Of a stretch of 64,000 bases of DNA, positions 1 through 64,000 are shown piece by piece. Each line of letters starts with the position of its first letter. Position 1 is the first letter of the stretch. Under the pieces are notes generated by a model, which was not told the DNA's origin, did not search any database, and saw only the letters and a program-made list of their open reading frames with translations. A program made the translations under genes and the position numbers. Source of the stretch: Ignatzschineria sp. RMDPL8A (lineage in GTDB: Bacteria; Pseudomonadota; Gammaproteobacteria; Cardiobacteriales; Wohlfahrtiimonadaceae); contig NZ_JAPPWA010000001.1 in the NCBI RefSeq assembly GCF_029815055.1, positions 137,635 through 201,634 on the forward strand. The letters run 5' to 3'.

Positions 1-70
1 GTGGAACCGCATCACGTGGGAATTCCACGTCAACGACGGCACCAATCACCTGAACTATTTTCCCTGACAT
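1..70 (-). CDS. atpD: ATP synthase F1 beta subunit, N-terminal fragment
   Basis: Only the first 23 codons are inside the window. Read on the minus strand from an ATG at 70 they give MSGKIVQVIGAVVDVEFPRD and then AVP, the conserved beta-barrel start of F1 beta. The gene follows atpG by 44 bases in the usual atpIBEFHAGDC order, so it is the next gene of the same operon and the catalytic nucleotide-binding subunit of the synthase. The P-loop and catalytic residues lie beyond the window edge and cannot be judged. Confidence 0.95.
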   Translation of the reverse strand, partial: MSGKIVQVIGAVVDVEFPRDAVP

Positions 71-114
71 ACTCTCTTTAAACCTCGTTTAATTCAAAAT
101 CTTTTAACGTTTAA

Positions 115-1011
115 TTAGTTAATGGCCGCAGCACCACCGACAATCTCAGAAATCTCTTGAGTAATTGCCGCTTGACGAGCCTTGTTATATACAAGTTGTA
201 ACTCATCAATAAGATCACTTGCGTTATCACTCGCTGCTTTCATCGCAATCATACGAGCCGCCATCTCACAGGCAATGTTTTCAACCACTGATTGGTAAAT
301 CACATACTCAATATAACGATCCAGCACTAACTCGATTAACGCTTCGGGTGCAGTGTCATACACATAATCCCAACTCATGGTTTGACTTAGCGCTGCTTGC
401 TCAGCGACGCTCTCATGAGCTTCAAGACTTTCAGCGACCACAGGTAGTAATTTAGTGCCCACTGGTTGTTGAGTCATCGTGTTAACGAAAATGTTCGAGA
501 ACACGTGTAACTCATCGATTTCACCATCGCGATAACGATCTAACACCGTTGTAGTTAAACCGATTAATTCTGCAGAAGTTGGTGTGTCTGACACACTATC
601 AGACGCAATCACATTACCACCGTAGCGGTTAAAGAATGTCGTTGCTTTGTTACCAATGGTAGCAACATCAACTTCAATGCCTTCTTTTTGCCACTTAGCT
701 AATGACTCGGATACGATTTTAAATAAGTTATTATTTAAACCGCCACACAGACCACGATCACTGCTCACCACGATAATTCCAACGCGTTTTACTTCACGCG
801 GGGTTAAATACTCATGCTGGTATTCTTCTTTGGTCGCTTGTGATAGATGGGAAGCTAAACGAAGGAGTTGCATAACGTAAGGACGAGAGCGTTGCATTTG
901 CTCTTGAGTTTTACGCATTTTACTTGCAGCAACCATCTCCATTGCACTCGTGATTTTCTGAGTGTTGCCGATACTTTTAATTTTTTTGCGTACTTCTTTT
1001 CCAGCAGACAT
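115..1011 (-). CDS. atpG: ATP synthase F1 gamma subunit
   Basis: Encodes 298 residues of the central rotor stalk of F1Fo ATP synthase, which couples rotation of the c-ring to conformational change in the alpha/beta hexamer. The N-terminal helix (GKEVRKKIKSIGNTQKIT, residues 4-21) and the C-terminal helix rich in small residues (QEISEIVGGAAAIN) form the coiled-coil shaft and are family signatures. The middle contains the SDRGLCGGLN motif. Length is close to the E. coli protein. An AGGAA ribosome site lies about seven bases before the ATG. It sits between atpA and atpD on the minus strand. The product acts at the cytoplasmic face of the inner membrane. Confidence 0.97.
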   Translation of the reverse strand: MSAGKEVRKKIKSIGNTQKITSAMEMVAASKMRKTQEQMQRSRPYVMQLLRLASHLSQATKEEYQHEYLTPREVKRVGIIVVSSDRGLCGGLNNNLFKIVSESLAKWQKEGIEVDVATIGNKATTFFNRYGGNVIASDSVSDTPTSAELIGLTTTVLDRYRDGEIDELHVFSNIFVNTMTQQPVGTKLLPVVAESLEAHESVAEQAALSQTMSWDYVYDTAPEALIELVLDRYIEYVIYQSVVENIACEMAARMIAMKAASDNASDLIDELQLVYNKARQAAITQEISEIVGGAAAIN

Positions 1012-1076
1012 TAAATTTCCTACCTAACTATTTAAATGAACCGAAAACTTCATCAATTGCGTGATGACGCTTGATT

Positions 1077-2621
1077 CTATTTCCAGCTCTCACCTTTTTT
1101 GAAACTGCTAACAATTTTGTCTAATTTCGCAATGACATCATCGTTATAAGCACCTGTTTGATCAATTTCTGCCATAAATTCAGGCTCAGAAATTTTCGCT
1201 TCAGCGATAAGGCCTTTACAGAACGCTTCCATCTCTTCGATAGGTAAATTGTCCATGTATTCACGGTCAATTGCGTAAAGTAAGATCGCCATTTCAGATA
1301 CAGCGTATGGACGGTATTGAGCTTGTTTCATAAGTTCCATCGCACGTTTACCGTGTTCAAGTTGCTTACGAGTTGCTTCGTCAAGATCTGATGCGAATTG
1401 TGAGAACGCTGCAAGTTCGCGGTACTGAGCTAATGCTAAACGGATACCACCGCCAAGCTTACTCATGATACGAGTTTGCGCTGCACCCCCAACACGCGAT
1501 ACCGAGATACCTGCGTTGATCGCTGGTCTGAAACCTGAGTTAAAGAGGTCAGTTTCAAGGAAGATCTGTCCGTCAGTGATCGAAATTACGTTAGTAGGAA
1601 CGAATGCTGATACGTCGCCTGCTTGTGTTTCAATAATCGGTAATGCAGTTAAAGAACCTGTTTTACCTTTCACTTCGCCGTTTGTGAACGCTTCAACATA
1701 GTCTGCGTTAACGCGCGCTGCACGCTCAAGAAGACGTGAGTGGAGATAGAAAATATCACCAGGGAACGCTTCACGACCTGGAGGACGACGAAGAAGAAGT
1801 GAAATTTGACGATACGCAACCGCTTGTTTAGAGAGGTCATCATAGATGATAAGCGCATCTTCACCACGGTCGCGGAAGTATTCACCCATTGTACAACCTG
1901 CGTATGCAGAGAGGTACTGAATTGCTGCTGAGTCTGATGCTCCTGCGGCAACTACGATGGTGTGATCCATTGCACCGTGTTCTTCTAATTTATTTACGAT
2001 GTTTGCAATCGTTGAGTTTTTCTGACCAATTGCAACATAGATACATTTTACGCCAGTGCCTTTTTGATTGATGATTGTGTCAATCGCAAGCGCTGTTTTA
2101 CCCGTTTGACGGTCACCGATGATAAGCTCACGCTGACCACGCCCAACAGGAACCATTGAGTCAATTGAGATATAACCGGTTTGTAATGGTTCATCAACGG
2201 ATTGACGCTCGATAACACCTGGCGCAACTTTTTCGATAGGAGCGGTTAATGATGTACCTAAATCGCCTTTACCATCGATCGGGTTACCTAATCCGTCAAC
2301 GACGCGACCTAATAATTCAGGTCCGATTGGTACTTCCATGATACGGCCAGTACATCTAACTGTGTCACCTTCTGACACAGAGTTATAATCTCCAAGGAGT
2401 ACTACCCCAACGGAATCACGCTCGAGGTTTAATGCTAAACCGCTAACGCCGTTAGGAAGTTCAACCATCTCACCTTGCATCACAGAATTGATTCCGTGAA
2501 CTTGAGCAATTCCATCAGTAAGACTTACTACTGTACCTTCGGTTCTTTCTTCAGGCTTTAGTTCAAATTCTTCTATCTTGGATTTAATGAGATCACTGAT
2601 CTCAGATGGATTTAATTGCAT
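1077..2621 (-). CDS. atpA: ATP synthase F1 alpha subunit
   Basis: 514 residues, the usual length. This is the non-catalytic nucleotide-binding subunit that alternates with beta in the F1 hexamer. Walker A GDRQTGKT is at residues 169-176, and the surrounding [13 protein letters not shown] and the later [16 protein letters not shown] segment are alpha signatures. The N-terminal [11 protein letters not shown] segment is the peripheral-stalk (delta) docking region. An AGAGGAAG ribosome site precedes the ATG. It is the sixth gene of the atp operon, 65 bases upstream of atpG. Nothing is missing or unusual. Confidence 0.98.
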
Positions 2622-2652
2622 CTTTTAAATCTTCCTCTATATAAAGTTAAAC

Positions 2653-3201
2653 TTAATTCATTGATCGGATCATGCTATTAAGACGACCCAAGATCGAACC
2701 ATCAATGACTAAATCATCTATTTTTAAAATAGCACCACCTATTAAGGAAGGCGAAATGGTTACCGTTATTTCAACATCTTGATTGAAGCGTCTTTTGAGC
2801 GCATCAACAAACATTTTTTCTTGCGTCTTAGTGAGCTCATAAGCCGTTTCAATTGTTGCACGGATTATATTTTGCTCTGCTAGCAAGCGCTCGTTAAAGT
2901 CGTCATAAATAGATGGCAATAGATCGTAGCGCTTCTCTTCACATATTAGTTTGAGGAAGTTTCGCTCTTCTTGGACGAGATCTCGTTTGAGCGCGTGCCC
3001 AACTAAATCTACCAACACATCTTCGACCTGTTGAGATACCAAATCAGGCACTTTTATGAAGTTATTCACCTTCTCATCAAGCACTAATTCTTTTAACGTA
3101 CGTAAAAATAGATCCCAGTTCGATGAACTTGCTGGAGTCTCTTTTGCGATCTCAAATAATGCCTTCGCATAAGGTCTTGCTACGGTTACTAGTTCTGCCA
3201 T
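2653..3201 (-). CDS. atpH: ATP synthase F1 delta subunit
   Basis: 182 residues. The delta subunit (the OSCP equivalent) joins the top of F1 to the b-subunit stalk. The helical N-terminal domain starts TVARPYAKALFEIA, the family hallmark, and the C-terminal part ends with the conserved LIGGAILKIDDLVIDGSI motif. It lies between atpF and atpA in the standard order. The ribosome-binding site is weak, which is common inside this operon where translation is coupled. Confidence 0.96.
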   Translation of the reverse strand: MAELVTVARPYAKALFEIAKETPASSSNWDLFLRTLKELVLDEKVNNFIKVPDLVSQQVEDVLVDLVGHALKRDLVQEERNFLKLICEEKRYDLLPSIYDDFNERLLAEQNIIRATIETAYELTKTQEKMFVDALKRRFNQDVEITVTISPSLIGGAILKIDDLVIDGSILGRLNSMIRSMN

Positions 3202-3268
3202 ATCATTTATAACTTAAATTTAATTACCAAAATGCTCTTTACAAATATAAAGAGCATAATCTGAATGA

Positions 3269-3739
3269 TTAAAGTTGATTCGCTAAATCTTCTAAAAGTT
3301 TAGCATGTGTGTTCTTATCAACTTCTTTCTCTACGATCTTACTTGCACCGAGAATACTTAACGCTACAACTTCTTCTCTGAGCTTCTCTTTAATCTGACC
3401 TAATTCAGCATCGATTTTGTTACGCGCCGCATCGAGTTCTCTTTCGCCAGCGAGTCGTGCATCTTCTTTTGACTTCGCGACTAAACTTTCCGCACTTGAT
3501 TGCGCCTTACCGACTAAATTAGAAGCCTCCAATCTTGCCTCTTGCATTACAACTTGAGCATCTGATTCTGCTCTAGCTTTAGCCTCGACGCTATCTTCTG
3601 CGGCTTTTAAACCATCAGCGATTTTCGCGCGTCTCTCATCTAAAGCTTTGATTAGGGGTGGCCAAATGAATTTCATTACCACCCAAACCAATGTAAAGAA
3701 GACGGCAAATTGGGCAAACAAGGTTGAACTTAAATTCAT
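3269..3739 (-). CDS. atpF: ATP synthase Fo b subunit
   Basis: 156 residues, the same length as E. coli b. It has a single N-terminal membrane helix (about residues 5-25, including [20 protein letters not shown]) followed by a long charged amphipathic helix with heptad-like spacing (about 30-130), which dimerises as the peripheral stalk. The [18 protein letters not shown] segment after the membrane helix is characteristic. An AAAGGAA ribosome site lies just upstream. It sits between atpE and atpH. Confidence 0.96.
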
Positions 3740-3809
3740 TACATTATTCCTTTACTGTCTGCACAAATACCTAAATATTCTTCTTAAAAAATTATGTCTC
3801 GATTCGTTA

Positions 3810-4049
<240 letters not shown>

Positions 4050-4104
4050 CTAATTAATAAAAAACTTACTTTACAGTGAAAAAACAATCAAACGATTGAA
4101 ACCT

Positions 4105-4947
<843 letters not shown>

Positions 4948-5286
4948 CTATCTTTTTGTAAAAGAAAATAGTATGTACCCTAGCGGCACTTGCGTTATCA
5001 GGATCACCCCGACTAAAAACGCCCCTAAATTGGGTTCCCCTAATACTTTAATGCTTATGAAAAATAAGACAAGTATAAAAACTTTATTTAGAAGAACACC
5101 TAACCAAAAGAAGAGCTGACTGTATTTAGTCAGAGCTATGTTGACCGCTAAAAACAGATTCGGAATCAACAATGACAACCCTGCCAATAAGAGCGATATA
5201 GCTGCCACACCGTCAAATGCTATATAGGCAAAAATGGTTGATGCCAGTAACACGATGGCTTGATATGCAACTATTTTGGGTATCAT
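4948..5286 (-). CDS. atpI: AtpI-family ATP synthase assembly/accessory membrane protein
   Basis: 112 residues with four predicted membrane helices (about 8-28, 30-50, 60-80 and 83-105). It is the first gene of the atp operon. AtpI family proteins are poorly conserved and are thought to help c-ring assembly or Mg2+ supply. Identification rests on position directly before atpB, length and topology rather than on residues. The ATG follows an AGAGGGCGTTGAG stretch about 24 bases after the predicted transcription start. Confidence 0.85.
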   Translation of the reverse strand: MIPKIVAYQAIVLLASTIFAYIAFDGVAAISLLLAGLSLLIPNLFLAVNIALTKYSQLFFWLGVLLNKVFILVLFFISIKVLGEPNLGAFLVGVILITQVPLGYILFSFTKR

Positions 5287-5316
5287 TTACTCAACGCCCT
5301 CTTTAATTGAGTCATG

Positions 5317-5345
5317 ATTATAAACGTAGCCCATCCCTTGGTCAA
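5317..5345 (-). promoter_or_regulatory. sigma70 promoter of the atp operon
   Basis: On the minus strand a TTGACC -35 box (5340-5345) is separated by exactly 17 bases from a perfect TATAAT -10 box (5317-5322). Transcription should start near 5310, giving a leader of about 24 bases before atpI. This is the best sigma70 match I found in the window and marks atpI as the start of its own transcription unit, separate from parB upstream. Confidence 0.85.
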
Positions 5346-5373
5346 ATAAAATTCCAAAAAGACTACACCTCAA

Positions 5374-6258
5374 TCAATTAGCTTGATTTTTAATCTTTTC
5401 GAGGATGCCATCGAGCTCATCAAGGGAGTTATATTTAATCACTACCTGCCCCTTTCCTTGGCGCTGCTCTTTAATCTCAATGAGCGCCCCGAGATACTCC
5501 CCTAAACTTCGTTCGAGCGAAATAAGATCTGCATCTTTCTCTTTCGCGGGCGACCCTTTCGCCCCTTTAGCAAGATCTTTACGCTGTTTCACTAAACGCT
5601 CTGTCTCGCGAACGGTAAGCTCTTTTTCCACAATCAATTTCGCAACGGCATCTTGCTCTTTTTTCGATAAGGTTAATAACGCGCGCGCGTGTCCCATATC
5701 AAGTTTTCGCTCGGCTAAGAGCGATTGCACATACTCGGTTAATTCAAGTAGGCGAAGTGCATTACTAATGGATGAACGCGACCGACCGATCACCTCACCT
5801 GCTTCTTGATGGGTGAGTTCAAATTCCGCCACTAATCGTGAAATCGCGAGCGAGGTTTCAATGGGATTTAAATCTTCCCGCTGAATATTTTCAATCAGCG
5901 AGATCGCGAGCGCCTCTTGATCGTTAATCTTACGCACAATCACCGGCACAACTTTAAGGCCCGCTAATTGGGATGCGCGCCAGCGACGTTCTCCGGCTAA
6001 AATCTCAAAGGTTGCGCCATTACGCGCCTCAATCGGACGTACCACAATCGGCTGAATAATCCCTTGCGCCTTAATGGAATCGGCAAGGGCTTCGAGCGCC
6101 TCCTCTTCAAAGTATCGGCGAGGCTGATATTCACCGGGAGTTAAACGTTCGATCGCAATTTTTTTAACATCCGCGCCATCCGTAGAAGCAGCTTCTTCAC
6201 GGGGAGTGGTTTGACTTAATAATACGCCGAGTCCACGGCCTAATCCTCGTTTTTTCAC
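5374..6258 (-). CDS. parB: Chromosome partitioning protein ParB
   Basis: 294 residues from a GTG start. ParB binds parS, loads as a CTP-dependent sliding clamp and drives origin segregation with ParA. Seen: basic N-terminus KKRGLGRGL, the ParA-stimulating arginine region; the ParB/Srx fold with GERRWRAS (about 89-96) and ENIQREDLNPIE (about 123-134), which are the CTP/clamp motifs; a helix-turn-helix about 150-170; and a C-terminal dimerisation segment. The frame stays open further upstream, but GTG at 6258 is chosen because AGAGGG lies just before it and it starts four bases after the parA stop. A parS-like sequence occurs at 15442-15457. Confidence 0.95.
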   Translation of the reverse strand: MKKRGLGRGLGVLLSQTTPREEAASTDGADVKKIAIERLTPGEYQPRRYFEEEALEALADSIKAQGIIQPIVVRPIEARNGATFEILAGERRWRASQLAGLKVVPVIVRKINDQEALAISLIENIQREDLNPIETSLAISRLVAEFELTHQEAGEVIGRSRSSISNALRLLELTEYVQSLLAERKLDMGHARALLTLSKKEQDAVAKLIVEKELTVRETERLVKQRKDLAKGAKGSPAKEKDADLISLERSLGEYLGALIEIKEQRQGKGQVVIKYNSLDELDGILEKIKNQAN

Positions 6259-6262
6259 GCTC

Positions 6263-7039
6263 TTACCCTCTTCTATTTCGTTTAATGACTTCACGCGCGA
6301 GCTCTGTATAGGCCTCTGCCCCTTTCGATTTATCATCATAAACCGTAATCGGAACGCCGTAACTTGGCGCTTCAGCAAGGCGAACGTTGCGAGGAATAAT
6401 CGTCTCAAATACAAGTTTCTCAAAGTGCGCAACGAGCTCATCGGAGACCTGTTCAGAGAGCGAATTTCGCCCATCATACATCGTCCGCAGCACGCCCATA
6501 ATCGCAAGATCAGGATTGGTCGTCGCTTTGACGGTATCGATCGTCTCCATTAATGAGGTAATTCCTTCGAGCGCATAATATTCACATTGCACCGGAATAA
6601 TCACATGGCTTGAGGCGGTGAGCGCATTGATCGTCAACATATTCAGAGATGGCGGGCAATCGAGCACGATAAAATCAAAGTTCGACTCAATCGCAGCAAG
6701 CATCCGTTTTAAGGTATACGCGCCCTCCTCTTTTTGGGCTAACAGCACCTCAGCGCCGGTTAGATCGGAGTTCGCTCCCATTAAGCGCAAGCCTTGCTTT
6801 TCAAGATCGATAATCGCATCCGCAAGCGACGCCTCCCCAAGGAGCACATCGACAATGCCATATTCCAGCTCATATTTATTCACCCCAATCCCCATCGTGG
6901 CATTGCCTTGAGGATCAAGATCGATCAGTAGCACATTGGGACGCATCTTGCTCTCTGTGAGCGTTGATGCAAGGTTAACCGCCGTCGTGGTCTTCCCTAC
7001 CCCACCTTTTTGGTTAGTAATTGCGATTATAGTAGCCAC
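6263..7039 (-). CDS. parA: Chromosome partitioning ATPase ParA (Soj type)
   Basis: 258 residues of a deviant Walker ATPase that binds nucleoid DNA when ATP-bound and relays the ParB-parS complex. KGGVGKTT is at residues 11-18, the switch motif LLIDLDPQGN follows at about 37-46, and FIVLDCPPSLN is further on. Starts with GTG, preceded by GAAGGAA. It lies between rsmG and parB, the order found near many bacterial origins. The length (no N-terminal helix-turn-helix) marks the chromosomal rather than plasmid type. Confidence 0.96.
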   Translation of the reverse strand: MATIIAITNQKGGVGKTTTAVNLASTLTESKMRPNVLLIDLDPQGNATMGIGVNKYELEYGIVDVLLGEASLADAIIDLEKQGLRLMGANSDLTGAEVLLAQKEEGAYTLKRMLAAIESNFDFIVLDCPPSLNMLTINALTASSHVIIPVQCEYYALEGITSLMETIDTVKATTNPDLAIMGVLRTMYDGRNSLSEQVSDELVAHFEKLVFETIIPRNVRLAEAPSYGVPITVYDDKSKGAEAYTELAREVIKRNRRG

Positions 7040-7102
7040 ACGTTTCCTTCAACTATCAATTTAATTATCGATGAAACAAAATGAAAGTATATCAAATATC
7101 AT

Positions 7103-7744
7103 CTAACTGTCTTGCCGAGAAAGTAACACAAGATGACGTGCCTCATTTAATTTAGGCACCGAAAGCGCGATCACCTCCGACTGCCACGCCGGATCAATCT
7201 CGCCCCACTCTGCCTCATCAAAGCGCCCTTTCATCGCCGCAAACGCACCATTTTCAGCTAACAGATGGCTCGACCAATTGGTAAAGTCCGCCGCACTGGC
7301 AAACGCCCGTGAGAGCACAAGATCAAATCCTGTTTCGGGGGTATAATCCTGCACGCGTGAATGGATCACTTCAACGTTTTTAAGCCCGAGCTCCATCACC
7401 ATCTGCGTGATAAATCGCGTGCGTTTATTATTACTATCTAGCAAGGTAAATGAAGCATCCGGCATCACAATCGCGAGCGGAATTCCGGGAAGTCCCGCGC
7501 CAGAACCGACATCGATAAAGCGCCCATCTTTACAGCGCGCCTCTAAATGCGGTTTAAGCACAAGGGAATCGAGCAGATGCTTAATCACCATCTCCGCAGG
7601 ATCGGTAATCGCGGTAAGATTATAAGCACGATTCCAGAGTAGCATGCCATCTAGATAGCGTTTTAATAATACTGCTTCCGCCTCACTCACCGAAAAAGAA
7701 AGTTCTGCGAGCGCGTTATTGACTAGGGTTTGATCAACACTCAT
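7103..7744 (-). CDS. rsmG: 16S rRNA G527 N7-methyltransferase RsmG (GidB)
   Basis: 213 residues. Transfers a methyl group from SAM to N7 of G527 in 16S rRNA; loss of the E. coli and Mycobacterium enzymes gives low-level streptomycin resistance (known for the family). The SAM-binding loop FIDVGSGAGLPGIPLAI is at about residues 76-92, and LLWNRAYNLTAITDP before it is a GidB signature. It normally pairs with mnmG; here the upstream neighbour is moeA (18 bases away), so that gene pair has been broken. parA follows 63 bases later. Confidence 0.96.
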   Translation of the reverse strand: MSVDQTLVNNALAELSFSVSEAEAVLLKRYLDGMLLWNRAYNLTAITDPAEMVIKHLLDSLVLKPHLEARCKDGRFIDVGSGAGLPGIPLAIVMPDASFTLLDSNNKRTRFITQMVMELGLKNVEVIHSRVQDYTPETGFDLVLSRAFASAADFTNWSSHLLAENGAFAAMKGRFDEAEWGEIDPAWQSEVIALSVPKLNEARHLVLLSRQDS

Positions 7745-7762
7745 CTTAGTTTGATTCCTCTA

Positions 7763-8965
7763 TTATTTATCGAGCGGGAAAATGCGCACCCACTCCCCTT
7801 CGCGGGTCTCTTGATTCGGGAGCATCTCAATTAAGCAATTGGCATGACTCAATCCGCTCAACATTGCCGAGCCTTGGAATTCCACCGCTTTCACGGCGTA
7901 ATCGCCATTTTCATCCACAAAGTACGTCCCACGTAAAAATTCACGACGGGGTTCGATGCGAGTTTTCGTAAAGGCGATTTTAGCGCGCATTTGCGGAAGA
8001 CGAGGCGATTTTCCTAAAATTTTGCGCAATACCGGCATGACTAAGACATAAAAAGTCGCATACGCCGATACCGGATTTCCGGGAAGCATAAAGATGTAGC
8101 ACTCGCCAATTTTACCCCAACCAAAAGGTTTCCCGGGTTTAATCGCTAAACGCCACTCCATCAATTCACCAAGCTCGCGGATCGCTTTACTGACAAAATC
8201 CGCCTCACCAACGGACGCGCCGCCGCTTAATAAAATAATATCGTTCTCTTTCGAGGCCGTTAAGAGATGCTCTTTCAGCGCCTCATATTCGTCTTTTAAA
8301 ATGCCGCCATCACGGGGATTAAAATCGTTTTTCAGCCACGATAATAATTGGTAACGGTTCGCATCGTGAATCTGATTGGCTCCCAAGGTTTCCCACGGCT
8401 CGCACAATTCATCACCCGTTGAAAAGACCGTTGTGCGCACTGCTGAGTAAACCTCAAGCTCGAACGCCCCTTGAGAGGCGCAGAGTGCAATGGCCGCAGG
8501 GTCGAGATAATGGTCTTTTTCAAAGAGCACATCGCCCGCTTTAATCTCTTCGGCTTGATAACGAATATTTTTGCCGATCGCAATGGGCTTGGTGAGTTTT
8601 ACCACCGTTTGATCGCCCACAGTTTCGGTTTCTGTATGCTCTTGGATCACCACCGTAGTCGCGCCTTTTGGCGTTGGGGCGCCCGTAAAAATGCGCGCTG
8701 CCTCACCCTCGTTTAATTCAAAATCCGCCGAACCGCCCGCCATAATTCGCCCCACTACCGGAAATTCGGTCAACTCGCCAGTTGAATCACAAAGCGCATA
8801 ACCATCCATCGCACTATTATCAAAGGACGGCGTATCGTATTTTGCCACCACAGGCACCGCTAAACGGCGACCAGATGCCTCAAGCAGGGAGACTTTTTCG
8901 GTTTTTAAAGTGAGCTCGATATCGTCAAGCAATGTTTTAAGGGCAACTTCGTAATCTAATAACAT
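7763..8965 (-). CDS. moeA: Molybdopterin molybdenumtransferase MoeA
   Basis: 400 residues. Inserts molybdate into adenylylated molybdopterin to give molybdenum cofactor. The FDNSAMDGYAL motif at about 48-58, the central GGASVGEADF and KPGKPFGWG segments of the MoaB/MogA-like domain, and LPGNPVSAYATF are all MoeA markers. The stop of mobA lies two bases upstream of its ATG, so translation is probably coupled. It is the fourth of a moaD-moaE-mobA-moeA run. Confidence 0.96.
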   Translation of the reverse strand: MLLDYEVALKTLLDDIELTLKTEKVSLLEASGRRLAVPVVAKYDTPSFDNSAMDGYALCDSTGELTEFPVVGRIMAGGSADFELNEGEAARIFTGAPTPKGATTVVIQEHTETETVGDQTVVKLTKPIAIGKNIRYQAEEIKAGDVLFEKDHYLDPAAIALCASQGAFELEVYSAVRTTVFSTGDELCEPWETLGANQIHDANRYQLLSWLKNDFNPRDGGILKDEYEALKEHLLTASKENDIILLSGGASVGEADFVSKAIRELGELMEWRLAIKPGKPFGWGKIGECYIFMLPGNPVSAYATFYVLVMPVLRKILGKSPRLPQMRAKIAFTKTRIEPRREFLRGTYFVDENGDYAVKAVEFQGSAMLSGLSHANCLIEMLPNQETREGEWVRIFPLDK

Positions 8966-8967
8966 CT

Positions 8968-9621
8968 CTATTCTCTCTCTAAAATCTGTAATTGATCGGC
9001 ACTATTGCAATTGGTAAAGGCTTTCGCGTCGCTCGCCTCATCAAACGGGCACACTTTGGCACCAAGATATTCTAGCAAACCGCGAATGCGCAATTGACGC
9101 TGATCGAGTAATTGATTCACATAATGGAGCTGCTCAATGCGCGCCACAAAATAACCATATTGATCGCGCCCACCGGCAGTTGGATAGGCGGCATTCAGGT
9201 TGTTTTTTTCGGCAAACTCAATTAAACGCTCCGTCATATTAAGCGGGATAAGCGGCCCATCACAACTTGCGAGCTGCAACCAGCCCCGCTTTGGCAGATG
9301 CGGTAGTGCTGAGGCAATCCCCGCAAGCGGCCCAAGGCCTTTTATCGCCGGAGTATCTTCCACCACAGGAAAGCCAAAGGCGCGATAAGCCTCCAAATCG
9401 GCATTTGCGGAAATCACCAAAGAACCCACTTGAGGCATTAATCGACGAATCACATGAGCAACAAGGGGCTCACCTTTAAAGGTTACCAGCCCCTTATTTT
9501 GATAATTCATGCGCCGCCCTTCCCCACCCGCAAGCAGGAGCGCGACGCGCGGTTCAATGTGATCCACCGAATTGCCGAAATCAAAGGAATCCCGGGAATC
9601 AAGAAAATCCAGATCCGCCAT
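8968..9621 (-). CDS. mobA: Molybdenum cofactor guanylyltransferase MobA
   Basis: 217 residues. Adds GMP from GTP to Mo-molybdopterin to make the guanine dinucleotide cofactor. The nucleotidyltransferase loop LLAGGEGRRM is at 29-38 with Lys at 43, and ASCDGPLIP supplies the metal-binding Asp. The open frame extends upstream through moaE, but the ATG at 9621 is preferred: it lies one base after the moaE stop (TAAGATG) with AAAGGA upstream. About 20 acidic N-terminal residues precede the Rossmann fold, slightly more than usual. Presence of MobA implies bis-MGD enzymes such as DMSO-reductase family members elsewhere in the genome. Confidence 0.92.
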   Translation of the reverse strand: MADLDFLDSRDSFDFGNSVDHIEPRVALLLAGGEGRRMNYQNKGLVTFKGEPLVAHVIRRLMPQVGSLVISANADLEAYRAFGFPVVEDTPAIKGLGPLAGIASALPHLPKRGWLQLASCDGPLIPLNMTERLIEFAEKNNLNAAYPTAGGRDQYGYFVARIEQLHYVNQLLDQRQLRIRGLLEYLGAKVCPFDEASDAKAFTNCNSADQLQILERE

Positions 9622-9622
9622 C

Positions 9623-10099
9623 TTAATCCTTTTTCGCCCACCGCTCAGCACGCTCAGCATCAGAGGCTTTCGCTTCCACCCACGCGCTTTGTCCGTCATC
9701 AAAATGCTCTTTTTTCCAGAACGGCGCATTGGTTTTAAGGTAATCCATAATAAATTCTGCCGCTTCAAAAGCATCTTTACGATGTTTTGAAGTGACCATT
9801 AAAAGCACAATGGGATCGTTCGCTTCGAGCCTTCCGACTCGATGGATCACCGTGCACCCTTCAATCTCCCAACGATTATCCGCCTCGTGAATAATCCGCT
9901 CGATCTCTTTTTCAGTCACCTTCGGGAAATATTCAAGTTCAAGGGCATTAAGTGCAGAATCATAATCAAATTCCCGCACCATGCCTTGAAAGGTCACGAG
10001 CGCTCCAACGCTTCCGGAGGCTTCAAGCAATTGTTTCTCTTCAAATAGCACATTGTAGGCCGCTTCCTGCACCACCACTTTGATCGATTGAATCGCCAT
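9623..10099 (-). CDS. moaE: Molybdopterin synthase catalytic subunit MoaE
   Basis: 158 residues. With MoaD it converts precursor Z (cPMP) to molybdopterin by sulfur transfer. Seen: GALVTFQGMVRE near residues 32-43, the HRVGRLEANDPIVLLMVTSKHR core, and the active-site PFWKKE at about 126-131 with the two catalytic lysines. The start codon lies directly after the moaD stop. The MoaD subunit that plugs its tail into this active site is encoded next door, so both halves of the synthase are made together. Confidence 0.96.
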   Translation of the reverse strand: MAIQSIKVVVQEAAYNVLFEEKQLLEASGSVGALVTFQGMVREFDYDSALNALELEYFPKVTEKEIERIIHEADNRWEIEGCTVIHRVGRLEANDPIVLLMVTSKHRKDAFEAAEFIMDYLKTNAPFWKKEHFDDGQSAWVEAKASDAERAERWAKKD

Positions 10100-10100
10100 C

Positions 10101-10349
10101 TTAACCTCCCGTTACCGGAGGAAGTAACGCAACTTTATCGCCGGCTTTAATCTCCACATCACCAAAATGAATCTCTTCATTAACCACAACGCGGAAGATA
10201 TTATTGGGCGCTAGGGTCGTTTCCCACAACTCGCCACGGGTACGCAGCGTCTCTAGAAGCGCTTCACTACTTCCCGCCGTCCACTCGAGCGACTCTTCAG
10301 CCACTCCAAGCGCCTCTTTTAAAAAGCCAAAATAGGTAATTTCAATCAT
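10101..10349 (-). CDS. moaD: Molybdopterin synthase sulfur carrier subunit MoaD
   Basis: 82 residues with a ubiquitin-like fold, ending in the obligatory LLPPVTGG tail; the terminal Gly-Gly is adenylylated and then carries the thiocarboxylate used by MoaE. The ATG overlaps the stop of the metal-transporter permease gene by four bases (ATGA), so the cofactor genes are translationally coupled to the transporter. No moaA, moaB or moeB is next to it; moaC is about 29 kb away. Confidence 0.95.
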   Translation of the reverse strand: MIEITYFGFLKEALGVAEESLEWTAGSSEALLETLRTRGELWETTLAPNNIFRVVVNEEIHFGDVEIKAGDKVALLPPVTGG

Positions 10350-11209
10350 TGTTCGTCTCTCCTTGATCTCTCACCATAACGAATTGTCGTGACGAGCACG
10401 AGCGAGATCGCAAATATGAACCCTGCACTTCCAATAATCGCAGGACCGCTCGGCACTCTAAAATGATAGGACATTAATAGCCCGCCGTAGGAGGCAACCA
10501 TTCCAAAGAGGAGCGTTAATAGAAAAATCGTCTCCATTCGACGCGCCCAAAGCCTTGCTGCAATCGGGGGAAGCATCATTAATCCCACCGCCATAAGTGA
10601 GCCGAGCGCCTGAAAGGAGGCCATTAAATTTAGCATAATTAAAAATAAAAAGAGACGGTAGTAACGCGCGCCTCTCTGTTTATGCACTTTAAGGAAAATA
10701 GGGTCAACAAGCTCAGCTAATAGCGGGCGATAGATCACGGCAAGCAATAATAAGGTCACCACAAGAACCGCCCAGATAAAGATTAGCGTCACCCGATCGA
10801 TCGCCACCACAGAGCCAAAGAGAATGTTAAATAGATCGGTCTGCGTTCCGCTCATGCTCACTACTATCACCCCAAGGGAGAGCGAGATCAGATAAAACGC
10901 AGTAAAACTTGCATCATGACGGAGCCGGGTTTTCGTTGAAACCCACGCAGCTAAAAGCGCAATCACAAGCCCAATGGTAATCCCGCCAACGCTCATCGCT
11001 ACAAGATTAAAACCAAAGATTAAAAAACCGATGGCAACGCCCGGCAAAATCCCATGGCTTAAGGCATCGCCCACTAAACTCATGCGATTGAGCATCATTA
11101 GCGCGCCAACAAGCCCCGATGAGAGCGCAATCATAATCGATGCCACAAGCGCTCGGCGTAAAAAAGGAAACTCCAGAAACGGAGCGATCAACCACTCATA
11201 CACTAGCAT
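10346..11209 (-). CDS. ABC-3 family metal (Zn/Mn) transporter permease
   Basis: 287 residues with eight or nine hydrophobic helices. The segment MLNRMSLVGDALSHGILPGVA (about 40-60) is the ABC-3 family signature shared by ZnuB, MntB and related importers, so the substrate is probably zinc or manganese rather than molybdate, despite the molybdenum cofactor neighbours. It overlaps the ATPase gene by seven bases and moaD by four. No periplasmic binding protein gene is adjacent, so the partner must be encoded elsewhere. Substrate cannot be decided from sequence alone. Confidence 0.88.
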   Translation of the reverse strand: MLVYEWLIAPFLEFPFLRRALVASIMIALSSGLVGALMMLNRMSLVGDALSHGILPGVAIGFLIFGFNLVAMSVGGITIGLVIALLAAWVSTKTRLRHDASFTAFYLISLSLGVIVVSMSGTQTDLFNILFGSVVAIDRVTLIFIWAVLVVTLLLLAVIYRPLLAELVDPIFLKVHKQRGARYYRLFLFLIMLNLMASFQALGSLMAVGLMMLPPIAARLWARRMETIFLLTLLFGMVASYGGLLMSYHFRVPSGPAIIGSAGFIFAISLVLVTTIRYGERSRRDEQ

Positions 11210-11916
11210 CCACTCTCCCCGCGTCTTGCCATTTTGTCATAGGCCTTTCGGACATTTTCATCGGTTAATACGGTTTTTGTCTCGCCGCGAGCAATGACGC
11301 CACAGGCCAAAATCACGCTCTTTTCAAAGTAACGTTTCGCAAGATAAAGATCGTGCAGTACCGCGATCACGAGCTTCCCTGCCGATTTCCATTCGGTAAT
11401 AAGCTCGCACAACAGATCGATCGTGTAGATATCAATCCCAGTAAAAGGCTCATCAAGAAGAATGATATCGGCATTTTGCAGCAGTAATCTTGCAAATAGC
11501 ACCCGCTGAAATTGCCCGCCGGAGAGCTCGCTGAGTAGATACTCTTCACGCCCCGAAAGCTTTACCACTTCGAGCGCCTTATTGATCGCAATTTTCGAAT
11601 CTTGATCCACCCCTTTTAAGAGTGAACCTTGGACCATCTGCGCCATGCTTAAAAATTCAAACACCGTCATCGGAATACCAAGATCCACCTCACTTCGCTG
11701 CGGCAAATAGGCAAGCGTTGCACTCGGATCGATCTCAATCAACCCCTTAGAGCTTGGGACGAGCCCCACCATCGCTTTTAGTAGAGAGCTTTTTCCCGCG
11801 CCATTGGGCCCAATTAACGCCACGCTCTCACCACCATCAAAACTGAGGCAACATCCCTGCAAAGCAGCGCGCTTTTGGTAACAGACGGTCAAGTCATGAA
11901 TCGTTAAAATCGTCAT
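11203..11916 (-). CDS. ABC transporter ATPase for metal import (ZnuC/MntA-like)
   Basis: 237 residues of a single ABC ATPase domain. Walker A GPNGAGKS at 36-43, Q-loop LPQRS near 71, signature LSGGQ at 131-135, Walker B LLDEPFTG at about 153-160 and H-loop in VLHDLY are all present, so it should be active. It powers the permease encoded by the overlapping downstream gene. It is first in the transporter-molybdenum cofactor-rsmG-parAB run and is divergent from pilG. I saw no convincing Zur or MntR palindrome in the 141-base divergent region. Confidence 0.9.
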   Translation of the reverse strand: MTILTIHDLTVCYQKRAALQGCCLSFDGGESVALIGPNGAGKSSLLKAMVGLVPSSKGLIEIDPSATLAYLPQRSEVDLGIPMTVFEFLSMAQMVQGSLLKGVDQDSKIAINKALEVVKLSGREEYLLSELSGGQFQRVLFARLLLQNADIILLDEPFTGIDIYTIDLLCELITEWKSAGKLVIAVLHDLYLAKRYFEKSVILACGVIARGETKTVLTDENVRKAYDKMARRGESGC

Positions 11917-12057
11917 GCGAAAACTCTACTTTTATGATGTAAGATAAATAAACTTCTAATCTTTACTCACCTTATAAAAAAATGTGGTAACTTTAAACAA
12001 CAGCGAACGTAGCGCAAATTGGCATACGTATATTGTAACTCATACTGTACGGATACT

Positions 12058-12423
12058 ATGTTTAAAAACTTAAATATTCTCATCATCGATGATAGTGCAA
12101 CCGCACGAATTACCATTAAGAAGTTGGTAGAAGAGCTCGGGCACTCGCCTATTTTAGCAAATAATGGCCTGCTTGCTTTAGAGGTTGCGTTGCAAGAGAT
12201 GCCGGACCTGATTCTACTCGATTTAAGCATGCCTGTCTTAGACGGTCCGCAAGTCTTATCGATCTTAAAACGTCACCCTAAAACGGCGCATATTCCGATT
12301 GCTATTTTATCAGGAAAAGAGGAAGCCTCGGAAATGATTCGAGCGAAAAGCCTCGGTGCCATTGATTTTGTTAAAAAACCCTGCTCGCCGGAAAGCTTGA
12401 GCCATGTCATCAATCAATTGTAG
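12058..12423 (+). CDS. pilG: Stand-alone response regulator, PilG-like
   Basis: 121 residues of a bare CheY-type receiver. Acidic pocket Asp11/Asp12, phosphoacceptor Asp55 (in LLDLSMP), Ser85 in the Thr/Ser position and Lys107 are all present. It heads the Pil-Chp cluster, so it should be phosphorylated by the ChpA kinase and act on the type IV pilus motor ATPases to control twitching and cAMP output (family knowledge). The ATG at 12058, preceded by GGAT, is preferred to an in-frame TTG at 12019 because homologous receivers begin about eight residues before the Asp pair. Whether it is PilG or PilH by descent cannot be settled here; position favours PilG. Confidence 0.85.
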   Translation: MFKNLNILIIDDSATARITIKKLVEELGHSPILANNGLLALEVALQEMPDLILLDLSMPVLDGPQVLSILKRHPKTAHIPIAILSGKEEASEMIRAKSLGAIDFVKKPCSPESLSHVINQL

Positions 12424-12505
12424 AAGCCTTAGACAAAACGCTTTTATCAATTATTTATGCTAATATTCCTGTATTCTATCGACTAATAAAGTTCACTGAA
12501 GATAT

Positions 12506-12988
12506 ATGAGAACCAACGGAATCGTTTATCGAATAAACAACACCCTCTGCGCGACGGTAACGAGCGAAGTTTCAGAGGTGATTCAGAACGCGAAGGCCCA
12601 AAGCGTCCCTTTAACTCGACCTTGGCTTTCAGGCGTTATTCACGTGCGTGGTAGCATTATCCCCGTGACCGATTTTGAGGCGTTCATTAATGAGCAAAAA
12701 GGCTCCGCCCCAGAACAAGTAGCTCCAGTACCCAATGACCGTAGTAGTAATGCGATTATTATCTTCAATCAAGATAACTGGGACTATGGGATTAAAATCA
12801 CTCACATTCTAGGATTACAAAACTTTGAAATCGAAGAGATTTCAGAGGATGTCGCTTTACCAAACAACCTAAGCGATCTTAGAGAGATCGTTACCGGAAC
12901 CGCCGCTATCTACGGTGAAAAAGCTTATCTCTTAAGCTTACCTAAATTAACCAATATTCGCGCATTTATGCAGCCGCATCACTTTTAA
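12506..12988 (+). CDS. pilI: CheW-like coupling protein PilI
   Basis: 160 residues with a single CheW domain. The [22 protein letters not shown] stretch (about 36-57) contains the family's conserved RG-I-PV-D pattern. It should bridge the PilJ receptor and the ChpA kinase in a chemoreceptor array at the cell pole. It lies 82 bases after pilG and 14 bases before pilJ, in the same order as Pseudomonas pilGHIJ but with no pilH between. Confidence 0.86.
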
Positions 12989-13002
12989 TTTTCGAGGCCA
13001 CT

Positions 13003-14904
13003 ATGCAACACAGTACTACTGCAAATAAAAGTCAAAAATGGGACATGGTATTTCTAATACTGTGCATTATTTTCTTTTTAGTATCTTCTGGGGCGACGAT
13101 CTTCTTTGTCAATGAGCGCAATGAAAGAATCACCCAACTGCAAGTTACTCATTATCAAAAATCACTCTACTTAAATGAGTTAGACTATCTGCTTGGGCTG
13201 GAACTTCAAGGAGATAAGGATGCGGCCAAAGCGCTCTCACGCCAAACCGTAAAAATGCGTGATCTCGAAGAGAGTCTTAATACAGGTCGTAACAATTGGA
13301 AATCAATCTTAGTGAGCGCAGAACTCACCAATAATCAATATTTAGCGCTTCGTGACACTCCATTTTTCAATAAAGAGGATACTGTATCTGAAATCACGTT
13401 TTTAGCCAATGAAGCAAAATCGATTCTTGAAAAAGAGCGTAACCTTTCACAAACAGCAATGAACTATCTCCTACTGTTAAGCACTGCCGATAATATGATT
13501 GGCCCACTCTACTCAGGAGATCTAACCAAAACAAATAGTGCACTCAATTTTGCCAATAAACTTATAGAATTTGATCCAACCATCCTACCTGACAATATTC
13601 GTGATACCGCAATCGATGCAAATGAAATCTTTACAGCGCTTAGTGAAAACCGCGAAGAGATCAGCAACTTCATCAAAGAGGGTGTACTGACTATCGAAAA
13701 AACACGCACAGCCATTAAAGCAGAAGAAGCAAACGAGCTTGCTCCTGGTTCATCACTCAATGATCAAATTGCGGATATAAAAGATTCTTCTCAAAACACA
13801 ATCTACGCTCTTGCTGGCCTTTCGGCTCTGCTACTTTTATTAATTCTAATTATTATCTTCCGCGTATTAAATGCTCGTAAAAATGACTCGTTTAATGCGG
13901 CGCGTCAAAATAAGAAAAATGAAGAGGCGATTATGGAGATGCTCGATGCGATGATGAAGCTCTCTGAAGGGGATCTCACCGTACAAGCGAAAGTGTCTGA
14001 CAATATTACCGGAACACTTGCCGACTCCTTTAACGTCTCAGTTGAAGAGCTTCGCGCGTTAGTTGCTGCGGTTAACGCCTCATCGGATAACCTCTCAACA
14101 TCGGTCACGAATACCACCGAGTTTGTTGATAACTATACTGAAGCGGCGCTTTCTCAGGCAAACCAAATTAGTGAGGCCGCCGATACCGTTTCTCACGTAG
14201 TTCAAGCGATGCTTGACGTATCGGCTCAAACCTCGGCGGCGGTTGATATCGCCATGAGCTCGACGGAAGTTGCTCGTTCAGGTTCTGAGCGGGTACGTTC
14301 AACCATTACCGGGATGGACCAAATTCGTGAGCACATTCAAGAAACCTCAAAACGCATTAAACGTCTTGGTGAATCCTCACAAGAGATCGGGGACGTTGTT
14401 GAGCTGATCAATGACATCGCTGACCAGACTCACATTCTCGCACTGAACGCCGCAATCCAGGCATCGGTTGCAGGGGAAGCCGGTAAAGGGTTCGCCGTTG
14501 TTGCGGACGAAGTTCAGCGCTTAGCAGAGAGAACCGGTAACGCAACCCAGCGTGTAGAAGACTTAGTTAAAACCATCCAGACCGACACCAACGAAGCAAT
14601 CTTCGCGATGGAAAAAAGTACCTCTGAGGTGGTTAACGGGGCAAACCTTGCAGAACGCGCCGGGGAATCTCTCAACGAAATCGAATCAGTATCGGGCCGC
14701 TTAGCTGCGTTGATCCAAAGCGTTTCACAAGCATCACGCGAAGTATCCGAACTCGGTTCTAAAGTTAAAAGCAGTATGGATTCTGTTAAAGAGATCTCTG
14801 AGGAGAGCGTTAACAACACCAAAACAACGAAAAGCTCGATCGACCATATTCTCACCTTGGCGAACGAACTTAAATCGTCAGTGGCAGGCTTTAAGATTGA
14901 TTAA
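13003..14904 (+). CDS. pilJ: Type IV pilus methyl-accepting receptor PilJ
   Basis: 633 residues. TM1 at about 15-37, an all-helical periplasmic sensor domain of about 225 residues, TM2 at about 267-290, a HAMP-like linker, then a cytoplasmic coiled-coil hairpin. The signalling tip reads [20 protein letters not shown] and then [20 protein letters not shown] (about 470-510); [12 protein letters not shown] instead of NLLALNAAIEAA is typical of PilJ rather than flagellar receptors. It senses pilus engagement or a ligand and feeds ChpA through PilI. No cheR or cheB homologue is in the cluster. Confidence 0.93.
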
Positions 14905-14965
14905 TCAAATGGCCCATGCCTATGAATAACCGATCGACCTATCACTTATTGGAAAGGAATCCCTT

Positions 14966-17900
14966 TTGTTAGAACAAACCATGAGATCTACTATGTATCA
15001 AGATAACCATGAGATGTTACAAAATATCAGAAAGATACGCGCCAACATGGTTCGGCGCTATCTCTCCTTAGGATTTGTAGACTCGAAAAAACCATCTCTA
15101 TCCCTTGATCCTAGCGTTGTGGAATCCCTCATCGAACACGATGAGCAGAACCGCCCATTATGGGAACAAATTCAGCGCTACCTCTCCGAGCAGACGCCCG
15201 ATATGGAGCGTTTCGAGAAGAGCCAATATTTCCATAAATTGATCAATCTGATCGAAGCGGTTGAAACCGACAACGCCCTCATTGATCCCGCGGTGGTTAC
15301 AACGCTGGTTGACCAATTGTTAGTCGCTAAAGCAAGCAGTGCCAGCATTGCCGCAAGCCTACAACAAGAGGTTAAACACGATCTTCACCCTGAAGATTCT
15401 GAAGAGCTTGTTCTCCTAACGCCTGAGGTTCCTGCTGCAGAGGTTTCACGTGAAGCCCTCGGTGATGTAGATTTTAAAGGCCTTACAACCGCGCTTGAAC
15501 TTGATTCAATCTACGAGCTCCAAAAGGAGCTTGCGATTTTAGATAATAATCCTCAGCCGGTATTAAGTGAGGCTCATCGCGAGCATATCGCACCTTTTAT
15601 TGCGCTCTTTGAAACACATGGGTTACCAGACCTTGCCGCTGATTTTACTGCACGTATTGCCGAAAAAGGCTCGCGCGGATTTACCGCCTATATCGAACTT
15701 GTGGACCTCCTTGATGCGATTAAATCGGGCTTTACCTTTGAAGATCAGATCTTTAGCCAAGGGCTCTATCAAGCCTTAACACACTACAAAGGACAAGCCT
15801 CGTTTATTGCCCATCTTCGTGATCTTTTAGCGCAAGTGAAAGCCGATCTCTCAGTGATCGATAAACGCAGTTTTGCGAAGAAATTTACCGAAAGCTGCTC
15901 TGCCCTATCGAGCAATGCCATCATTGAATTACCCATTGATACGCTCCGTGATCTTGCCAATCCGTTAAGCAGTGCCGATGAATATCAAGCACTCCTTGAA
16001 AATGTGATCGCCCATACTGAGCATGAGTCTCACGAAGTTACAGAAAGTACCGTAGCCGCGCCAAAACAAGCCGCTCAAGATGCAAATGCAGCCGGTAAAG
16101 CTTCAACTCATCGCCACCCCTATTATTTAACCGGCGAAACAGAAGTCTCTCTAAAAGATGTTCCCGATTATGACGATGAACTCTTAAATGAGCTAAAAGA
16201 GAGTTATCGCGAAGAGGTGGAAACGGAAGTCTTCCCGCTTGTGGAAGAGTCGCTCGAAAAACTGAAAGAGCCGCCTTACGACGACAATACCATCCTCGAT
16301 CTACGCCGCGCATTCCACACCTTAAAGGGCAGTGGTTATATGTCGGGCTTTATGTACGAAGGTGAAATTGCGTGGTATGTGGAATCGGTCTTAAATGGTT
16401 GCCGCGATAAGAAATATGCCTTCAGTGAGGCGATTTGGCACCATGCCAACGACGGTTATACCGCGATTAAAAAACTGCTCGCTGGCGAAGAGGTTTATGA
16501 AAATGAGCTCTTCCGTATCGTCTATCAAGCAGAATACTTAATGGAGCACGACGGGCAAATTCCGGTTCAAGAAGCGCCGGCGATTATGCTCCAAGATGAC
16601 GACGAATTTATCAATCAACTCCGTACTGAGCTGCAAGAGAAAGAACTTCCTCTTGAGGAAGAGATCGTCTTTGAGCCGGTTCACGAAGAGATCGTCGATG
16701 ATTCTGAGCTCGTCCAAAATATTTTAACCCTCATTGATGGCCTTGAGAGCGGTTCATACAATACGCTCCATCACCTCACTGAGGACCTGCGCTTACTGCT
16801 TCATAACAAACGCATTGAACAAAACGCGCAAGCCAATTCACTTGTTAAAGCGGTCAATTCAAATGCTCTACTCTATTTAGCGCACGGATTAAGCCCACAG
16901 CGCCGTACCTTATCGCTCTGGAAAAAAGCACTTGAAAGTGCGGTCCAAGCGATCGAAGGACGCACCGTTTCGCAAAGCGAATTTCAATACTATATTGAAA
17001 CGCTCAGTAAACGCATTATCGAATACCCGGCGCTGCGTGATTCAAGCCAAAAACACGATGACTCGAACGAGATTGACAACGAACTTCTTGAGCTCTTCAC
17101 TGAAGAGGCCCTCGAGATTCTTGAAAATACCGACGATGTGATCAACGAGTGGCGCGCAACTGAATATGATCCCACTTCCCCCTTATTAGGCGAGTTTAGA
17201 CGCCTCATGCACACCCTTAAAGGGAGCTCACGCATGGTGGGGAAAGAGGATATCGGCCAATTGAGCCACGCGCTTGAGTCCTTGCTTGACCAAGCTTATA
17301 TCGCGCTTTTCTCGAAAGACCCACGCCGTTTTGATCTACTCCAGCGTGCCCTCGACCATATTCCAACGATGCTCGAGAATAAAACCGCGCAGATGGACCA
17401 AGAGGCGTATAACATTCTCTCCTCACTCCATCTTCTCCTTGGGAACGAAACACCCCCAGAAATGGACCTTTTAGGGAAAGTAGAAGGGGATGAAAAAATC
17501 ACTGAGGTGACCGAAGAGACGAGCTCGGCGGCACAGGCGGAGCTTGGTGCGATTCGTGTATCACCAAATAAATTGAGCTTAATGTCCGAAAATATTGCGG
17601 AAAACATTATTCTCAACGCGCAACAACAACGCAGCGTTAACCAGATTTTATCGTCGATTGAAGAACTCGACCGAACGATTGGTCGCGTTAATTCACAAGC
17701 TCGCCGAATTGAGATTGAGATGGAAGCGCAGATGGTCTCCCGTCACGCGCGTTTAGCCGATCACGGGGAATTTGACCCCCTTGAGCTTGACCGATTCTCA
17801 GAGCTACAACAGCTGACACGCCTCATCATGGAATCCGCGGGAGACTTAGATTCGCTCCGCAAAACCATCGATGCGCATGTCAATACGCTGACTAATAACC

Positions 17901-19354
17901 TTGAGAAGCAATCGCTCCTTCAATCCTTTGTTAACCAAACATTGAATGAAGTTAGAACCGATAACTTCCAGAGCATTATTCCGCGTCTACGCCGCTTGAT
18001 TCGACAAGTATCGAAAGTGCACGACAAAACCGTAGAACTCACCACTGAAGGGACCGATATTTTCGTTGAGCGTATGCTGCTTGAGCAGATGCTCACCCCG
18101 TTTGAACATATGATTCGTAACTCAATCATTCACGGGATTGAAGATCCTGAAACGCGTAAAGCGAGTGGGAAAGAGAGCACCGGTAATATCTCAATTCATG
18201 TAACCAAACACGGGCCTGACCTTGTGATTCGCTTTGCCGACGATGGTGCTGGAATTGATATTGAAACAGCCCGCCAGAAAGCGGTTGAACTTGGTAAGAT
18301 TAAAGCCGATGAAAAGATCTCAGATCAGCGCTTAATTGAACTACTCATGCTTCCTGGCATGACTACAGCAAAATCCCTCTCGCAAGATGCGGGACGTGGC
18401 GTTGGACTCGATATTTTAGCAAAAGCGCTCGTTCTTCTTAACGCGCGCCTCTCCGTTGAAAATATGCCCGGTAAAGGGCTTGCCTTTGAGATCGCGGTAC
18501 CCTACTCGCTCACAACGCTGCAAACCCTGCTGGTTAGCATTGGTACAAAACAAGTGGCGATTCCGCTTGATAACATCATCGCGATCGACAAACTCGATAA
18601 CGAAAAGATCGTCAATAATATGGCAAACTATCAAGGGGAATCCTATGAGATTCTACCGATCGGACGCGTGTATGGTGATCTTAGCTTTGGACAAACGAAA
18701 GAGAAAAACATCTACCTCTTCTACTCCATTGCCGGCCGTAAAGTCGCACTTGAGATTGACCGAATTGTCGCGCAGCAAGATATGATTATGCGCCCGCTTA
18801 ACCCGCAAATTGCGCACATTCCAGGGATTTCAGGCAGTAGCTTACTTCCCGATGGAAGCATTATCTATATCATCGATATTCAGAGCATCATTAAAAATGA
18901 GAAACTACTCTCGATGATGCAAGATATGAGCATCGATGCGCACGCTGACGAGAGTGAAAAAGCGGCAATACCAACGGTCCTTATCGTCGACGACTCCATT
19001 ACTATGCGTAAAGTAAGCTCGCGAATGGTTGAGCGGATGGGCTTACAATGGAAAGCGGCGAAAGATGGGATTGATGCGGTGGAAAAACTTGAAACCTTCA
19101 CCCCAGACCTTATTATGCTCGACATTGAAATGCCGAAGATGGATGGATTTGAAGTACTCGCGCATCTCCGCGCAAGACCGCATCTTGTGGATGTTCCTGT
19201 CATTATGGTAACCTCGCGCACTGGGGAAAAACACAAAGAGCGTGCCATTTCACTTGGCGCAAATGAATATTGTGGTAAACCGTACCAAGAAGCCCAAATA
19301 ACCGCTATAATAGAGAAGTTATTAGGCGATAAAATGAATCATAAAGAGAAGTAG
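14966..19354 (+). CDS. chpA: Pil-Chp hybrid histidine kinase ChpA/PilL
   Basis: 1462 residues. Order: N-terminal helical region; Hpt with His451 (FHTLKGSGYM); second Hpt with His749 (MHTLKGSSRM); CheA dimerisation; HATPase core with NSIIHGIEDP (about 1052), DDGAGID (about 1092) and GRGVGLDI (about 1143); CheW-like P5; C-terminal receiver with Asp1386 and Lys1438. It autophosphorylates and passes phosphate to PilG and its own receiver. It is much shorter than Pseudomonas ChpA, with only two canonical Hpt histidines; residues 1-400 may be degenerate Hpt repeats. The TTG at 14966 is chosen because AAAGGA lies eight bases upstream; the first ATG (14981) is too far from it. Confidence 0.93.
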   Translation: MLEQTMRSTMYQDNHEMLQNIRKIRANMVRRYLSLGFVDSKKPSLSLDPSVVESLIEHDEQNRPLWEQIQRYLSEQTPDMERFEKSQYFHKLINLIEAVETDNALIDPAVVTTLVDQLLVAKASSASIAASLQQEVKHDLHPEDSEELVLLTPEVPAAEVSREALGDVDFKGLTTALELDSIYELQKELAILDNNPQPVLSEAHREHIAPFIALFETHGLPDLAADFTARIAEKGSRGFTAYIELVDLLDAIKSGFTFEDQIFSQGLYQALTHYKGQASFIAHLRDLLAQVKADLSVIDKRSFAKKFTESCSALSSNAIIELPIDTLRDLANPLSSADEYQALLENVIAHTEHESHEVTESTVAAPKQAAQDANAAGKASTHRHPYYLTGETEVSLKDVPDYDDELLNELKESYREEVETEVFPLVEESLEKLKEPPYDDNTILDLRRAFHTLKGSGYMSGFMYEGEIAWYVESVLNGCRDKKYAFSEAIWHHANDGYTAIKKLLAGEEVYENELFRIVYQAEYLMEHDGQIPVQEAPAIMLQDDDEFINQLRTELQEKELPLEEEIVFEPVHEEIVDDSELVQNILTLIDGLESGSYNTLHHLTEDLRLLLHNKRIEQNAQANSLVKAVNSNALLYLAHGLSPQRRTLSLWKKALESAVQAIEGRTVSQSEFQYYIETLSKRIIEYPALRDSSQKHDDSNEIDNELLELFTEEALEILENTDDVINEWRATEYDPTSPLLGEFRRLMHTLKGSSRMVGKEDIGQLSHALESLLDQAYIALFSKDPRRFDLLQRALDHIPTMLENKTAQMDQEAYNILSSLHLLLGNETPPEMDLLGKVEGDEKITEVTEETSSAAQAELGAIRVSPNKLSLMSENIAENIILNAQQQRSVNQILSSIEELDRTIGRVNSQARRIEIEMEAQMVSRHARLADHGEFDPLELDRFSELQQLTRLIMESAGDLDSLRKTIDAHVNTLTNNLEKQSLLQSFVNQTLNEVRTDNFQSIIPRLRRLIRQVSKVHDKTVELTTEGTDIFVERMLLEQMLTPFEHMIRNSIIHGIEDPETRKASGKESTGNISIHVTKHGPDLVIRFADDGAGIDIETARQKAVELGKIKADEKISDQRLIELLMLPGMTTAKSLSQDAGRGVGLDILAKALVLLNARLSVENMPGKGLAFEIAVPYSLTTLQTLLVSIGTKQVAIPLDNIIAIDKLDNEKIVNNMANYQGESYEILPIGRVYGDLSFGQTKEKNIYLFYSIAGRKVALEIDRIVAQQDMIMRPLNPQIAHIPGISGSSLLPDGSIIYIIDIQSIIKNEKLLSMMQDMSIDAHADESEKAAIPTVLIVDDSITMRKVSSRMVERMGLQWKAAKDGIDAVEKLETFTPDLIMLDIEMPKMDGFEVLAHLRARPHLVDVPVIMVTSRTGEKHKERAISLGANEYCGKPYQEAQITAIIEKLLGDKMNHKEK
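15442..15457. promoter_or_regulatory. parS-like ParB binding site candidate inside chpA
   Basis: The 16-mer GGTTTCACGTGAAGCC matches the widely conserved parS palindrome TGTTTCACGTGAAACA at 13 of 16 positions, including an uninterrupted central GTTTCACGTGAA. parS sites often lie inside genes near the origin, and parAB are about 8-9 kb away. It is the only near-match I found in the window. The outer positions are imperfect, so it may be chance. Confidence 0.4.
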
Positions 19355-19365
19355 AGGTTTAAACA

Positions 19366-19710
19366 ATGAATCAACGATCGAGACAAATAGCCATTACGTT
19401 TAAGGACGCAGGCCAAGTAGTTGAGGCCTATATGCCCTTTCTGCGCGATGGTGGATTTTTCATTCCAACGGAACGAGAATTCTCGCTCGGCGACGAATTG
19501 TTTATCGTCCTCACCCTCCCCGATAACCCCAAACAGCGTAGTCCCGCCCCGGCAAAAGTCGTGTGGATCAACCCACCAAAAGCCTCTGGAGGACGCAAAC
19601 AAGGGATTGGGGTTGCCTTTACCGGCGTTCAAGCGCCCACCATCAATGATCGATTTAAAAAAATTATCGATCAATCGGGAAGACGCTCAATGATGACCAA
19701 CACCATGTAA
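19366..19710 (+). CDS. pilZ: Type IV pilus assembly protein PilZ
   Basis: 114 residues with a single PilZ-fold domain of the founding PilZ subtype. YMPFLRDGGFFIPT (about 23-36), FSLGDELFIVLTLP and KQGIGVAFTG match PilZ that binds the PilB motor and FimX. The usual c-di-GMP RxxxR and D/NxSxxG motifs are absent, as in canonical PilZ. It starts 11 bases after chpA with AGAGG before the ATG, so it is co-transcribed with the Pil-Chp genes, and it is followed by tatD, the neighbour it has in many gammaproteobacteria (holB-pilZ-tatD). Acts in the cytoplasm at the pilus machine. Confidence 0.9.
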   Translation: MNQRSRQIAITFKDAGQVVEAYMPFLRDGGFFIPTEREFSLGDELFIVLTLPDNPKQRSPAPAKVVWINPPKASGGRKQGIGVAFTGVQAPTINDRFKKIIDQSGRRSMMTNTM

Positions 19711-19735
19711 TATCGCCTACGACTTAAACTGATCA

Positions 19736-19768
19736 ATCGCCGCATCTATCAACCCGATATGCGGCGAT
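19736..19768. repeat. Perfect inverted repeat between pilZ and tatD
   Basis: Arms ATCGCCGCAT (19736-19745) and ATGCGGCGAT (19759-19768) are exact complements around a 13-base loop. No run of T follows directly, so it is not a classical intrinsic terminator; it could be a Rho-assisted stop or a processing hairpin at the end of the pil transcript. The rest of the 123-base gap shows nothing clear. Confidence 0.6.
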
Positions 19769-19833
19769 CGCATTTCTAGCGTTTTAATCACGCGCTTTCG
19801 TTTCACATCACTCAACACTCACTAATTATACTT

Positions 19834-20619
19834 ATGCACTTTATCGATTCTCACTGTCATCTCGATTGCATTGATCTTGCTCGTTTTAACGACGATTTTG
19901 ACGAGATGATGGCCCGTACTCTAGCTGAAAATGTTCAGCACATGCTTTGCGTCTCCATTAGCCTGAATAATTGGCACGCGATGCACGACACCGTTAAAAA
20001 CTATCTCGACCGCGTCTCCCTTTCGGTGGGGATTCATCCTTGCAATGTTGAAGAGGAGCCGCTCCCAACGCTCGACAGTTGTGCCGAGATGTTAGCGCAC
20101 CCAAATGTGATCGCCATTGGTGAAACTGGGCTTGATTACTACTACACCGAAGAGAGTAAATTACAGCAACAAGATTATTTTATTCGCCAAATCGATATCG
20201 CTAAAAAGACGCAAAAGCCGCTGATTATTCATACCCGAAGTGCCCGGGAAGATACCATCAATATCTTAAAGCATGAAAATGCGCGCGATGCTGGAGCGAT
20301 TCTCCACTGCTTTACTGAAAATTGGGAGATGGCAAAGCAAGGGCTCGACCAAGGGTTTTACGTCTCATTTTCAGGGATTATCACCTTTAAAAACGCCGCC
20401 GAGCTTCGCGAAGTAGTGCGAAAAATGCCACTTGATCGTATTTTGATCGAGACCGACTCGCCCTACTTAGCACCGGTGCCGTATCGTGGTAAAATCAATT
20501 TTCCCGGACACGTTCCGGAAGTGGCGAAGATGATTGCCGAAATCAAAGGGCTCTCCTTAGAGGAGACCGCCGATCTCACCCGCAACAACTTCAACACCCT
20601 ATTTAATACGCAATTTTAA
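19834..20619 (+). CDS. tatD: TatD-family metal-dependent deoxyribonuclease
   Basis: 261 residues, TIM-barrel amidohydrolase-like fold. Metal ligands are visible: DSHCHLD (4-10), GETGLDYYY with Glu/Asp, IIHTRSAREDT, ILHCFTENW and ETDSPYLAP near the C-terminus. Family members are Mg-dependent 3'-5' nucleases (E. coli TatD, YcfH, YjjV). Because it directly follows pilZ, the YcfH branch is the likely one. The substrate in vivo is uncertain for the family. Confidence 0.9.
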   Translation: MHFIDSHCHLDCIDLARFNDDFDEMMARTLAENVQHMLCVSISLNNWHAMHDTVKNYLDRVSLSVGIHPCNVEEEPLPTLDSCAEMLAHPNVIAIGETGLDYYYTEESKLQQQDYFIRQIDIAKKTQKPLIIHTRSAREDTINILKHENARDAGAILHCFTENWEMAKQGLDQGFYVSFSGIITFKNAAELREVVRKMPLDRILIETDSPYLAPVPYRGKINFPGHVPEVAKMIAEIKGLSLEETADLTRNNFNTLFNTQF

Positions 20620-20632
20620 AAGAGAGATCACT

Positions 20633-22042
20633 ATGCCTGCGACGAAGAAAATTGCCGTAATTGGCGATGTCATGCTTGATTGTTACTGGATCGGTTCGAC
20701 CCATCGAATCTCTCCGGAATCCCCGGTTCCGGTGGTTAATATTAAGACCATTGAGAAGAAACTTGGGGGCGCAGCCAACGTTGCGCTCAACATTCAAACG
20801 CTCGATCAAACCGTCTCTCTTGTGGGTTTAATTGGCGATGATGATGCCGGGCGAGATCTTAAAGATCTATGCCAATCGGCGGGAATTATCGATGCGCTGA
20901 TTACCGATTCTCAGCATGCAACCATCAATAAACTGCGTGTGATTAGCCGTCAGCAACATGTGGTCCGCTGTGATTTTGAAGAAAACTATCCCGATACGCC
21001 GTCCAAATCGACCGTTGATCTGTGTAAAAAAGAGATTGAAAGTGCCGATGTGATCGTTTTATCCGATTACGGCAAAGGCTTTTTACAGCCGGTATCGGAG
21101 CTGATCGCTCATGCCCGCGCGCACGGTAAAAAAGTGATTATCGACCCAAAAGGCGATGACTTTACTAAATATCGTGGCAGTACGTTGCTTACCCCAAATT
21201 TAAGTGAATTTGAGAAGATTGCCGGTACCTGCCACAGCGATGAAGAGCTCTTTGAAAAGGCGCAAACAATGCGTGAAACGCTCGATCTTGAGGCACTGCT
21301 CATTACCCGCAGTGAAAAGGGCATGACGCTTTTTGAAAAAGATAAAGAACCGATCACCTTTTCCGCCCAAGCCCGCGATGTGTTTGATGTTACCGGTGCT
21401 GGCGACACGGTCATCGCGCTGATTGCGACCTTTCTTGCCAAAGATCACTCCCTACCGGAGGCGTGTCGCATTGCTAACTTAGGCGCCTCAATTGTGGTGG
21501 GTAAAATGGGCGCTTCCACCGTCTCTTATGATGAGCTTAATCGTGCGATGCGTGAAGCGTCAAGAGCGCACCACCGTATTTTAACGAAAGAGGAGCTGCT
21601 CGAAGAGATCAAGATCGCTCACGATCGCCAAGAAAAAATCGTAATGACCAACGGTTGCTTCGATATTATTCACAAAGGCCATGTTTCCTACCTTGAAGCC
21701 GCGCGCCGTCTTGGAGATCGTCTCATTGTTGCGCTCAATTCCGATGCATCGGTCAAACGCATTAAAGGCCCAGAGCGCCCCATTATGGACGAAGAGAGCC
21801 GCGCTTCGGTACTGGCGTCGCTATCGTCCGTGGACTGGGTCGTGCTCTTTGATGAAGATACGCCCGAATCCCTAATTAATGAGTTGCTGCCGGATATTTT
21901 AGTGAAAGGAAGCGACTACGAAGTGAGCGATATTAAGGGCGCCGAAGCGGTCTTAAACAATGGCGGCGAGGTGAAACTGATCGACTTTATCGACGGTTAC
22001 TCCACCACCAAAGCGATCAACAAAATCAAACAACTTAGTTAA
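20633..22042 (+). CDS. hldE: Bifunctional heptose kinase/adenylyltransferase HldE
   Basis: 469 residues, a fusion of two enzymes making ADP-heptose for lipopolysaccharide inner core. The N-terminal PfkB-type kinase (about 1-320) has GDVMLDCYWIG, KLGGAANVALN and the catalytic VTGAGDT near 254-260. The C-terminal cytidylyltransferase-like domain starts at about 335 with MTNGCFDII and has HKGH at about 347-350. Both active sites look complete. It starts 13 bases after tatD. The presence of HldE means the organism makes a heptose-containing LPS core. ADP-heptose is also a known innate immune signal (ALPK1), stated as general knowledge. Confidence 0.95.
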   Translation: MPATKKIAVIGDVMLDCYWIGSTHRISPESPVPVVNIKTIEKKLGGAANVALNIQTLDQTVSLVGLIGDDDAGRDLKDLCQSAGIIDALITDSQHATINKLRVISRQQHVVRCDFEENYPDTPSKSTVDLCKKEIESADVIVLSDYGKGFLQPVSELIAHARAHGKKVIIDPKGDDFTKYRGSTLLTPNLSEFEKIAGTCHSDEELFEKAQTMRETLDLEALLITRSEKGMTLFEKDKEPITFSAQARDVFDVTGAGDTVIALIATFLAKDHSLPEACRIANLGASIVVGKMGASTVSYDELNRAMREASRAHHRILTKEELLEEIKIAHDRQEKIVMTNGCFDIIHKGHVSYLEAARRLGDRLIVALNSDASVKRIKGPERPIMDEESRASVLASLSSVDWVVLFDEDTPESLINELLPDILVKGSDYEVSDIKGAEAVLNNGGEVKLIDFIDGYSTTKAINKIKQLS

Positions 22043-22062
22043 AAGTAATTCCCAATATATGC

Positions 22063-22068
22063 CATAAT
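22063..22068 (+). promoter_or_regulatory. Possible recA -10 box
   Basis: CATAAT preceded by TGC (extended -10 form), with a weak TTAAAA -35 at 22039-22044 and an 18-base spacer. It is placed about 40 bases before the recA ATG. No LexA palindrome overlaps it. Confidence 0.4.
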
Positions 22069-22108
22069 AGTGGCTCTTTAAATCTTTCTGATATTTGAGG
22101 ACAAAATA

Positions 22109-23149
22109 ATGGATGAGAATAAACGCAAAGCGCTTCAAGCCGCATTAAGCCAGATCGATCGTCAATTTGGTAAAGGCTCTGTCATGCGTCTTGGTGATGA
22201 CCAATCACCTGCCGGGATTATTCCCGTTTCCACAGGATCAATCGGCCTTGACGTTGCCCTTGGTATCGGTGGATTGCCCCGCGGCCGTGTTGTCGAAATC
22301 TTTGGACCTGAATCATCCGGTAAAACAACGCTCACGCTTCACGTCATTGCCGAAGCGCAAAAAGCCGGTGGTACTGCCGCGTTTATTGACGCTGAGCACG
22401 CCCTCGACCCCGCTTACGCCGCAAAATTAGGCGTGGATGTAGAAAATCTCTACGTTTCTCAGCCCGATAACGGTGAACAAGCGCTCGAAATTACCGATAC
22501 GCTCGTACGTTCAGGCGCAGTGGATATCGTGGTTGTTGACTCCGTTGCAGCCCTAACTCCGAAAGCGGAAATTGAAGGGGAGATGGGGGATTCGCACATG
22601 GGTCTTCAAGCCCGTTTAATGAGCCAGGCGCTCCGTAAATTGACCGCAAATATCCAAAAATCGAACACCCTTGTCATCTTCATTAACCAAATTCGTATGA
22701 AGATCGGTGTCATGTTTGGTAGCCCTGAAACCACGACCGGGGGAAATGCTCTTAAATTCTACTCCTCTGTGCGTCTTGATATCCGCCGTACCGGTGCGAT
22801 TAAGAAAGGCGACGAGGTGATCGGCGCAGCAACTCGTGTACGCGTCGTGAAAAACAAAGTATCGCCTCCCTTTAGACAAGCGGAATTTGAGATCATGTAT
22901 GGCCAAGGCATTGACACCTTAGGCGAAGTGATCGATCTCGGTGTCGATGGCGGATTTGTGGATAAAGCCGGTGCATGGTATAGCTACGGCGATACCCGCT
23001 TAGGCCAAGGAAAAGAGAACTCGAAACAGTTCCTCCGTGAAAATCCTGAAATTGCGCGCGAAATTGAAACGAAAGTTCGCGAACACTTTATCGGTAGCAC
23101 CGGAACCCCTGCATCGGAAGAGGCGCCGGCTGATCCGGAGGATGAATAG
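22109..23149 (+). CDS. recA: Recombinase RecA
   Basis: 346 residues. DNA-dependent ATPase for strand exchange and SOS co-protease activity. Walker A GPESSGKT at 66-73, the MAW motif region, the [12 protein letters not shown] loop L1 region and the [17 protein letters not shown] loop L2 region are all conserved. The acidic C-terminal tail [10 protein letters not shown] is typical. The 66-base gap from hldE shows no CTG-N10-CAG LexA operator. No recX follows; a strong terminator does. Confidence 0.98.
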
Positions 23150-23242
23150 AAGATCCCACGGATTCTGCGTCAGTGATTCAAGCCTCACTCTTTTAAGATC
23201 TACGGAACGTATTTAATTAAATGCCGATCCCTAGATCCGATG

Positions 23243-23272
23243 AAAAGCCTCCCCCTCTGGAGGCTTTTCCTT
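23243..23272. terminator. Intrinsic terminator after recA
   Basis: Arms AAAAGCCTCC and GGAGGCTTTT form a 10-pair stem with a six-base loop, followed on the plus strand by CCTTATT. The A-rich start of the stem allows weak function on the other strand too. It separates recA from rluC. Confidence 0.85.
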
Positions 23273-23312
23273 ATTAATCTCTAGCCCTTTTTTACCCCGT
23301 TAGGAACTCCAT

Positions 23313-24254
23313 ATGACCGATTCAACGCCTGCCAATATGATTAAACGCCCGGTGATGATGAAGACCATCGATGCCAACCACGAGGGTCAGCGCATTGATA
23401 ATTTTCTCATGGCGGAATTTCGTGTGCTCCCCAAAAGCCGAATCTATCAAATGTTGCGTAAAGGCGAGGTTCGCGTCAATAAAGGGCGTATCAAACCCAC
23501 CTATCGGCTCAACAAAGGGGACATCGTTCGTCTCCCTCCAGTGCTACTTCCTAAAACGGAAACGGTGATCATTAGCGAGGCGGAAAAACAGCATATTCTC
23601 CACTGCATGATTGATGAAACAGCGGATTTTATTGCGATCAATAAAACCTCCGGCGATGCGGTGCATGCAGGCAGTGAGATTAAAGCGGGCGTTATTGAAT
23701 GGCTTCGCGCGGCAAAACCGGAGTGTTCCTTTTTAGAGCTTGTTCATCGGCTCGATCGGGATACCAGTGGTATTTTACTGATCGCGAAAAACCGCAAGGC
23801 CTTATTAGCACTGCAACAGGCAGAGATTGAAAAGCACTACACCTTACTGGTTAAGGGCGCGCTAAAAAGCTCTCCGTTACGGGTGGATCTTGCGCTCGAT
23901 ACCGAACACCGAGATACCCAGCGCGAGCGCCATGTCACTCCCGATCCTGATGGCAAACCGTCTACCACCATTTTTACTGAATTAAGACGTTTTTCCACTA
24001 TGAGCCTCCTTGATGCAGAGCTTATTACCGGACGCACTCACCAAATTCGCGTTCACAGTGCGGCAAGCGGATTTCCGATTATTGGCGATCCCCGATATGG
24101 CGATACGGCTATGAATCGTGAAGCGAAATCTTATGGCATTGATCGGCTTTTTCTCCACGCCTCCTTACTAAAATTTACCTTAAATGGCGCAGACTATACC
24201 ATCAGCGCCCCACTCCCAAAAGCGCTCAACACCGTTTTATCTTCACTAAAGTAA
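23313..24254 (+). CDS. rluC: 23S rRNA pseudouridine synthase RluC
   Basis: 313 residues. Isomerises U955, U2504 and U2580 of 23S rRNA in E. coli. An N-terminal S4 RNA-binding domain (about 25-85: GQRIDNFLMAEF ... SRIYQMLRKGEVRVNKGR) is followed by the catalytic domain with HRLDRDTSGILLIAKN, where the Asp of HRLDRDTSG (about 148) is the nucleophile. LITGRTHQIRVH and GDPRYGD further on fit the RluA/RluC/RluD family; the S4 domain with KPTYRLNKGD favours RluC. About 15 residues before the S4 domain are variable. Confidence 0.92.
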   Translation: MTDSTPANMIKRPVMMKTIDANHEGQRIDNFLMAEFRVLPKSRIYQMLRKGEVRVNKGRIKPTYRLNKGDIVRLPPVLLPKTETVIISEAEKQHILHCMIDETADFIAINKTSGDAVHAGSEIKAGVIEWLRAAKPECSFLELVHRLDRDTSGILLIAKNRKALLALQQAEIEKHYTLLVKGALKSSPLRVDLALDTEHRDTQRERHVTPDPDGKPSTTIFTELRRFSTMSLLDAELITGRTHQIRVHSAASGFPIIGDPRYGDTAMNREAKSYGIDRLFLHASLLKFTLNGADYTISAPLPKALNTVLSSLK

Positions 24255-24271
24255 CGCTATTCCGCTATAAT
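24242..24271 (+). promoter_or_regulatory. sigma70 promoter for ybgC-tolQRA
   Basis: TTCACT (24242-24247), an 18-base spacer and a perfect TATAAT (24266-24271) lie at the end of rluC and in the gap before ybgC. Transcription should start near 24278, about 40 bases before the ybgC ATG. Confidence 0.65.
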
Positions 24272-24299
24272 ATTGGGAATTAATTTAAACGATTAGCAA

Positions 24300-24318
24300 C
24301 CATATAAGAATCATTATC
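24300..24318. promoter_or_regulatory. Weak Fur-box-like sequence before ybgC
   Basis: The 19-mer ending GAATCATTATC agrees with the Fur consensus GATAATGATAATCATTATC at 13 positions; the right half is nearly perfect and the left half is poor. It ends one base before the ybgC start codon and downstream of the predicted promoter. Iron control is only a suggestion. Confidence 0.25.
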
Positions 24319-24723
24319 ATGACGAGCACAACCGAATCATCGCCGTTTATTCTGCCCATTCGGGTCTATTACGAAGATACCGACGCGGGTGGCATCGTCT
24401 ATCACTCGACCTACCTCAACTTTATGGAGCGAGCGCGAACCGAGTGGCTCTTATCCCGCGGGGTCAATCTGCATACCTACGCCGATACGGAAAAAAAGAT
24501 GTTTGTGGTGCGCAATATCAGCATCAATTATCATAAACCGGCAGTACTTTGCGACGATCTTTACGTGGCAACAACCATTGCCAAACGCACCAAAACTCGC
24601 GTACACTTTGAACAGATTATCTATCGAGGCGAGGAGCGATTAACCTCGGGAATGGTTGAAATTGTCTGCCTTGACACCGATACCCGAAAACCCCTTCCTC
24701 TTCCTGGAATCTTCACGAATTAG
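24319..24723 (+). CDS. ybgC: Tol-Pal associated acyl-CoA thioesterase YbgC
   Basis: 134 residues with a hot-dog fold. The motif YYEDTDAGGIVYHSTYLNFMERAR (starts about residue 17) carries the catalytic Asp22. YbgC hydrolyses acyl-CoA thioesters and in E. coli associates with acyl carrier protein and phospholipid synthesis enzymes. It is the regular first gene of tol operons, and here lies nine bases before tolQ. Acts in the cytoplasm near the inner membrane. Confidence 0.94.
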   Translation: MTSTTESSPFILPIRVYYEDTDAGGIVYHSTYLNFMERARTEWLLSRGVNLHTYADTEKKMFVVRNISINYHKPAVLCDDLYVATTIAKRTKTRVHFEQIIYRGEERLTSGMVEIVCLDTDTRKPLPLPGIFTN

Positions 24724-24732
24724 GAGTAATTC

Positions 24733-25458
24733 ATGCAATCTAGCGTCAACTTTTGGCAACTTATCCTTGAAGCGAGTCTCCCCGTTCAGATCATTATCGG
24801 GATTCTTGCGAGTATGGTGATCATTGCGATCTTCCTGATCTGGAAAAAATGGATTTTACTAAAATTTGCCACCCACCAAGTGACTAAATTTGAGCGTCTT
24901 TTCTGGTCGGGCGCCGATATCAATCAGCTTGCCAATCACACCCTTAAAAAAGATCAAAAACCGGTGGGCCTTGAGTCGGTATTTTTAGCGGGCTTTCAAG
25001 AATTTTGGCGCTTAAAAGATCATCTCAATTATTCCCCTGAATTGATCGCTAATAACGCCAAAAGTGCGATGTTTTCCGCAACGCAAAAAGAGGAGATCGC
25101 ACTCAATAAGACGCTCTCTTGGCTCGCAACAACCGCATCAGTTGCCCCCTATATTGGGCTTTTAGGCACAGTAATTGGGGTAATGAACTCCTTTAGCGCG
25201 CTTGGCGCCGTTAAACAGGTAACGCTTGCACAGGTGGCTCCCGGGATTTCAGAGGCACTCATTGCAACGGCAATCGGGCTCTTTGCCGCGATTCCCGCAT
25301 CGATGGCCTACAACAAATTTACCAACGATGTGAATAAGTTACTGATGCGGTATGATGGATTTATTGATGAATTTGCCAATATTTTATCGCGCCAATATAT
25401 CCATCTCACCAAACAAAAATCGGCGCACACCCAATCATCTCACTCTAGAGAGGGGTAA
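24733..25458 (+). CDS. tolQ: Tol-Pal motor subunit TolQ
   Basis: 241 residues, MotA/ExbB-like proton channel subunit. Three membrane helices: about 16-37, 137-158 and 170-192, with the conserved LSWLATTASVAPYIGLLGTVIGVM and APGISEALIATAIGLFAAIPA segments. With TolR it energises TolA for outer membrane constriction at division. AGGAG precedes the ATG. Confidence 0.96.
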   Translation: MQSSVNFWQLILEASLPVQIIIGILASMVIIAIFLIWKKWILLKFATHQVTKFERLFWSGADINQLANHTLKKDQKPVGLESVFLAGFQEFWRLKDHLNYSPELIANNAKSAMFSATQKEEIALNKTLSWLATTASVAPYIGLLGTVIGVMNSFSALGAVKQVTLAQVAPGISEALIATAIGLFAAIPASMAYNKFTNDVNKLLMRYDGFIDEFANILSRQYIHLTKQKSAHTQSSHSREG

Positions 25459-25460
25459 TT

Positions 25461-25889
25461 ATGCAACGCCGTACACGTCGGACAAAACTCAACTCCGAGA
25501 TGAACATCGTGCCCTATGTGGACGTGATGTTTGTCCTACTGATTATCTTTATGGTAACCGCAACGACGATCTCGGTGGGGATTGATGTCGATCCGCCGTC
25601 GATGGAGAGCGCAAAAGATGTTGCCTCTGAGGATAATGACGATATCGTGGTTTCGGTCGATCGCGAGGGACGCTTTTACCTTAACTACGCGCCTGAACCT
25701 GAAGTGAGCCTATCGGACGCGCAAATTAAAGAGCAGGTACGCTTTGTCTTTGATAAAAATGCAAGGCTTAATACCCGCGTTAAAGGGGATAAAGAAGCGC
25801 CTTATGGCCGTATTATCGATGCCGTTGCGCTCTTGCAAGATGTCACCGAGAAAAAGGTTCAATTTGATGTCAATATAAGTGAAAACTAA
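25461..25889 (+). CDS. tolR: Tol-Pal motor subunit TolR
   Basis: 142 residues with one N-terminal membrane helix (about 17-37) that carries the essential Asp21 in NIVPYVDVMFVLLIIFMVTA, and a periplasmic dimerisation domain with YGRIIDAVALLQ. Works with TolQ as a proton-driven motor. Two bases separate it from tolQ and from tolA, so the three are one translation unit. Confidence 0.96.
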   Translation: MQRRTRRTKLNSEMNIVPYVDVMFVLLIIFMVTATTISVGIDVDPPSMESAKDVASEDNDDIVVSVDREGRFYLNYAPEPEVSLSDAQIKEQVRFVFDKNARLNTRVKGDKEAPYGRIIDAVALLQDVTEKKVQFDVNISEN

Positions 25890-25891
25890 GT

Positions 25892-26791
25892 ATGAATAGC
25901 CGACTTCAATCGATTATCGCCAATGGCGTAAGCCTTCTGTTAACCGCGCTCATGATCGCGGGAGTGGTCTTTTTTGTGATGAAAACCAAAGAGATTATCT
26001 TCGATGCGCCGGGCGGCGGTTTACAGGTCCCGCTCGATTCAGAGATTCCAACGCCCGAACCCCTTGCCTCAGAACGGATTGATCACCGCCAAGTGACCGA
26101 AGAGATTAACCGTTTAGCGACAGAAAAACGCCTCGAAGAGGAGCGGATCGCTAAAGAAAAAGCGGAAAAAGCCCGTCAAGAGAAGATCGCCAAAGAAAAA
26201 ACCGAGAAAGCGCGCCAAGAAAAAATCGCCAAAGAGAAGGCTGAGAAAGAACGTCAGGAAAAGATCGCCAAAGAGAAGGCCGAAAAAGAGCGTCAAGAAA
26301 AAATCGCTCAAGAGAAAGCTGAGAAAGCACGCCAAGAAAAAATCGCCCAAGAGAAAGCAGCCAAGGAAAAAGCGGCTAAAGAGAAAGCAGAACAGGAACG
26401 CATTGCGAAAGAAAAGGCGGCACAAGCGGAACGCGATCGCCTTGCCAAAGAAAAAGCTGCCCGTGAACAGGCCGCTCGCGATGCAAAAATATTAGCAGAA
26501 AAGACCGGAGCTGCGGTAAGTCAATACTTAAGTGGCACTTTAAAAGTACATTTATATACGTTCTGGATAAAACCGGAAGGCGGATTGAGTGCGACGGTGC
26601 GCTTCCAGCTAAACGCCAATGGCTATCTCATCGGCGATCCGCAGGTGATTAAATCGAGCGGCAGTTTGGAATATGATCGCAGTACCGTCCGCGGCATTGA
26701 GGCAGCTGTCCCGATTCCACTGCCCACCGATCCGCTTGCAATTGATGCCGTCAAAAAGGAACGCTACACCTTTGAAGTCACCTTCGAATAG
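25892..26791 (+). CDS. tolA: Tol-Pal envelope-spanning protein TolA
   Basis: 299 residues. An N-terminal membrane anchor (about 9-29), a long Lys/Glu/Ala helical domain (about 60-205) and a compact C-terminal domain (about 208-299) that should bind TolB/Pal. Domain II contains five tandem 13-residue units of the IAKEKAEKARQEK type. The protein is shorter than E. coli TolA (421 residues), so the rod spans less of the periplasm. Usually tolB and pal follow; here a cytochrome b gene does. Confidence 0.93.
   Translation: MNSRLQSIIANGVSLLLTALMIAGVVFFVMKTKEIIFDAPGGGLQVPLDSEIPTPEPLASERIDHRQVTEEINRLATEKRLEEERIAKEKAEKARQEKIAKEKTEKARQEKIAKEKAEKERQEKIAKEKAEKERQEKIAQEKAEKARQEKIAQEKAAKEKAAKEKAEQERIAKEKAAQAERDRLAKEKAAREQAARDAKILAEKTGAAVSQYLSGTLKVHLYTFWIKPEGGLSATVRFQLNANGYLIGDPQVIKSSGSLEYDRSTVRGIEAAVPIPLPTDPLAIDAVKKERYTFEVTFE
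26147..26341 (+). repeat. Five tandem 39-bp units in tolA
   Basis: Five in-frame copies of a 39-base unit encode IAKEKAEKARQEK with small changes (Thr for Ala, Glu for Ala, Gln for Lys). Copy number could vary by slippage, changing the length of the periplasm-spanning rod. Degenerate copies follow to about 26430. Confidence 0.85.
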
Positions 26792-26819
26792 TAGTTCTCG
26801 TATTAAATAAGGAGCATTC

Positions 26820-27530
26820 ATGAACAAATTTAAAGTGTGGGACCTGCCCGTCCGCCTCTTTCATTGGAGCCTTGTGGTTTTAATCTCGCTCTGTCTTTAT
26901 ACCGGCTACAATTTTTACGATTATTACGCCTACAATCTTTTAGGGATTGAACTCTCACTGAGCGCTATGGCGGTGCATCAATACGCGGGGATTGGCATCT
27001 TTATTTTGATCGTTTTCCGGATTTTATGGGGCGTCTTTGGTAGCTCACACGCCGTCTTCTGGGATTTCTTACGCGGCCCGAAAGCGATCTTAGACTATAT
27101 GAAAACCGGCATCTCACCGACTGAAGGGCATAACCCTATGGGCGGCTGGATGGTACTCGCATTTTTCGTAGTGATTTTACTGCAAGTGAGCTCTGGGCTC
27201 TTTTTAGAAGATAACACCTATATGTTTAAAAATGCCCCGCTATCAGGCCTTATTGAAAACGAAACCCGCTCAACGCTGGCGATGATTCACCATTATGGGC
27301 ATTACGTTATTTTTGGCCTTGTGGGACTCCATCTTTTAGCGATCTTATTTTATACCGTGATCAAACGTGCCGCACTCGTTGGTGCGATGATTACCGGAAA
27401 ACGCCGTTACGACCGAGCGCATATGGAAACGCCTGAAGCGCTCACGCACGATCATCCATGGATTGCCCTTGTGCTCTTTGTGATTGTCGCGGCCGCTTCC
27501 ATCTACTTTTTCTTCTTTCACCAGTTTTAA
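26820..27530 (+). CDS. Cytochrome b561-type membrane protein (hydrogenase/thiosulfate-reductase cytochrome b family)
   Basis: 236 residues with four or five membrane helices. The N-terminal KVWDLPVRLFHWSLV motif is the start of the Ni/Fe-hydrogenase type b-cytochrome family, with candidate haem ligands His15 and His54 (MAVHQYAG) and later IHHYGHYVIFGLVGLHLL. It should move electrons between quinone and a partner protein, but no hydrogenase or dehydrogenase gene adjoins it. It lies 28 bases after tolA with AAGGAG before the ATG. The partner is unknown. Confidence 0.85.
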   Translation: MNKFKVWDLPVRLFHWSLVVLISLCLYTGYNFYDYYAYNLLGIELSLSAMAVHQYAGIGIFILIVFRILWGVFGSSHAVFWDFLRGPKAILDYMKTGISPTEGHNPMGGWMVLAFFVVILLQVSSGLFLEDNTYMFKNAPLSGLIENETRSTLAMIHHYGHYVIFGLVGLHLLAILFYTVIKRAALVGAMITGKRRYDRAHMETPEALTHDHPWIALVLFVIVAAASIYFFFFHQF

Positions 27531-27545
27531 TTCTTAGGGATATCG

Positions 27546-27647
27546 ATGAAATTTTCGCTCTTTAATGCCTCCATCAAGGAGCGCATGGGACTCGCCCTCA
27601 TTTTAATCATCATCGCGAGCCTTGCTTTACTTTGGGCAATTTCGTGA
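27546..27647 (+). CDS. 33-residue single-helix membrane peptide
   Basis: An ATG at 27546, preceded by AGGGA eight bases upstream, opens a 33-codon frame: a short amphipathic start (MKFSLFNASIKERMG) and one hydrophobic helix (about 15-32, ALILIIIASLALLWAIS). It begins 15 bases after the cytochrome b gene, so it is probably co-expressed with it. I do not recognise a family. Small subunits of this shape stabilise haem membrane proteins in other systems (CydX, CcoM), but that role here is inference. Confidence 0.6.
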   Translation: MKFSLFNASIKERMGLALILIIIASLALLWAIS

Positions 27648-27710
27648 TATTACGATAAAACACTGGTAAAATTAGACGCAACATTCAAACCAATAGATAA
27701 AGGAATTTGT

Positions 27711-28493
27711 ATGGGATTTTTAACAGGTAAACGTGCGCTTATTCTTGGTCTTGCTTCGAATCGTTCGATTGCATACGGCATTGCAAAAGCGATGAAAGAA
27801 CAAGGCGCAGAGCTTGCTTTTAGCTTCCAAGGGGAGCGTTTAGAAGGCCGTGTTCGTGACATGGCAAAAAATGATTTCGATTCAGAACTGGTCTTCCCCT
27901 GTGATGTGGCAAGCGATGACGAAATCGATGCACTTATGGCGTCTGTCACCCAAACTTGGACAGACGGCTTTGACATCATCGTTCACGCAATCGGCTTTGC
28001 CCCCCGTGAAGCGCTTTCAGGCAACTATTTAGACGCGGTATCTCGTGAGGCGTTCCAAGTCGCACACGATATCTCATCCTATAGCTTTGCAGCCCTTGCT
28101 AAATCAGCAAAACCCCATCTTCGCCCAAATGCGGCCCTGATCACGTTAAGCTACTTAGGCGGCGTGCGCTCAGTTCAAAACTATAACGTTATGGGTCTTG
28201 CTAAAGCATCACTCGAAGCGAACGTTCGTTACATGGCAAGCGCACTGGGTAAAGAAGGCATCCGCGTGAACGCAGTTTCCGCTGGCCCAATCCGTACACT
28301 TGCAGCATCAGGCATTGCAGACTTTAAACAGATGCTCACCGCATTTGAAGCCTCTGCGCCATTAAACCGCTGCGTCACGATCGAAGAAGTCGGTAACGTT
28401 GCCGCCTTCCTCTGCTCAGATTTAGCCTCTGGCGTTACCGGTGAAATCTCATACGTTGACTGCGGATTTAACACCGTCATCTCGGGCATGTAA
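27711..28493 (+). CDS. fabI: Enoyl-[acyl-carrier-protein] reductase (NADH) FabI
   Basis: 260 residues of a short-chain dehydrogenase. Reduces trans-2-enoyl-ACP, the last step of each fatty acid elongation cycle; the target of triclosan and isoniazid-type inhibitors. The divergent nucleotide motif [15 protein letters not shown] is at about 13-27; catalytic Tyr158 and Lys165 lie in [26 protein letters not shown] precedes the ATG. It stands alone, away from the other fab genes at 35-38 kb. Confidence 0.96.
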
Positions 28494-28537
28494 TTGATCC
28501 GTTCAATGTAAAAAATAAATAGGCATTTTGCCAATGA

Positions 28538-28565
28538 AAAACCTTGCCACAGGCAAGGTTTTTTT
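28538..28565 (+). terminator. Intrinsic terminator after fabI
   Basis: AACCTTGCC and GGCAAGGTT pair over a three-base loop (28549-28551), followed by five more T residues. A clean stem and tail 45 bases after the fabI stop. Confidence 0.9.
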
Positions 28566-28660
28566 GTGCCACCTAAGTCAAAAAAACCAACATTTCTTTA
28601 CCTTAAATTGCATGCAACCTGTCGACCGTCAGCTTCGTTTTGTAAAAGTAAAATTGATGG

Positions 28661-28688
28661 TTGACTCTCAGAAATAGTCTGCTAATAT
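28661..28688 (+). promoter_or_regulatory. Promoter of the candidate small RNA
   Basis: TTGACT (28661-28666), a 16-base spacer ending in TGC (extended -10 element) and TAATAT (28683-28688). The expected start, seven bases downstream at about 28695, is the first base of the hairpin that opens the candidate RNA. Confidence 0.6.
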
Positions 28689-28694
28689 ATGGTC

Positions 28695-28779
28695 AACGTT
28701 TGATGATTCAAACGTTCTCCTCCATATCCTCCTTTGGTGGTTATTTTGCCGAGATACCTTAGTATCTCGGTCTTTTTTT
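28695..28779 (+). ncRNA. Candidate trans-acting small RNA with anti-Shine-Dalgarno loops
   Basis: An 85-base unit between fabI and priA with its own promoter. It begins with a perfect 8-pair hairpin (AACGTTTG ... CAAACGTT, 28695-28716). Next is a mostly unpaired CU-rich stretch with CTCCTCC (28717-28723) and CCTCC (28728-28732), both complementary to ribosome-binding sites. It ends with a 9-pair terminator stem (CCGAGATAC ... GTATCTCGG) and TC plus seven T. No plausible reading frame runs through it. This is the layout of Hfq-type small RNAs that block translation starts. No known family is recognised. Confidence 0.6.
28749..28779 (+). terminator. Intrinsic terminator of the candidate small RNA
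   Basis: Nine-pair stem (28749-28757 with 28762-28770), four-base loop and an eight-base T-rich tail ending in seven consecutive T. Too far from fabI, and after an earlier terminator, so it most likely ends an independent transcript. Confidence 0.8.
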
Positions 28780-29056
28780 GCCTAAAATATCATATAAACC
28801 ATTGAATTCAATCGGTTTATTTTTAATCTTTCTTTACGTTGGGAAATTTATCCCGCCACTGCACTTCCCTATTAGTACAGCAAAACGGTTCTTTTTTAGG
28901 CAAAAAATGACGTAAATTGTCGAATTTTTAATATCGATATAAATTCATTATTATTCAAATAGTTATTATTAATAATAGATAAATAAGTTCATTTTCGACC
29001 AAAATTTCCAACGGGCGCTGGAGTACGAAAATTTCAATCCAATCTATAAATAAATT
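28780..29056. other. AT-rich gene-free stretch before the priA 3' end
   Basis: Contains a near-perfect palindrome at 28796-28818 (AAACC-TTGAATTCAA-GGTTT with one or two unpaired bases) followed by T-rich DNA on the plus strand, possibly a backup stop for convergent transcription. The remainder is very AT-rich with no reading frame, RNA gene or repeat that I can support. Confidence 0.5.
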
Positions 29057-31297
29057 CTATCCGTAATCCACAGGATCGATCTCAATTAAGAACCTCAAAT
29101 CGGTCACGGGATTACATTCGTAAAGGGCCATTAAATAGTAGATCGCGCGGTGCAGATCAGAGCGCTCTTTAGCCTGCAAAATGGTATGGACTCGATAATA
29201 TCCCTGACGGCGACTTAAACGATTGGGCATCACCGGCATCGTACGCACCCCATCAAACATTTCTTTGGGCGTTGCGGCAAGAATGCCCTCCAAATAATGA
29301 AACGCCTGTTGCTCTGCCCGCGCTTCCACTTGAATCAACGCATGATGACTATACGGCGGGAGCTCGAGGAGCTTTCGCATCTCAAGGAGTGAGCGGGTAA
29401 AGCGCTGATAGCCCACTTTTGGTAGCTCGGTAAACACGGCGTGGCTTGGGAACAGCGTTTGGATCACCACTTTCGCGGGCTTTTGTGAGCGCCCGGCTCG
29501 CCCCGAGACCTGCATCAGCGTCTGTGCGAGCTTCTCTTCGGCGCGAAAATCATTGGAGAAAAAGAGCCCATCGGGATTTACGAGCGCAACCAAGGTGATA
29601 TTTTCAAAGTCGTGCCCTTTTGCGAGCATCTGCGTCCCGATAATAATATCGATCTCACCGGCAATAATCTTCGCAACGCTCGCTTCAAATTCCCCTTTTT
29701 CCGCCATGCTATCACTATCAAACCGCATCACATTCGCAGCCGGAAAAGCATCAGACAACACCTTTTCCAGCTTTTGCGTACCTACCCCAACCCACTGGAA
29801 ATCATTAAAGCCACACTCAGGACACACCTCGGGATATCCCTCTTGATGCCCACAATGGTGGCAATGAAGGCGATTCGTTGCTCGATGAAAATTGAGATAC
29901 GCATCGCAATCATCGCATTTAGCCATCCAGCCACAGGAGCGGCACATAATCACCGGCGAAAAGCCGCGCCGATTCAGGAAAATCAGCACCTGCTCTTTAC
30001 GCGCAAGGGTTGCTTCAATCTCATTAAGAAGCGTCCCGCTTAAGCCATCGTAAACCGCTTCAACGTTATTATCGACGATCTGCCAATCCGGTAGCTGCCC
30101 CTTAACGCGATGAGGCAATTTAAGGTGTTTCCAGAGCCCAGAATCGATATTGAGATAATTTTCTAACGTCGGCGTTGCCGTCCCGAGCACGATGGGAATA
30201 TTGAGCCGCATCGCCCGTTGAATGCCACTATTGACCGCTGAATAGCGCACCCCATCTTGCTGAATATAGGAAGGATCGTGGGATTCATCAATTAAAATCG
30301 CGCCAAGGCGTACAAATGGCGTAAAGAGTGCTGAGCGCGTACCGATTAAGAGATCAATCTTTCCCGTTCGCGCGGCATTCCACGCCTCAAAGCGCTCATT
30401 ATCCGTAAGGCGAGAATGAATCACCGCCATGCGCACATTAAGCTCTTTCTCAATGCGAGTAATAAATTGCGGTGTCAATCCAATCTCCGGTAGCAAGAGT
30501 AACACCTGCTTTCCCGTCTTTAAAACCCGCCGGGCAATCTCCGTATAGACGGCCGTTTTCCCAGAACCCGTCACCCCTTCTAAAAGATAAACGCCTTTTT
30601 CAAGCTTAACGGAATCAACGGCTGTTTGTTGCTCCTCACTGAGTTCAAAACTTGAGGCTTCAGAGGGGAAATGAGTCGCATCCCACTCCGTTGCAAGCGG
30701 GCGTTCAAACTCGGTTAATAAGCCCCGTTTAATTAGCTCCCGCAAATGGGAAGGGAGCGTTGGAAAAAGTTCTCGAAGTACCGCCTTTTCAATCGAAGGA
30801 TACGTTGCGTTATCATCGCCCTCTTCTGCCTTTATCGGCGTCCCTTTCTCTGCCACCTTAGTGACGATCGCATGTTTCACAGTCTCCCGTGAACTCCCCT
30901 CTTCAGCAAGCCAAGGGAGACTTTTATCGGTGAGTGCAATCATCGGTTCCATCTCGTGAAGGGGCGCGCCTTTACGAAGCTTCGGCGGCAGAAAGAGTGG
31001 CATCACCTCGCCGATCGGCGCATGATAATAATGGCTCATCCACCTCATTAATCGAAATTCATGCTCGCCGATTAAGGGCTCCCGATCAAGGAGCGACACA
31101 ATCGGTTTAATCTTTTTGGTATCGTACTCACAGTCTGATTTTACCGCCTGAATAATCCCCACAAGCGTCCGTTTACCACGCCCAAAGGGTACTACAACGC
31201 GCATGCCTATTTCGGCATGGTCAGTCCACTCTGCCGGCAATGAATATTCAAACGTTCGGCGCAAAGGCACCGGTAAAATCACATCGAGATACAGCAT
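29057..31297 (-). CDS. priA: Primosomal replication restart helicase PriA
   Basis: 746 residues. Rebuilds replication forks away from the origin by recognising forked DNA and loading the replicative helicase. N-terminal 3'-OH binding domain with VPLRRTFEYSLP; Walker A GVTGSGKT (about 241-248); DESH box in LIDESHDPSYIQ; two zinc-binding loops with the eight cysteines of CRSC, CDDC, CHHC and CPEC (about 450-500); and the C-terminal helicase motif GRAGR. A segment at about 140-200 is more variable than in E. coli. It is a single gene between the small RNA region and lemA. Confidence 0.96.
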   Translation of the reverse strand: MLYLDVILPVPLRRTFEYSLPAEWTDHAEIGMRVVVPFGRGKRTLVGIIQAVKSDCEYDTKKIKPIVSLLDREPLIGEHEFRLMRWMSHYYHAPIGEVMPLFLPPKLRKGAPLHEMEPMIALTDKSLPWLAEEGSSRETVKHAIVTKVAEKGTPIKAEEGDDNATYPSIEKAVLRELFPTLPSHLRELIKRGLLTEFERPLATEWDATHFPSEASSFELSEEQQTAVDSVKLEKGVYLLEGVTGSGKTAVYTEIARRVLKTGKQVLLLLPEIGLTPQFITRIEKELNVRMAVIHSRLTDNERFEAWNAARTGKIDLLIGTRSALFTPFVRLGAILIDESHDPSYIQQDGVRYSAVNSGIQRAMRLNIPIVLGTATPTLENYLNIDSGLWKHLKLPHRVKGQLPDWQIVDNNVEAVYDGLSGTLLNEIEATLARKEQVLIFLNRRGFSPVIMCRSCGWMAKCDDCDAYLNFHRATNRLHCHHCGHQEGYPEVCPECGFNDFQWVGVGTQKLEKVLSDAFPAANVMRFDSDSMAEKGEFEASVAKIIAGEIDIIIGTQMLAKGHDFENITLVALVNPDGLFFSNDFRAEEKLAQTLMQVSGRAGRSQKPAKVVIQTLFPSHAVFTELPKVGYQRFTRSLLEMRKLLELPPYSHHALIQVEARAEQQAFHYLEGILAATPKEMFDGVRTMPVMPNRLSRRQGYYRVHTILQAKERSDLHRAIYYLMALYECNPVTDLRFLIEIDPVDYG

Positions 31298-31390
31298 AAT
31301 TCTCCAAAATAGAAGGCTAGAATGAGTCGCCCCAATCTAGCCTTTTAATGATTCCATGATCCTTTAAAGATCACGCTGAAAGATCAGACA

Positions 31391-31984
31391 TTAAAGATCA
31401 AGCGTTGGCGCTTCCTTATCGTATTCAAGATCGAGCTCTGCCATGGTGGGAAAACGCCCGATTGCATTGACGATATTATTCGGGAAGGTCTCTTGGGTAA
31501 TGCGATAATGCATCACCTCATCATTATAGGCTTGGCGAGCAAACGCGATGCGATTTTCAATGTGCACCAGCTCTTCAGATAACCTCTCCATCTGCTTATC
31601 CGCTTTAAGATCGGGATAGGCTTCCACCGTTGCGCGAAGCCCCGCTAAAGCGTGTGTGAGCGAGGTGTCGGCTACGGCCATATCACGCATGGCATCCACC
31701 TCTCCGACTGCGTGACGCGCATCTTTCAGGGTTTGGAAGGCTCGATTTCGCGCTTCGGTAACGCTCTGAAGAACCGATTGCTCATGACGAAGATACTCTT
31801 TCGCTACCGCCACCAAATTGGGCACAAGATCATAACGATAGGTGAGTTGCACATCGATCTGCGCAAAAGCGTTATAGCAGTAGTTTTTATGCCGGATCAA
31901 TTTATTAAAAATAACAATAAATCCGCCAAGTAGTACGACCCCGATACCGGTAAAAACAACGCTTGTTATCATCGAAGCACTCAT
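31391..31984 (-). CDS. lemA: LemA family membrane protein
   Basis: 197 residues: a short periplasmic tail, one membrane helix (about 6-27) and a cytoplasmic three- or four-helix bundle with the family motifs YNAFAQIDVQLTYRYDLVPNLV and EAYPDLKADKQMERLSEEL. LemA function is not well defined; many bacteria keep it next to membrane proteases or TPM-domain proteins. Here the upstream gene is the sohB protease. The ATG at 31984 follows AAGGAGG at seven bases; an in-frame TTG directly before it is not needed. Confidence 0.88.
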   Translation of the reverse strand: MSASMITSVVFTGIGVVLLGGFIVIFNKLIRHKNYCYNAFAQIDVQLTYRYDLVPNLVAVAKEYLRHEQSVLQSVTEARNRAFQTLKDARHAVGEVDAMRDMAVADTSLTHALAGLRATVEAYPDLKADKQMERLSEELVHIENRIAFARQAYNDEVMHYRITQETFPNNIVNAIGRFPTMAELDLEYDKEAPTLDL

Positions 31985-32012
31985 CAATTTGCCTCCTTAA
32001 TGCTCTGCAAAG

Positions 32013-32036
32013 TTATCCACAACTTTCTGTGGATAA
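32013..32036. promoter_or_regulatory. Two perfect DnaA boxes in inverted orientation
   Basis: TTATCCACA (32013-32021) and TGTGGATAA (32028-32036) are both exact consensus DnaA boxes, facing each other across six bases. Counting the flanking G and C, the arms are ten exact base pairs. They fill most of the 61-base gap between sohB and lemA. The structure could also fold as an RNA hairpin in the sohB-lemA message, but no T tail follows. Confidence 0.7.
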
Positions 32037-32045
32037 CTGATTTTC

Positions 32046-33107
32046 TTAAAGTGAAAAACGTCTCGATAAGCGCGCTACAAAGCGTGAAATGCCTTGACGA
32101 ATGGTACGGCGCTCACGATATCGAATTCCATAGACCTTCATTGTATCAATTTTTTCAATGATATAGCCATCACTTGTTTTAAGCTCATCGACAAGACCAA
32201 GTGCTTTTGCTTGCGAGGCGAGCCAGTGCTCACCGGTTGCAATCATATCGATATCCAAATCAGGGCGATAGGTGCTAACGAACGATTTAAAGGCGCTATG
32301 CACATCTTCAAGCTCCTCTTTAAACTTATCGCGCCCTTCATCGGTATTTTCCCCAAACATGGTCACCGTTCGCTTAAATTCACCGGCGGTAAATTGCTCG
32401 TAATCAATATCCCATTTCTCTAAAAGCTTATGGAAGTTTGGCATCTGCGCTACAACGCCGATTGAACCTACAATCGCAAATGGAGCTGCCACAATGCGAT
32501 TGGCCACGCACGCCATCAGATATCCACCACTTGCCGCCACTTCATCGACCGATGCGGTCAGATGAATGTTTTTCTCACGAAGACGGGCAAGTTGCGCTGC
32601 TGCAAGGCCGTAACTTTGCACCATGCCACCGGGGCTTTTAAGCTTCAATAATACCTCATCACCCTCATTAGCGATCTGAAGAACGGCCGAAACCTCATGA
32701 CGGAGCTGATTGACCGCACTTGCTGCCATATCCCCATCAAAATCGATCACATAAAGACGGTTTTTTTTCGGGGTATCGGTGGACTTTTTCTCCGCCTTTT
32801 TCCACACTTCCCACACTTTTTTTGTGCGTTTTTTATCAGACTTTGAGGTAGATTCCGCTCCATCACCCTCATTTTTGACCGCGGTTTTTTCCTTTTTATT
32901 GGTCTCATCTTCCTCTACAAAGAGCGCTTCAAATTCCTCTTTAATGCGCTCATGCCCTTCGCCTAAATCTTCAAATTCAATACGGCCTCGACGAGTTTGA
33001 GAGGCATCACTGCGCAGTCCGATAATAAATAGCAGCAATAAAACAATCGCCGCCACAATCGTCACTGCGCGCGCTAAAAACTGTAAATAATCAACAATAA
33101 ATTCCAT
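32046..33107 (-). CDS. sohB: S49-family inner membrane peptidase SohB
   Basis: 353 residues. A membrane helix at about 12-30, a charged cytoplasmic/periplasmic linker (about 35-105), then the signal-peptide-peptidase fold. The catalytic Ser is in DEVAASGGYLMAC (about 190), with the general-base Lys in TAGEFKRTVTMFG (about 242). Length matches E. coli SohB (about 349), not the double-domain SppA. Degrades membrane or signal peptide fragments. lemA follows in the same direction. Confidence 0.92.
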   Translation of the reverse strand: MEFIVDYLQFLARAVTIVAAIVLLLLFIIGLRSDASQTRRGRIEFEDLGEGHERIKEEFEALFVEEDETNKKEKTAVKNEGDGAESTSKSDKKRTKKVWEVWKKAEKKSTDTPKKNRLYVIDFDGDMAASAVNQLRHEVSAVLQIANEGDEVLLKLKSPGGMVQSYGLAAAQLARLREKNIHLTASVDEVAASGGYLMACVANRIVAAPFAIVGSIGVVAQMPNFHKLLEKWDIDYEQFTAGEFKRTVTMFGENTDEGRDKFKEELEDVHSAFKSFVSTYRPDLDIDMIATGEHWLASQAKALGLVDELKTSDGYIIEKIDTMKVYGIRYRERRTIRQGISRFVARLSRRFSL

Positions 33108-33153
33108 TCAACACTCTATTATCTAACGGTTATAAATCTTGTTATCGTACCAT

Positions 33154-33188
33154 AAAAAAAGCCCGACCCCTCAAAAAGAGGAGCGGGC
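33154..33188 (-). terminator. Intrinsic terminator downstream of the ppiC-type gene
   Basis: On the minus strand GCCCGCTCCTC and GAGGGGTCGGGC pair with small internal mismatches, followed by seven T. It closes the long fatty acid/IspZ/BolA/PPIase transcription unit. Confidence 0.85.
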
Positions 33189-33244
33189 ATTCAGATCGCA
33201 TTAAGACCGTGCTGATATCACACAGCCTTTAAAATCGCGTGCAA

Positions 33245-34099
33245 TTACTTCACGTTATATTCGATTTTTGCGCTCTCTTCAATCTCTTTAATGTATTGAT
33301 AGATCTTATCTTGCAATACGAGCTGCTCTAAGGATTCGCGCAGATCTTCAAAACTTGGAATCTCTTCCGCTGAACCGGTACGTTTATCTTCAAGTGAGAT
33401 GAGGTGATAACCAAATTCCGTTTGAACCGGCGCTTTACTGATCGTACCCACTTCCATCTCGGTGAGCGCTTTAGTAAAGTTTTCCACCATCATACCGTGA
33501 CCAAACCAACCAAGATCGCCACCATTCGCTGACGCGCCTGGATCCATGGAGTATTTTTCAGCCGCCTCAGCAAAAGTAATTTTACCTGCGTTAATATCGT
33601 TTAAAATCGATTCTGCTTCCGCTAGGTCTTTCACTAAGATGTGCGCCGCTTTATATTCAACGTTTTGTAAAGCGGGAAGCTGACGCTCATATTCCGCTTT
33701 AAGCTCTTCATCGGTTAACTTAATATTTTCAGAATAATCGATGATAAATGAGGCAACTAACTCATCGGAGACTTGCAACTCTAAACGCTTTTTGATGAGC
33801 TCATACTCTTTGGCGAACGCTTCGTCATTTTTCACTTTATCAAGCGCGCGCTCATAGATAATTTTCGTTGCGGCTAAGCCATCAACGAGCTGGTTTACTT
33901 GCTCTTTATTTTGAATTAAAGACAAGTCCGCACCCAATTTATAGGTGATAAAATCTTCAAACTCGGCTTTTGTAATCGCCGCGCCATTCACCGTTGCGAC
34001 CGGATCTGGAATGACAAGAGCGTTCTCCTCGGCCATTGCGGCATTCATTCCCGTTCCTAATAAAATCCCCATGCATAATGTTGCTAGTCGACGTTTCAT
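33245..34099 (-). CDS. Periplasmic parvulin-type peptidyl-prolyl isomerase
   Basis: 284 residues. Signal peptide about 1-23 (RRLATLCMGILLGTGMNAAMA), a SurA-like helical N-domain (about 30-140) and one parvulin domain (about 145-245) with AAHILVKDLAEAESIL, GDLGWFGHGMMVENF and TEFGYHLISLED. It helps outer membrane or secreted proteins fold by cis-trans isomerisation of proline bonds. It has one parvulin domain, so it is closer to PpiC/PrsA or Bordetella Par27-type proteins than to SurA. It lies two bases after bolA. Confidence 0.88.
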   Translation of the reverse strand: MKRRLATLCMGILLGTGMNAAMAEENALVIPDPVATVNGAAITKAEFEDFITYKLGADLSLIQNKEQVNQLVDGLAATKIIYERALDKVKNDEAFAKEYELIKKRLELQVSDELVASFIIDYSENIKLTDEELKAEYERQLPALQNVEYKAAHILVKDLAEAESILNDINAGKITFAEAAEKYSMDPGASANGGDLGWFGHGMMVENFTKALTEMEVGTISKAPVQTEFGYHLISLEDKRTGSAEEIPSFEDLRESLEQLVLQDKIYQYIKEIEESAKIEYNVK

Positions 34100-34101
34100 A
34101 T

Positions 34102-34398
34102 CTATCCTTTATTGTCGCGTTGTGCGTCAATACTGAGTGCGTGAATCTCTGTTGGGAACATCTCATCGAGTGTCTTATAAATTAATCGATGTTGTGCAAC
34201 CAACCCTAAGTCATTAAATTTATCAGAACGAATCGTAAGTTTAAAGTGTCCAGCGCCACCTTTTGCACCGGCATGACCGACGTGGTGACAACTTTCATCA
34301 ATAATTTCAAGGAAACTCGGCGCGAGGGCTTCTTTGAGAAGACCCTCCATGCGCGCGATGCGCCCTCTATTTTTTTCGGTAATTTCGTCCATATCCAT
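34102..34398 (-). CDS. BolA family protein
   Basis: 98 residues. The family core is present: ESCHHVGHAGAKGGAGHFKL, then DKFNDLGLVAQHRLIYKTLDE and EIHALSI. The conserved histidine in HRLIY and the Cys/His in ESCHH are expected glutaredoxin/iron-sulfur ligands. BolA proteins pair with monothiol glutaredoxins or act as transcription regulators of envelope and cell shape genes. It lies between ispZ and the PPIase gene on the same strand. Confidence 0.9.
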   Translation of the reverse strand: MDMDEITEKNRGRIARMEGLLKEALAPSFLEIIDESCHHVGHAGAKGGAGHFKLTIRSDKFNDLGLVAQHRLIYKTLDEMFPTEIHALSIDAQRDNKG

Positions 34399-34409
34399 CT
34401 CGTTGTAGT

Positions 34410-35012
34410 TTAATTCAATTTGTTCTCTTTTTCTATCTTCTTATAGGCTTTATCCTTTTGAAATAGATAGGCAAAGAGGCCTAACATAAAGACAAAAGAG
34501 AGCCCCGGAATGACGAAAGTCTTCATCAATACCCACGTTTCGTGAGAAAATACGAGCACAAAAATGGCATTTAATAGCGCGCAAACGAGCATGTAAATTC
34601 CCCAGATTAGATTGACCTTCACCCACTCTTCTTTAGGAAGATTAAGCTCAAGCGGACGACCTAAAATCGCCTCTAACGGTGTTTTTTTGAGGAGATAGAG
34701 CACGATCAATCCAAGGCCGATAATGCCACTAGTGATCGTTGAGCGCCATAAGATGAAATATTCGTTATCTAAGAAGATGGTGAGCCCGGTAAAAAGGAGC
34801 GTCACACCGACAGTGCCCCACTCGGTGCGTTTGATATACACCTTGCGAAAGAGCCCGATAAAGAGAATTGTTGTGATGAGTGAGGCAACAAAAAGGGCTT
34901 TCGTTGCGAAGATAAGGTCTCGGCCAAAGCCAAAAAAGGCGATGGCGAAGACTAAGGAGCTGACCGTAATCAGCCCCGATGGAAGTTTATTGATCCATGC
35001 TTTCGATGACAT
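34410..35012 (-). CDS. ispZ: Inner membrane septation/envelope protein IspZ (YciB)
   Basis: 200 residues with five or six membrane helices. Family segments include LPSGLITVSSLVFAI, FLDNEYFILWRSTI and LPKEEWVKVNLIWGIYMLV. YciB contributes to cell envelope integrity and septation; Shigella and E. coli mutants show division and envelope defects. The ATG at 35012 (MSSKAWINK), with a GAG nine bases upstream, is preferred over one six codons earlier, which lacks any ribosome site. It overlaps the end of fabD by 26 bases. Often adjacent to yciA/yciI or bolA-like genes, as here. Confidence 0.85.
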   Translation of the reverse strand: MSSKAWINKLPSGLITVSSLVFAIAFFGFGRDLIFATKALFVASLITTILFIGLFRKVYIKRTEWGTVGVTLLFTGLTIFLDNEYFILWRSTITSGIIGLGLIVLYLLKKTPLEAILGRPLELNLPKEEWVKVNLIWGIYMLVCALLNAIFVLVFSHETWVLMKTFVIPGLSFVFMLGLFAYLFQKDKAYKKIEKENKLN

Positions 35013-35928
35013 TTTGAAGACTCGCACCATCTGATAGATTAAAAAGCGTTAGCGATTTATCAATGCGGCGAATCAGACCGGTTAAGACTTTACCTGAACC
35101 GCATTCAACCACATTTTCAATGCCTTTATCCGCAAATCCCGCCACCGTTTCCGTCCAGCGTACTGGCTGATAGAGCTGAGTAATAAGCGCTTCTTTAATC
35201 GCTTCGGCATCATTATGGGCTTTCACGTCCACATTATGAATCACAGGAATTGTTGGGGCATTAATTTCGATCGCATCGAGCTCAACCGCTAATTTATCCG
35301 CCGCGGGCTTCATTAAAATACAGTGCGAAGGCACCGATACTGGAAGCGGAAGTGCACGACGCGCCCCTTTCTCTTTTGCAAGTTCGCAAGCTGCATCAAC
35401 TGCTGCTTTTTCACCGGCGATGACTACTTGCCCCGGTGAGTTAAAGTTCACCGCTGATACCGCGCCATCCTTTGAAATTTCTTGGCAAAGCGCAATTACT
35501 GCATCATCGTCCATACCGATAATCGCCGCCATTCCGCCCGTTCCCGCGGGAACCGCTGTCTGCATAAATTGTCCGCGAAGGGATACCAGTTTCACCGCAT
35601 CTTTAAACGCCATTGCGCCGGCTGCAACTAATGCACTGTATTCACCTAAGCTATGCCCTGCAACTAAAGCCGGAGTTTTGCCGGTTTTTTCAATCCAGAG
35701 GCGATAGAGTGCAATGCTCACCGTTAAAAGCGCGGGCTGGGTGATTTCGGTTTTCCCTAAATCCTCAGCAGTGCCGGTTTTAATCATCTCGGAAAGTGAG
35801 AATCCAAGTGCCGCATCGGCTTCATTAAAGGTTGCTTCAACAACGGGGTTATCCCAGCTATCTTTGAGCATCTCTAACGCTTGCGAGCCTTGCCCTGGAA
35901 ATACGAATGCTAAATTTGCTTGTGTCAT
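34987..35928 (-). CDS. fabD: Malonyl-CoA:ACP transacylase FabD
   Basis: 313 residues. Moves malonyl from CoA to acyl carrier protein. FPGQGSQ at 10-16, active-site Ser93 in GHSLGEYSALV and His at about 201 in VPSHCILM are all present. It follows fabH by 17 bases. In most relatives fabG, acpP and fabF come next; here ispZ does, so the fab operon has been cut at this point. Confidence 0.97.
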   Translation of the reverse strand: MTQANLAFVFPGQGSQALEMLKDSWDNPVVEATFNEADAALGFSLSEMIKTGTAEDLGKTEITQPALLTVSIALYRLWIEKTGKTPALVAGHSLGEYSALVAAGAMAFKDAVKLVSLRGQFMQTAVPAGTGGMAAIIGMDDDAVIALCQEISKDGAVSAVNFNSPGQVVIAGEKAAVDAACELAKEKGARRALPLPVSVPSHCILMKPAADKLAVELDAIEINAPTIPVIHNVDVKAHNDAEAIKEALITQLYQPVRWTETVAGFADKGIENVVECGSGKVLTGLIRRIDKSLTLFNLSDGASLQNVIESMDQ

Positions 35929-35945
35929 AAAATAATCCTTATCGT

Positions 35946-36902
35946 CTACATACGCACGAGCGCAGAACCCCAGGTAAATCCGCCGCCAAAGGCTTCCATT
36001 AAGACAAGATCGCCCTTTTTCACTCGGCCATCTTTACGCGCAATATCAAGCGCTAATGGAATACTCGCTGCAGAGGTGTTGGCATGTTTATCCACGGTTA
36101 TCACCATCTTTTCAGCCGTTAAGCCCACGCGTTTTGCCGTAGCATTCATAATGCGAAGGTTCGCCTGATGGGGGATAAACCAATCGAGATCCTCGCCCGT
36201 TAAATTGTGTGCGTCTAACGTTTCTGTAACTAATTGATGAAGTTTACCGACGGCGTGACGGAACACTTCGTTCCCTTTCATCTGCACATACGGATAAACC
36301 TCGGGCCCTGAGATGACTGATTTTTTCACCTCAAGAAGTTCTTTATAATTGCCATCGGCGTGAAGGTGGGTCGATAAAATACCCGCTTCATCGCTCGCCT
36401 CTAAGATAATCGCTGCCGCACCATCACCAAAGAGTACACAGGTAGTGCGATCTTCCCAGTTAAGGAGTTTTGAATAGAGCTCCGCCCCGATCACCATCGC
36501 TTTTTTCGCAGCGCCCGCTTTAATAAAGTTATCAGCGATCCCTAATGCATAGATAAATCCAGAACAGGCCGCACTAATATCAAACGAGGCCGCACCAACG
36601 TTCCCGATGCGTTCTTGCAAAAGCGTTGCGGTAGAAGGATAGGTCTGTTCGGGTGTTGAAGTTGCGAGCACAATTAGATCAAGCTCACTTGCATCAATCC
36701 CTGCGTCTTTCAGCGCATCAATCGCCGCGTGGTAGGCTAAATCAACCGGAGTTTCCCCTTCGGCGGCAAGATGGCGTTGATGGATTCCTGTCCGCTCAAC
36801 GATCCAATCGTGCGAGGTCTCGATGATCTTTGATAAATCATCGTTGGTCACAATTTTTTCAGGCAAATAGTGGCCTGTACCAATAATCTTTGAATTCTGC
36901 AT
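35946..36902 (-). CDS. fabH: 3-oxoacyl-ACP synthase III FabH
   Basis: 318 residues. Condenses acetyl-CoA with malonyl-ACP to start fatty acid synthesis. Catalytic Cys113 in DISAACSGFIYAL, His in WFIPHQANLRI (about 245) and Asn in KHANTSAASIP (about 275) are present, together with the EASDEAGILSTHLHADG and EAFGGGFTWGS segments. It starts 68 bases after plsX; a 12-base palindrome ATGATGCATCAT (36956-36967) sits just upstream in the gap. Confidence 0.97.
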   Translation of the reverse strand: MQNSKIIGTGHYLPEKIVTNDDLSKIIETSHDWIVERTGIHQRHLAAEGETPVDLAYHAAIDALKDAGIDASELDLIVLATSTPEQTYPSTATLLQERIGNVGAASFDISAACSGFIYALGIADNFIKAGAAKKAMVIGAELYSKLLNWEDRTTCVLFGDGAAAIILEASDEAGILSTHLHADGNYKELLEVKKSVISGPEVYPYVQMKGNEVFRHAVGKLHQLVTETLDAHNLTGEDLDWFIPHQANLRIMNATAKRVGLTAEKMVITVDKHANTSAASIPLALDIARKDGRVKKGDLVLMEAFGGGFTWGSALVRM

Positions 36903-36955
36903 ATAACAAACCTACTTTAGTAATCTAGACCGCTGGACTCTTAGGTCACCGCCGT

Positions 36956-36967
36956 ATGATGCATCAT
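36956..36967. promoter_or_regulatory. Perfect 12-bp palindrome in the plsX-fabH gap
   Basis: ATGATGCATCAT lies three bases after the plsX stop on the minus strand and about 54 bases before the fabH start. It could be an operator for an internal fabH promoter, as the E. coli cluster has internal promoters here, but it matches no FadR or FabR consensus that I know. Confidence 0.3.
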
Positions 36968-36970
36968 GGC

Positions 36971-37987
36971 TTATTCGGCAAACTGAGTCTCTATCTTATT
37001 TAATATTTGTTGATCTACAAGCTTAACAGAAATATCGATCGCATTCTCAAATGAAACACGATCCGCATTCCCATGGGATTTCACCACAATCCCCTTGAGC
37101 CCAAGTAGGCTCGCGCCATTGTGTTTACGAGGGTCTAGTTTTGATTTCAGATCTTTAAGAACCGGCATCGCCACCACAGCGGAAAACTTGGTGAATGCGT
37201 TCTTTTTAAATGAATTTTCAAGCCCGCGAGTGATAAGACGTGCGGTGCCTTCCATGGTTTTTAGCGCAACGTTTCCGACAAAGCCATCGCACACAGCGAC
37301 ATCAACATCATCGAAAAAGAGGCCATCGGGTTCGATATAGCCGCAATAATTGAGCGTCGAGGCTTCAAGCAATTTCGTTGCTTCTTTCACCTGCTCATTG
37401 CCTTTAATCGCTTCTGACCCGATATTTAATAACGCCACTTTCGGCTCGGGATTATTATTCACCGCCGCCGCTAAGAGCGAGCCCATCACCGCAAATTGAT
37501 AGAGATGATCGGCATTGGTATCGACGTTCGCGCCAAGATCAAGCATATGAATGTGCCCCTCTTTGCGCATCGACGGAATCGAGGTACAGATCGCCGGACG
37601 ATCGATCCCCGGTAGAGTTTTGAGCACAAAGCGCGCCGTTGCCATTAAAGCGCCAGTATTGCCCGCGGACATACAGGCATCCGCCTCTTTCGCTTTGACA
37701 AGGTTGATCGCCACACGCATCGATGAATCTTTTTTATTGCGCAGTGCACTTTGCGGAGAATCATCCATCTCCACCACTTCACTTGCGTGCCGAATGACAA
37801 GTCGCCCCGACTGAAAATGAGGCTCTTTCTCCATTAAAGGTGTAAGAACCGCTTCGTCACCAACCCCAATAATGGTTAAGTGAGGATGCCTTGTAAGCGC
37901 GCTCAATACCGCCGGCATAAATTCTGCCACACCGTTGTCGCCACTCATTAAATCCACAGCTAATTTGATTGGTCTGCTACTTCCCAT
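36971..37987 (-). CDS. plsX: Phosphate acyltransferase PlsX
   Basis: 338 residues. Converts acyl-ACP to acyl-phosphate for PlsY, linking fatty acid and phospholipid synthesis. KLAVDLMSGDNG at 8-19 (MGGD-type motif with Ser), SAGNTGALMATARF and GFVGNVALKTMEG are family signatures. The Ser in place of the usual Gly of MGGD is a minor variation. It follows rpmF and an attenuator-like terminator, and precedes fabH in the conserved yceD-rpmF-plsX-fabHD order. Confidence 0.96.
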   Translation of the reverse strand: MGSSRPIKLAVDLMSGDNGVAEFMPAVLSALTRHPHLTIIGVGDEAVLTPLMEKEPHFQSGRLVIRHASEVVEMDDSPQSALRNKKDSSMRVAINLVKAKEADACMSAGNTGALMATARFVLKTLPGIDRPAICTSIPSMRKEGHIHMLDLGANVDTNADHLYQFAVMGSLLAAAVNNNPEPKVALLNIGSEAIKGNEQVKEATKLLEASTLNYCGYIEPDGLFFDDVDVAVCDGFVGNVALKTMEGTARLITRGLENSFKKNAFTKFSAVVAMPVLKDLKSKLDPRKHNGASLLGLKGIVVKSHGNADRVSFENAIDISVKLVDQQILNKIETQFAE

Positions 37988-38018
37988 CGTAAACTCTACT
38001 TTTTACCTCTTTTAACAC

Positions 38019-38059
38019 AAAAAAACCTACGCAATTATTCAATAAATTCGCGTAGGTTT
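38019..38059 (-). terminator. Terminator/attenuator between rpmF and plsX
   Basis: On the minus strand AAACCTACGC and GCGTAGGTTT form an exact 10-pair stem (extended by AATT pairs), then a T run. It lies 23 bases after the rpmF stop and should let yceD-rpmF be transcribed more strongly than the lipid genes behind it. Confidence 0.8.
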
Positions 38060-38081
38060 CTCTACAGTTCATTGCGAATGC

Positions 38082-38276
38082 TTATTCAGCATCAACAACC
38101 GCTTCGTTTTTGTGAATCACTTTACGGCCACGGAAGTAACCGTCTGCAGTTACGTGGTGACGTAAATGCATCTCACCTGTGGTTTGATCAACACTTACAG
38201 GACGAGTAGTTAGTCCATCATGTGCACGACGCATGCCGCGCTTAGAACGACTCACTTTTGATTTTTGAACAGCCAT
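38082..38276 (-). CDS. rpmF: 50S ribosomal protein L32
   Basis: 64 residues. N-terminus [21 protein letters not shown] is diagnostic. The gammaproteobacterial form without zinc-ribbon cysteines, ending in a [10 protein letters not shown] acidic tail. AGGAG before the ATG. It is paired with yceD upstream as in nearly all bacteria. Confidence 0.97.
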
Positions 38277-38365
38277 TTTAAACTCCTAAATATATTCAAA
38301 TAATCGTAAAATTATTTTGTTTGCTCACTTCTTGAATCTAAATAAACGGTAGTTCCCCATATCGT

Positions 38366-38878
38366 CTATTTTTCAAGGAGATCCGCCAATCCAGCGAAAG
38401 GAAATTTCCTCTCTTCTTCAATCACTTTTTGGTTTTTAATAAACTCTCTACCGGCACAATAAGTCTCCTCATCATGATAAGGAATGACTGGCAGGGCTAA
38501 TAAAATCTCATCTTCAAGATGATAGAGAAGTTCTTGTGGATCATCCTCTTCAATAATAAGGACCACCTCATCTTCATCAATTTTATCAGCTTCGTATTCG
38601 CTTTGCACAGGAATCCAACGAAAGTCGAGCACAATCGGATACGCAAACGGCTCTAAACAACGCTGGCAAATCAGATGAACTGTTGCCTTAATTGTGCCGC
38701 GGACGCTCGTTTTATGTTCCGAGTCCGGACCTGCTTCTAGACGAACATCGATCTCAGGGTCCACGTGGTCAATTAGATCAACCTCCGCTAAACGAGTAAA
38801 GAACTCACTCGATATCGGCGCGTGAAATGAGAGCTCTGTTTCCAGGGCTTGCCAAATTGTTAACGTATTATAGTTCAA
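38366..38878 (-). CDS. yceD: YceD (DUF177) 23S rRNA accumulation protein
   Basis: 170 residues. The core CQRCLEPFAYPIVLDFRWIPV (about 72-92) with its CxxC, and a long acidic middle, match YceD, which in E. coli and plants promotes 23S rRNA accumulation. Directly upstream of rpmF, consistent with a ribosome assembly role. First gene of the transcription unit, with its own promoter 30-60 bases upstream. Confidence 0.93.
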   Translation of the reverse strand: MNYNTLTIWQALETELSFHAPISSEFFTRLAEVDLIDHVDPEIDVRLEAGPDSEHKTSVRGTIKATVHLICQRCLEPFAYPIVLDFRWIPVQSEYEADKIDEDEVVLIIEEDDPQELLYHLEDEILLALPVIPYHDEETYCAGREFIKNQKVIEEERKFPFAGLADLLEK

Positions 38879-38910
38879 AAAACACCAAACAATTCTAATA
38901 AAAGAGAGCT

Positions 38911-38940
38911 ATATTAAGCCATACCCTGCTAATTTGTCAA
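38911..38940 (-). promoter_or_regulatory. sigma70 promoter of yceD-rpmF-plsX-fabHD
   Basis: A perfect TTGACA -35 box (38935-38940) and TAATAT -10 box (38911-38916) with an 18-base spacer on the minus strand. It lies between the moaC stop and the yceD start, giving a leader of about 25 bases. Confidence 0.75.
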
Positions 38941-38943
38941 AAA

Positions 38944-39423
38944 TTAGTTCGATTTCTGATAGTGTCCGCTCTTCCCACCGGACTTTTCTAAAAGCTCAAT
39001 ATCGGTAATGCGCATGCCTTTATCCACCGCTTTGAGCATATCGTAAATGGTCAATAAGCCGACAGATGTCGCGGTAAGTGCCTCCATCTCAACGCCGGTA
39101 ACGCCATTGGTTTTCACCACCACTTCAATCGAAACCGATTTTTCTGCCTCATTTGGGATAAAATCCACTTCCACTTTCGTCAAGGGGAGCGGATGGCAGA
39201 GCGGAATTAAGGTCGCCGTCTGTTTTGCTGCTTGAATCGCCGCAATGCGCGCAACGCCGAGCACATTCCCTTTTTTCGCACTTTCTGAGACAAGTTGTGA
39301 AAATGCGGTCTCATTCATATAGATTTTACCCCCGGTAACCGCACGGCGAGCCGTGACAGCCTTTTCACTCACATCGACCATGTGGGCATCACCTTTTGGG
39401 TTTAAATGCGTTAATGAACTCAT
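38944..39423 (-). CDS. moaC: Cyclic pyranopterin monophosphate synthase MoaC
   Basis: 159 residues. Converts the MoaA product (3',8-cH2GTP) to cPMP in molybdenum cofactor synthesis. MVDVSEKAVTARRA near residue 15, LIPLCHPLPLTKVEVDF and VEMEALTATSVGLLTIYDMLKAVDKGM are diagnostic. Its ATG overlaps the ycgN stop by one base. It is the only molybdenum cofactor gene in this cluster; moaD, moaE, mobA and moeA are at 7.8-10.3 kb. Confidence 0.96.
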   Translation of the reverse strand: MSSLTHLNPKGDAHMVDVSEKAVTARRAVTGGKIYMNETAFSQLVSESAKKGNVLGVARIAAIQAAKQTATLIPLCHPLPLTKVEVDFIPNEAEKSVSIEVVVKTNGVTGVEMEALTATSVGLLTIYDMLKAVDKGMRITDIELLEKSGGKSGHYQKSN

Positions 39424-39884
39424 TAATCGTCCTCTCCATCAATTGCTTCAGTAATGTAATATTCTAGCGGCTTTTTCATACGCCGTTCCGGAATCAGTGC
39501 TTTTCGATCAGTAATTCCCGAACGGTGCACCGCTTTTTTATCGCCCGACAACAGATAATGCCACTCAGGCAGTGCTTCATTCTCATAACGGCGACGGTAC
39601 GCGCAGGTTTCGGGCAGCCAATTAATCTCGCGCAGATCCTTATAATCAAGCTTAATACACTCAGGCACATAACGCTGACGAATCGTATAACGGCTGCAAC
39701 GGCACGATCTCAAATCGAGCAGATTACAGGCGACATTCGTCGCATAGACGCGCCCCGTATCCGCATCTTCAATCTTATTAAGGCAACAGAGCCCACAGCC
39801 ATCGCAGAGCGCTTCCCATTCAGCATCATTGAGCGTTTCAAGGGGTAACGTCCAAAATTCATCGCGCAACGTCATATCATCCAT
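39423..39884 (-). CDS. YcgN/UPF0260 family cysteine-cluster protein
   Basis: 153 residues. The CDGCGLCCLNKIEDADTG motif (about 28-45) and later CNLLDLRSCRCSRY supply seven or more cysteines, typical of the zinc/iron chelating UPF0260 family, whose function is unknown. Ends with a charged tail. The ATG at 39884 is chosen over one six codons upstream because AGGAG lies seven bases before it; it overlaps the yihY stop by eight bases and its own stop overlaps moaC, so the three are translated together. Confidence 0.88.
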   Translation of the reverse strand: MDDMTLRDEFWTLPLETLNDAEWEALCDGCGLCCLNKIEDADTGRVYATNVACNLLDLRSCRCSRYTIRQRYVPECIKLDYKDLREINWLPETCAYRRRYENEALPEWHYLLSGDKKAVHRSGITDRKALIPERRMKKPLEYYITEAIDGEDD

Positions 39885-40965
39885 GAGAACGCTCCTTTTC
39901 ACCCATTTTTAATTCGCCGGCTTTCTCATCAACAAGGGTATCAGAACATTCATCAATCTCAACTCGGCACCCATCGATCACCGCATGATCGGTTTTAATG
40001 TGGGTAATGTGCCAATTTTTACACTGCTCATCTTGCGGCTCAAGTGAGATCGTAATCTCCATCTTATCCACACGATGAAGCGGCTCGCCTGAATCAAGGA
40101 GCGCCTCAGGATTTTGGAAAAAGAAGACCAATTGATTGCCCACAAGCAAAATCAGCCACGACAGATAGAGCCACATAATAAAGAGCACAATGCTCGCAAA
40201 CCCCGAATAGATAATCGCTTGCTTACCGGAATTGACCACAAATAGGGTAAAGAGCTTCCCGACGATATACCAGAAGTTCGCCGCAATCAGCGCGCCTAAA
40301 AAGGCCGGAATGACGCGCACTTTACTGTGGGGGATAAAGAGATAGATCACCCAAATGAGGATCGTCACAATGGAGATTGTCAGCGCCTTACTCACTAAAA
40401 AGGAGATCACTGGATGGGGGCTTATCAGCATCAATTTATCCATCAGCGCGCCGGAAAAGACCGAAGTAATCGCAAAGATAAAGACCGGTCCCATCAGCAC
40501 CACTAAGAGATAATTAACAAAACGGGTTTGCAGATTACGCCCTTTAACCACGCCCCAAATTTTATTAAAAGCACGCTCAATGGTTGAAATCAGCCCGACC
40601 ACCGTATAAAAGAGCACCAACAGCCCCGCCCCGCCGAGCACCACCCCTTGGACATTATCCACAAGCCCGATCAGAACGGAGACAAATTCATTGGCGCGAT
40701 CTTCCCCTAAAAAGCCGACGGCATCATATAAAAGTGGCTCTAAACTGCGGTGAACGCCAAACCCTTTTAAGACCGAGAAGCTGATCGCAATAAGCGGCAC
40801 AAGGGAGAGGAGCGTGGTGTAGGTGAGCGATTGTGCCCGCTCTTTAAGCTCTCCTTCCATAAAACGTTCCACCATTCGATAGATCAATAAAAGAAGATAG
40901 CGAGGGGGATTTAACGGCGCCTCGCTATTTAATAACCACGCTTTCGCGCGTTCAATCTGTTTCAT
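39877..40965 (-). CDS. YihY/BrkB family inner membrane protein
   Basis: 362 residues. Six membrane helices across about 45-285, with ERAQSLTYTTLLSLVPLIAI, GLISTIERAFNKIWGV and WLYLSWLILLVGNQLVFF as family signatures. Once called ribonuclease BN, but that activity belongs to another protein, so the role of YihY is unknown. A cytoplasmic C-terminal tail of about 80 residues is acidic and variable. Followed by ycgN and moaC with overlaps. Confidence 0.9.
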   Translation of the reverse strand: MKQIERAKAWLLNSEAPLNPPRYLLLLIYRMVERFMEGELKERAQSLTYTTLLSLVPLIAISFSVLKGFGVHRSLEPLLYDAVGFLGEDRANEFVSVLIGLVDNVQGVVLGGAGLLVLFYTVVGLISTIERAFNKIWGVVKGRNLQTRFVNYLLVVLMGPVFIFAITSVFSGALMDKLMLISPHPVISFLVSKALTISIVTILIWVIYLFIPHSKVRVIPAFLGALIAANFWYIVGKLFTLFVVNSGKQAIIYSGFASIVLFIMWLYLSWLILLVGNQLVFFFQNPEALLDSGEPLHRVDKMEITISLEPQDEQCKNWHITHIKTDHAVIDGCRVEIDECSDTLVDEKAGELKMGEKERSHG

Positions 40966-41001
40966 ATGACTCTTTAATCGCCCTAAAATGGCGTCATAAC
41001 G

Positions 41002-41415
41002 TTATGCTTCAAGTGCTTTTTGCAGGGCGGCGATACGGCGTTGAAGCGCATCACGGCTATATTGTGAACTAAGCTCAAAATAACCCCACACAGGATTCGG
41101 CCACGCAAGATCTTCCTCATAACGGGCAATCACATGTACGTGCAATTGGCGAACCTGATTCCCAAGCGCCCCGATATTGAGTTTATGCGGTGAGAAAATA
41201 TCGCGCATCGCATGCGAGGCAAAAGCGATCTCTTCAGCGAGCTGATGCTGATCATCCATTTCAAGATCGATCACCTCTTCAATGTTTTGTTTACGCGGAA
41301 TAAGCACAATCCACGGAAAACGCACTTCATCTTGAATGCGCACTTGGCAAAGCGGTAAATCCGCCACAAAACGGCTGCTGCGCTCAAGGCGCTCATCTAA
41401 TACAAATCCCATCAT
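41002..41415 (-). CDS. HIT family nucleotide-binding protein
   Basis: 137 residues. The histidine triad is LHVHVIAR (HxHxx form) near residue 90, preceded by NIGALGNQVRQ. HIT hydrolases cleave nucleoside phosphoramidates and dinucleotides; the specific substrate is unclear. It begins one base inside the zapA stop (TAATG), so it is coupled to the division genes. Confidence 0.85.
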   Translation of the reverse strand: MMGFVLDERLERSSRFVADLPLCQVRIQDEVRFPWIVLIPRKQNIEEVIDLEMDDQHQLAEEIAFASHAMRDIFSPHKLNIGALGNQVRQLHVHVIARYEEDLAWPNPVWGYFELSSQYSRDALQRRIAALQKALEA

Positions 41416-41708
41416 TACGCTCCCATCTGCTCGTCAATTTTTGCAAGAAGTGATTCAAGTTTACGCTGGATTTTACCCTCGCTCTCTTCCACTTCTCTTT
41501 TGGCTTTTAAGAGATCGTGCGCAAGATTAAGCGCCACCATCATCGAGGCTTGCTCGATCGATAACCGGCTCTGTTCGCGCATTTTCGCTAAACGTTCATC
41601 AAGGAGTGTTGCCGATTCAAGGAGCGCCTTCTCTTCACCGGGTTCACAGCTAATTTGATATTTTACGCCCAAAATTTTAATTGGGACTGCGACTGATTCC
41701 TGGCTCAT
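41415..41708 (-). CDS. zapA: Cell division protein ZapA
   Basis: 97 residues. N-terminal beta segment VAVPIKILGVKYQISCEPGEE, then a long helix for tetramer coiled coil (about 55-97, including ARRY-type LNLAHDLL). ZapA bundles FtsZ filaments at mid-cell. It lies eight bases after a small coiled-coil gene, as in Pseudomonas. In many gammaproteobacteria the 6S RNA gene follows zapA; here the HIT gene does. Confidence 0.92.
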   Translation of the reverse strand: MSQESVAVPIKILGVKYQISCEPGEEKALLESATLLDERLAKMREQSRLSIEQASMMVALNLAHDLLKAKREVEESEGKIQRKLESLLAKIDEQMGA

Positions 41709-41716
41709 CCTCTCTC

Positions 41717-42058
41717 CTAATTATTTAATTGTAATGATTCTAAGCGTGAAATAATTTTCGATAGACGCTCGGTGAGTTTTAAATTCTCATCGGTTAAGCG
41801 TCCGCAATCAATTTCGTAGGTCGCTTGAAGGGCGCTAAGTTCCTCTTCAAGATTCCGTTTTTCATCGGTTAATGCCGAAATGGCCGCCGTTTTCGCTTCT
41901 TCAAGGGCTGCAAGCTCATTCGCTTTTAACGTCTTTAATTCCGCAATTTCAGTCGCTTTAGCCTCTCTAAGCGCCGAAAGTTCCTCTTTAAGCGCCGCAT
42001 TACTATTAATCAGCGCTGCAATTTTATTCTCTAAAGCATTATATGCCGTATCAATCAT
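41717..42058 (-). CDS. Small coiled-coil protein, ZapB-like (TIGR02449-type position)
   Basis: 113 residues, nearly all heptad coiled coil rich in Leu, Glu, Ala and Lys (for example AALEEAKTAAISALTDEKRNL). Sequence is too low in complexity to assign a family by residues. Position directly before zapA, where many gammaproteobacteria encode a ZapB-like division factor, makes a Z-ring role likely. E. coli ZapB is 81 residues; this is somewhat longer. Confidence 0.65.
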   Translation of the reverse strand: MIDTAYNALENKIAALINSNAALKEELSALREAKATEIAELKTLKANELAALEEAKTAAISALTDEKRNLEEELSALQATYEIDCGRLTDENLKLTERLSKIISRLESLQLNN

Positions 42059-42075
42059 AGTGAAAACCTTATCGA

Positions 42076-43287
42076 TTAGGGTTTAATAAACTCGGGAATA
42101 TCGCCATAATAGCCCATTGCAACGCGAGCTAGTTTGCGTTTAGCAAAAGGCACTTTATCCGCCGCACGAAGGCCTAAACTGCGCACTTTTCGAATGAGCG
42201 GCGATTGGATCGTCGAGCTCCGTTTAAAGAGATCCATCGACCCCATGATTAACATATTATGCGCTTTACGTCGTTTTTCATAGCGTTTTAATACAGAAAG
42301 ATCCCCAAGTGAGACCCCTTCTGCACGGGCTTTAATCACCTCATCGGTAATGGTCGCCGCATCTAAATAGCCGATATTAACGCCTAATCCCGCAAGCGGA
42401 TGAATGCTGTGAGCCGCGTCGCCGGCTAAGGCCAAATTGGGCTGCACATAATCGCGCGCATGATTGAGTCTTAAGGGATAAGCCCCTAAATTCCAATCGG
42501 CTTTAAAGGAACCAAATTTCCCTTCAAATCCCGCTTCTAGATGTTTGGCGAACTCTTCACGGGGGAGCGATAACAGATAATCCGCCTCTTCGTGCGTTGT
42601 GTGCCACGCAAGTGAACAGCGCCCATCATTTAACGGTAATAGCGCAAGCGGTCCATTGGTCATAAAACGTTGCCAACAGGTGCTTTGATGATCTTTTTCA
42701 GGGCGAACTTGCCCCACAATGGTTTTTTGCCCGTAGCTCCAGCCCGTACACGGAATATCGGCTAAGGTGCGCACCCAAGAACGGCCACCGTCGGCGCCAA
42801 TTAGCAATTCGCCTTGATAGATATCTCCGCTTGAAAGCGCCACTAAAATCTTGCCATTATCTCGCTCAAAGCGCTCAATTTTGCTTGACTCTAAAATGGT
42901 GATGCCCGGCTTTGTTTTCGCTTCATCTAGCAAAACGCCTTGCGTCACTTCATTATCTAAAATCCACCCAAGCGTATCGGAACCGGTGCCTTCGGCATGG
43001 AACGTAAGCTCGCCACGATTACCCTCATCCCAGACATGCATGTGGATAAATGGGGTCACCCGGCCGGTATGCACGAGCTGATCCCATACGCCCACATAAT
43101 CGAGCCAATTTTTACTCGACGGGGTAAAAGCAGAGACGCGAAGACCATAATCGTTTTGCGGATAGAGCCGATCGAGCGTTTGGAACTCCACAATCAAGAT
43201 CTTCATGCCCTGATTGGCGAGCGCGATGGCAATGCTCGATCCGACGAGTCCCGCACCATTAATAATGACGTCAAATTCTTTATTCAT
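42076..43287 (-). CDS. FAD-dependent ubiquinone hydroxylase, UbiI/UbiF (VisC) type
   Basis: 403 residues. FAD dinucleotide fold DVIINGAGLVGSSIAIALANQ at about 5-25, IGADGGRSWVR in the middle and NLALAGDAAHSIHPLAGLGVNIGYLD near 285 (GD motif) define the UbiH/COQ6 family. Hydroxylates the ubiquinone ring; whether at C5 (UbiI) or C6 (UbiF) cannot be told by eye. It is seven bases after the second family member, so the pair is one unit. Confidence 0.87.
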   Translation of the reverse strand: MNKEFDVIINGAGLVGSSIAIALANQGMKILIVEFQTLDRLYPQNDYGLRVSAFTPSSKNWLDYVGVWDQLVHTGRVTPFIHMHVWDEGNRGELTFHAEGTGSDTLGWILDNEVTQGVLLDEAKTKPGITILESSKIERFERDNGKILVALSSGDIYQGELLIGADGGRSWVRTLADIPCTGWSYGQKTIVGQVRPEKDHQSTCWQRFMTNGPLALLPLNDGRCSLAWHTTHEEADYLLSLPREEFAKHLEAGFEGKFGSFKADWNLGAYPLRLNHARDYVQPNLALAGDAAHSIHPLAGLGVNIGYLDAATITDEVIKARAEGVSLGDLSVLKRYEKRRKAHNMLIMGSMDLFKRSSTIQSPLIRKVRSLGLRAADKVPFAKRKLARVAMGYYGDIPEFIKP

Positions 43288-43294
43288 AGATCAC

Positions 43295-44473
43295 CTACTT
43301 TAAGCCCATTCCAAATTGGGCAATTTTCTTCCGTAATGGTTTAATGCATTTTACGCCGCGTAACGCTAAATTACGCATGTATGGCACGGGAAAGAGTTCA
43401 ATATCGAAGGCACGCACTAAAAAGTCCGTCGCTCCGGTGACTGCAAAAATATCGGTTCGGCGTTCCCGCTCATAGCGTCTAAAATCTGCTAGCGACAACG
43501 CACGTTTTTCTTGGAAATAGGGAATCAGCGCCGCGCAATCGCGAAAGCCTAAGTTAAGTCCCTGTCCGGCAATGGGGTGAAGGGCGTGAGCACTGTTGCC
43601 CGCTAAGGTTAAGTACTCCGCACACAGCGTTTTGGGCACCATCAGTTTAAGATCCCACACATGGCGTTTGGTCACGCTGGTGATCATGCCTAATTCAGCG
43701 CCAATCCGAAACAACACTTCATCGCTAAAGGAGCTATCCGAAGCCGTTTCCCATTTCGCGCGCTCTTCCCGTTTTACCGTTAAGATGATCGCCATCTCAT
43801 GAGTATTAACTGGCAATAATGCTAGCGGTCCTCGTGAGGTAAAACGCTCATAGGCGACATTATTATGCGGTTTTTCAAAGGTGCCAACCGCAATCACTGC
43901 TACTTGATCATAATCGGTAAACGCCGTCTGAATCCCCGCCATTTCGCGGAGCGTTGAGTGCGTCCCTTCCGCAGCGATCATCCATTTAAAGGCATGGCTA
44001 AATTCCGCTTCACTATTTTTAAAGTGACACACCGCCTCATCGGCCTCATGATCGGCGTAGTAACGCAGTAATTTTGTATCGGGAAGGTAGAGAAGATTAT
44101 CTTGTGATTCAATCGCTTCGTGGAGCGTTAAAATCAAGCGCCCGAGCGGAATCAGCCCACCAAAATTATCAAGCTCATGGTCGGCAGCATTAAGCATCAC
44201 GCGGGTACGAAAGCCCTTTTCGGAGACATGCACTTTTTCAATCGGCGTGACATAGGATTTAATCGAATCCCAAATCCCGATCGACTCAAGATAATATTGC
44301 GACCGTTTCGAAAGCGCGATCTGACGCGTATCCTGTGCTAAAAAGTCCTTATCCGGAACCGGATTTTGATCCACTAAGACCACTTCATAAGGAGCATCTT
44401 TTAAGCCTACCGCTAAGGATAGTCCGGCCGCACCCGCGCCCGATATCAATAAACGTTCGCTTTCGTTACTCAT
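43295..44473 (-). CDS. ubiH: 2-octaprenyl-6-methoxyphenyl hydroxylase UbiH
   Basis: 392 residues. FAD fold LLISGAGAAGLSLAVGL at about 8-24, IAAEGTHSTLREMAGI in the middle, and YLTLAGNSAHALHPIAGQGLNLGFRDCAALI near 290 (GN in place of the usual GD). It is the UbiH-like member of the tandem pair and acts in aerobic ubiquinone synthesis. In E. coli pepP precedes ubiH; here it is preceded by map, a different metallopeptidase of the same pita-bread fold. A terminator separates them. Confidence 0.85.
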   Translation of the reverse strand: MSNESERLLISGAGAAGLSLAVGLKDAPYEVVLVDQNPVPDKDFLAQDTRQIALSKRSQYYLESIGIWDSIKSYVTPIEKVHVSEKGFRTRVMLNAADHELDNFGGLIPLGRLILTLHEAIESQDNLLYLPDTKLLRYYADHEADEAVCHFKNSEAEFSHAFKWMIAAEGTHSTLREMAGIQTAFTDYDQVAVIAVGTFEKPHNNVAYERFTSRGPLALLPVNTHEMAIILTVKREERAKWETASDSSFSDEVLFRIGAELGMITSVTKRHVWDLKLMVPKTLCAEYLTLAGNSAHALHPIAGQGLNLGFRDCAALIPYFQEKRALSLADFRRYERERRTDIFAVTGATDFLVRAFDIELFPVPYMRNLALRGVKCIKPLRKKIAQFGMGLK

Positions 44474-44505
44474 CTCTAACGCCTTTTAAGTTGTTTTCAT
44501 CATAT

Positions 44506-44537
44506 AAAAAAAGGGATTATCTCCTGCGGTAATCCCT
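44506..44537 (-). terminator. Intrinsic terminator after map
   Basis: On the minus strand GGGATTA and TAATCCC form the stem around a 10-base loop, followed by seven T. It sits between map and ubiH. Confidence 0.85.
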
Positions 44538-44584
44538 CCTCTATCATAGGGGGTGAAACATCATCCCTTGCTGATCTAAAGCAA

Positions 44585-45352
44585 TTAACGCGAGGTTGGT
44601 AAGCTTAAGATTTCATAGCCATCTTCGGTCACTAAAACGGCGTGTTCCCACTGCGCGGTGAGCGAGCGGTCACGCGTGACGGCGGTCCAACCATCGTTTA
44701 ATACTTTTGTTTCAGGGCGACCGACATTAATCATCGGTTCGATCGTAAAGATCATGCCTGGTTCCATAATGTCACGCACCATTGGCGAATCATAATGGAG
44801 TACTTGCGGCGCTTCATGCAGGGCTAATCCCACCCCATGACCGCAAAATTCTTGCACGATGGAGTAGTTATAACGCTTCGCATTTTTCTCGATCGCACGG
44901 CCAATATTTCTAAAGGGCGCGCCCGGTTTTACCTCTTCAATGCCGAGCATCATGCACTCGTAAGTGGCATCAACAAGACGCTGCGCCATAATGGAGACTT
45001 CGCCCACACAGAACATACGGCTTGAATCGCCAAAATACCCATCTTTATCTAAACAGACATCGACGTTGACAATATCGCCATTTTTAAGCGGACGATCGGA
45101 CGGAATTCCGTGGCAGACCACATGGTTAATGGAGATACATGACGCACCCGGAAAAGGGGGATGACCGTAATTGAGGCTGCCTGAAATAGCGCCCTCATCT
45201 TTCATCATTTGGTGAATACGATCATCGATCTCTTTCGTGGTAACCCCCGCCTTCACATACGGTTCGATTGCGTGCAAAATATTGGCAACGAGCTGATTCG
45301 CTTTACGAATCCCTTCGATCTGTTCTGCGGTTTTAATCACGACTTTAGTCAT
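44585..45352 (-). CDS. map: Methionine aminopeptidase type I
   Basis: 255 residues. Removes the N-terminal methionine from new proteins. Metal ligands lie in IVNVDVCLDKDGYFGDSSR (two Asp), GHGVGLALHEAP (His), TIEPMIN (Glu) and WEHAVLV (Glu). The substrate-binding His is in NYGHPPFPGASCISINHVVCHGIP. Not in the usual rpsB-tsf neighbourhood; it stands between dcd and ubiH. Cytoplasmic. Confidence 0.95.
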   Translation of the reverse strand: MTKVVIKTAEQIEGIRKANQLVANILHAIEPYVKAGVTTKEIDDRIHQMMKDEGAISGSLNYGHPPFPGASCISINHVVCHGIPSDRPLKNGDIVNVDVCLDKDGYFGDSSRMFCVGEVSIMAQRLVDATYECMMLGIEEVKPGAPFRNIGRAIEKNAKRYNYSIVQEFCGHGVGLALHEAPQVLHYDSPMVRDIMEPGMIFTIEPMINVGRPETKVLNDGWTAVTRDRSLTAQWEHAVLVTEDGYEILSLPTSR

Positions 45353-45379
45353 TCTCTTTCTCTATTCCTTTTATTTCGG

Positions 45380-45946
45380 TTAGGTTCTCGGTAATGTGAC
45401 GCCGGTCTGACCTTGATACTTACCGCCTCTATCTTTATAGGAGACATCGCATACTTCGTCGGATTCAAAAAAGAGCATCTGCGCCACACCTTCGCCCGCG
45501 TAAATCTTCGCAGGGAGTGGAGTTGTATTAGAAAACTCAAGCGTGACGTGCCCTTCCCATTCCGGTTCGAGCGGCGTTACGTTGACAATAATACCACAAC
45601 GCGCATATGTCGACTTTCCTAGACAGATCGTTAACACATTACGAGGAATTCTAAAATACTCAATAGTTCGCGCAAGCGCAAAGGAGTTCGGCGGGATAAT
45701 GCACACATCGGACACCACATCGACAAAGCTATTTTGGTCGAAGTTTTTCGGGTCAACGATGGATGAATTAATATTGGTAAAGACTTTAAATTCATTGCTA
45801 CAACGCACGTCATAACCGTAGCTTGACGTGCCGTAACTGATGATGCGCCCCTGCTCATTTTCTCTGACCTGACCATATTCAAACGGCTCGATCATGCCAT
45901 GTTGTTGCGCTTGTCTGCGAATCCAGTGATCTGATTTAATACTCAT
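45380..45946 (-). CDS. dcd: dCTP deaminase
   Basis: 188 residues. Deaminates dCTP to dUTP, the main source of dTMP precursors in gammaproteobacteria. Catalytic Ser112 and Arg116 in [16 protein letters not shown] and Glu137 in [10 protein letters not shown] are placed as in the E. coli enzyme (193 residues). It follows apbC by 14 bases, the same pair as in many relatives. Confidence 0.96.
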
Positions 45947-45960
45947 ATTTAATTCGTTTC

Positions 45961-47040
45961 TTATACGTTTTGAACGACAATTTTCGGGAATTTGCCCATC
46001 ATATCTTTATCGCGGAGCGAGAGTTTCGCCGCCATTTTGGTTGCGATTTCATGATAATAACTGGCAAGCTCATGTTCGGTTGATGCAGTTGGCGCGCCTT
46101 TATCCGCCTCTTCACGAATGCGAACATCGAGCGGCATGCGCCCAAGTAGACCCACACCATACTCTTCCGCTAAGCGTTTTCCGCCATCTGAGCCAAAGAT
46201 AAATTCTTCATGGCCACAGTTTGAACAGATATGGAAGCTCATGTTTTCCACCACACCCAAGATCGGAATGTTCACTTTTTTGAACATGTTGATCCCTTTC
46301 ACCGCATCCAATAACGCGATATCTTGCGGCGTTGTCACAATCACACTTCCGGCAACAGGAATCTGCTGCGCGAGCGTTAATTGAATATCACCGGTTCCTG
46401 GAGGCATATCCACAATAAGATAATCAAGATCTTTCCAGTTGGTCTGTTTTAGGAGCTGTGCAAGCGCGGAAACCGCCATCGGAGCACGCCAGATCGCCGC
46501 ATCTTTATCGGCAATCAGATACCCGATTGAGTTTGTTTGAAGCCCTTGAGTCACCACCGGCTCCATCGTCTCATTATCTTTTGATACAGGACGCTCGTGG
46601 CTATTTAACATGGTCGGAATGCTCGGACCATAGATATCCGCATCCAGGACGCCCACTTTGGCCCCTTCACGAAGCAGTGAAAACGCGATATTGACCGAGG
46701 TGGTTGATTTCCCAACTCCGCCCTTACCGGACGATACAGCAATAATATTTTTAACATTCGGAAGCGGCTTTAAACTGCCTTGAACTTTATGCGCAACCAC
46801 TCGTGAGGTGCATGACACCTCCGTTTTAATGCCAAGCTCGTTGGTGAGAAGCTCGCTATATTCAGCCTCAATCGCCTTGCTATGAGCGTTTGCATAAAAC
46901 CCAAGTTCAATCTCAACAGACACTTTGTCCGCCGCGATCTTAATTGACTTCACACAGTCGGCACTTACTAAATCCATCTCAAGATAGGGATCGGTTTTGG
47001 TGCCAATGAGTGCTTCGACTCTCTCTTTTGTAATTGTCAT
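45961..47040 (-). CDS. apbC: Iron-sulfur cluster carrier ATPase ApbC/Mrp
   Basis: 359 residues. N-terminal DUF59/MIP18 domain (about 5-75), then a Mrp-type P-loop ATPase: GKGGVGKST at 105-113, [11 protein letters not shown], and the cluster-binding CxxC in [11 protein letters not shown]. It carries and transfers Fe-S clusters to apoproteins in the cytoplasm. The frame is open 18 codons further, but the ATG at 47040 ([11 protein letters not shown]) with GGCAGG upstream gives the family's usual start. Confidence 0.94.
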
Positions 47041-47183
47041 ATGCCTGCCTTCCATCAAAAATACGAATAGATCTATTCTATAACAGATGGCCAATTAATT
47101 AAATATAGAAACTGGCTAATATCAAAAGGTGGTGCAAAAGGTGAGGGTTTTTAGATTTTGCTCATAGTAAGGAGGTATAAAAC

Positions 47184-47246
47184 GTGATATCCTTTCAAAC
47201 GATAATGAATTCTCTTCCATGTTTAACTAGCTATCTATCTGTTTAG
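47184..47246 (+). CDS. Possible 20-residue leader peptide before the lipoprotein gene
   Basis: A full AAGGAGG (47169-47175) is followed eight bases later by GTG and a 20-codon frame (MISFQTIMNSLPCLTSYLSV) that stops 13 bases before the lipoprotein ATG. A ribosome site this strong in a non-coding gap is unusual. TATAAA overlapping its end might instead be a -10 box. Low certainty. Confidence 0.3.
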   Translation: MISFQTIMNSLPCLTSYLSV

Positions 47247-47259
47247 ATTGGAGTTTCGA

Positions 47260-47859
47260 ATGAAAAAAGTTCTCGCAAGTTTAGTAGCGATGACGCTGCT
47301 TGCCGGATGTGATTTTGGGTTACGCCCTGATGATCCTATGCGCTCAAAGAAAATCAAATATGAGCAAGAAGTTACCAAAAATCAACTGCTTGATGCCAGC
47401 GCAAAAGAAGCGGTGAGCGAATTACAACGTCGTAATCCCGCGCTCTTTACCTCGATTGTCACCCCGGATGTGAAGCGCACCTATAAGCAATATGTCATTA
47501 ATACCGCCTACCTTGAGCAAAATCCTGAGAAATCAAATCGCTTAGGTCGCGCCATTGCGGAAAGTTTAACGGAAGCGTTCACCACCTACGGTAGCGCCCG
47601 TCAAGTGAGCTTAAATCCATCGGTAATGACCATTGCCACCATCGAAGGCAAACGCTATTTCCATACCAGCGATAAAGCGGCGGAATTAGGCACACGTCTT
47701 GGCGCCGATGCGATGATCATTCCAAGCTACCGCATTCAAGATGGCCAAACCATCATTAATCTCAACATCATTCGCCCCGGTGAAAATCAGCCGATTATGC
47801 AATATGCTTACGCGATTAAAAATGATGCTGAGATCGAGCGTTTAGCGAAAGAGCTCTAA
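47260..47859 (+). CDS. Small outer-membrane-type lipoprotein, FlgO-like fold
   Basis: 199 residues. The lipobox LLAGC at residues 14-18 ends a short signal peptide (KKVLASLVAMTLLAGC), so Cys18 should be lipidated; the next residue Asp19 is the inner-membrane retention signal in E. coli, so it may stay at the inner membrane. The rest resembles FlgO-domain proteins (LGRAIAESLTEAF ... RYFHTSDKAAELGTRLGADAMIIPSYRI), but no flagellar genes are near. Starts after GGAG at eight bases. A terminator follows. Confidence 0.7.
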   Translation: MKKVLASLVAMTLLAGCDFGLRPDDPMRSKKIKYEQEVTKNQLLDASAKEAVSELQRRNPALFTSIVTPDVKRTYKQYVINTAYLEQNPEKSNRLGRAIAESLTEAFTTYGSARQVSLNPSVMTIATIEGKRYFHTSDKAAELGTRLGADAMIIPSYRIQDGQTIINLNIIRPGENQPIMQYAYAIKNDAEIERLAKEL

Positions 47860-47934
47860 ATAACGATTCATCCAAATAGTTGAGAATGTGATATTCTCTT
47901 CATACCCATTTACATTACAGTGTAAAAAGCAGTC

Positions 47935-47969
47935 GGAGATCCCTTAGCAATAAGGCGATCTCCTTTTTT
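47935..47969 (+). terminator. Intrinsic terminator after the lipoprotein gene
   Basis: GGAGATC and GATCTCC with an inner CTT/AAG pairing form a long stem, followed by six T. It separates the plus-strand lipoprotein gene from convergent tsaE. Confidence 0.85.
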
Positions 47970-48000
47970 ATGGGCCTTTTTTATAATGATCGGCCCTCAA

Positions 48001-48462
48001 TTAAAGCTCCGCCAAAATCGCTTCACCCAATGCACTCACCGCTTCTAGCTCAAGCGTTAAGGTTTCACCGGTACGATTCAAACGTAGGTTGAGATCACTC
48101 TTTGGCAGAACGCCCTCACCCTTTTCTGGCCACTCAATCAACCACATCGCGCTCTCTTCCTCAAGAAGCCCTAGATCATAGATCTCAAGTGGGCTCGCAA
48201 GGCGATAAAGATCGCAATGAAGAAGAGTGAATCCCTCAAATTCATACGGCTCAATTAAGGTATAAGTTGGGCTTTTTACCGGCCCGTCCATGCCAAAGGC
48301 TTGAATAAAATAGCGTGAAAAGGTAGTCTTCCCTGCGCCCAAATTCCCATAGAGATGGAGCTTTGCCGCAAGGCCATTATTTTTATGCAGTGCGCCCGCG
48401 AATTCTTGTGCAAAGGCAGCAGTTTCCGTTTCGTTAACCAATATTTTTGTCATCTGATTCAT
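48001..48462 (-). CDS. tsaE: tRNA threonylcarbamoyl-adenosine (t6A37) ATPase TsaE
   Basis: 153 residues. Walker A GNLGAGKTT at 39-47, SPTYTLIEPYEF and LLHCDLYRL follow as family signatures, and LIEWPEKGEG provides the conserved Trp-Pro-Glu. With TsaB, TsaC and TsaD it makes t6A37 on ANN-decoding tRNAs. Its ATG is one base after the norM stop (TAAGATG), with AGGAG inside the norM 3' end. Confidence 0.94.
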   Translation of the reverse strand: MNQMTKILVNETETAAFAQEFAGALHKNNGLAAKLHLYGNLGAGKTTFSRYFIQAFGMDGPVKSPTYTLIEPYEFEGFTLLHCDLYRLASPLEIYDLGLLEEESAMWLIEWPEKGEGVLPKSDLNLRLNRTGETLTLELEAVSALGEAILAEL

Positions 48463-48463
48463 C

Positions 48464-49819
48464 TTATTGTGCTCCTAAACGACGCGTTAAAATAAAGAGA
48501 CGGCTATTGAGGAGAAGCGCCGAACAGCTAAGCCCGATAATCAACCCAATCCACACGCCTTCTGCCGCCATCTCGCGCGTCACGCCTAAATAATAGCAGA
48601 GCGGAAACGCCACTAGCCAATAGGATGTGACGCTCAGCACCATCGGCACTTTCGTATCTTTCATCCCGCGCAGCACCCCATTGGCCGAGATCTGTAAGCC
48701 ATCGGGAATTTGGAAGATGATCGAGTAGAGAATCAATTTTGCGCTTAACGCCACCACCGCCGCCTCATTATTAAAGAGCATCGGCAGATGATTGCGCGCA
48801 TAGAACAGCAGTGAACTGGTTAAAAACATAATGCCCACAATGGTGATGCGCCCAGTATCGCCCATCTGTTTTGCCGCCGGAAAATCGCCACGCCCCATGC
48901 GTTGCCCCACAAGCGCCGTCAGCGCAATGGCGGTACTAAGTGGAATCATAAAGGTGAGCGAGGTGATCTGGAGCGATATTTGATGGCTCGCCACAATTTT
49001 TTCAGCATAACGCCCTAAAATAAGCCCCGCCGCAGAGAAGATCGCCACTTCCGCAAACATGGTGGCACCATTCGGGAATCCGATTTTCGCAAGCTCACCA
49101 AAGATGTTGGTAAAACGAAATTTGGTACTCATTAAATTAAGGGATTTCAGGCGCGGATCAACGCGGGTAAACGCAAGCAATAATAAAAACATAATCCAGA
49201 GCGTCAGCGCCGTGCCTAACCCTGAACCCCACACGCCATAACTCTTGATATTAAGGGGCGCATAACCATTGACAAGCACATAATTAAGAAGGCCATTGAC
49301 TACAAAACCCACGCCACTGACGATCGTAATCGGAAGCGGTTTTGAGACCCCTTCACACACTGAGCGGAGGCTAATAAAGAGTAAAATTGCCGGCGCGCCA
49401 ATGCTGAGTGCGCGCAGATATAGCACCGAGCCGGGAATCAATTTCGGGTCGGCATCCACCAAATTTAAAATCCATTCCACGCCAAAATTCATAATCAACA
49501 CCACGAGCACAATAAGTCCCGCCGCAATAATTAATCCGTTATGCCAAATAGTGGCCACTTCATCGGTTTTGCCCGCCCCAAATTTATGCGCCGACAAGAT
49601 CGCAATGCTCATCAAAACGCCATTTCCAAAGAGAAATAGGGGGTTCCAAATCATCACGCCTAAGCCCACGGAGGCCTGTACCGCGGTATCAAAATGGCCG
49701 GTGATCGCCACATCCGTCGCGCCCATTCCCACTAAAAAAAGCTGAGTAATGAGGATCGGAATCGCAAGCGAGATCAGCGCCTTAAATTCTTCTTTTTTAA
49801 AGGGTAACGTCCGTTTCAT
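48464..49819 (-). CDS. norM: MATE family multidrug/Na+ antiporter NorM
   Basis: 451 residues with twelve membrane helices. N-terminal LISLAIPILITQLFLVGMGATDVAITGHF and the mid-protein GFPNGATMFAEVAIFSAAG repeat match MATE. Usually exports cationic drugs and dyes in exchange for Na+ or H+. Translationally coupled to tsaE, an odd but not rare partner. Drug range cannot be read from sequence. Confidence 0.93.
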   Translation of the reverse strand: MKRTLPFKKEEFKALISLAIPILITQLFLVGMGATDVAITGHFDTAVQASVGLGVMIWNPLFLFGNGVLMSIAILSAHKFGAGKTDEVATIWHNGLIIAAGLIVLVVLIMNFGVEWILNLVDADPKLIPGSVLYLRALSIGAPAILLFISLRSVCEGVSKPLPITIVSGVGFVVNGLLNYVLVNGYAPLNIKSYGVWGSGLGTALTLWIMFLLLLAFTRVDPRLKSLNLMSTKFRFTNIFGELAKIGFPNGATMFAEVAIFSAAGLILGRYAEKIVASHQISLQITSLTFMIPLSTAIALTALVGQRMGRGDFPAAKQMGDTGRITIVGIMFLTSSLLFYARNHLPMLFNNEAAVVALSAKLILYSIIFQIPDGLQISANGVLRGMKDTKVPMVLSVTSYWLVAFPLCYYLGVTREMAAEGVWIGLIIGLSCSALLLNSRLFILTRRLGAQ

Positions 49820-49940
49820 CTTTCTCCCTCTCCGTCATTATCGATTCTGAGTTTTTCGAGCGGACATTTTAGTGGATATCCTCTAAAAGCGCGAATAAAA
49901 AGCAAATTCTCTAAAAATCAGCTCTTCATTTCCGAACCGT

Positions 49941-51755
49941 TTACGAACGATTTCCCTCATGGAGCGCCCGATAGAGTGTCTCCGCAAGAGTAAGATGAAT
50001 CCCCGGCACTTTGGCAATGTCCTCAATGCTCGCTTTTTTCAGTGCGTCCAATCCACCAAAATGGGTTAAAAGAGCCGTACGGCGCTTCTCCCCAATGCCC
50101 GGAATATTTTCTAGCACCGAGCGGCGACGCAACTTATCCCTCTGGGCACGATGTCCTTCAATGGCAAAGCGGTGCGCCTCATCCCGAATTTGTGTGATCA
50201 GATGAAAGGCCGGCGTTGTCGGATCCACCTCAATTTGATGTTTATCGGAGAGCCAGATCGTATCAAATCCGCGCTTTTTCCCCTCCGCTTCGGACACGCT
50301 AATGAGCGCAACATTGGCAATGCCCAATTCTGCAAAAGTTTCGAGCGCCATTTGCAATTGACCCTTCCCGCCATCGACAATTAATAGATCGGGAAATTGA
50401 TTCTCCTCGCGCTTAAATCGGCGTGTAAGCGCCTGCTTCATCGCTGCATAATCATCGCCCGGCTCAATGCCTGAGATGTTATAGCGCCGATAAAATTTCT
50501 TGGTAAATCCCTCATCGGTATAGACCACATTGGAAGCCACGGTGCGCTCACCAAAACTGTGGGAGATATCAAAACATTCGATCCGTTTGAGCGGCTCTTC
50601 AAATCCAAGCAATGCCTCAAGCGCCTCTAACCGATGCTCGATCGTTGCCCTTCCCGCAAGTTTTACCGCGACCGACTGCTTCACGTTATTTTCGGTCATC
50701 TCAAGCCAGCGCAATTTTTGCTGACGCACCCGATTTTGCAGCGTAATCTTACGTTCCGCCACCTCACCAAGCGCATTTTGCAGCCACTCTGACTCATCTG
50801 CCTCGAGCGCGCAATTGATCACAATATTCCCCGGAGGCATGCGATGCGGTCCATAATATTGCATAATAAAACTGGTGATAATCTCACTCTCTTCAGTATC
50901 TTCGGGCACCATCGGAAAATACGCCCGCGTCCCTAAAACCCGCCCATCGCGCACCGTCATCACTTCAACGGCGGTAATTTCAGCCTCTTCATAAAGCGCC
51001 ATCAGATCGAGCGATTCGTGGGTCCCTTCAATAATATTGGAGCCTTGAATCTCATGAATGTATTGAATCTGATCGCGCACTTTCGCCGCTTCTTCAAATT
51101 GTAAATTCCGGCTAAACAGCGCCATCGACTGCCCGAGCCGTTCGATCAACACTTGCGATTTTCCTTCCAAAAAGAGCACTGCATCGGCCACATCGTCGGC
51201 ATAGGCGGATCGGCTAATTTTATCGACGCACGGCCCGCTACAGCGATTGATCTGATATTGCAAGCAAGGACGGGTTCGATTACTAAAAAAGGAATCATCG
51301 CACTGGCGCACTTTAAAGACCTTTTTCATCAAATTTAAGGTCTCTTTTACCGCGCCCGATGAGGGAAAGGGGCCAAAAAATCGCCCCTTGCGCTTTCGCG
51401 TCCCACGATAAAAACTAAAGCGAGGAAAGCTGTGATCGGAGAGAAAAATATAGGGGTAACTCTTATCGTCGATGAGGCGCACATTATAGCGCGGACGATG
51501 CTGTTTAATGAGATTACTCTCAAGCAGTAACGCCTCATTTTCGGTACCAGTAATGGTCGTTTCAATGGAGGCAATATTGGAGACCAGCACAGCAGTTTTC
51601 GGCAATAATTGCTTACTCTTAAAATAACTCGAGAGCCGATTTTTAAGATTTTTCGCCTTGCCCACATAGATGATCTCGCCCTCATCATTGCGCATGATAT
51701 AGACGCCCGGATGAGTCGGCGCCGTTTTTAAAAACCCATCCGCATCAAATGCCAT
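49941..51755 (-). CDS. uvrC: UvrABC excinuclease subunit UvrC
   Basis: 604 residues. Makes both incisions in nucleotide excision repair. GIY-YIG domain at about 16-93 (GVYIMRNDEGEIIYVGKAKN), UVR motif near 195-230 (FLEGKSQVLIERLGQSMALFS), RNase H-like endonuclease domain with DISHSFGERTVASNVVY, IVDGGKGQL and tandem helix-hairpin-helix (NIPGIGEKRRTALL, KVPGIHLTLAETLY). AGGAGG before the ATG. No LexA box seen upstream. Confidence 0.97.
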   Translation of the reverse strand: MAFDADGFLKTAPTHPGVYIMRNDEGEIIYVGKAKNLKNRLSSYFKSKQLLPKTAVLVSNIASIETTITGTENEALLLESNLIKQHRPRYNVRLIDDKSYPYIFLSDHSFPRFSFYRGTRKRKGRFFGPFPSSGAVKETLNLMKKVFKVRQCDDSFFSNRTRPCLQYQINRCSGPCVDKISRSAYADDVADAVLFLEGKSQVLIERLGQSMALFSRNLQFEEAAKVRDQIQYIHEIQGSNIIEGTHESLDLMALYEEAEITAVEVMTVRDGRVLGTRAYFPMVPEDTEESEIITSFIMQYYGPHRMPPGNIVINCALEADESEWLQNALGEVAERKITLQNRVRQQKLRWLEMTENNVKQSVAVKLAGRATIEHRLEALEALLGFEEPLKRIECFDISHSFGERTVASNVVYTDEGFTKKFYRRYNISGIEPGDDYAAMKQALTRRFKREENQFPDLLIVDGGKGQLQMALETFAELGIANVALISVSEAEGKKRGFDTIWLSDKHQIEVDPTTPAFHLITQIRDEAHRFAIEGHRAQRDKLRRRSVLENIPGIGEKRRTALLTHFGGLDALKKASIEDIAKVPGIHLTLAETLYRALHEGNRS

Positions 51756-51898
51756 TTGATCAGCCTCCTGTCAACAATTCGTGCGAATAGTATAACGCAT
51801 CTCGCAAAATCGGCCTATGGCATTGCCCTCTTGATCTTCTCTCTAAAATCCTTATGCTATACCCTATTCAAATTACTTAATATGAGATTCAATGCATA

Positions 51899-53809
51899 AT
51901 GGCAATCACCATTCCTGAGACCATTTCCCGCAATGCCATGCCTGGAGAACGTCTCTTTTTTAATACACTTAAAAAACACCTTCCCGATGAGTATATCGTC
52001 TATTTTGAACCCGATATCTATGGGCGAAAACCGGATTTTGTCATCATCGGACCGAGCCTTGGCGTAGTGATTATTGAGGTAAAAGACTACACAAAAAATA
52101 CCCTTATTCAGCTCAATAAAGATTCTTGGCTCATCTATTCTGCAAAAAATGAGCAAGTATCGGTACCATCACCGCTGAATCAAGCGCGTGAATATACCTT
52201 CACCGTTAAAAATGCGCTCTGTAAAAATAGCGTCCTCACTCAGCAAGAGGGTGATTTTCGTGGTCAAGCGATCTTCCCTTATGGATATGGGGTGTTTTTC
52301 TCGCGATTTCATGAAGCCGATCTCATCGATCACGATCTTTTTGAAGTCATTCCACCTCACCAGATCTTTTCACGGAGCGAAATTGATCCTGAACATGAGG
52401 CATTTTCAGCCGAAAATCTTCTGGAAAAATTACACAACATGTTCCCAACGAGCTTTCGTGTTCGCAACCCGCTTAGTAAAACAGAGATCGACACCATTCG
52501 CTTTATCCTCTTTCCGGAAGTGCGCATTAGCGCTAAAAAGAGCCAAAGCTATACGCCCTATAATCAGAAAACATTGGTCCATCTAACCGATCTGAAAGCG
52601 ATGGATCTCTATCAAGAGCGCCTCGCACGGCAAATTGGCGATGGACACCGACTCATTCGTGGCGTTGCGGGAAGTGGTAAGACGCTTGTCCTCGCAAGTC
52701 ATGCAAAACTTCTCGCTAAAGATCATCCAGAATGGAATATTTTAGTGCTCTGCTTTAATATTTCATTGGCGCAATTTATCCGCAATATGATTGAAACCTC
52801 CGATATTGAGGTCACTAAACAGCTCGGAATTTTTGAGCTAATTGATCACGATACAGCGACTAAACCTCGCGGAAAAATCAGCGTGATGCATTTTCACCAT
52901 TGGCTTCACAAGGTACTTAACATCAATGAAGAATCCATTCCTGACTTCATAGAATCATTCGATCCTACCGATGCCTCACTTCCGCAATATGACGCAATTC
53001 TAATCGATGAAGGACAAGATTTTGAGCCGGAATGGTTTCAACTTGTGAGCCAATTTATCGATGCCAATAATAAAGCCTTTTTACTCGTAGAAGATCGGGC
53101 ACAATCGATTTATAAACGCAAACGCTCCTATAAAGATGATTTTGGGCTCAGTTTCCAAGGGCGTTCACGCGTACTCACCATCAATTATCGCAATACTGAA
53201 GTGATTACCGATTTTGCGTGGGATTTTTATAAAAAATTCTCTGCGTTAGGCGACCCGAAAACAGTTCGAACGCTCAATCCTGATGATATTATTATTCCTG
53301 AAACCACAAAGCGAAGCGGTAAACTTCCGGCATTGATTCGCCGAGACTCCTTTACTGATGAGATTGAGCTCCTCATTAAGCAGATTCTAAAACTCAACCA
53401 AACCGATGGCGTCGACTTTAAAGAGATGCTAATTCTATATCGGGTAAAAAGTGCAAAGGTCGATGGAAAATGGATTAACTACATCGATTATCTGCGGGAG
53501 CAACTTGCCGAAGCCAAAATTCCTTTTTATTGGATGACAGAGACTCAACAAGCGAAATTAAACGTCAATTATGCTGAGAACTCCGTTAAAATTAGTACTA
53601 TTGAAAGCAGTAAAGGGCTCGATTTTAAGGCCGTTTTTATCATCGGTGCACACAATCTTCCCTTTACCATGGAAGACGATCCCCACCGTGAAGCCTCGCT
53701 ATTTTATATCGGCATGACCCGAGCGCGCGATCTTCTTTGGATCTCTTACTCCGGCGACTCAATCTATACCGACTATTTCGATGCACTCATTGAAAAGCAA
53801 AAACAATAA
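51899..53809 (+). CDS. NERD nuclease-superfamily I (UvrD-like) helicase fusion
   Basis: 636 residues. The N-terminal NERD domain (about 12-130) shows a PD-(D/E)xK-like core: Asp46 (KPDFVII) and Glu60-Val-Lys62 (IIEVKDY). Then a helicase core: Walker A GVAGSGKT near 254-262, DEGQD (motif II) near 369, LTINYRN (motif IV), ISTIESSKGLDF (motif V) and GMTRARDLLWI (motif VI). All motors are intact. It is monocistronic, divergent from uvrC. Family members occur in stress, repair and anti-phage contexts; its job here is unknown. The start has a weak ribosome site, and a five-codon frame ending TAATG overlaps it. Confidence 0.85.
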   Translation: MAITIPETISRNAMPGERLFFNTLKKHLPDEYIVYFEPDIYGRKPDFVIIGPSLGVVIIEVKDYTKNTLIQLNKDSWLIYSAKNEQVSVPSPLNQAREYTFTVKNALCKNSVLTQQEGDFRGQAIFPYGYGVFFSRFHEADLIDHDLFEVIPPHQIFSRSEIDPEHEAFSAENLLEKLHNMFPTSFRVRNPLSKTEIDTIRFILFPEVRISAKKSQSYTPYNQKTLVHLTDLKAMDLYQERLARQIGDGHRLIRGVAGSGKTLVLASHAKLLAKDHPEWNILVLCFNISLAQFIRNMIETSDIEVTKQLGIFELIDHDTATKPRGKISVMHFHHWLHKVLNINEESIPDFIESFDPTDASLPQYDAILIDEGQDFEPEWFQLVSQFIDANNKAFLLVEDRAQSIYKRKRSYKDDFGLSFQGRSRVLTINYRNTEVITDFAWDFYKKFSALGDPKTVRTLNPDDIIIPETTKRSGKLPALIRRDSFTDEIELLIKQILKLNQTDGVDFKEMLILYRVKSAKVDGKWINYIDYLREQLAEAKIPFYWMTETQQAKLNVNYAENSVKISTIESSKGLDFKAVFIIGAHNLPFTMEDDPHREASLFYIGMTRARDLLWISYSGDSIYTDYFDALIEKQKQ

Positions 53810-53826
53810 CGCCCTCAACAAGTCCA

Positions 53827-55173
53827 CTACAACCGCCCCGAACGTTTTAGTGCCAAGTAATGATTAATCAGTGCTGGCGCAAATTCGCTCGGGAGCGCTT
53901 CGATGACGGGGAGACGGCGTTTATAGAGATTGTCGTGCAGAGCCCTGCGATCGCTTAGATGTTTGACCGTACCGCAATAGGTGAGCGTGCTATCGAGGTC
54001 ATGCACGTCCGTTTTCATCAAGGTGTCGGTAACCTCTTCGCGCAGACTTGCGATCAATACCTCGTGCTTTTTGGTAAGCAGTTTAAACGCCTCAAGCGTT
54101 GCCTCATCTTCATGATTGCGTAGATTGGTGAGAAAAATAATGAGCGAACGCCGTTTTACATCGGTCAATAATTGTTTAATGAGCGCGTCAAAATCGGGTA
54201 CCTCGCGGGTGCATTCAAGCGTATAGACCGCATTGAGTAGCGCATTTAATTGCCCCATTCCCTTTTTCGGCGGTAGATGCGCGCCATTTGGCGTTGCAAA
54301 AGTGGTCAGCCCGACGGCATCTTCCTGCTTGAGCGCGACATACGACAGCAGTAAACTTGCGTTTAATACATGATCGAAATGGGTGAGATCATCCTCTTTA
54401 ATCCGCATTTTAAGACCACAATCGAGCACAAAAATAATGTGTTGATCGCGCTCCTCTTGCATCTCTTTGGTGATCGGTTTTCGGTGCTTAGCACTCGCTT
54501 TCCAATCCACCTGTTTGAGCGTATCGCCTTGCATAAATTCCCGCAATTGATGAAAGCTCTGCCCATCGCCCCGGCGCTGTTGCACGCGAATCCCAAGTTG
54601 GTGAATCCACTCCTCAATCGTCTCAAGGCCACCACCATAGAGCTTGGTAAAATCGGGATAGACTCGCGTTTTTGAAGGAAGCGCAATCTGCCGGCGATCG
54701 CCCCAAAATTTAAGCGGACTCTCGATCATCACCTCGCAACGTTCCCACTCATAATATCCGCGAGCAGAGGGATGAATGCCGTAACCAATTTTGTGAGTAA
54801 ATTCGCCAAGCTCGATCTCTTTTGGCAGCGCGCGATAGGCAATTCCCGCCGGCACATGATCAAAGAGCGTTAACGATAGTGCGTGCGAGCTCTGATTGTC
54901 GAGCGTAAGCGTCACCTCATTCCACTGCATCAACGAAAGATAGCCCGGCACCGTTCGTCTGATTCTTGGTGAGGGAATGCGTTTGACCAAAATAAGATCT
55001 ACCATCAGCGCCACAGCAAAAATCCCTGCCATCAAATAGACAAGGTTGACCATAAACGAGGGTAAGCCAAAGCCGATAATCGTCAGCGTTTCAAGGCTGA
55101 AGATCGCGGTAAAGAGCAGCCCCATCAGCCCAATGAATCGCCGGCTCGGTTTAAGCCATCGGAGTTCCTTCAT
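53827..55173 (-). CDS. DUF58 domain protein (vWA-like, MoxR partner)
   Basis: 448 residues. Two N-terminal membrane helices (about 11-55), a beta-rich segment and the DUF58 core with DTLKQVDWKASAKHRKPITKEM (about 215-236), then a von Willebrand-like fold with IIFVLDCGLKMR (MIDAS-like DxGLxM). Last gene of the six-gene MoxR operon; its ATG overlaps the MoxR stop by four bases (ATGA). DUF58 proteins are the usual substrates or adaptors of MoxR chaperones. Confidence 0.9.
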   Translation of the reverse strand: MKELRWLKPSRRFIGLMGLLFTAIFSLETLTIIGFGLPSFMVNLVYLMAGIFAVALMVDLILVKRIPSPRIRRTVPGYLSLMQWNEVTLTLDNQSSHALSLTLFDHVPAGIAYRALPKEIELGEFTHKIGYGIHPSARGYYEWERCEVMIESPLKFWGDRRQIALPSKTRVYPDFTKLYGGGLETIEEWIHQLGIRVQQRRGDGQSFHQLREFMQGDTLKQVDWKASAKHRKPITKEMQEERDQHIIFVLDCGLKMRIKEDDLTHFDHVLNASLLLSYVALKQEDAVGLTTFATPNGAHLPPKKGMGQLNALLNAVYTLECTREVPDFDALIKQLLTDVKRRSLIIFLTNLRNHEDEATLEAFKLLTKKHEVLIASLREEVTDTLMKTDVHDLDSTLTYCGTVKHLSDRRALHDNLYKRRLPVIEALPSEFAPALINHYLALKRSGRL

Positions 55174-56156
55174 ACGCGTGGCGCCGGAATCTGCTCTAAC
55201 ATCTGCATAAGCGCCTCGTCGACGCTAACGCCCTCAATCTCCATCTCGGCGCTTAATTGTACCCGATGGCGAAGCGCTGGAAGCACGCAGGATTTGACCT
55301 GATCAGGCGTGGTAAAATGTGTTCCGGCAAGAAGCGCTTTGGCTCTTGCCCCTTGAATGAGCGCAATGGACGCACGCGGCCCTGCACCGATTGAAAAAAG
55401 GTGGCTTTCGCGGGTTTTACGCACAATATTGACCGCATATTCCACCACTTCTCGATCGACAAAGATCATGCGCGTAATTTTTTGCAGCATTAAAATCGTG
55501 CGCGGTTGCATCAATTTACTCAATTTTGCCGGCACTAAAATATCCCCATAAGCCGCGCCAATCACTTTTTCCACCACGCCCAATTCATCGGCTTTCGTGG
55601 GATAATCAATCAATACTTTAAATAAAAATCGGTCAAGCTGCGCCTCGGGAAGCGGATAGGTTCCCTCATGCTCAAGCGGGTTTTGCGTGGCGAGCACCAT
55701 AAAGGGTTCTGGCACGGGTTCAGGCTTCCCTTCAATCGTAACCTGCCGCTCTTGCATCACCTCAAGGAGCGCCGCTTGCGTCTTTGCCGGTGCGCGGTTA
55801 ATCTCATCGGCAAGGAGTAGATTGGTAAATACTGGGCCTTTTTGATAGCTAAAGGTTTCGGTCTTAAAATTAAAGAGCGCGTGGCCGGTAATGTCGGTAG
55901 GCATCAGATCTGGCGTAAATTGAATCCGCGCAAATTCGCCATTAAAACACTCCGCTAAGGTGCGCACTAAAATCGTTTTCCCAAGGCCCGGCACCCCTTC
56001 AATTAAGATATGACCTTCCGCCAATAACGCCGTCAAGACCTCGTCAATCACGGCCGTTTGCCCAATAATCACCTTCTGTAATTCGGTCCGCATCGCATCG
56101 ACCAAACTCTTCGCTTTTGCAATCTGTTCACGCTCAATCGCGGTTTCCTGTGTCAT
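55170..56156 (-). CDS. MoxR family AAA+ ATPase
   Basis: 328 residues. Walker A GVPGLGKT at 54-61, Walker B LLLADEINRAPAKTQAAL, sensor ATQNPLEHEGTYPLPEAQLDRFLFK and an arginine near GPRASIA. It forms a hexameric chaperone for metal insertion or assembly of partner complexes, in the cytoplasm. Overlaps both neighbours by four bases. Length is standard for the MoxR proper subfamily. Confidence 0.95.
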   Translation of the reverse strand: MTQETAIEREQIAKAKSLVDAMRTELQKVIIGQTAVIDEVLTALLAEGHILIEGVPGLGKTILVRTLAECFNGEFARIQFTPDLMPTDITGHALFNFKTETFSYQKGPVFTNLLLADEINRAPAKTQAALLEVMQERQVTIEGKPEPVPEPFMVLATQNPLEHEGTYPLPEAQLDRFLFKVLIDYPTKADELGVVEKVIGAAYGDILVPAKLSKLMQPRTILMLQKITRMIFVDREVVEYAVNIVRKTRESHLFSIGAGPRASIALIQGARAKALLAGTHFTTPDQVKSCVLPALRHRVQLSAEMEIEGVSVDEALMQMLEQIPAPRV

Positions 56157-57334
56157 AATGTTTTCCTAATGGTTTGTAGATCAATTACATAATGTGTGAG
56201 TTGCAGATGGGTGAGTTTCGCCCCTTTTTTAAGCGGCTCCATCGCCCGACGAACGCGCCCAATCGGGAGATTTGCACGGACGCTAAGCTCAGTTAAAATC
56301 GCTTCCCGCGTCCGCAGTTCTCGCCCATATTTCCGCTCTATTTTGATTAAGATATCCTCTTGCAAGGTGATAATCAGCGCCCCATCCCCCTCGCGTTTTC
56401 GTCTAAATTCTGCAAGGGCGTTAAGATAGGTCGATAATTGACGCCGATCCCGTGAAAGCGGCGCTTCAATCGGCCCAATTCGTGTTCCCATCGCCCATAA
56501 CAGCGCCCCAAGCATTCCCAAAAAGATAAAGAGCGAGCCACGATAATGGTGCCAAATTTGGCTGAATATCGTGGATTGCCCCGCTTGTGATATGGCAAAA
56601 CGAGAGACCGGTTTCAAGTAAAGCAGGTGATTTTTTTGTCCCGCAAGACGATCAAGCAACCAGATATTATCGGCTCCATTAATGGTCTCATTATTCCAAA
56701 TTTGCGCGCTCCCGAGCACCGTCACGCTGCCTTTCCCGTAAGGCATTTGCACCATCGAAAAAGAAAGATCGGCATATTGCTGCGCACTCATCGTCAGCGC
56801 GCAGTCGTCGCACTCAAGGCCAAACGAGATCGGCATCGCCAGTGTCAATCCGGTTTCAGCGCCTTCATGGATAATCGACGCAGGAACCTTGTACCCTGCA
56901 ATGCGGAACATCCACTCCTCTTCCACATCAAAGTGCGTCACCGTAATCCCAAGGACGGAGAACAGATCATCAAGTGGCAGATCGGCACTATAAGCCTCCA
57001 CCACGAGCGCTCCGCCCGATTCAACCCACGTAAGCAGTTGTGATAGCTCATTCCCTGTAATTCGTGTCCGATTCCCAAAGATAAAGAGCGTCTCATCCTC
57101 CGGCGCATACTCTAAATACACCGGCATCGTTTTATACGATAGCGTCGATGCCTCGCGCTCCCCCGCATTTAAAAAATACTCGAGCGCTAAATAAGGGTTT
57201 TTACGCACCTCAGGACGCTCTAAACGGCGCTCTTCTATCCGCGTATAGAGCTCAAATGTGCTAAAAAAGAGCCAGCCTAAATAAATAAGTAGACAGCCCA
57301 CCACTCCAAGCGCAATCCAAGCAAATTTACGCAT
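56153..57334 (-). CDS. DUF4350-type membrane protein of the MoxR operon
   Basis: 393 residues. Membrane helix at about 4-25, an extracytoplasmic domain with a Rossmann-like LLTWVESGGALVVEAYS (typical DUF4350: GGALV after a variable-length strand), a second helix near 280-300 (GSLFIFLGMLGALLWAM) and a cytoplasmic winged-helix-like tail. The ATG at 57334 follows AGGAGG by six bases and overlaps the DUF4129 gene by eight bases. Role unknown; always found with MoxR/DUF58. Confidence 0.82.
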   Translation of the reverse strand: MRKFAWIALGVVGCLLIYLGWLFFSTFELYTRIEERRLERPEVRKNPYLALEYFLNAGEREASTLSYKTMPVYLEYAPEDETLFIFGNRTRITGNELSQLLTWVESGGALVVEAYSADLPLDDLFSVLGITVTHFDVEEEWMFRIAGYKVPASIIHEGAETGLTLAMPISFGLECDDCALTMSAQQYADLSFSMVQMPYGKGSVTVLGSAQIWNNETINGADNIWLLDRLAGQKNHLLYLKPVSRFAISQAGQSTIFSQIWHHYRGSLFIFLGMLGALLWAMGTRIGPIEAPLSRDRRQLSTYLNALAEFRRKREGDGALIITLQEDILIKIERKYGRELRTREAILTELSVRANLPIGRVRRAMEPLKKGAKLTHLQLTHYVIDLQTIRKTL

Positions 57335-58895
57335 GTGGGGCCTCCTTTTGCGGCGATTGTTGCAGTGCGGACCATTTTGCATTAATAGCCTCACTCACCT
57401 CATCATCTAACCGTTCATGGGCGTAGGCAATCTGCTCCCAATGATGAATTACCTGCTCAGAAAACTGGTGCCAATCCGTGGGCGCATATTGACGGGAAAG
57501 CTGAATCACCTCTCCTTCGGTATGATGTTTTTTAAGCGGAACATGCCACTCATGAACAAGCACGCTCAGCACCTTTCGATAGACTAAACTCATCGCTTCC
57601 CGAGGCTCATCGTCCCAAAGATGATTAAACGCACCAAGAAGATCTTCCGGCAGCGATTCAGGACGAATATCCATGCCCTGGAACTCCGTTAAAGGCGCCA
57701 CCTTTTTCCGCTCAAACAATTGCGATTTCAGATACGGCAACCATGATTTTTGGTACCGTACCACAACAAAAATCGCGAGCACCACCCCGATCCAGAGCAA
57801 CATTTGTAAAATATCACCTGGGGTGAAATTATTATCGGGCATTCGCATCTTCGGTAGAGGTTCAGGGTCGTTTTTCGTTTTTTTCAGTGATGTTTCACGC
57901 CTGCGAAAATCGGTGCGTTCCACCTCTTCAAGAAAGGGCTCGCTATCTAAAATGGTCTTTAATCGATCTGTCGCCTCCTCGGCTTCTTGCTCGTATAAAG
58001 CCGCCTTATTCTCTTCCCGTTCTTCGTCAAAACTAAGCGCGTTAAGATCAACCCGTCCGCCCGCATAAGCGGCATTTGGCAGAGTACTACTCAATCCCAC
58101 CATAAGCCCCAAGATGACAGCGCCCACAGAGCCTAATACTCGCCGTGCTAAGCGCTGAAACGCCACCTGAATATCCCATCCCTCTAAAATAATGCGCTGA
58201 TTGAGATAGAGGCAAAAACCGCAAATCACATAGAGGCTCTCGGTAAAGGCTAAAACCACCAGATACGCGAATAAAAAGAGATGTTTATGCAGTAAAAATT
58301 GCCCGAACGAAAATTCATGCCCCACCATAAGATAAAACAGCGAGGGAATCGGCTCTAGGAGCTGATCGGGAATCATAAAGAGGATAAAAATCCCAAGGCC
58401 ACTTGCTAAAATGGTCTCGAAATGGAGAAACACAATGGTGAGCCACGCCGCGCGATGGGGCCGACTGCGGAAAACCCGGGCGCGCTGGGCGTTTCGGCGC
58501 CGATTATTTAAACCCTCCAGATGCCGAGTGGGCAGGAGATAGCTCCGCATTAGAGAGATACGGCGCCAAGTCAGATCGCCGATAAGCCCCGTTTTTAAAC
58601 TTTTAAAAAAGTAGCGCATGGTCGCTGAATAGCTTGGCGTTGGCTCAAAAATACCGCGCGACACAATGTAGAGTGGAATCCGATCAAAGAGGGGTTTGAG
58701 CCAATAGAAAATTAAAAAGATCCACAAAGGGCGCTCCCAAAAGAAGAAAAGCAGCACGCCATAGAGCGGAATAAAGAGTGTAAAGAGCGCGAGAAGCATC
58801 GGCTTTAAATAGTGCCTACCGAGCGCAATCCCAAGATCCATACTCTCCCATGGCGTTCGGGGCCGAATGACGATTTTAGCTTGATCAATATTCAT
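57327..58895 (-). CDS. Large membrane protein with C-terminal DUF4129
   Basis: 522 residues. Several N-terminal membrane helices (about 35-85 and 155-285), a long charged, extracytoplasmic stretch (about 290-365), another helix (about 370-390) and a cytoplasmic DUF4129-like helical tail with SLVYRKVLSVLVHEW and EGEVIQLSR. The DUF4129 call rests on that tail and on operon position. Starts three bases after the SpoIIM-like gene. Confidence 0.75.
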   Translation of the reverse strand: MNIDQAKIVIRPRTPWESMDLGIALGRHYLKPMLLALFTLFIPLYGVLLFFFWERPLWIFLIFYWLKPLFDRIPLYIVSRGIFEPTPSYSATMRYFFKSLKTGLIGDLTWRRISLMRSYLLPTRHLEGLNNRRRNAQRARVFRSRPHRAAWLTIVFLHFETILASGLGIFILFMIPDQLLEPIPSLFYLMVGHEFSFGQFLLHKHLFLFAYLVVLAFTESLYVICGFCLYLNQRIILEGWDIQVAFQRLARRVLGSVGAVILGLMVGLSSTLPNAAYAGGRVDLNALSFDEEREENKAALYEQEAEEATDRLKTILDSEPFLEEVERTDFRRRETSLKKTKNDPEPLPKMRMPDNNFTPGDILQMLLWIGVVLAIFVVVRYQKSWLPYLKSQLFERKKVAPLTEFQGMDIRPESLPEDLLGAFNHLWDDEPREAMSLVYRKVLSVLVHEWHVPLKKHHTEGEVIQLSRQYAPTDWHQFSEQVIHHWEQIAYAHERLDDEVSEAINAKWSALQQSPQKEAPHA

Positions 58896-58898
58896 CGT

Positions 58899-59873
58899 TT
58901 ACGCCCGCCCCGCCCGTGCAAAATAGTAAAAAACACTCGCCCAAAGGAGCGTGCCGACCATATAACGCAGATGAATCGTTTCATGCATTGAGGACCAATA
59001 CGCCTCAATAAACGCGGCAATGACTAAGAAAAAAATTACTCCAAAGACGAGCTCAATCGCGGTTTTTGACGCCGCTCGAAGCGCTTCCCAGCGGGTCTTT
59101 TGCCCCGGCATTAAAACCGATAATCCAAGCTTAAACCCCGCCGCTCCCGCAATAATAATCGCTGTTAATTCAAAGGCGCCATGGCCAATCACAAAGGGCC
59201 AAAAATTCACGCCAAGCCCTTCCGCGGTTAAATGCATGCCGACAATACCAAAATGGATCGCATTAAAGATGAGAATAAAAATCGAGCCCACGCAAAAAAT
59301 CAGCCCGCCAGCAAAGGTACGAAAGGCTACCGAAATATTATTGAAAATATAGTATGCAAACATCATCCAATTGGAGCTAGAATCCCGCATACCGATCGGC
59401 CTGTACTCGCCGGCTTTTTCATACATCGCTTCCATCTCGTGAAGCTCATAAGGATTCATCACCAAGAGCACGCTATCGGGATAAAGATGGGAAATCAGTG
59501 CGCTCAAGAGCGCCACCCCATAAAAGAGCAGATGGAGGATAATAATCAGTTTCTTCTCACGGCGCACCACCTGTGGAAATCCCTTCGTCACAAAGGTAAC
59601 AAATCCATGGAGAAATCGCGTGCGGCGCTGATATAAAATCCGGTGCCCACGCATCACATTTTGCTTAAGACGCTGGATTAATCCATCGCTATAGCCGCGC
59701 TGTTCCGCTAGGGCTAAATGTTGGCAGATTTGTTGATAATCACTCGGGAAGGTGTCGATCGACACTGAAGTTAAGCGCTTTTTCTCCCGTCTTGATCCTT
59801 CTAAATAACGGAGCGTATTTTCAAAGCGAATCCAATCGGTGTGAAAACGTTTTTCAAAGGCGTATTGCTTCAT
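58899..59873 (-). CDS. SpoIIM-like membrane protein
   Basis: 324 residues. A cytoplasmic N-terminus with a helical, tyrosine/arginine-rich segment (about 1-100), then six membrane helices (about 105-320), including LIFNAIHFGIVGMHLTAEGLG and GHGAFELTAIIIAGAAGFKLG, which is the stage II sporulation protein M signature. In non-sporulating bacteria this domain accompanies MoxR, RDD and DUF58 genes. ATG overlaps the RDD stop by four bases. Confidence 0.85.
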   Translation of the reverse strand: MKQYAFEKRFHTDWIRFENTLRYLEGSRREKKRLTSVSIDTFPSDYQQICQHLALAEQRGYSDGLIQRLKQNVMRGHRILYQRRTRFLHGFVTFVTKGFPQVVRREKKLIIILHLLFYGVALLSALISHLYPDSVLLVMNPYELHEMEAMYEKAGEYRPIGMRDSSSNWMMFAYYIFNNISVAFRTFAGGLIFCVGSIFILIFNAIHFGIVGMHLTAEGLGVNFWPFVIGHGAFELTAIIIAGAAGFKLGLSVLMPGQKTRWEALRAASKTAIELVFGVIFFLVIAAFIEAYWSSMHETIHLRYMVGTLLWASVFYYFARAGRA

Positions 59874-60691
59874 CGGCGCGCCTCCGGAGTATCTGCCGAT
59901 TTTTGAGGCGTTTCACCCCGATCATTCTCACGCAAATCACTTCCTAATAGCCCGCTTGCAATGCCGTAAAGACGATCGAGCGTTGAGCGATGTTGCGCCA
60001 GTGTGCTCTGCCGAGCCGTTGCGGGGAAAACCGCTTTTAAGAGATCGGCAAGCTCTAGGCGACGATCATAGGAAAACTGCTCTTTTCGAAGAAGAAAACT
60101 GATGAGGGCGCGCTGTTCGTCTGGCGTTAATGCAATGGGGGAGGTTTCAACCGGGATCGTCTCCTCGTTATCGGGCGTTGTCACCCGTTTCGGCGGCGTA
60201 TAGCGCAGATCGTGAATCACAATCGTACCGGCGGCGATGTCCCCTAAGCGTTTAAAATGCGGATGACACATGCCACAAAAAATCCCGACGGTATAACTCA
60301 TCGATGGCAAGATATCCACCACGCGAAGGAGGTTTCGCAGTAATGATGCGCTCCACCCAACCGGCGTACCATCATCATGAATCACTCGTAAATTAAAAAG
60401 CCGTTTTCCAAGGGTTTGCCCCTGATTAAAGACCTCGAAAAAGACATAATAACCCCACATCAACAGAAATAACCCGATCAACAAGATGCCGATCGCCAGA
60501 TACCCATCATCAATGCCGGAAAGAATAAAGCTCACCGTCATCGCAAAGAGATAACCAATCACGAGCTGACAGCAAAAATCAGTCATAAAGGCGAGCGAAC
60601 GCACAATCGGGCTTGCGGGATGGAACGTGAGCAAAATGCCCTCGGGCGATTCCACTTCATAGATGGCATCAATTTTCGTTGGCGATGTCAT
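59870..60691 (-). CDS. RDD family membrane protein
   Basis: 273 residues. Four membrane helices (about 26-50, 55-85, 105-130 and 133-150) with the RDD-type motif GKRLFNLRVIHDDGTPVGWSASLLRNLLRVVDILP. A cytoplasmic C-terminus of about 120 residues, rich in Glu/Arg/Thr, is unlike most RDD proteins and ends in a disordered acidic tail. It is first in the six-gene operon; RDD proteins are sometimes ion or solute permeases. Confidence 0.85.
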   Translation of the reverse strand: MTSPTKIDAIYEVESPEGILLTFHPASPIVRSLAFMTDFCCQLVIGYLFAMTVSFILSGIDDGYLAIGILLIGLFLLMWGYYVFFEVFNQGQTLGKRLFNLRVIHDDGTPVGWSASLLRNLLRVVDILPSMSYTVGIFCGMCHPHFKRLGDIAAGTIVIHDLRYTPPKRVTTPDNEETIPVETSPIALTPDEQRALISFLLRKEQFSYDRRLELADLLKAVFPATARQSTLAQHRSTLDRLYGIASGLLGSDLRENDRGETPQKSADTPEARR

Positions 60692-60838
60692 GATTTTATG
60701 CTTTTATTTTGAGTGAGTTATTAATTAAATAAGCCTGATAGAGCACTAACTTGATCTCTATCTGTTTGAATTCATCCTCGTTATCATACAATACTTTGAT
60801 TCGTTTACGCTTTAATATCATGGTTTATAGGAGCAATT

Positions 60839-61552
60839 ATGACTGAAAACAACATTTACGCCGCGCCCACAAGCGATCTTTCCCCGGATAGATCCTTTCC
60901 AGCAACCCGTAGGCGCACCATCGATGAGGCGATCGAAGAACGCTATGATTTTAGTGTTTCCGATACCATCTCAGAGAGTTTTGGCGCGATCTCTGGCTTA
61001 AAAATGCCGGTATTTCTCGCCTCCCTCCTTCTCTTTGCGATCTCCTTTGTGGTGGGGATCATCATCGCATTTCTGCCTGAAACGGCCGGTGCGGGAGTCG
61101 AGTTTGGCCTCAATGTGATCATTAGCGCACTTGGGGGAGGATATTACGTCTATACGCTCAATCATCTGCGCGGACGCGGGGAGCTCACCATCGAAAGCTT
61201 TTTTAGCATCAGCACAATTTTAAGCACGTTGATTCTGATCGAATTCATCGTTTGGGTGCTCGGCATCATCGGAATTATACTGTTAATATTGCCCGGGATT
61301 TATATCTTAGTGGCGCTCTCATTTGCATCGGTAATTGCGGTAGATAACCCAGAGCTTGGCACGGTTAAATCGATCGCAGCCTCGTTTAAGCTTGTCAATA
61401 AACAGTGGTTTAAAGTCTTCTTATTAGAGCTCCTTTTATGGATTATCGTCTTAATTAGTGCCATTCCGTTCGGAATCGGGCTCATCTGGACCATTCCAAT
61501 GTATCTCCTTGCAAAAACGATCGTCTATCGCAAAATGATTGCTGAAGCGTAA
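60839..61552 (+). CDS. Uncharacterised polytopic membrane protein
   Basis: 237 residues. A polar N-terminus of about 50 residues (TENNIYAAPTSDLS, the start seen in several short membrane proteins with this 'NPYAAP' motif), then four or five helices (about 54-80, 85-107, 125-165 and 190-225) with a YciC/DUF975-like middle (LLILPGIYILVALSFASVIAVDNPELG). I do not know its function. Divergent from the RDD gene; AGGAG before the ATG. Confidence 0.7.
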   Translation: MTENNIYAAPTSDLSPDRSFPATRRRTIDEAIEERYDFSVSDTISESFGAISGLKMPVFLASLLLFAISFVVGIIIAFLPETAGAGVEFGLNVIISALGGGYYVYTLNHLRGRGELTIESFFSISTILSTLILIEFIVWVLGIIGIILLILPGIYILVALSFASVIAVDNPELGTVKSIAASFKLVNKQWFKVFLLELLLWIIVLISAIPFGIGLIWTIPMYLLAKTIVYRKMIAEA

Positions 61553-61567
61553 TCTCGTTTTAGGCAT

Positions 61568-61604
61568 AAAAAAAGGAGCTCGAATTCAATCGCGCTCCTT
61601 TTCC
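61568..61604. terminator. Bidirectional terminator between the 237-residue gene and thiC
   Basis: Arms AAAAGGAGC (61571-61579) and GCTCCTTTT (61594-61602) with inner pairings. A run on the left serves minus-strand thiC; T run on the right serves the plus-strand gene. The two genes are convergent. Confidence 0.85.
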
Positions 61605-61671
61605 ATTTTAAGTTTTTTAAGCTTTTGTTTTAGCCTAATGTCATTTAACGATCATTAGAACCGTTACCACA

Positions 61672-63573
<1,902 letters not shown>

Positions 63574-63609
63574 AAAAAAGCCTTAACCCCAACGTGTGGA
63601 GATAAGGCT
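63574..63609 (-). terminator. Riboswitch-controlled terminator before thiC
   Basis: On the minus strand AGCCTTA and TAAGGCT enclose an inner CC/GG pairing and are followed by six T. Lies about 20 bases after the TPP aptamer and about 130 bases before thiC, so TPP binding should favour termination (inference). Confidence 0.8.
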
Positions 63610-63630
63610 CATGACAATTCGTGCGGATAT

Positions 63631-63721
63631 ACTTCCCTACGCTGGTATGAGCCAGATCAGGTCCTGAGGGTCTAAAAGCTCGATTGCTTTAATCTCAGCC
63701 CACATGAGTGGACGCCCCTAG
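63631..63721 (-). promoter_or_regulatory. TPP riboswitch (THI element)
   Basis: The minus strand carries the THI-box elements in order: GGGGCGTCC, GGGCTGAGAT, a variable P3 stem with TAAAGC/GCTTTTA, GACCTGATCTGG, then ACCAGCGTAGGGAAG. All invariant blocks that contact TPP are present. It is followed by a terminator and thiC. Confidence 0.95.
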
Positions 63722-63737
63722 TGAAATCTATGCTACG

Positions 63738-63766
63738 TTTATAGCGCGTATTGTTAAGGAATGCAA
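63738..63766 (-). promoter_or_regulatory. Promoter of the thiC leader
   Basis: TTGCAT (63761-63766) and TATAAA (63738-63743) with exactly 17 bases between them, minus strand. The start would fall near 63731, ten bases before the aptamer. Confidence 0.65.
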
Positions 63767-63786
63767 ATATCCGCCGGTTTTTCCGC

Positions 63787-64000
63787 TTAACGGCAGAAGG
63801 TAATCCGCTCTGTTTCACCCATATGGATATGAGTTTCAGGGAGTGTCGTTTCCGCTAAAATCTCCCCGTGACGAATTGAATAACGGGTCGGCACCTGACG
63901 GCGCAGCGCATCAAAGCCATTTTCTGCCGGTAAGATAATGCAGTTTGCCGAGTTCCCTTCCTCAATGCCGTAATCATCTAAATGAAGCGTTCGCGCTGAG
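63787..64000 (-). CDS. codA: Cytosine deaminase CodA, C-terminal fragment
   Basis: The last 70 or so codons are in the window and end with a TAA at 63787. [20 protein letters not shown] and [20 protein letters not shown] match the C-terminal part of E. coli CodA closely. CodA converts cytosine to uracil and can detoxify pyrimidine analogues. The catalytic metal site lies outside. It is upstream of thiC but ahead of the riboswitch promoter. Confidence 0.88.

Follow-up and report, generated by a model that had tools for sequence, protein, structure and literature searches.

A conserved small RNA gene with two anti-Shine-Dalgarno motifs between fabI and priA of Ignatzschineria is related to the RF02278 and S17 RNAs

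The gap between fabI and priA of Ignatzschineria sp. RMDPL8A raises the question whether it holds a gene of its own and, if so, to which kind of RNA this gene belongs. We address it here in a window of 64,000 nucleotides, the whole stretch of DNA that was analysed. A first-pass annotation had read the gap as a candidate small RNA (sRNA) gene with two anti-Shine-Dalgarno (anti-SD) motifs that could repress many messages, and had recognised no family. We show here that the plus strand at 28661-28779 carries an sRNA gene in which a promoter is followed by a hairpin of nine pairs, a CU-rich core with both anti-SD motifs and a terminator (Table 1). The identities of both neighbours, the enoyl-ACP reductase gene fabI and priA, were confirmed by Pfam; the gene lies downstream of the fabI terminator, as had been described, and likewise no reading frame of at least 80 codons crosses the RNA. 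Rfam matches to Phe_leader, STnc370, OrzO-P and RNAI fall on the fabI terminator, far below cut-off, and were rejected as chance. Elsewhere in the window, a TPP riboswitch (63617-63729, minus strand) scores 70.4 bits, above its cut-off.

The anatomy of the gene can be read directly. The promoter consists of the elements first assigned to it, and transcription is predicted to start at about 28695. The 5' hairpin (SL1) and the terminator with its seven T had been recognised correctly, but eight pairs had been counted in SL1 where there are nine, and nine in the terminator where there are ten, one of them G-U. The CU-rich stretch had been taken to be exposed. Its CTCCTCC (28717-28723) and the second motif, TCCTCC (28727-28732), are both present; full exposure is not, as the small hairpin SL2 in the predicted fold takes part of the first motif into its stem and displays the second in its loop. 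The sequence CCTCCTT is also found in the 3' tail of 16S rRNA. The fold reaches -28.5 kcal/mol (z = -6.98), and none of 200 shuffles was as good.

Table 1. Features of the sRNA gene and of the preceding fabI terminator, in window coordinates.
Feature	Position	Strand	Basis
fabI intrinsic terminator, AACCTTGCC-ACA-GGCAAGGTT then T run; sets the sRNA gene apart from fabI	28540..28565	+	sequence
-35 element TTGACT	28661..28666	+	sequence, promoter scan, order-wide alignment
Extended -10 element TGC-TAATAT, 16-nt spacer	28680..28688	+	sequence, promoter scan, order-wide alignment
SL1, 5' hairpin, 9 pairs (28695-28703 with 28708-28716), loop TGAT	28695..28716	+	fold, covariation
Anti-SD site 1, CTCCTCCA, partly within the SL2 stem	28717..28724	+	near-invariant in 57 aligned loci
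SL2, small hairpin, CC.CCA (28719-28724) with UGG.GG (28735-28740), U-U mismatch	28719..28740	+	predicted fold
Anti-SD site 2, TCCTCCTTT, mostly in the SL2 loop	28727..28735	+	near-invariant in 57 aligned loci
U-rich stretch UUAUUUU between SL2 and the terminator; candidate site of Hfq contact (putative role)	28741..28747	+	invariant in the family
Intrinsic terminator, stem 28748-28771 (10 pairs including one G-U), T7 28773-28779	28748..28779	+	terminator scan, fold, covariation

Conservation is the decisive support for an sRNA gene. In blastn searches the sRNA was found in 15 of the 16 other genomes of the family (E 2e-16 to 3e-25) and in all 12 sampled genomes of the order's second family. 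R1, a covariance model based on sequences of the window's family plus one of the neighbouring family, matches 30 of the order's 32 genomes; the two without a match are draft assemblies in about 330 and 230 contigs, and another genome of the order (G017) has a diverged copy. Each of the order's 28 aligned loci keeps a TTGAC-type -35 element and a -10 box, at a near-constant distance to the core. In the family alignment, SL1 is paired in 100% of cells and both sides have changed in five of the eight counted pairs, while CTCCTCCATATCCTCCTTTGGTGGTTATTTTGCCG is unchanged and the U-rich stretch does not vary at all. Compensatory change in SL1, a fixed core and a kept promoter are what one expects of an RNA gene in which selection acts on the sequence of the CU-rich core. 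The alignment of 57 loci from the wider group described below (A6) adds double compensatory changes in all six modelled pairs of the terminator, although pair counts from these loci lean towards the model because the alignment was fitted to it. SL2 is paired in 98.9% of cells there and shows little variation, and its pairing is not proven by covariation because it hardly varies. The reading as an independent sRNA gene holds, and the anti-SD motifs are its most conserved part; the expectation that CCUCC loops are conserved and stems covary is borne out for the core, SL1 and the terminator.

The genomic place is shared by close relatives. The fabI locus is common to the window and named Ignatzschineria records, and FabI of one metagenome record is identical to that of the window. 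Relatives had been expected to keep the sRNA in this gap, and eight Ignatzschineria loci do have it directly downstream of fabI, with priA seen on the far side in two of them within the fetched 3 kb. Unlike its congeners, one Ignatzschineria genome (G016) has a rearranged locus: the sRNA (G016:C2:26826-26889, L010) lies about 4 kb from the fabI of the same contig (L044) and on the opposite strand. A motif resembling GCANTGCARCA was observed between the -35 and -10 elements or close by in the order's second family (L025-L036), and also in some other lineages (L120, L131, L136, L156, L161, L185); it may be a site at which a regulator acts on the sRNA promoter.

The statement that no family is recognisable has to be given up. 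The sRNA is clearly related to the Rfam family RF02278 (Betaproteobacteria toxic small RNA) and to S17 of Bordetella pertussis. RF02278 matches the site with 28.4 bits (E 3e-4 in a short search) and relatives with 27.9-35.5 bits, all of which miss its gathering cut-off of 50 bits; the gathering score of any Rfam sRNA family was reached by none of 20 sampled loci. Across 369 genomes of the class (in the GTDB sense, betas included), RF02278 matched 139 at E <=0.01, with only two above the cut-off. R1 matched 118 of the 369, largely in the same places, and recovered the above-cut-off RF02278 loci L119 (35.4 bits, E 4e-7) and L120 (28.1 bits). Similar RNAs are found in about a third of the sampled class genomes; the labels beta and gamma that we use for these loci are our reading of model scores and gene order. 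The window's sRNA has the RF02278-type core, two CU-rich sites against the ribosome-binding site (RBS) and a GGUGG arm, and over the 57 aligned loci CTCCTCCA-(variable)-TCCTCCTTTGGTGG is near-fixed.

The window's genome holds one copy, the next two matches being plain terminators, and plasmids gave only one weak match; the exact core was absent from viral contigs. Tandem copies about 130-220 nt apart occur at L132 and in the genomes G175, G206, G291 and G312, comparable to the NmsR siblings of Neisseria. In a sample of the phylum, R1 at E 0.001 matched 19 of 398 genomes, including four of one family outside the class (G495, G515, G765, G767; 32-34 bits), and these matches suggest that a related RNA may be present in another class.

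Several anti-SD sRNAs are known with which the window's RNA can be compared. S17/S17S of B. pertussis likewise has two conserved anti-RBS sites, located where the mature RNA begins, as well as a small hairpin and a terminator (PMC11722255), and its neighbour coq7 recurs in several of the gamma and beta loci found here. However, S17S, 67 nt long, is cut by RNase E from a precursor of 190 nt, whereas in the window the promoter stands directly before an 85-nt RNA, and the 5' hairpin and the fabI/priA context set the latter apart from S17/S17S. The Burkholderia members of RF02278 (ncS03, ncS05, ncS27/bdhR1, ncS62; PMC5688073) share the core UCUCCUCCA...UCCUCCU..GGUGG, the two CU-rich sites and the terminator, but are double-hairpin RNAs, mostly of 57-67 nt (ncS27 92 nt), without SL1, and are present in three to five copies per genome. 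NmsRA/NmsRB of Neisseria (RF02877, PMC5362039) show the same order of 5' hairpin, two anti-SD motifs (UUUCUCCUCUAU..CUCCUUU) and terminator. They differ in being a tandem sibling pair with a core that lacks GGUGG; the window's sRNA scores 25.4 bits against the RF02877 gathering cut-off of 52, and the NmsR model matches only 2 of the 369 class genomes. Burkholderia ncS16 (RF02866) shares a CUCCU-type motif and a terminator at the same place, but its core differs and the score is 23.5 bits against a cut-off of 48. The window's sRNA is a variant of the S17/RF02278 kind, probably orthologous to it, with a 5' hairpin as in NmsR; we file it as a variant because it stays below the Rfam cut-off and the gene order near coq7/rplM is not kept.

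These two reservations are also what would speak for convergence, in which an unrelated RNA of the order acquired its CCUCC motifs independently of S17/RF02278, and CU-rich motifs do recur among unrelated sRNAs. We nevertheless consider this improbable. The similarity to RF02278-type loci goes beyond CCUCC alone and comprises a core of 20-22 nt including UUUGGUGG, its spacing and the position of the terminator; plain blastn finds intermediates (G049 with E 0.005 and in rplM-rpsI context, G045 with E 0.006), and reciprocal model matches reach E 1e-5 to 1e-10.

Gene order across the class ties the RF02278 loci to the gammaproteobacterial ones. Among 50 distinct loci outside the order, rplM and rpsI follow on the same strand in 34, with the rplM start 157-471 nt away, and upstream of the core we find Coq7 (15/50), OsmC (11/50) and a small [2Fe-2S] ferredoxin-related gene (24/50). 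At least one of four recurrent neighbours is present in 43 of the 50; neighbour families were checked by Pfam, the ferredoxin match falling slightly below the Pfam cut-off. A tRNA gene was often observed about 1 kb downstream of the core. The orders overlap like links of a chain: coq7-osmC-sRNA in the beta loci L119, L120 and L185, osmC-sRNA-rplM-rpsI in L183 and L186, and coq7-sRNA-rplM-rpsI in L123, L126 and others. Our literature search on rplM or coq7 together with an sRNA gave the S17 paper as the only relevant one, and there S17 adjoins coq7 in B. pertussis (PMC11722255). The neighbourhood of coq7, osmC and rplM-rpsI, common elsewhere, is absent from the window's own order, where fabI is the context in the window and the eight Ignatzschineria loci and other genes elsewhere. 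Because the rplM/coq7 synteny is absent in the order, orthology is here based on sequence and on the intermediates.

A place upstream of rplM on the same strand, as in most other gammaproteobacterial loci, is also where a cis-acting leader or attenuator of rplM-rpsI would be sought, and ribosomal-protein operons often carry leaders. For the window we rejected such a role, in place of a trans-acting RNA, as very unlikely: the sRNA gene is followed there by priA, which lies on the opposite strand, the loss of the coq7/rplM context in the order argues against it, rplM is not nearby in the beta loci L119, L120 and L185 either, and S17 acts in trans (PMC11722255).

Little can be said for a small protein gene. 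Starting from an ATG at 28703, a frame of 19 codons, MIQTFSSISSFGGYFAEIP (28703-28762, plus strand), spans the whole core, and S17L too contains a frame, of 32 codons (PMC11722255). However, relatives lack the ATG, a core length difference of 2 nt between families breaks the frame, variation is as low at third codon positions as at the other two and the ATG is not preceded by an RBS; with start codon and frame unconserved, we rejected this reading as highly improbable. That promoter-like and terminator-like sequences stand here by chance and without function is equally hard to believe: consensus scans by themselves do no better than chance (promoters: 4 found, 3.7 expected; terminators: 3 found, 2.2 expected), but sequence conservation, covariation and promoter conservation contradict it.

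We therefore return to the S17/RF02278 relationship and to what it implies for function. S17 has been shown by experiment to be an Hfq-dependent repressor, 70 of about 91 candidate targets match its sites near their RBS, and S17S is without strong toxicity in E. coli (PMC11722255), so that inhibition of growth on over-expression is no strict mark of the group. For the double-hairpin RNAs of Burkholderia, coverage of RBSs has been predicted, and growth slows when ncS27 is over-expressed (PMC5688073), while the anti-SD motifs of NmsR mediate repression of TCA-cycle mRNAs (PMC5362039). By analogy with these homologs, the window's sRNA would be expressed, use Hfq, pair with mRNAs and repress them; hfq is present in its genome. 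Most likely it is a trans-acting, probably Hfq-assisted sRNA that blocks RBSs, an S17/RF02278 ortholog relocated beside fabI and equipped with an extra 5' hairpin. The housekeeping-type promoter would give rise to an RNA of about 85 nt (28695-28779) with SL1 capping its 5' end. We infer that the U-rich stretch and the terminator form the kind of module that Hfq favours, so that together with the terminator tail it is a likely Hfq-binding 3' module. The core would offer CCUCC twice, with most of the second site in the loop of a weak hairpin, and these sites may pair with the GGAGG Shine-Dalgarno sequence of selected mRNAs and thereby block ribosome binding. The presumed ancestral place (coq7/osmC - sRNA - rplM-rpsI) would have been lost in the order, with the gene now standing after fabI in this lineage. 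Target prediction over 464 kb of the genome (367 genes) yielded 35 strong duplexes against a mean of 37 for controls with CCUCC preserved and flanks shuffled; because this test was negative, the anti-SD reading is built on homology and conservation, and we name no target.

Up to now, the anti-SD sRNAs known from Bordetella, Burkholderia and Neisseria have each been treated on their own, and the core family carries a betaproteobacterial label in Rfam. Our data point to a single group with these RNAs as its branches, present in about a third of the sampled class genomes, in which about 22 nt of core are nearly fixed and the position ahead of rplM-rpsI recurs. What is new is the breadth of this group in Gammaproteobacteria, known before mainly from Betaproteobacteria, and its linkage to ribosomal-protein genes. 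A search for the core sequence in the text of mainly openly accessible papers found no relevant one, so that the gammaproteobacterial branch is likely, though not certain, to be new. One may speculate, with considerably more doubt than confidence, that the common ancestor of Beta- and Gammaproteobacteria had a single anti-SD sRNA gene beside the L13-S9 operon, whose RNA mimicked the 16S rRNA tail and served as a general tuner linking ribosome supply to translation of mRNAs with strong Shine-Dalgarno sequences, and that it became free-standing in the window's order. If the grouping is true, few base-pairing sRNAs of Proteobacteria would be conserved as widely as these, which lack an annotation in most of the genomes that carry them, and the linkage to a ribosomal-protein operon offers a testable idea on the original role of the sRNA.
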